DNA of 7,893 bases, taken from positions 1 to 7,893 of the forward strand of contig URKL01000078.1 in NCBI GenBank assembly GCA_900548485.1, written 5' to 3'. The position numbers were made by a program, and so were the translations under genes. Below, one piece after another: positions 1 to 7,893 of this stretch. The notes beneath the pieces were generated by a model that worked only from the letters and a program-made list of their open reading frames with translations, was not told where the DNA came from and did not search any database. Each line of letters opens with the position of its first letter. The first letter of the stretch is position 1. Source of the DNA: an uncultured Succinatimonas sp. GTDB lineage: Bacteria; Pseudomonadota; Gammaproteobacteria; Enterobacterales; Succinivibrionaceae.

Positions 1-81
1 TCAGCACTGCGAACCCACTGAAGCTAGGTAGTAATATCTAGCGGTAGGAATCTCCTTGCTTTAGCAAGGGGAGGAAGTCAA
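1..81 (+). mobile_element. Right end of an IS200/IS605-family (TnpB-type) element, left part outside the window
   Basis: The stretch carries two adjacent stem-loops, at 23-42 (8 bp, loop GTAA) and 51-72 (9 bp with one G-T wobble, loop TTTA), then GGAAGTCAA ending at 81. A GGAATCTCC lead-in, a stem with a TTTA-type loop, a GGGGAGGA-type strand and a terminal GTCAA is the layout I know from right ends of IS605/IS1341-type elements. These elements lack terminal inverted repeats and end in subterminal hairpins. The reading frames entering from the left stop at 19-21, 29-31 and 39-41, so one could be the tail of tnpB. I cannot tell which, and no catalytic part of a transposase is visible. The call rests on recalled end architecture rather than an alignment. 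Confidence 0.55.
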
Positions 82-100
82 AAGCAAACTAAAGTTCTTT
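23..100 (+). ncRNA. Possible omega-RNA (reRNA) 3' end with adjacent guide
   Basis: In TnpB systems the omega-RNA overlaps the 3' end of tnpB and the right end of the element, and the guide is read from the DNA just beyond the element. Here the two stem-loops (23-42 and 51-72) would be the 3' scaffold. The guide would begin at 82 and run about 16-20 nt into the flanking DNA (AAGCAAACTAAAGTTC and onward). The RNA is inferred from structure only: the 5' scaffold and any TnpB lie outside the window, and the element could be dead. The 3' limit at about 100 is approximate. Confidence 0.4.
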
Positions 101-128
101 AGATATTTAAGTTAGAGCTTTAACTTGC

Positions 129-149
129 ACAAAAGTCTTGCACTTTTGT
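129..149. repeat. Perfect 8-bp inverted repeat upstream of the methylase gene (possible operator)
   Basis: ACAAAAGT (129-136) and ACTTTTGT (142-149) are perfect inverted copies separated by CTTGC. The motif CTTGCAC also occurs as a direct repeat at 124-130 and 137-143. There is no T-run after it, so it is not a typical terminator. Its position about 30 bp upstream of the likely -10 element fits a regulator site, for example autoregulation by the HTH-bearing methylase. That role is inference. Confidence 0.35.
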
Positions 150-176
150 TAAGTACACAGAAGAATTTCCTTATTT

Positions 177-185
177 TGCTAAAAT
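177..185 (+). promoter_or_regulatory. Likely extended -10 promoter for the methylase gene
   Basis: TGCTAAAAT matches an extended -10 element (TG-N-TAAAAT, 5 of 6 bases of TATAAT). No good -35 box sits 17 bp upstream, which is common for extended -10 promoters. Transcription from about 192 would give a leader of roughly 23 nt. The leader contains AGGAG at 203-207, seven bases before the ATG at 215. Confidence 0.4.
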
Positions 186-214
186 AACCCCAATTTTTTC
201 ATAGGAGTACGTAA

Positions 215-2140
215 ATGGCATTTAAGGAGGAATTAGAAAATCTTATCGATCTTAATGAAGCTTGTGAGATTTTAGGTATTTCTTTAAATACCGGCAGAAA
301 TTGGCTCCGTTTACATAAATTAACGCCTATAAATGATAAAGGTCAATTTAATCGCGATACTATTGAGTTATTAGCTATAAATCTAAAGAGTAATATCTCG
401 CCTTTGTCTAAGGTTTTAAAAGGGCGCGAATTCTATATTAACTATATTGATAAGCTTTCACCTAATCGCGAGTTCTTAGAACTTTTAATTGCGAATTTTA
501 ATGGCAATAAAAATACTTTATTAGCTCTTTTAGCGGAAAGTGCGATTACACTTATGATTTCAAAAGGTGTAATCAAGACTTCTTTGAAAAGCCATTTTTT
601 AGAAGCCTTTATTCTGGGGAAACTTGATTTAAAAGATTACGCTTATCTTATAGAAGAGCTGATAAGTAATTGTAAACGTGAGTTTTTACTTAAACATGCA
701 CAGAGTTTACCGCCTTTGAGACTTGTGTATGAGCCATATGAGGATGCCTTAGGACTTATTTATTTGTCTTTAAAGGAATTACCTGAAAAGAGTTGTGGTT
801 CTCGTTATTACACACCACAAAGTCTCACAGATACCACCATTGAGACTTTAGGTATAAGCAGAGGGCGTGTATTTTTAGATATAAGTTGTGGCAGTGGTAA
901 TTTTTTATTACGCCTTTTAAAACGCGGATGTCGTTCTGAAGATCTTTATGGTTGCGATTTAGATTTTATCTCTGTAAGCCTTTCAAAAATTAATTTTGCT
1001 TTAAATCAAAATATCTGTAATAAAGAATTTTTAAAAGACCATATTATTCATGGAGATGCGCTTTTAAGTGCCTCTTTGCCTAAAGCTATGGTAATCGTGG
1101 GTAATCCTCCTTGGGGCAAATGCGAGGATGAGGCTTTAGTTCGTCGTTATGCTAAAAATTTAAATACAGCTACAAAGCCTAGACAGAGTTATGCTGATTT
1201 TTTCGTCGAGAGAGCTTTACAACTTTTAGATAATGGCGGTATTGTTCAATTTGTTTTACCTGAATCATTATTGAATGTCATCTCACATCAAGAGGTGCGT
1301 GAGGTTATAAGTCAAAATGCGCGTGTTAAATCCATTCGTTATCTTGGAGTGGTATTTCATGCTCTTCAGACTAAAGGCGTGATTTTGACTTTAGAGAAAA
1401 CCTCTTATCCTAATGCTACAGGTGAGGTGATTGTTAATCGCGAGCCCTATAACTATATTGTGCGTCGACAGCGCGATAGCCATGACTTCAATTTTAAAGT
1501 AAACGATCAGGAATATAAGCTTTTAGAAAAGCTTGATAATCTTCCACATTGTATTAAATTACGCTCACATGCTGATTTTGCTTTAGGTATTGTCACAGGT
1601 GCTAATCGCAATCTTCTCTTTAAAACTCGAAAAGAGCATTGTGAGCGCGTTTTAAGAGGAGCAGACATTGATAGTTTTACTCTAAAAAAGGGATCTGACT
1701 TTATTCGCTTTGAGAAAGAGAAATTTCAGCAAATAGCACCTTTGGAGTATTATCGAGCTCCAATAAAATTGGTATATCGTTTTATTGCTAGATATCCCAT
1801 TGTTGCCATAGATACGCATGGTTATTTAACTTTAAACAGCTGTAATGTTTTAGTCCCAAGATTTAATACGATATCACCTTATTATTTATGCGCGATTTTA
1901 AATTCAAAGGTGGTGCGTTTTTATTTTGAGAAGAAGTTTGATACTTTAAAAGTTTTAAAATCGCAATTAGAACAAGTACCTCTGCCTGAGGTATCAGCGG
2001 ATACTCAGCTTGAAATTGAGTTTATGGTAAAAGATCTTATCGATACTCAAGATAAAAGCAAAATTTTAAAAGCTTTAAATCGCAAGATAGCCGATCTCTA
2101 TAATTTAGGTAAACGTGAATATAAGCTAGTTGGGGTTTAA
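215..2140 (+). CDS. N6-adenine DNA methyltransferase with N-terminal HTH and TaqI-like specificity domain
   Basis: A cytoplasmic enzyme that should transfer a methyl group from S-adenosylmethionine to adenine N6 in a specific DNA site. Residues about 10-52 read as a MerR/excisionase-like helix-turn-helix (NEACEILGIS...GRNWLRLHKL). YYTP at 198-201 precedes SAM motif I, DISCGSGNF at 222-230 (usual form DPACGSGNF), and catalytic motif IV NPPW is at 297-300. This order fits the gamma/Eco57I-like class. Residues about 455-590 (GIVTGANRN, LRGADIDSF, YYLCAILNSK...LEQVPLP) match TaqI-type target-recognition domains. At 641 aa it has methylase plus specificity domains but no room for a nuclease, and none is adjacent. 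This resembles solitary methylases such as CamA of Clostridioides difficile, although a restriction partner could lie beyond the left edge. AGGAG at 203-207 supports the start. The recognition site cannot be predicted. Confidence 0.88.
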   Translation: MAFKEELENLIDLNEACEILGISLNTGRNWLRLHKLTPINDKGQFNRDTIELLAINLKSNISPLSKVLKGREFYINYIDKLSPNREFLELLIANFNGNKNTLLALLAESAITLMISKGVIKTSLKSHFLEAFILGKLDLKDYAYLIEELISNCKREFLLKHAQSLPPLRLVYEPYEDALGLIYLSLKELPEKSCGSRYYTPQSLTDTTIETLGISRGRVFLDISCGSGNFLLRLLKRGCRSEDLYGCDLDFISVSLSKINFALNQNICNKEFLKDHIIHGDALLSASLPKAMVIVGNPPWGKCEDEALVRRYAKNLNTATKPRQSYADFFVERALQLLDNGGIVQFVLPESLLNVISHQEVREVISQNARVKSIRYLGVVFHALQTKGVILTLEKTSYPNATGEVIVNREPYNYIVRRQRDSHDFNFKVNDQEYKLLEKLDNLPHCIKLRSHADFALGIVTGANRNLLFKTRKEHCERVLRGADIDSFTLKKGSDFIRFEKEKFQQIAPLEYYRAPIKLVYRFIARYPIVAIDTHGYLTLNSCNVLVPRFNTISPYYLCAILNSKVVRFYFEKKFDTLKVLKSQLEQVPLPEVSADTQLEIEFMVKDLIDTQDKSKILKALNRKIADLYNLGKREYKLVGV

Positions 2141-2150
2141 TTCTATTTAA

Positions 2151-2178
2151 CATTTTTAGTTTATTTTTAATAAAAATG
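2151..2178. repeat. AT-rich inverted repeat after the methylase gene
   Basis: CATTTTTA (2151-2158) and TAAAAATG (2171-2178) form an 8-bp inverted repeat with a 12-nt loop, starting 11 bases after the stop codon. An overlapping alternative pairs 2163-2168 with 2172-2177. It is almost all A/T and has no following T-run, so it is at best a weak transcript end. Confidence 0.2.
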
Positions 2179-2241
2179 GTGATAAGAATACAAAACCTGG
2201 AGACTCAATAAAATAAAAATACTAGTGTAGTTATTGTCGAA

Positions 2242-2280
2242 GTAGGAAACTCCTGTTTTTTTGGGGTATGTTCGGAAGTC
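2242..2280 (+). other. Possible degenerate second copy of the IS200/IS605-type right-end motif
   Basis: GTAGGAAACTCCT (2242-2254) matches GTAGGAATCTCCT at 44-56 in 12 of 13 bases. GGAAGTC recurs at 2274-2280 as at 73-79. The spacing between the two blocks is 19 nt here and 16 nt there. A short stem can form (ACTCC with GGGGT, one wobble), much weaker than in the first copy, and the terminal AA of GTCAA is replaced by TT. It may be a decayed element end or a chance match. An alternative reading is a poor terminator, because AGGA-AAC-TCCT is followed by a T-run. Confidence 0.25.
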
Positions 2281-2340
2281 TTTTTGATGATAAAGGCTGG
2301 TACTTTATGGCACACGTAGAAAAAAATAAGAAGGGAAGAT

Positions 2341-3069
2341 ATGCTGTTAGATCATAAAGAGTTAAAGGCAGTTTTAGATGGTATGTATTGGGATCATGGT
2401 GACTTTGCTGTCAAAATGATTTCCTCAGATAAAAATGCTATACCTCGAGCTATAACTGAATTTAAAAGATCTTTACCTGCATTTTGTACTAATACCTGTG
2501 CAATTTTTGAAGACATTGATCTCAATGTGGTACAGACTGAAATGATTTTGCGCAGTGTCACGCCGGTTGGAATAGCAAAGAGTCATGTAGATATAATAAG
2601 TCGTATGGGGCAGACAGCTTCAAGAATGTGTGAGCTTATTGAGAATAATGAATTTAAGTGCTCTTATGAGGCTCTTGAATTGATTCATCAATGTCTATCT
2701 TTAGAAAAGGAAAGCGCTCTGTGCGTAAAAGAGGCTTTAGATTTTTTACAGACTAATGTAAAAGATCAAAAAGAATTAGCTGCAGCAGTATTTTTATATC
2801 TTTGCAAAAAGAATATCTTTAAAGATTTTAATGGCATCAGTGCACTTTTTATAATGAATGGCATTCTGATAAATGCAGGATTTTTTCCATTTATGATTAA
2901 ATCTCGTGATAAAGCTGAATTTAAGATTAGATTTAAAGAATTTATGCGCTCTTGTAAAGCTTCAGATATGATGCATTTTTTGGTGATGACTCATGAGAGA
3001 AAATTTGTTCGTCATGAAAAATTCAGTAAATTAAAAGTTAAATCTAAAACAGGATTAACTTTTTTTTAG
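2341..3069 (+). CDS. Degenerate Fic-domain protein (pseudo-Fic), probably not catalytic
   Basis: I read this 242-aa protein as a Fic-fold relative. Residues 50-100 follow the N-terminal pattern of Fic proteins (the SNAIEGN...LTL.ET..VL.G...GGK...DHLEVINH pattern): TNTCAIFED at 50-58, TEMILRSVTPVG, then HVDIISRMGQ. Residues 158-169, NIFKDFNGISAL, align column by column with the catalytic motif HPFxDGNGRxxR, and IMNGILINAGFFPF follows as in LMNLLLLRAGYPP. Phe, Asp, Asn, Gly and Ala are kept. His is Asn158, and both Arg residues are Ile166 and Leu169. The inhibitory-helix Glu is Phe56, and the flap region before the motif is about 25 or more residues short. AMP transfer is therefore unlikely. 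Either it has a binding or regulatory role, or it is an intact but decaying gene. The start has an in-frame stop 24 bases upstream (2317-2319) and a weak AAGGGA Shine-Dalgarno at 2331-2336. It ends 166 bases before hupB. Family call by eye only. Confidence 0.6.
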   Translation: MLLDHKELKAVLDGMYWDHGDFAVKMISSDKNAIPRAITEFKRSLPAFCTNTCAIFEDIDLNVVQTEMILRSVTPVGIAKSHVDIISRMGQTASRMCELIENNEFKCSYEALELIHQCLSLEKESALCVKEALDFLQTNVKDQKELAAAVFLYLCKKNIFKDFNGISALFIMNGILINAGFFPFMIKSRDKAEFKIRFKEFMRSCKASDMMHFLVMTHERKFVRHEKFSKLKVKSKTGLTFF

Positions 3070-3142
3070 AAAAAAATATAGTAAAAATAAGAACTAGATC
3101 TAAATTTTTATAGATAAACGCTTTTAAACTCGTTTTAATGTG

Positions 3143-3148
3143 CATAAT
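3143..3148 (+). promoter_or_regulatory. Candidate upstream -10 box for hupB
   Basis: CATAAT (5 of 6 bases of TATAAT) lies 86 bases before the hupB start, without a convincing -35 box. It could be a second, upstream hupB promoter. If so, the 3176-3194 inverted repeat would lie in its leader RNA. Confidence 0.2.
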
Positions 3149-3175
3149 TAACGCAGGCCCTGATAAATGCGAATA

Positions 3176-3194
3176 ACATCAAATTTTTTGATGT
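3176..3194. repeat. Perfect inverted repeat overlapping the hupB -35 box
   Basis: ACATCAAA (3176-3183) and TTTGATGT (3187-3194) are perfect inverted copies around TTT. The right arm contains the TTGATG proposed as the hupB -35 hexamer. A bound protein here would block the promoter, and in an RNA from further upstream the repeat would form an 8-bp hairpin. The sequence fits an operator better than a terminator because no T-run follows. The operator role is inferred. Confidence 0.4.
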
Positions 3195-3216
3195 GTCTAT
3201 CTTCGGGGATTACAAT
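3188..3216 (+). promoter_or_regulatory. Likely sigma-70 promoter of hupB
   Basis: TTGATG (3188-3193) and TACAAT (3211-3216) are separated by exactly 17 bp. They match the consensus boxes in 4 of 6 and 5 of 6 positions. The predicted start at about 3223 would give a leader of only about 12 nt, with the Shine-Dalgarno AGGAG (3224-3228) almost at the RNA end. That is short for a highly expressed gene, so an additional upstream promoter is possible. Confidence 0.5.
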
Positions 3217-3234
3217 CTGGTTTAGGAGTTTATT

Positions 3235-3510
3235 GTGAATAAGAGTCAGCTTGTTGAGAAAGTAGCTAGTAAGTCTGGTTTGTCTGCAAAGGATTCAGGC
3301 GCTGCTGTAAATGCTTTAATTGAGGTTATCAAAGAGACATTAGCAGCCGGTGATACTGTTGCTTTAACTGGCTTTGGCAGTTTTTTAGTTCGTGATCGTG
3401 CAGCTCGTACCGGTCGTAATCCTCGTACTAATGAGATCGTTGAGATCCCTGCTGTTAAAGTGCCAGCATTTAAAGCTGGTAAACCTCTTAAGGATGTAGT
3501 TAATCACTAA
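3235..3510 (+). CDS. hupB: DNA-binding protein HU-beta
   Basis: A small, abundant nucleoid protein that bends and compacts DNA as a homodimer or with HU-alpha. At 91 aa it is the standard length. It begins MNKSQLVEKVA as in E. coli HupB and contains the HU/IHF signature at 46-65 (GFGSF...RAARTGRNPRT). The DNA-intercalating Pro is at 63, and the beta-arm is intact. KVPAFKAGK...LKDVV at the C-terminus is HU rather than IHF. The start codon is GTG, supported by AGGAG at 3224-3228 with a 6-base gap. The next gene is ppiD, the same order as in E. coli, where hupB follows lon. Here lon is not seen to the left and the upstream genes look accessory. The gene appears to be monocistronic, with its own promoter and hairpins after the stop. 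Confidence 0.97.
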   Translation: MNKSQLVEKVASKSGLSAKDSGAAVNALIEVIKETLAAGDTVALTGFGSFLVRDRAARTGRNPRTNEIVEIPAVKVPAFKAGKPLKDVVNH

Positions 3511-3518
3511 GTATAAAA

Positions 3519-3533
3519 AGCCTTATTGAGGCT
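3519..3533 (+). terminator. Hairpin just after hupB, probable weak terminator
   Basis: AGCCT (3519-3523) pairs with AGGCT (3529-3533) around a TATTG loop, nine bases after the hupB stop, with an A-run on the 5' side. The 3' side reads ATATCTTAG rather than a clean T-run, so termination may be partial. Confidence 0.45.
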
Positions 3534-3552
3534 ATATCTTAGAGTTTTAATT

Positions 3553-3594
3553 TGCGGCCGTATCCCTGTACTTAAGTGCAAAGATACGGCCGTA
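3553..3594. repeat. Long GC-rich hairpin downstream of hupB
   Basis: The arms 3555-3564 (CGGCCGTATC) and 3583-3592 (GATACGGCCG) pair perfectly over 10 bp. The pairing extends to 12 with a G-T and a T-A pair (3553-3554 with 3593-3594). Inside the 18-nt loop, GTAC and GTGC (3568-3571 with 3576-3579) can pair again around TTAA. It is far more G+C-rich than its surroundings. There is no T-run on either side, so it is not a classic terminator. It could protect the hupB mRNA 3' end, stop transcription together with the 3519-3533 hairpin, or be a binding site or a small repeat element. Confidence 0.55.
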
Positions 3595-3728
3595 TTAGTG
3601 TATAAAAACCATTTTTAGATATTTTTACCTTAAAGACTAAATTTCTCAAAGCTTATTGTTTTAACTATTTGGTATTTAGAATATATATACCTAAATGATT
3701 AGATAAGTACATCTTAAAGTTGTTTCTA
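3595..3728. other. AT-rich spacer with no recognised feature
   Basis: This is part of the 464-base gap between hupB and ppiD. I see no reading frame with a ribosome binding site, no tRNA-like pattern and no strong hairpin here. A loose repeat (GGTAT and ATACC around 3671-3692) is not convincing in such AT-rich DNA. Confidence 0.4.
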
Positions 3729-3758
3729 TTGTGGTGTTTTAGCTTACGCTCTATAATG
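3729..3758 (+). promoter_or_regulatory. Probable promoter for ppiD and its leader
   Basis: The -10 box is a perfect TATAAT (3753-3758). A weak -35, TTGTGG (3729-3734), lies 18 bp upstream. The start would be near 3765, giving a leader of about 210 nt before ppiD. I saw no heat-shock (sigma-32) promoter or Cpx-type repeat, which are known controls of ppiD in E. coli. Confidence 0.5.
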
Positions 3759-3764
3759 AAACTC

Positions 3765-3974
3765 GGATATGAAATAAAAGATTATATCCTAAGGGCATGG
3801 CGAGCCCGGATTGCCAGATATATGAGTCTTATTTAAGACTTCAATATGGAACCTACTTAGCTCACAATTTGTGTAGCTAAAGCTTACAAGCTTAGACAGG
3901 CGTCAATTTTCAGGTAGCAAAATCTTAAAATAAGGTCTAAACAAAGCAGCTTAGTCTGCGGAGAAAAATTATAA
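3765..3974 (+). other. Hairpin-rich 5' leader of ppiD or small RNA gene
   Basis: From the predicted start to the ppiD ATG there are several stems: GGATAT/ATATCC (3765-3770 with 3784-3789), AGTCTT/AAGACT (3825-3830 with 3835-3840), a 9-bp stem with one bulged T (3857-3865 with 3871-3880, arms starting TTAGCT and ending AGCTAA), and GCAG/CTGC (3946-3949 with 3956-3959) just before the Shine-Dalgarno. The segment 3793-3815 (GGGCATGGCGAGCCCGG and on) is the most G+C-rich part and has competing pairings. It matches no riboswitch, tmRNA, 6S, SRP or RNase P motif that I know. No terminator follows the stems, so a leader is likelier than a free RNA. Confidence 0.35.
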
Positions 3975-5900
3975 ATGTTGACTGATAAACTGCGTGAAGG
4001 TGCGCAAGGACGTATTTTCAAAGTATTATTTTGGATTATTATCCTCTCATTTATTTTTGCTGGTGTAGGAAATTACTTAATCCCAAGATTAAATACAGAT
4101 CCCGTTGAGATCGGCAAATACCGTATAAGCTCTAATGAGTGGACTGAGCAATATAATCAGCGCACTCAGATGTTGATGCGTATGTATGGTTCCCAAGCTC
4201 AGGTTTTATTAGAAAACCCACAATTTGTGAAGAATTTAAGAATGCAGGTTTTAGATGACATGATAAATAATGTCGCTTTAAACTCTCAAACCTTTGACAA
4301 TGGTATTCGCATAGGTGATGAGCAGGTTAAGGATGAAATCCGCAAAGATCCGCGTTTTGCTAAAGATGGCAAGTTTAATAACGATCTGTTCTTAGCTTCA
4401 GTACGTAATATTGGTTCTTCTCCTGATTATTATGCTGAGCAGTTACGTACTTCTCTTATGACAAGTAGCTTAGTAACCCCAATTATTAGTGCCTCAGCAG
4501 TTCCTCTTCCTTATGAGTTAGATGCTTTAGCTAAATTATTTGCTCAAAGCCGTACTGTTAATCTTTATTCATTAGATCCAGCTTCTCTTAAGGATAAAGT
4601 CTCTCTTACAGATAACGATGTTCAAAGTTATTATGATGCTCATCATGATGAGTTTATGAAGCCTGAGAATGCTACTTTTTCATATGTAGTCTTAAGTGTT
4701 GATGAGCTTAAAAAGAGCGTTGAGACTGATGATGAGAAATTGTCTGAATACTACCGTTTAAATCAAGATGAGTTTACTGTCGCACAAAAACGTGAGGCTT
4801 CACAGATTTTGATTAAACCGTCAAATGAGATGCAACAAAAAGCCCAGGAGGCTATAAATGCTTTATCCTCAGGCGAGGACTTTGCTGCAGTTGCTGCTAA
4901 ATATTCAGAAGATCCTGATTTTGCCACCTCTCATGGCTCTTTAGGCACCTTAGAGAAAGGTTCTTTATCAGCTCTTTTAGATAAAGCTTTATTTGATTTG
5001 CAAAATGTTGGTGATGTAAGTGCTGTCGTTTATGACGATTATGGTGCTCATATCTTAAGATTAGACGGTATTATTGCCGCCCATGTTCCTGATTTTGCTG
5101 AGATCAAAGATAATGTCAAAGAGCGTTATGTTGAAGCTCAAGCTTTAGCTATGTATAACGACAAGAGTGCTACTTTAACCGATTTAGCCTTTGAAAATCC
5201 TGACTCTTTAGATGCTGCCGCTGATGCTATCGGTGTTAGTGTTAAACAATCAGGTGTCGTAAACTTAGGTGATACTACCTTAGCTTGGCCTTTAAATAAT
5301 AGTGATTTGCAACGTGCTGTTTTTAATGAAGAGAACCGTAGTTCTCATGTAAATTCTAACGTTATCTCTTTAGGCGAAAATGCCTGTGCAGTGGTAAATG
5401 TTAGTGAATATCATGAATCTATGTTGCAAAAATTTGACGAGGTTAAGGATAAGGCTCGTGAGCTTGCTTTAAATACTAAGATTCAATCTTTAGCTAATAC
5501 TGTATTAGCCGATTTTGCTAAAGCTTTAAGTTCTGATCCTAAGGTCGCTCTTCCTGAAAATGTTATCTTAAAAGAAAACGTAGTTTTCAATCATTCTCGT
5601 TTAGATCAAAATAGCGATATTAACTTTGTTCAGGATGTATTTGCAATTGTATCTAAGAGTGGGGATTACGTAGTCTCTGTAAATAAGGGTATTCCTACAT
5701 TAGCTGTATTAAAGGAAATTTCCTTAGATAAAGATAATAGTTTAGATAACTATGCTAACTTTATTCGCCCTCAGATAGTGCAATATAAACAAGAAAGCAC
5801 TCAGAATATGCTTTATTTAGGTGCAAGAGCTTTAAGTGAGATTACCTATAATGATGAAGCAATTAATCTTGTAAATCAACAAGATAACTCCTCAGAATAA
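3975..5900 (+). CDS. ppiD: PpiD-type periplasmic folding chaperone, inner-membrane anchored
   Basis: PpiD is held in the inner membrane by one N-terminal helix, works in the periplasm near the SecYEG exit, and helps newly exported proteins fold. At 641 aa the length is typical (E. coli 623). A short cytoplasmic start is followed by a membrane segment at about 15-35 (VLFWIIILSFIFAGVGNYL), then a SurA-like N-terminal chaperone region at about 40-240, a parvulin domain at about 271-366, and a long C-terminal region. Within the parvulin domain the second conserved His is present (GAHILRL, His359). The first, normally in SHIL, is Gln277 (EASQILI), so proline isomerase activity is doubtful. E. coli PpiD also has little or none, though it keeps that His. 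GGAG at 3960-3963 lies 11 bases before the ATG. hupB upstream is the conserved neighbour, and a strong terminator ends the unit. Confidence 0.95.
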   Translation: MLTDKLREGAQGRIFKVLFWIIILSFIFAGVGNYLIPRLNTDPVEIGKYRISSNEWTEQYNQRTQMLMRMYGSQAQVLLENPQFVKNLRMQVLDDMINNVALNSQTFDNGIRIGDEQVKDEIRKDPRFAKDGKFNNDLFLASVRNIGSSPDYYAEQLRTSLMTSSLVTPIISASAVPLPYELDALAKLFAQSRTVNLYSLDPASLKDKVSLTDNDVQSYYDAHHDEFMKPENATFSYVVLSVDELKKSVETDDEKLSEYYRLNQDEFTVAQKREASQILIKPSNEMQQKAQEAINALSSGEDFAAVAAKYSEDPDFATSHGSLGTLEKGSLSALLDKALFDLQNVGDVSAVVYDDYGAHILRLDGIIAAHVPDFAEIKDNVKERYVEAQALAMYNDKSATLTDLAFENPDSLDAAADAIGVSVKQSGVVNLGDTTLAWPLNNSDLQRAVFNEENRSSHVNSNVISLGENACAVVNVSEYHESMLQKFDEVKDKARELALNTKIQSLANTVLADFAKALSSDPKVALPENVILKENVVFNHSRLDQNSDINFVQDVFAIVSKSGDYVVSVNKGIPTLAVLKEISLDKDNSLDNYANFIRPQIVQYKQESTQNMLYLGARALSEITYNDEAINLVNQQDNSSE

Positions 5901-5934
5901 ATAAAATCACCTTAAAAATCGTGCATGCTACAAG

Positions 5935-5967
5935 AAAGGTCACTCTCTTTACGGGGTGACCTTTTTG
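5935..5967 (+). terminator. Strong intrinsic terminator after ppiD
   Basis: AAAGGTCAC (5935-5943) pairs perfectly with GTGACCTTT (5956-5964). Two further G-T pairs and a C-G pair can extend the stem inward, and the T-run at 5962-5966 follows. It separates ppiD from sucCD, so the latter needs its own promoter. Confidence 0.9.
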
Positions 5968-6007
5968 TATTTAAATAGTTCTGTATTTCAAACAGGTAAT
6001 AATAAAA

Positions 6008-7177
6008 ATGAATTTGCACGAATATCAATCAAAAGAATTATTTCGCCAATATGGATTGCCAGTTGCAAACTTTAAAGTAAGCTCTAAGGCCACAGGTATT
6101 GGCAAAGCTGCGTATGAATTAAGTCCTGGACCTTTTATTGTTAAATGCCAGGTTCATTCTGGTGCAAGAGGTAAGGCTGGTGGTGTTTTAAAGGTAGATA
6201 CTCCAGCACAAGCTGAAGCCTTTGCAGCTAAATGGTTAGGAAAAAGATTAGTAACTCATCAAAGTGGTCCACATGGAAAACCTGTAAACCGCATTTTGAT
6301 TGAAAATGCTGTAGAGTGTGTGCGTGAATTATATTTAAGTGCGGCTATTGATAGAAGCACAGCTCATTTGACCGTTATCGCCTCAGAACAAGGTGGTATG
6401 TCAATTGAAGAACTTGCTATGGTTGAACCTGAACGCATTTTAAAGGTTGCTATTGATGAATTAGTTGGCCCTCAGCCTTATCAAGGCCGTGAGCTTGCCT
6501 ATAAATTAGGTTTGCAAGGTCGTCAGGTTAATCAATTTGCCAAGATCTTTATGGGAATTACCAAGATGTTTATGGAAAATGATTTATCTTTAGTGGAGAT
6601 AAATCCTCTGGCCATAACTCGTGGAGGCGATCTCATATGTTTAGATGCAAAGATAAATGTAGATCAATACGCATTATTTAGACATCCTGAATTAACTGAA
6701 TTAGATGATCCTTCACAAGAAGATCCGCGTATTGCCCGAGCTGTTGCCTCAGGATTTTCATATGTACCTCTTGAGGGCAATATTGGTTGTCTTGTAAATG
6801 GCGCCGGTTTAGCTATGGGTACTATGGATATTATTAAAAACTTAGGTGGAAATCCGGCAAACTTTTTAGATGTAGGTGGAACTGCTACTAAAGAGCGCGT
6901 TATGGAGGCTTTTAAAATTATTTTAGAAGATCCTAATGTTAAATGCATTATGGTTAATATCTTTGGCGGCATTGTACGTTGTGACATGATTGCTGAAGGT
7001 ATTCGTGGCGCAGTTGAGGAAATTAAGCGCGATATTCCGGTAGTAGTACGTTTAGAGGGTAACCATGCTCAGTTAGGTGAGAATATTTTAAATGAGTGTG
7101 GATTAAATATTGTCTCGGCAAGAGATCTTAGACAAGCTGCAAGTCTTGCTGTAAAAGCTGCCAAAGATAAGGATTAA
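6008..7177 (+). CDS. sucC: Succinyl-CoA synthetase (ADP-forming), beta subunit
   Basis: The beta subunit of the reversible succinyl-CoA + ADP/GDP + phosphate to succinate + ATP/GTP + CoA reaction, a cytoplasmic alpha2beta2 enzyme in gammaproteobacteria. It has 389 aa (E. coli 388). The ATP-grasp domain begins MNLHEYQSKELF. It carries VKCQVHSGARGKAGGV at 45-60 and the Mg-binding Asn199 (EINPL) and Asp213 (CLDAK). The ligase domain holds GNIGCLVNGAGLAMGTMD (257-274), NFLDVGG (285-291) and NIFGGIVRCD (317-326). Only a weak AGG (5994-5996) precedes the start, and I find no clear promoter. TGTATTT occurs twice (5966-5972 and 5982-5988), 16 bp apart, between the terminator and the start. sucD follows three bases after the stop. 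sucAB and sdh are not upstream, unlike in E. coli. Confidence 0.98.
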   Translation: MNLHEYQSKELFRQYGLPVANFKVSSKATGIGKAAYELSPGPFIVKCQVHSGARGKAGGVLKVDTPAQAEAFAAKWLGKRLVTHQSGPHGKPVNRILIENAVECVRELYLSAAIDRSTAHLTVIASEQGGMSIEELAMVEPERILKVAIDELVGPQPYQGRELAYKLGLQGRQVNQFAKIFMGITKMFMENDLSLVEINPLAITRGGDLICLDAKINVDQYALFRHPELTELDDPSQEDPRIARAVASGFSYVPLEGNIGCLVNGAGLAMGTMDIIKNLGGNPANFLDVGGTATKERVMEAFKIILEDPNVKCIMVNIFGGIVRCDMIAEGIRGAVEEIKRDIPVVVRLEGNHAQLGENILNECGLNIVSARDLRQAASLAVKAAKDKD

Positions 7178-7180
7178 ATT

Positions 7181-7893
7181 ATGAGTATTTTAATCAATAA
7201 AAACACTAAGGTGATTTGTCAGGGTATTACAGGTTCTCAAGGTACACAGCATTCCTCTCAGATGTTAGAGTATGGGACAAAGCTTGTAGGCGGTGTAACT
7301 CCTGGTAAGGGAGGACAAAGTCATTTAGGTTTACCAATTTTTAATACTGTACAGGAAGCTGTCGAAGCTACAGGTGCTACCGTATCAATGATCATGGTAC
7401 CTCCGCCTTTTGCTGCAGATTCTATTTTAGAAGCTATTAACGCTAATATGGAGCTGATAGTTTGTATTACTGAAGGTATTCCCGTATTAGATATGCTTAA
7501 GGTCAAGGCCAAATTACGCCAAAGTAATTCTATTTTGATTGGCCCTAATTGCCCTGGATTATTGACCCCTGAAGAGTGCAAGATTGGAATTATGCCTTCA
7601 AGTATTTTCTCTAAAGGTAAGGTGGGTATTGTCTCTCGCTCTGGTACTTTAACTTATGAAGCAGTTAAAGAAACTACCGATGCAGGCTTTGGTCAATCTA
7701 CTTGTGTTGGTATTGGTGGCGATCCTATTCAAGGTTCAAATTTTGTGGACATGTTAAAGCTATTTGAAGAAGATCCTCAAACTGAAGCGGTAGTCTTAGT
7801 CGGAGAGATTGGTGGTAGTGCTGAGCAGGATGCGGCTTTATACATTAAAGAGCATATGACCAAACCAGTTGTCTCCTATATTGCCGGTGCTAC
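7181..7893 (+). CDS. sucD: Succinyl-CoA synthetase alpha subunit (partial, runs off the right edge)
   Basis: The alpha subunit binds CoA and carries the active-site His that is phosphorylated during the reaction. The window holds the first 237 codons of about 290. The protein opens [20 protein letters not shown], nearly as in E. coli. CoA-domain motifs are GGVTPGKGG (37-45), CITEGIP (95-101), GPNCPG (121-126) and SRSGTL (152-157). GGDP is at 179-182 and GEIGGSAE at 208-215. Glu209, counting Met, corresponds to the Glu that contacts the phosphohistidine in E. coli. The catalytic His itself (KRMGHAGAI in E. coli) lies just past the edge. AAGGA at 7169-7173, inside the end of sucC, lies 7 bases before the ATG, and the genes are three bases apart, so translation is probably coupled. 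Confidence 0.97.

Follow-up and report, generated by a model that had tools for sequence, protein, structure and literature searches.

The open reading frame at positions 2341 to 3069 of the window (the whole 7,893-nucleotide stretch of Succinatimonas DNA that we analysed) raises the question of whether a protein that resembles a Fic enzyme around an altered active site is still a working protein and, if so, of what kind. The initial annotation had described it as a pseudo-Fic protein in which neither catalytic nor inhibitory residues survive, and had offered two readings, namely that it was a repurposed binding protein or that it was caught in recent decay. The frame is open as claimed, running on the forward strand (as do all the features of this gene given below) for 242 codons from the ATG at 2341 to a stop that ends at 3069, and it encodes a Fic-related protein with a predicted Fic fold. 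A purine-rich sequence, AAGGGAAG, at 2331 to 2338 was read as its likely ribosome-binding site. The GC content at third codon positions was 0.236, similar to the 0.237 to 0.287 of neighbouring genes. A promoter scan of positions 1900 to 4000 gave no signal (4 sites vs 8.3 expected from shuffles), and the same interval held 2 terminator-like sites vs 1.0 expected. A tRNA search of the window and an Rfam scan of it at threshold returned nothing, and the DNA from 1 to 3300 matched no phage record.

The database entry for the protein, from a Succinatimonas metagenome-assembled genome (MAG), bears the name 'hypothetical protein', and in our Pfam and NCBIfam scans it rose above no cut-off. A search of 5.8 billion proteins at E≤0.01 recovered seven proteins including the query, and a search with the family alignment added one more, giving a small family of eight distinct sequences, 235 to 249 residues long, in which the other seven members are 48–82% identical to the window protein. 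The profile search proposed in the initial annotation had a divided outcome. PF02661, with a cut-off of 24 bits, did not match the window protein and reached 18.9 bits (E 0.0029) in one of seven members; whereas comparison of the eight-member family with Gln-Fic proteins by hhalign gave a probability of 99.1% (E 4.5e-19), or 99.0% with another set of rows; the reversed family scored 0.2%, and none of 10 column shuffles exceeded 0.4%. When the comparison was restricted to canonical Fic proteins (23 rows, with the long-branch L029 and L038 dropped) the probability was only 31.9%. When a profile made from seven family members was compared with the PDB at E≤10, all 15 matches were Fic proteins, the best E value being only 0.019. 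A 27-row profile matched FICD with E 2e-35; it combined the eight members with 18 Gln-Fic rows, chosen without near-duplicates, fragments, zeta fusions and P0044, and had P0046 as its single canonical Fic protein. The phage family phrog_11900 matched the window protein at E 1.4e-7 and the Gln-Fic proteins tried at 9.4e-31 to 3.3e-51; its matches also occurred in 7 of 14 control genomes, so it may not be specific for Gln-Fic. Weak matches to EF-hand_STIM1 (E 0.023) and to two NCBIfam models (E 0.011 and 0.031) were set aside as due to chance. We likewise made no defence claim from the PADLOC PDC-S04 models, which three of seven members matched weakly (best 2.1e-4), because P0046, with its canonical motif, matches them up to 1.4e-28 and they are therefore general to Fic proteins. 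For a PDC-S04 system tested in PMC12409345, no evidence of defence was reported.

Structure prediction agreed with the profiles. A first model, which owes nothing to the family call, reached a pLDDT of only 63.6; the better one used an alignment that contained Fic relatives and so gives no independent evidence for that call. The protein has a predicted helical core and significant profile kinship, the two features that define the Fido/Fic superfamily, and the earlier pseudo-Fic call is borne out by both. A tree of 55 rows placed the eight members of the window family and 22 Gln-Fic rows opposite 25 canonical rows, with a branch support of 100/99; the Gln-Fic rows grouped together at 81/94, and the window family sat on a long stem of 2.55. 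The canonical rows were P0046 plus 24 of 30 loci (open reading frames of at least 200 residues with an intact His motif), and these 24 came from one phylum and were chosen for having the His, which limits the test of descent. The Gln-Fic rows had been found with a profile containing both families. Within this narrow canonical sampling, the tree supports common descent of the window family with the Gln-Fic clade.

A His-less Fic clade without known function was flagged in 2015 (PMC4454073), where 45 proteins with the motif Qx[FY]x[DE][GV]NKR form clade D2 and are argued to be candidates for other functions (Khater and Mohanty 2015). Assignment of our Gln-Fic rows to clade D2 rests on that published motif. 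The window family does not show it, as Gln occupies the His column in one member only (P0005) and NKR is found in 0 of 8. Gln-Fic proteins and the window family have in common the absence of the His (0 of 18 Gln-Fic rows have it; 16 have Gln, 1 Pro, and 1 Lys), the retention of the inhibitory Glu, and an MNG helix after the motif. NKR..R, a W-G-x-F-R loop and the flap are present in Gln-Fic proteins and lost from the window family, which in turn has an extra residue before Glu57, four invariant Cys residues, and a basic tail ending in L-x-[FI]-F. Judged by its residues, the window family is best described as a further degenerate offshoot of Gln-Fic proteins and, by motif, not as a member of clade D2. 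In the open-access literature that we searched, the window family was not seen among the papers listed and no paper contained both Succinatimonas and Fic. Annotation that depends on cut-offs can overlook descendants of Fic proteins, as the name given to the window protein illustrates.

The degenerate motif, NIFKDFNGISAL, occupies residues 158–169 (positions 2812 to 2847) and aligns to the Fic signature without gaps, as had been noted earlier; the Ala counted among the signature residues kept is not part of that signature. The catalytic His is replaced by Asn158 and the two Arg residues by Ile166 and Leu169, just as first read, and the loss extends through the family. Column 158 reads N, N, N, K, Q, K, K, K, so that its residue varies and His occurs in 0 of 8 members; all eight have hydrophobic residues in place of both Arg, with Leu, Ala or Met in column 169. 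Columns 158, 159, 161–163, and 165 are variable, and only Asn164 and Ala168 are fixed. The acidic residue Asp162 is retained in five of eight members; the Asp at this position is the metal-binding acid of Fic proteins. In the structure model Asn164 opens the helix from 164 to 178, and helix capping is the likely reason for its invariance. Mean pairwise identity was 0.494 in the motif stretch and 0.588 elsewhere, but 48 of 198 windows of 12 residues were at least as variable, so that the motif is not unusually variable and its low conservation proves nothing alone.

The flap has gone as well, in keeping with the deletion proposed from the first inspection. The flap block was absent from the alignment in all eight members; between the helices at residues 109–120 and 127–139 there were 34 alignment columns fewer than in the relative P0009, and the model had no hairpin there. 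The junction left by the missing block, which relatives have, lies at approximately residues 120–126 (2698 to 2718). The window protein therefore lacks the sequence HxFx(D/E)GN(G/K)RxxR with its catalytic His, and its family lacks the target-docking flap hairpin, which together characterise a Fic AMPylase. The protein might still be a catalyst of another kind, with a pocket rebuilt as in AvrB for another nucleotide-linked donor, since AvrB shows that another chemistry is open to a Fido protein without a Fic motif. AvrB, according to the structural description in PMC2686095, retains and enlarges the hairpin and binds nucleotides; whereas the window family has lost this target-docking element, holds only Asn164 and Ala168 constant in its motif, and shows no Asp, Glu, His or Arg that has become fixed in residues 158–169. 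We consider continued catalysis unlikely.

The same is not true of the inhibitory element. The initial annotation had placed Phe56 at the position of the inhibitory Glu, with Glu57 one residue away, and had concluded that catalytic and inhibitory residues were both lost; the catalytic loss stands, and the inhibitory loss does not. In the model the inhibitory helix comprises residues 45–57 (2473 to 2511), with Glu57 (codon 2509 to 2511) as its last residue. Glu57 fell in the inhibitory Glu column by three alignment routes: with MAFFT in the 27-row alignment, with HMMER and the 27-row profile, where it met the Glu of VAIEGN in FICD, and with hhalign against the canonical Fic rows alone, where it met the Glu of the IEG motif in the weak match (31.9%) described above. 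Between Glu57 and Gly77 the family aligned with the 18 Gln-Fic rows without a gap. The apparent offset of one residue is explained by an insertion at position 53 that all eight members share and none of the 18 Gln-Fic relatives has. The Glu57 column was invariant in all eight members, in the 18 aligned Gln-Fic relatives, and in 27 of 27 rows of the MAFFT alignment. The family has the N-terminal inhibitory helix with its Glu that defines class II Fic proteins, and departs from their motif on either side of it, with Cys (four members) or Leu or Met (the other four) at position 53 in place of Ser or Thr at −4, and Asp or Lys in five members at position 58 (+1), where only three have the expected Asn. 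The usual partner of the inhibitory Glu is the second motif Arg. As that Arg is missing at position 169, Glu57 likely serves as a structural latch. The family separates the inhibitory element from catalysis and thereby offers a natural test of what the helix and Glu do alone.

The invariance of this Glu beside a varying reaction centre would also be expected of an antitoxin or decoy, which would supply the helix and Glu57 in trans to an active Fic protein of the same cell or pair with it. The fold matches of the model included two Fic-antitoxin complexes, VbhT-VbhA (3shg) and EcFicT-EcFicA (5jff), in line with such a role. No second Fic-like gene was recognised among the open reading frames of the window, the Ser or Thr at −4 has been replaced by Cys53 or by Leu or Met, and the entire Fic-like core would be superfluous for this purpose; we give the antitoxin reading a small chance of being correct.

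Conservation outside the motif bears on whether the gene is under selection at all. The eight family members share 60 invariant columns; in 17 of these most Gln-Fic relatives have the same residue, and in 43 they do not, although a few of the 43, in the N-terminus and tail, aligned to few or no relatives. Near the N-terminus, LDGMYW at residues 12–17 (2374 to 2391) is conserved in 8 of 8 and aligned with LGFxW of several Gln-Fic relatives. Four invariant Cys residues, Cys49 (2485 to 2487), Cys97 (2629 to 2631), Cys107 (2659 to 2661), and Cys118 (2692 to 2694), are peculiar to the family, the first being Val or Ile in the 18 relatives and the other three being Cys in none of them; from the sequence it is possible that they form a metal site or disulfides. 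Arg88, Arg189, and Arg197 are further invariant positions new to the family. The basic, conserved C-terminal tail, residues 220–242 (2998 to 3066), ends in L-x-[FI]-F in all eight members, and its predicted pLDDT was below 50 at residues 224–232 and 234–242. This ending may resemble the sliding-clamp-binding peptides of the QLxLF type.

These features weigh against the proposal that the gene is a relic, descended from a Gln-Fic gene carried on a plasmid or phage and now decaying without function. Relatives of the Gln-Fic query do occur in 155 of 72,556 plasmid records and 2 of 50,697 phage records, an IS200/IS605-type element end lies at positions 37 to 85 of the window, and the active site is eroded, all of which a relic would explain. 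A relic would not be expected to have eight full-length homologues of 235 to 249 residues with 60 invariant columns and Glu57 in every one, nor so many invariant columns that differ from the relatives and resemble new constraint. The frames, moreover, were open in 8 of 8 members, as the collection of homologues suggested in the initial annotation revealed, in a predicted-protein database that contains open frames only and in which broken copies would be invisible. In a neutral simulation of the window frame, made with substitutions alone, no indels and a single lineage, the number of runs out of 1000 that kept it open was 129 at 82% protein identity, 20 at 60%, and 5 at 50%. Eight open frames of near-constant length, set against such rare neutral survival, favour selection. 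We therefore disfavoured recent decay, one of the two readings offered at the outset, and consider it very improbable that the gene is a relic; the other reading, a repurposed binding protein, is the one that we favour.

The window protein had no homologue among the 8 pattern stretches found in genome contigs and matched no plasmid record, and 0 of 37 pattern stretches in viral contigs were homologous. With the family alignment, 1 of 32 stretches in genome contigs matched, namely a Gln-Fic relative from an Acidimicrobiaceae MAG (L001); in the phylum of that genome a close match at E≤1e-8 was present in 1 of 198 genomes, the query's own. The Gln-Fic gene of this MAG (L001:1027-1931) lies in two overlapping frames, owing to a frameshift or a sequencing error, and a Gln-Fic copy on a viral contig (L005) also appears broken.

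With somewhat better than even confidence we conclude that the window protein belongs to a Fic-related family that has been stripped of catalysis and has kept Glu57, and that it is most likely a non-catalytic binding protein, a role judged from the parts that are missing. The tree suggests an order of loss, the His first and the Arg pair and flap later. The ancestor would have been a Gln-Fic protein already without the His, from which the Succinatimonas-type lineage would then have dropped both the Arg pair and the flap, elements that hold the phosphates of the nucleotide and set the register of the target peptide. A compact bundle of helices, with the inhibitory one docked, would remain, and the four Cys residues, Arg88, Arg189, Arg197, and the basic L-x-[FI]-F tail would be the features available for binding a partner. 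The protein would then act by docking or sequestering that partner. The nearest precedent for such a mode is the FIC domain of Bartonella BepC, which, in the experiments described in PMC7842960, bound GEF-H1 and remained active despite substitution of four motif residues (H146A, K150A, R154A, R157A) or an exchanged flap, and thus binds a partner without catalysis or a specific flap. A more specific version, an adaptor rebuilt around the four Cys residues (as a metal site or disulfides), the Glu latch, and a tail that inserts into a hub such as the DNA sliding clamp, is a conjecture to which we attach very little weight. If it were true, selection would act on a single functional element of this Fic-fold protein, the inhibitory one.

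Unlike FICD/HYPE and other class II AMPylases, the window protein has no catalytic His, motif Arg or flap. FICD also has a TPR part, and this has no counterpart in the 242-residue window protein. In the work on FICD reported in PMC8373988, His363 was needed for both AMPylation and deAMPylation, and the H363A protein formed a long-lived complex with AMPylated BiP. Since H363A loses deAMPylation, a His-less protein with the Glu is not expected to act as a deAMPylase. By analogy the Gln-Fic clade could consist of natural substrate traps; the window family, having neither flap nor Arg, is poorly suited to such a role.

Several features of the surrounding DNA were also recorded. The IS200/IS605-type end at 37 to 85 matched 13 plasmid records, 9 from Moraxella, 2 from Acinetobacter and 2 others, with a best identity of 95.6% over 45 bases; among the matches listed, four were annotated as TnpB family and one as transposase. 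The DNA immediately upstream of the window likely contains a TnpB element. Positions 215 to 2140 encode a DNA adenine methyltransferase (N6_Mtase) of 641 residues with a TaqI_C specificity domain and an HTH_17 match below threshold at its N-terminus; no restriction endonuclease gene was recognised within the window. At 3235 to 5900 an HU gene adjoins a PpiD-like gene with SurA_N and rotamase domains. The enterobacterial gene order is lon-hupB-ppiD, and the methyltransferase and Fic-related genes may occupy an insertion site before hupB. Between the HU and ppiD-like genes, at 3555 to 3592, there is a perfect 10-bp inverted repeat, CGGCCGTATC and GATACGGCCG, with an 18-base loop and no Rfam match. 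Acinetobacter accounted for 96 of the 155 plasmid records that matched Gln-Fic, and most of the matches listed carried a zeta toxin annotation. At one locus, L009:280-1782, the encoded protein begins with a zeta-toxin domain (PF06414, E 3.4e-12) and continues into a His-less Fic domain, which might act in cis as a regulator of the zeta kinase.
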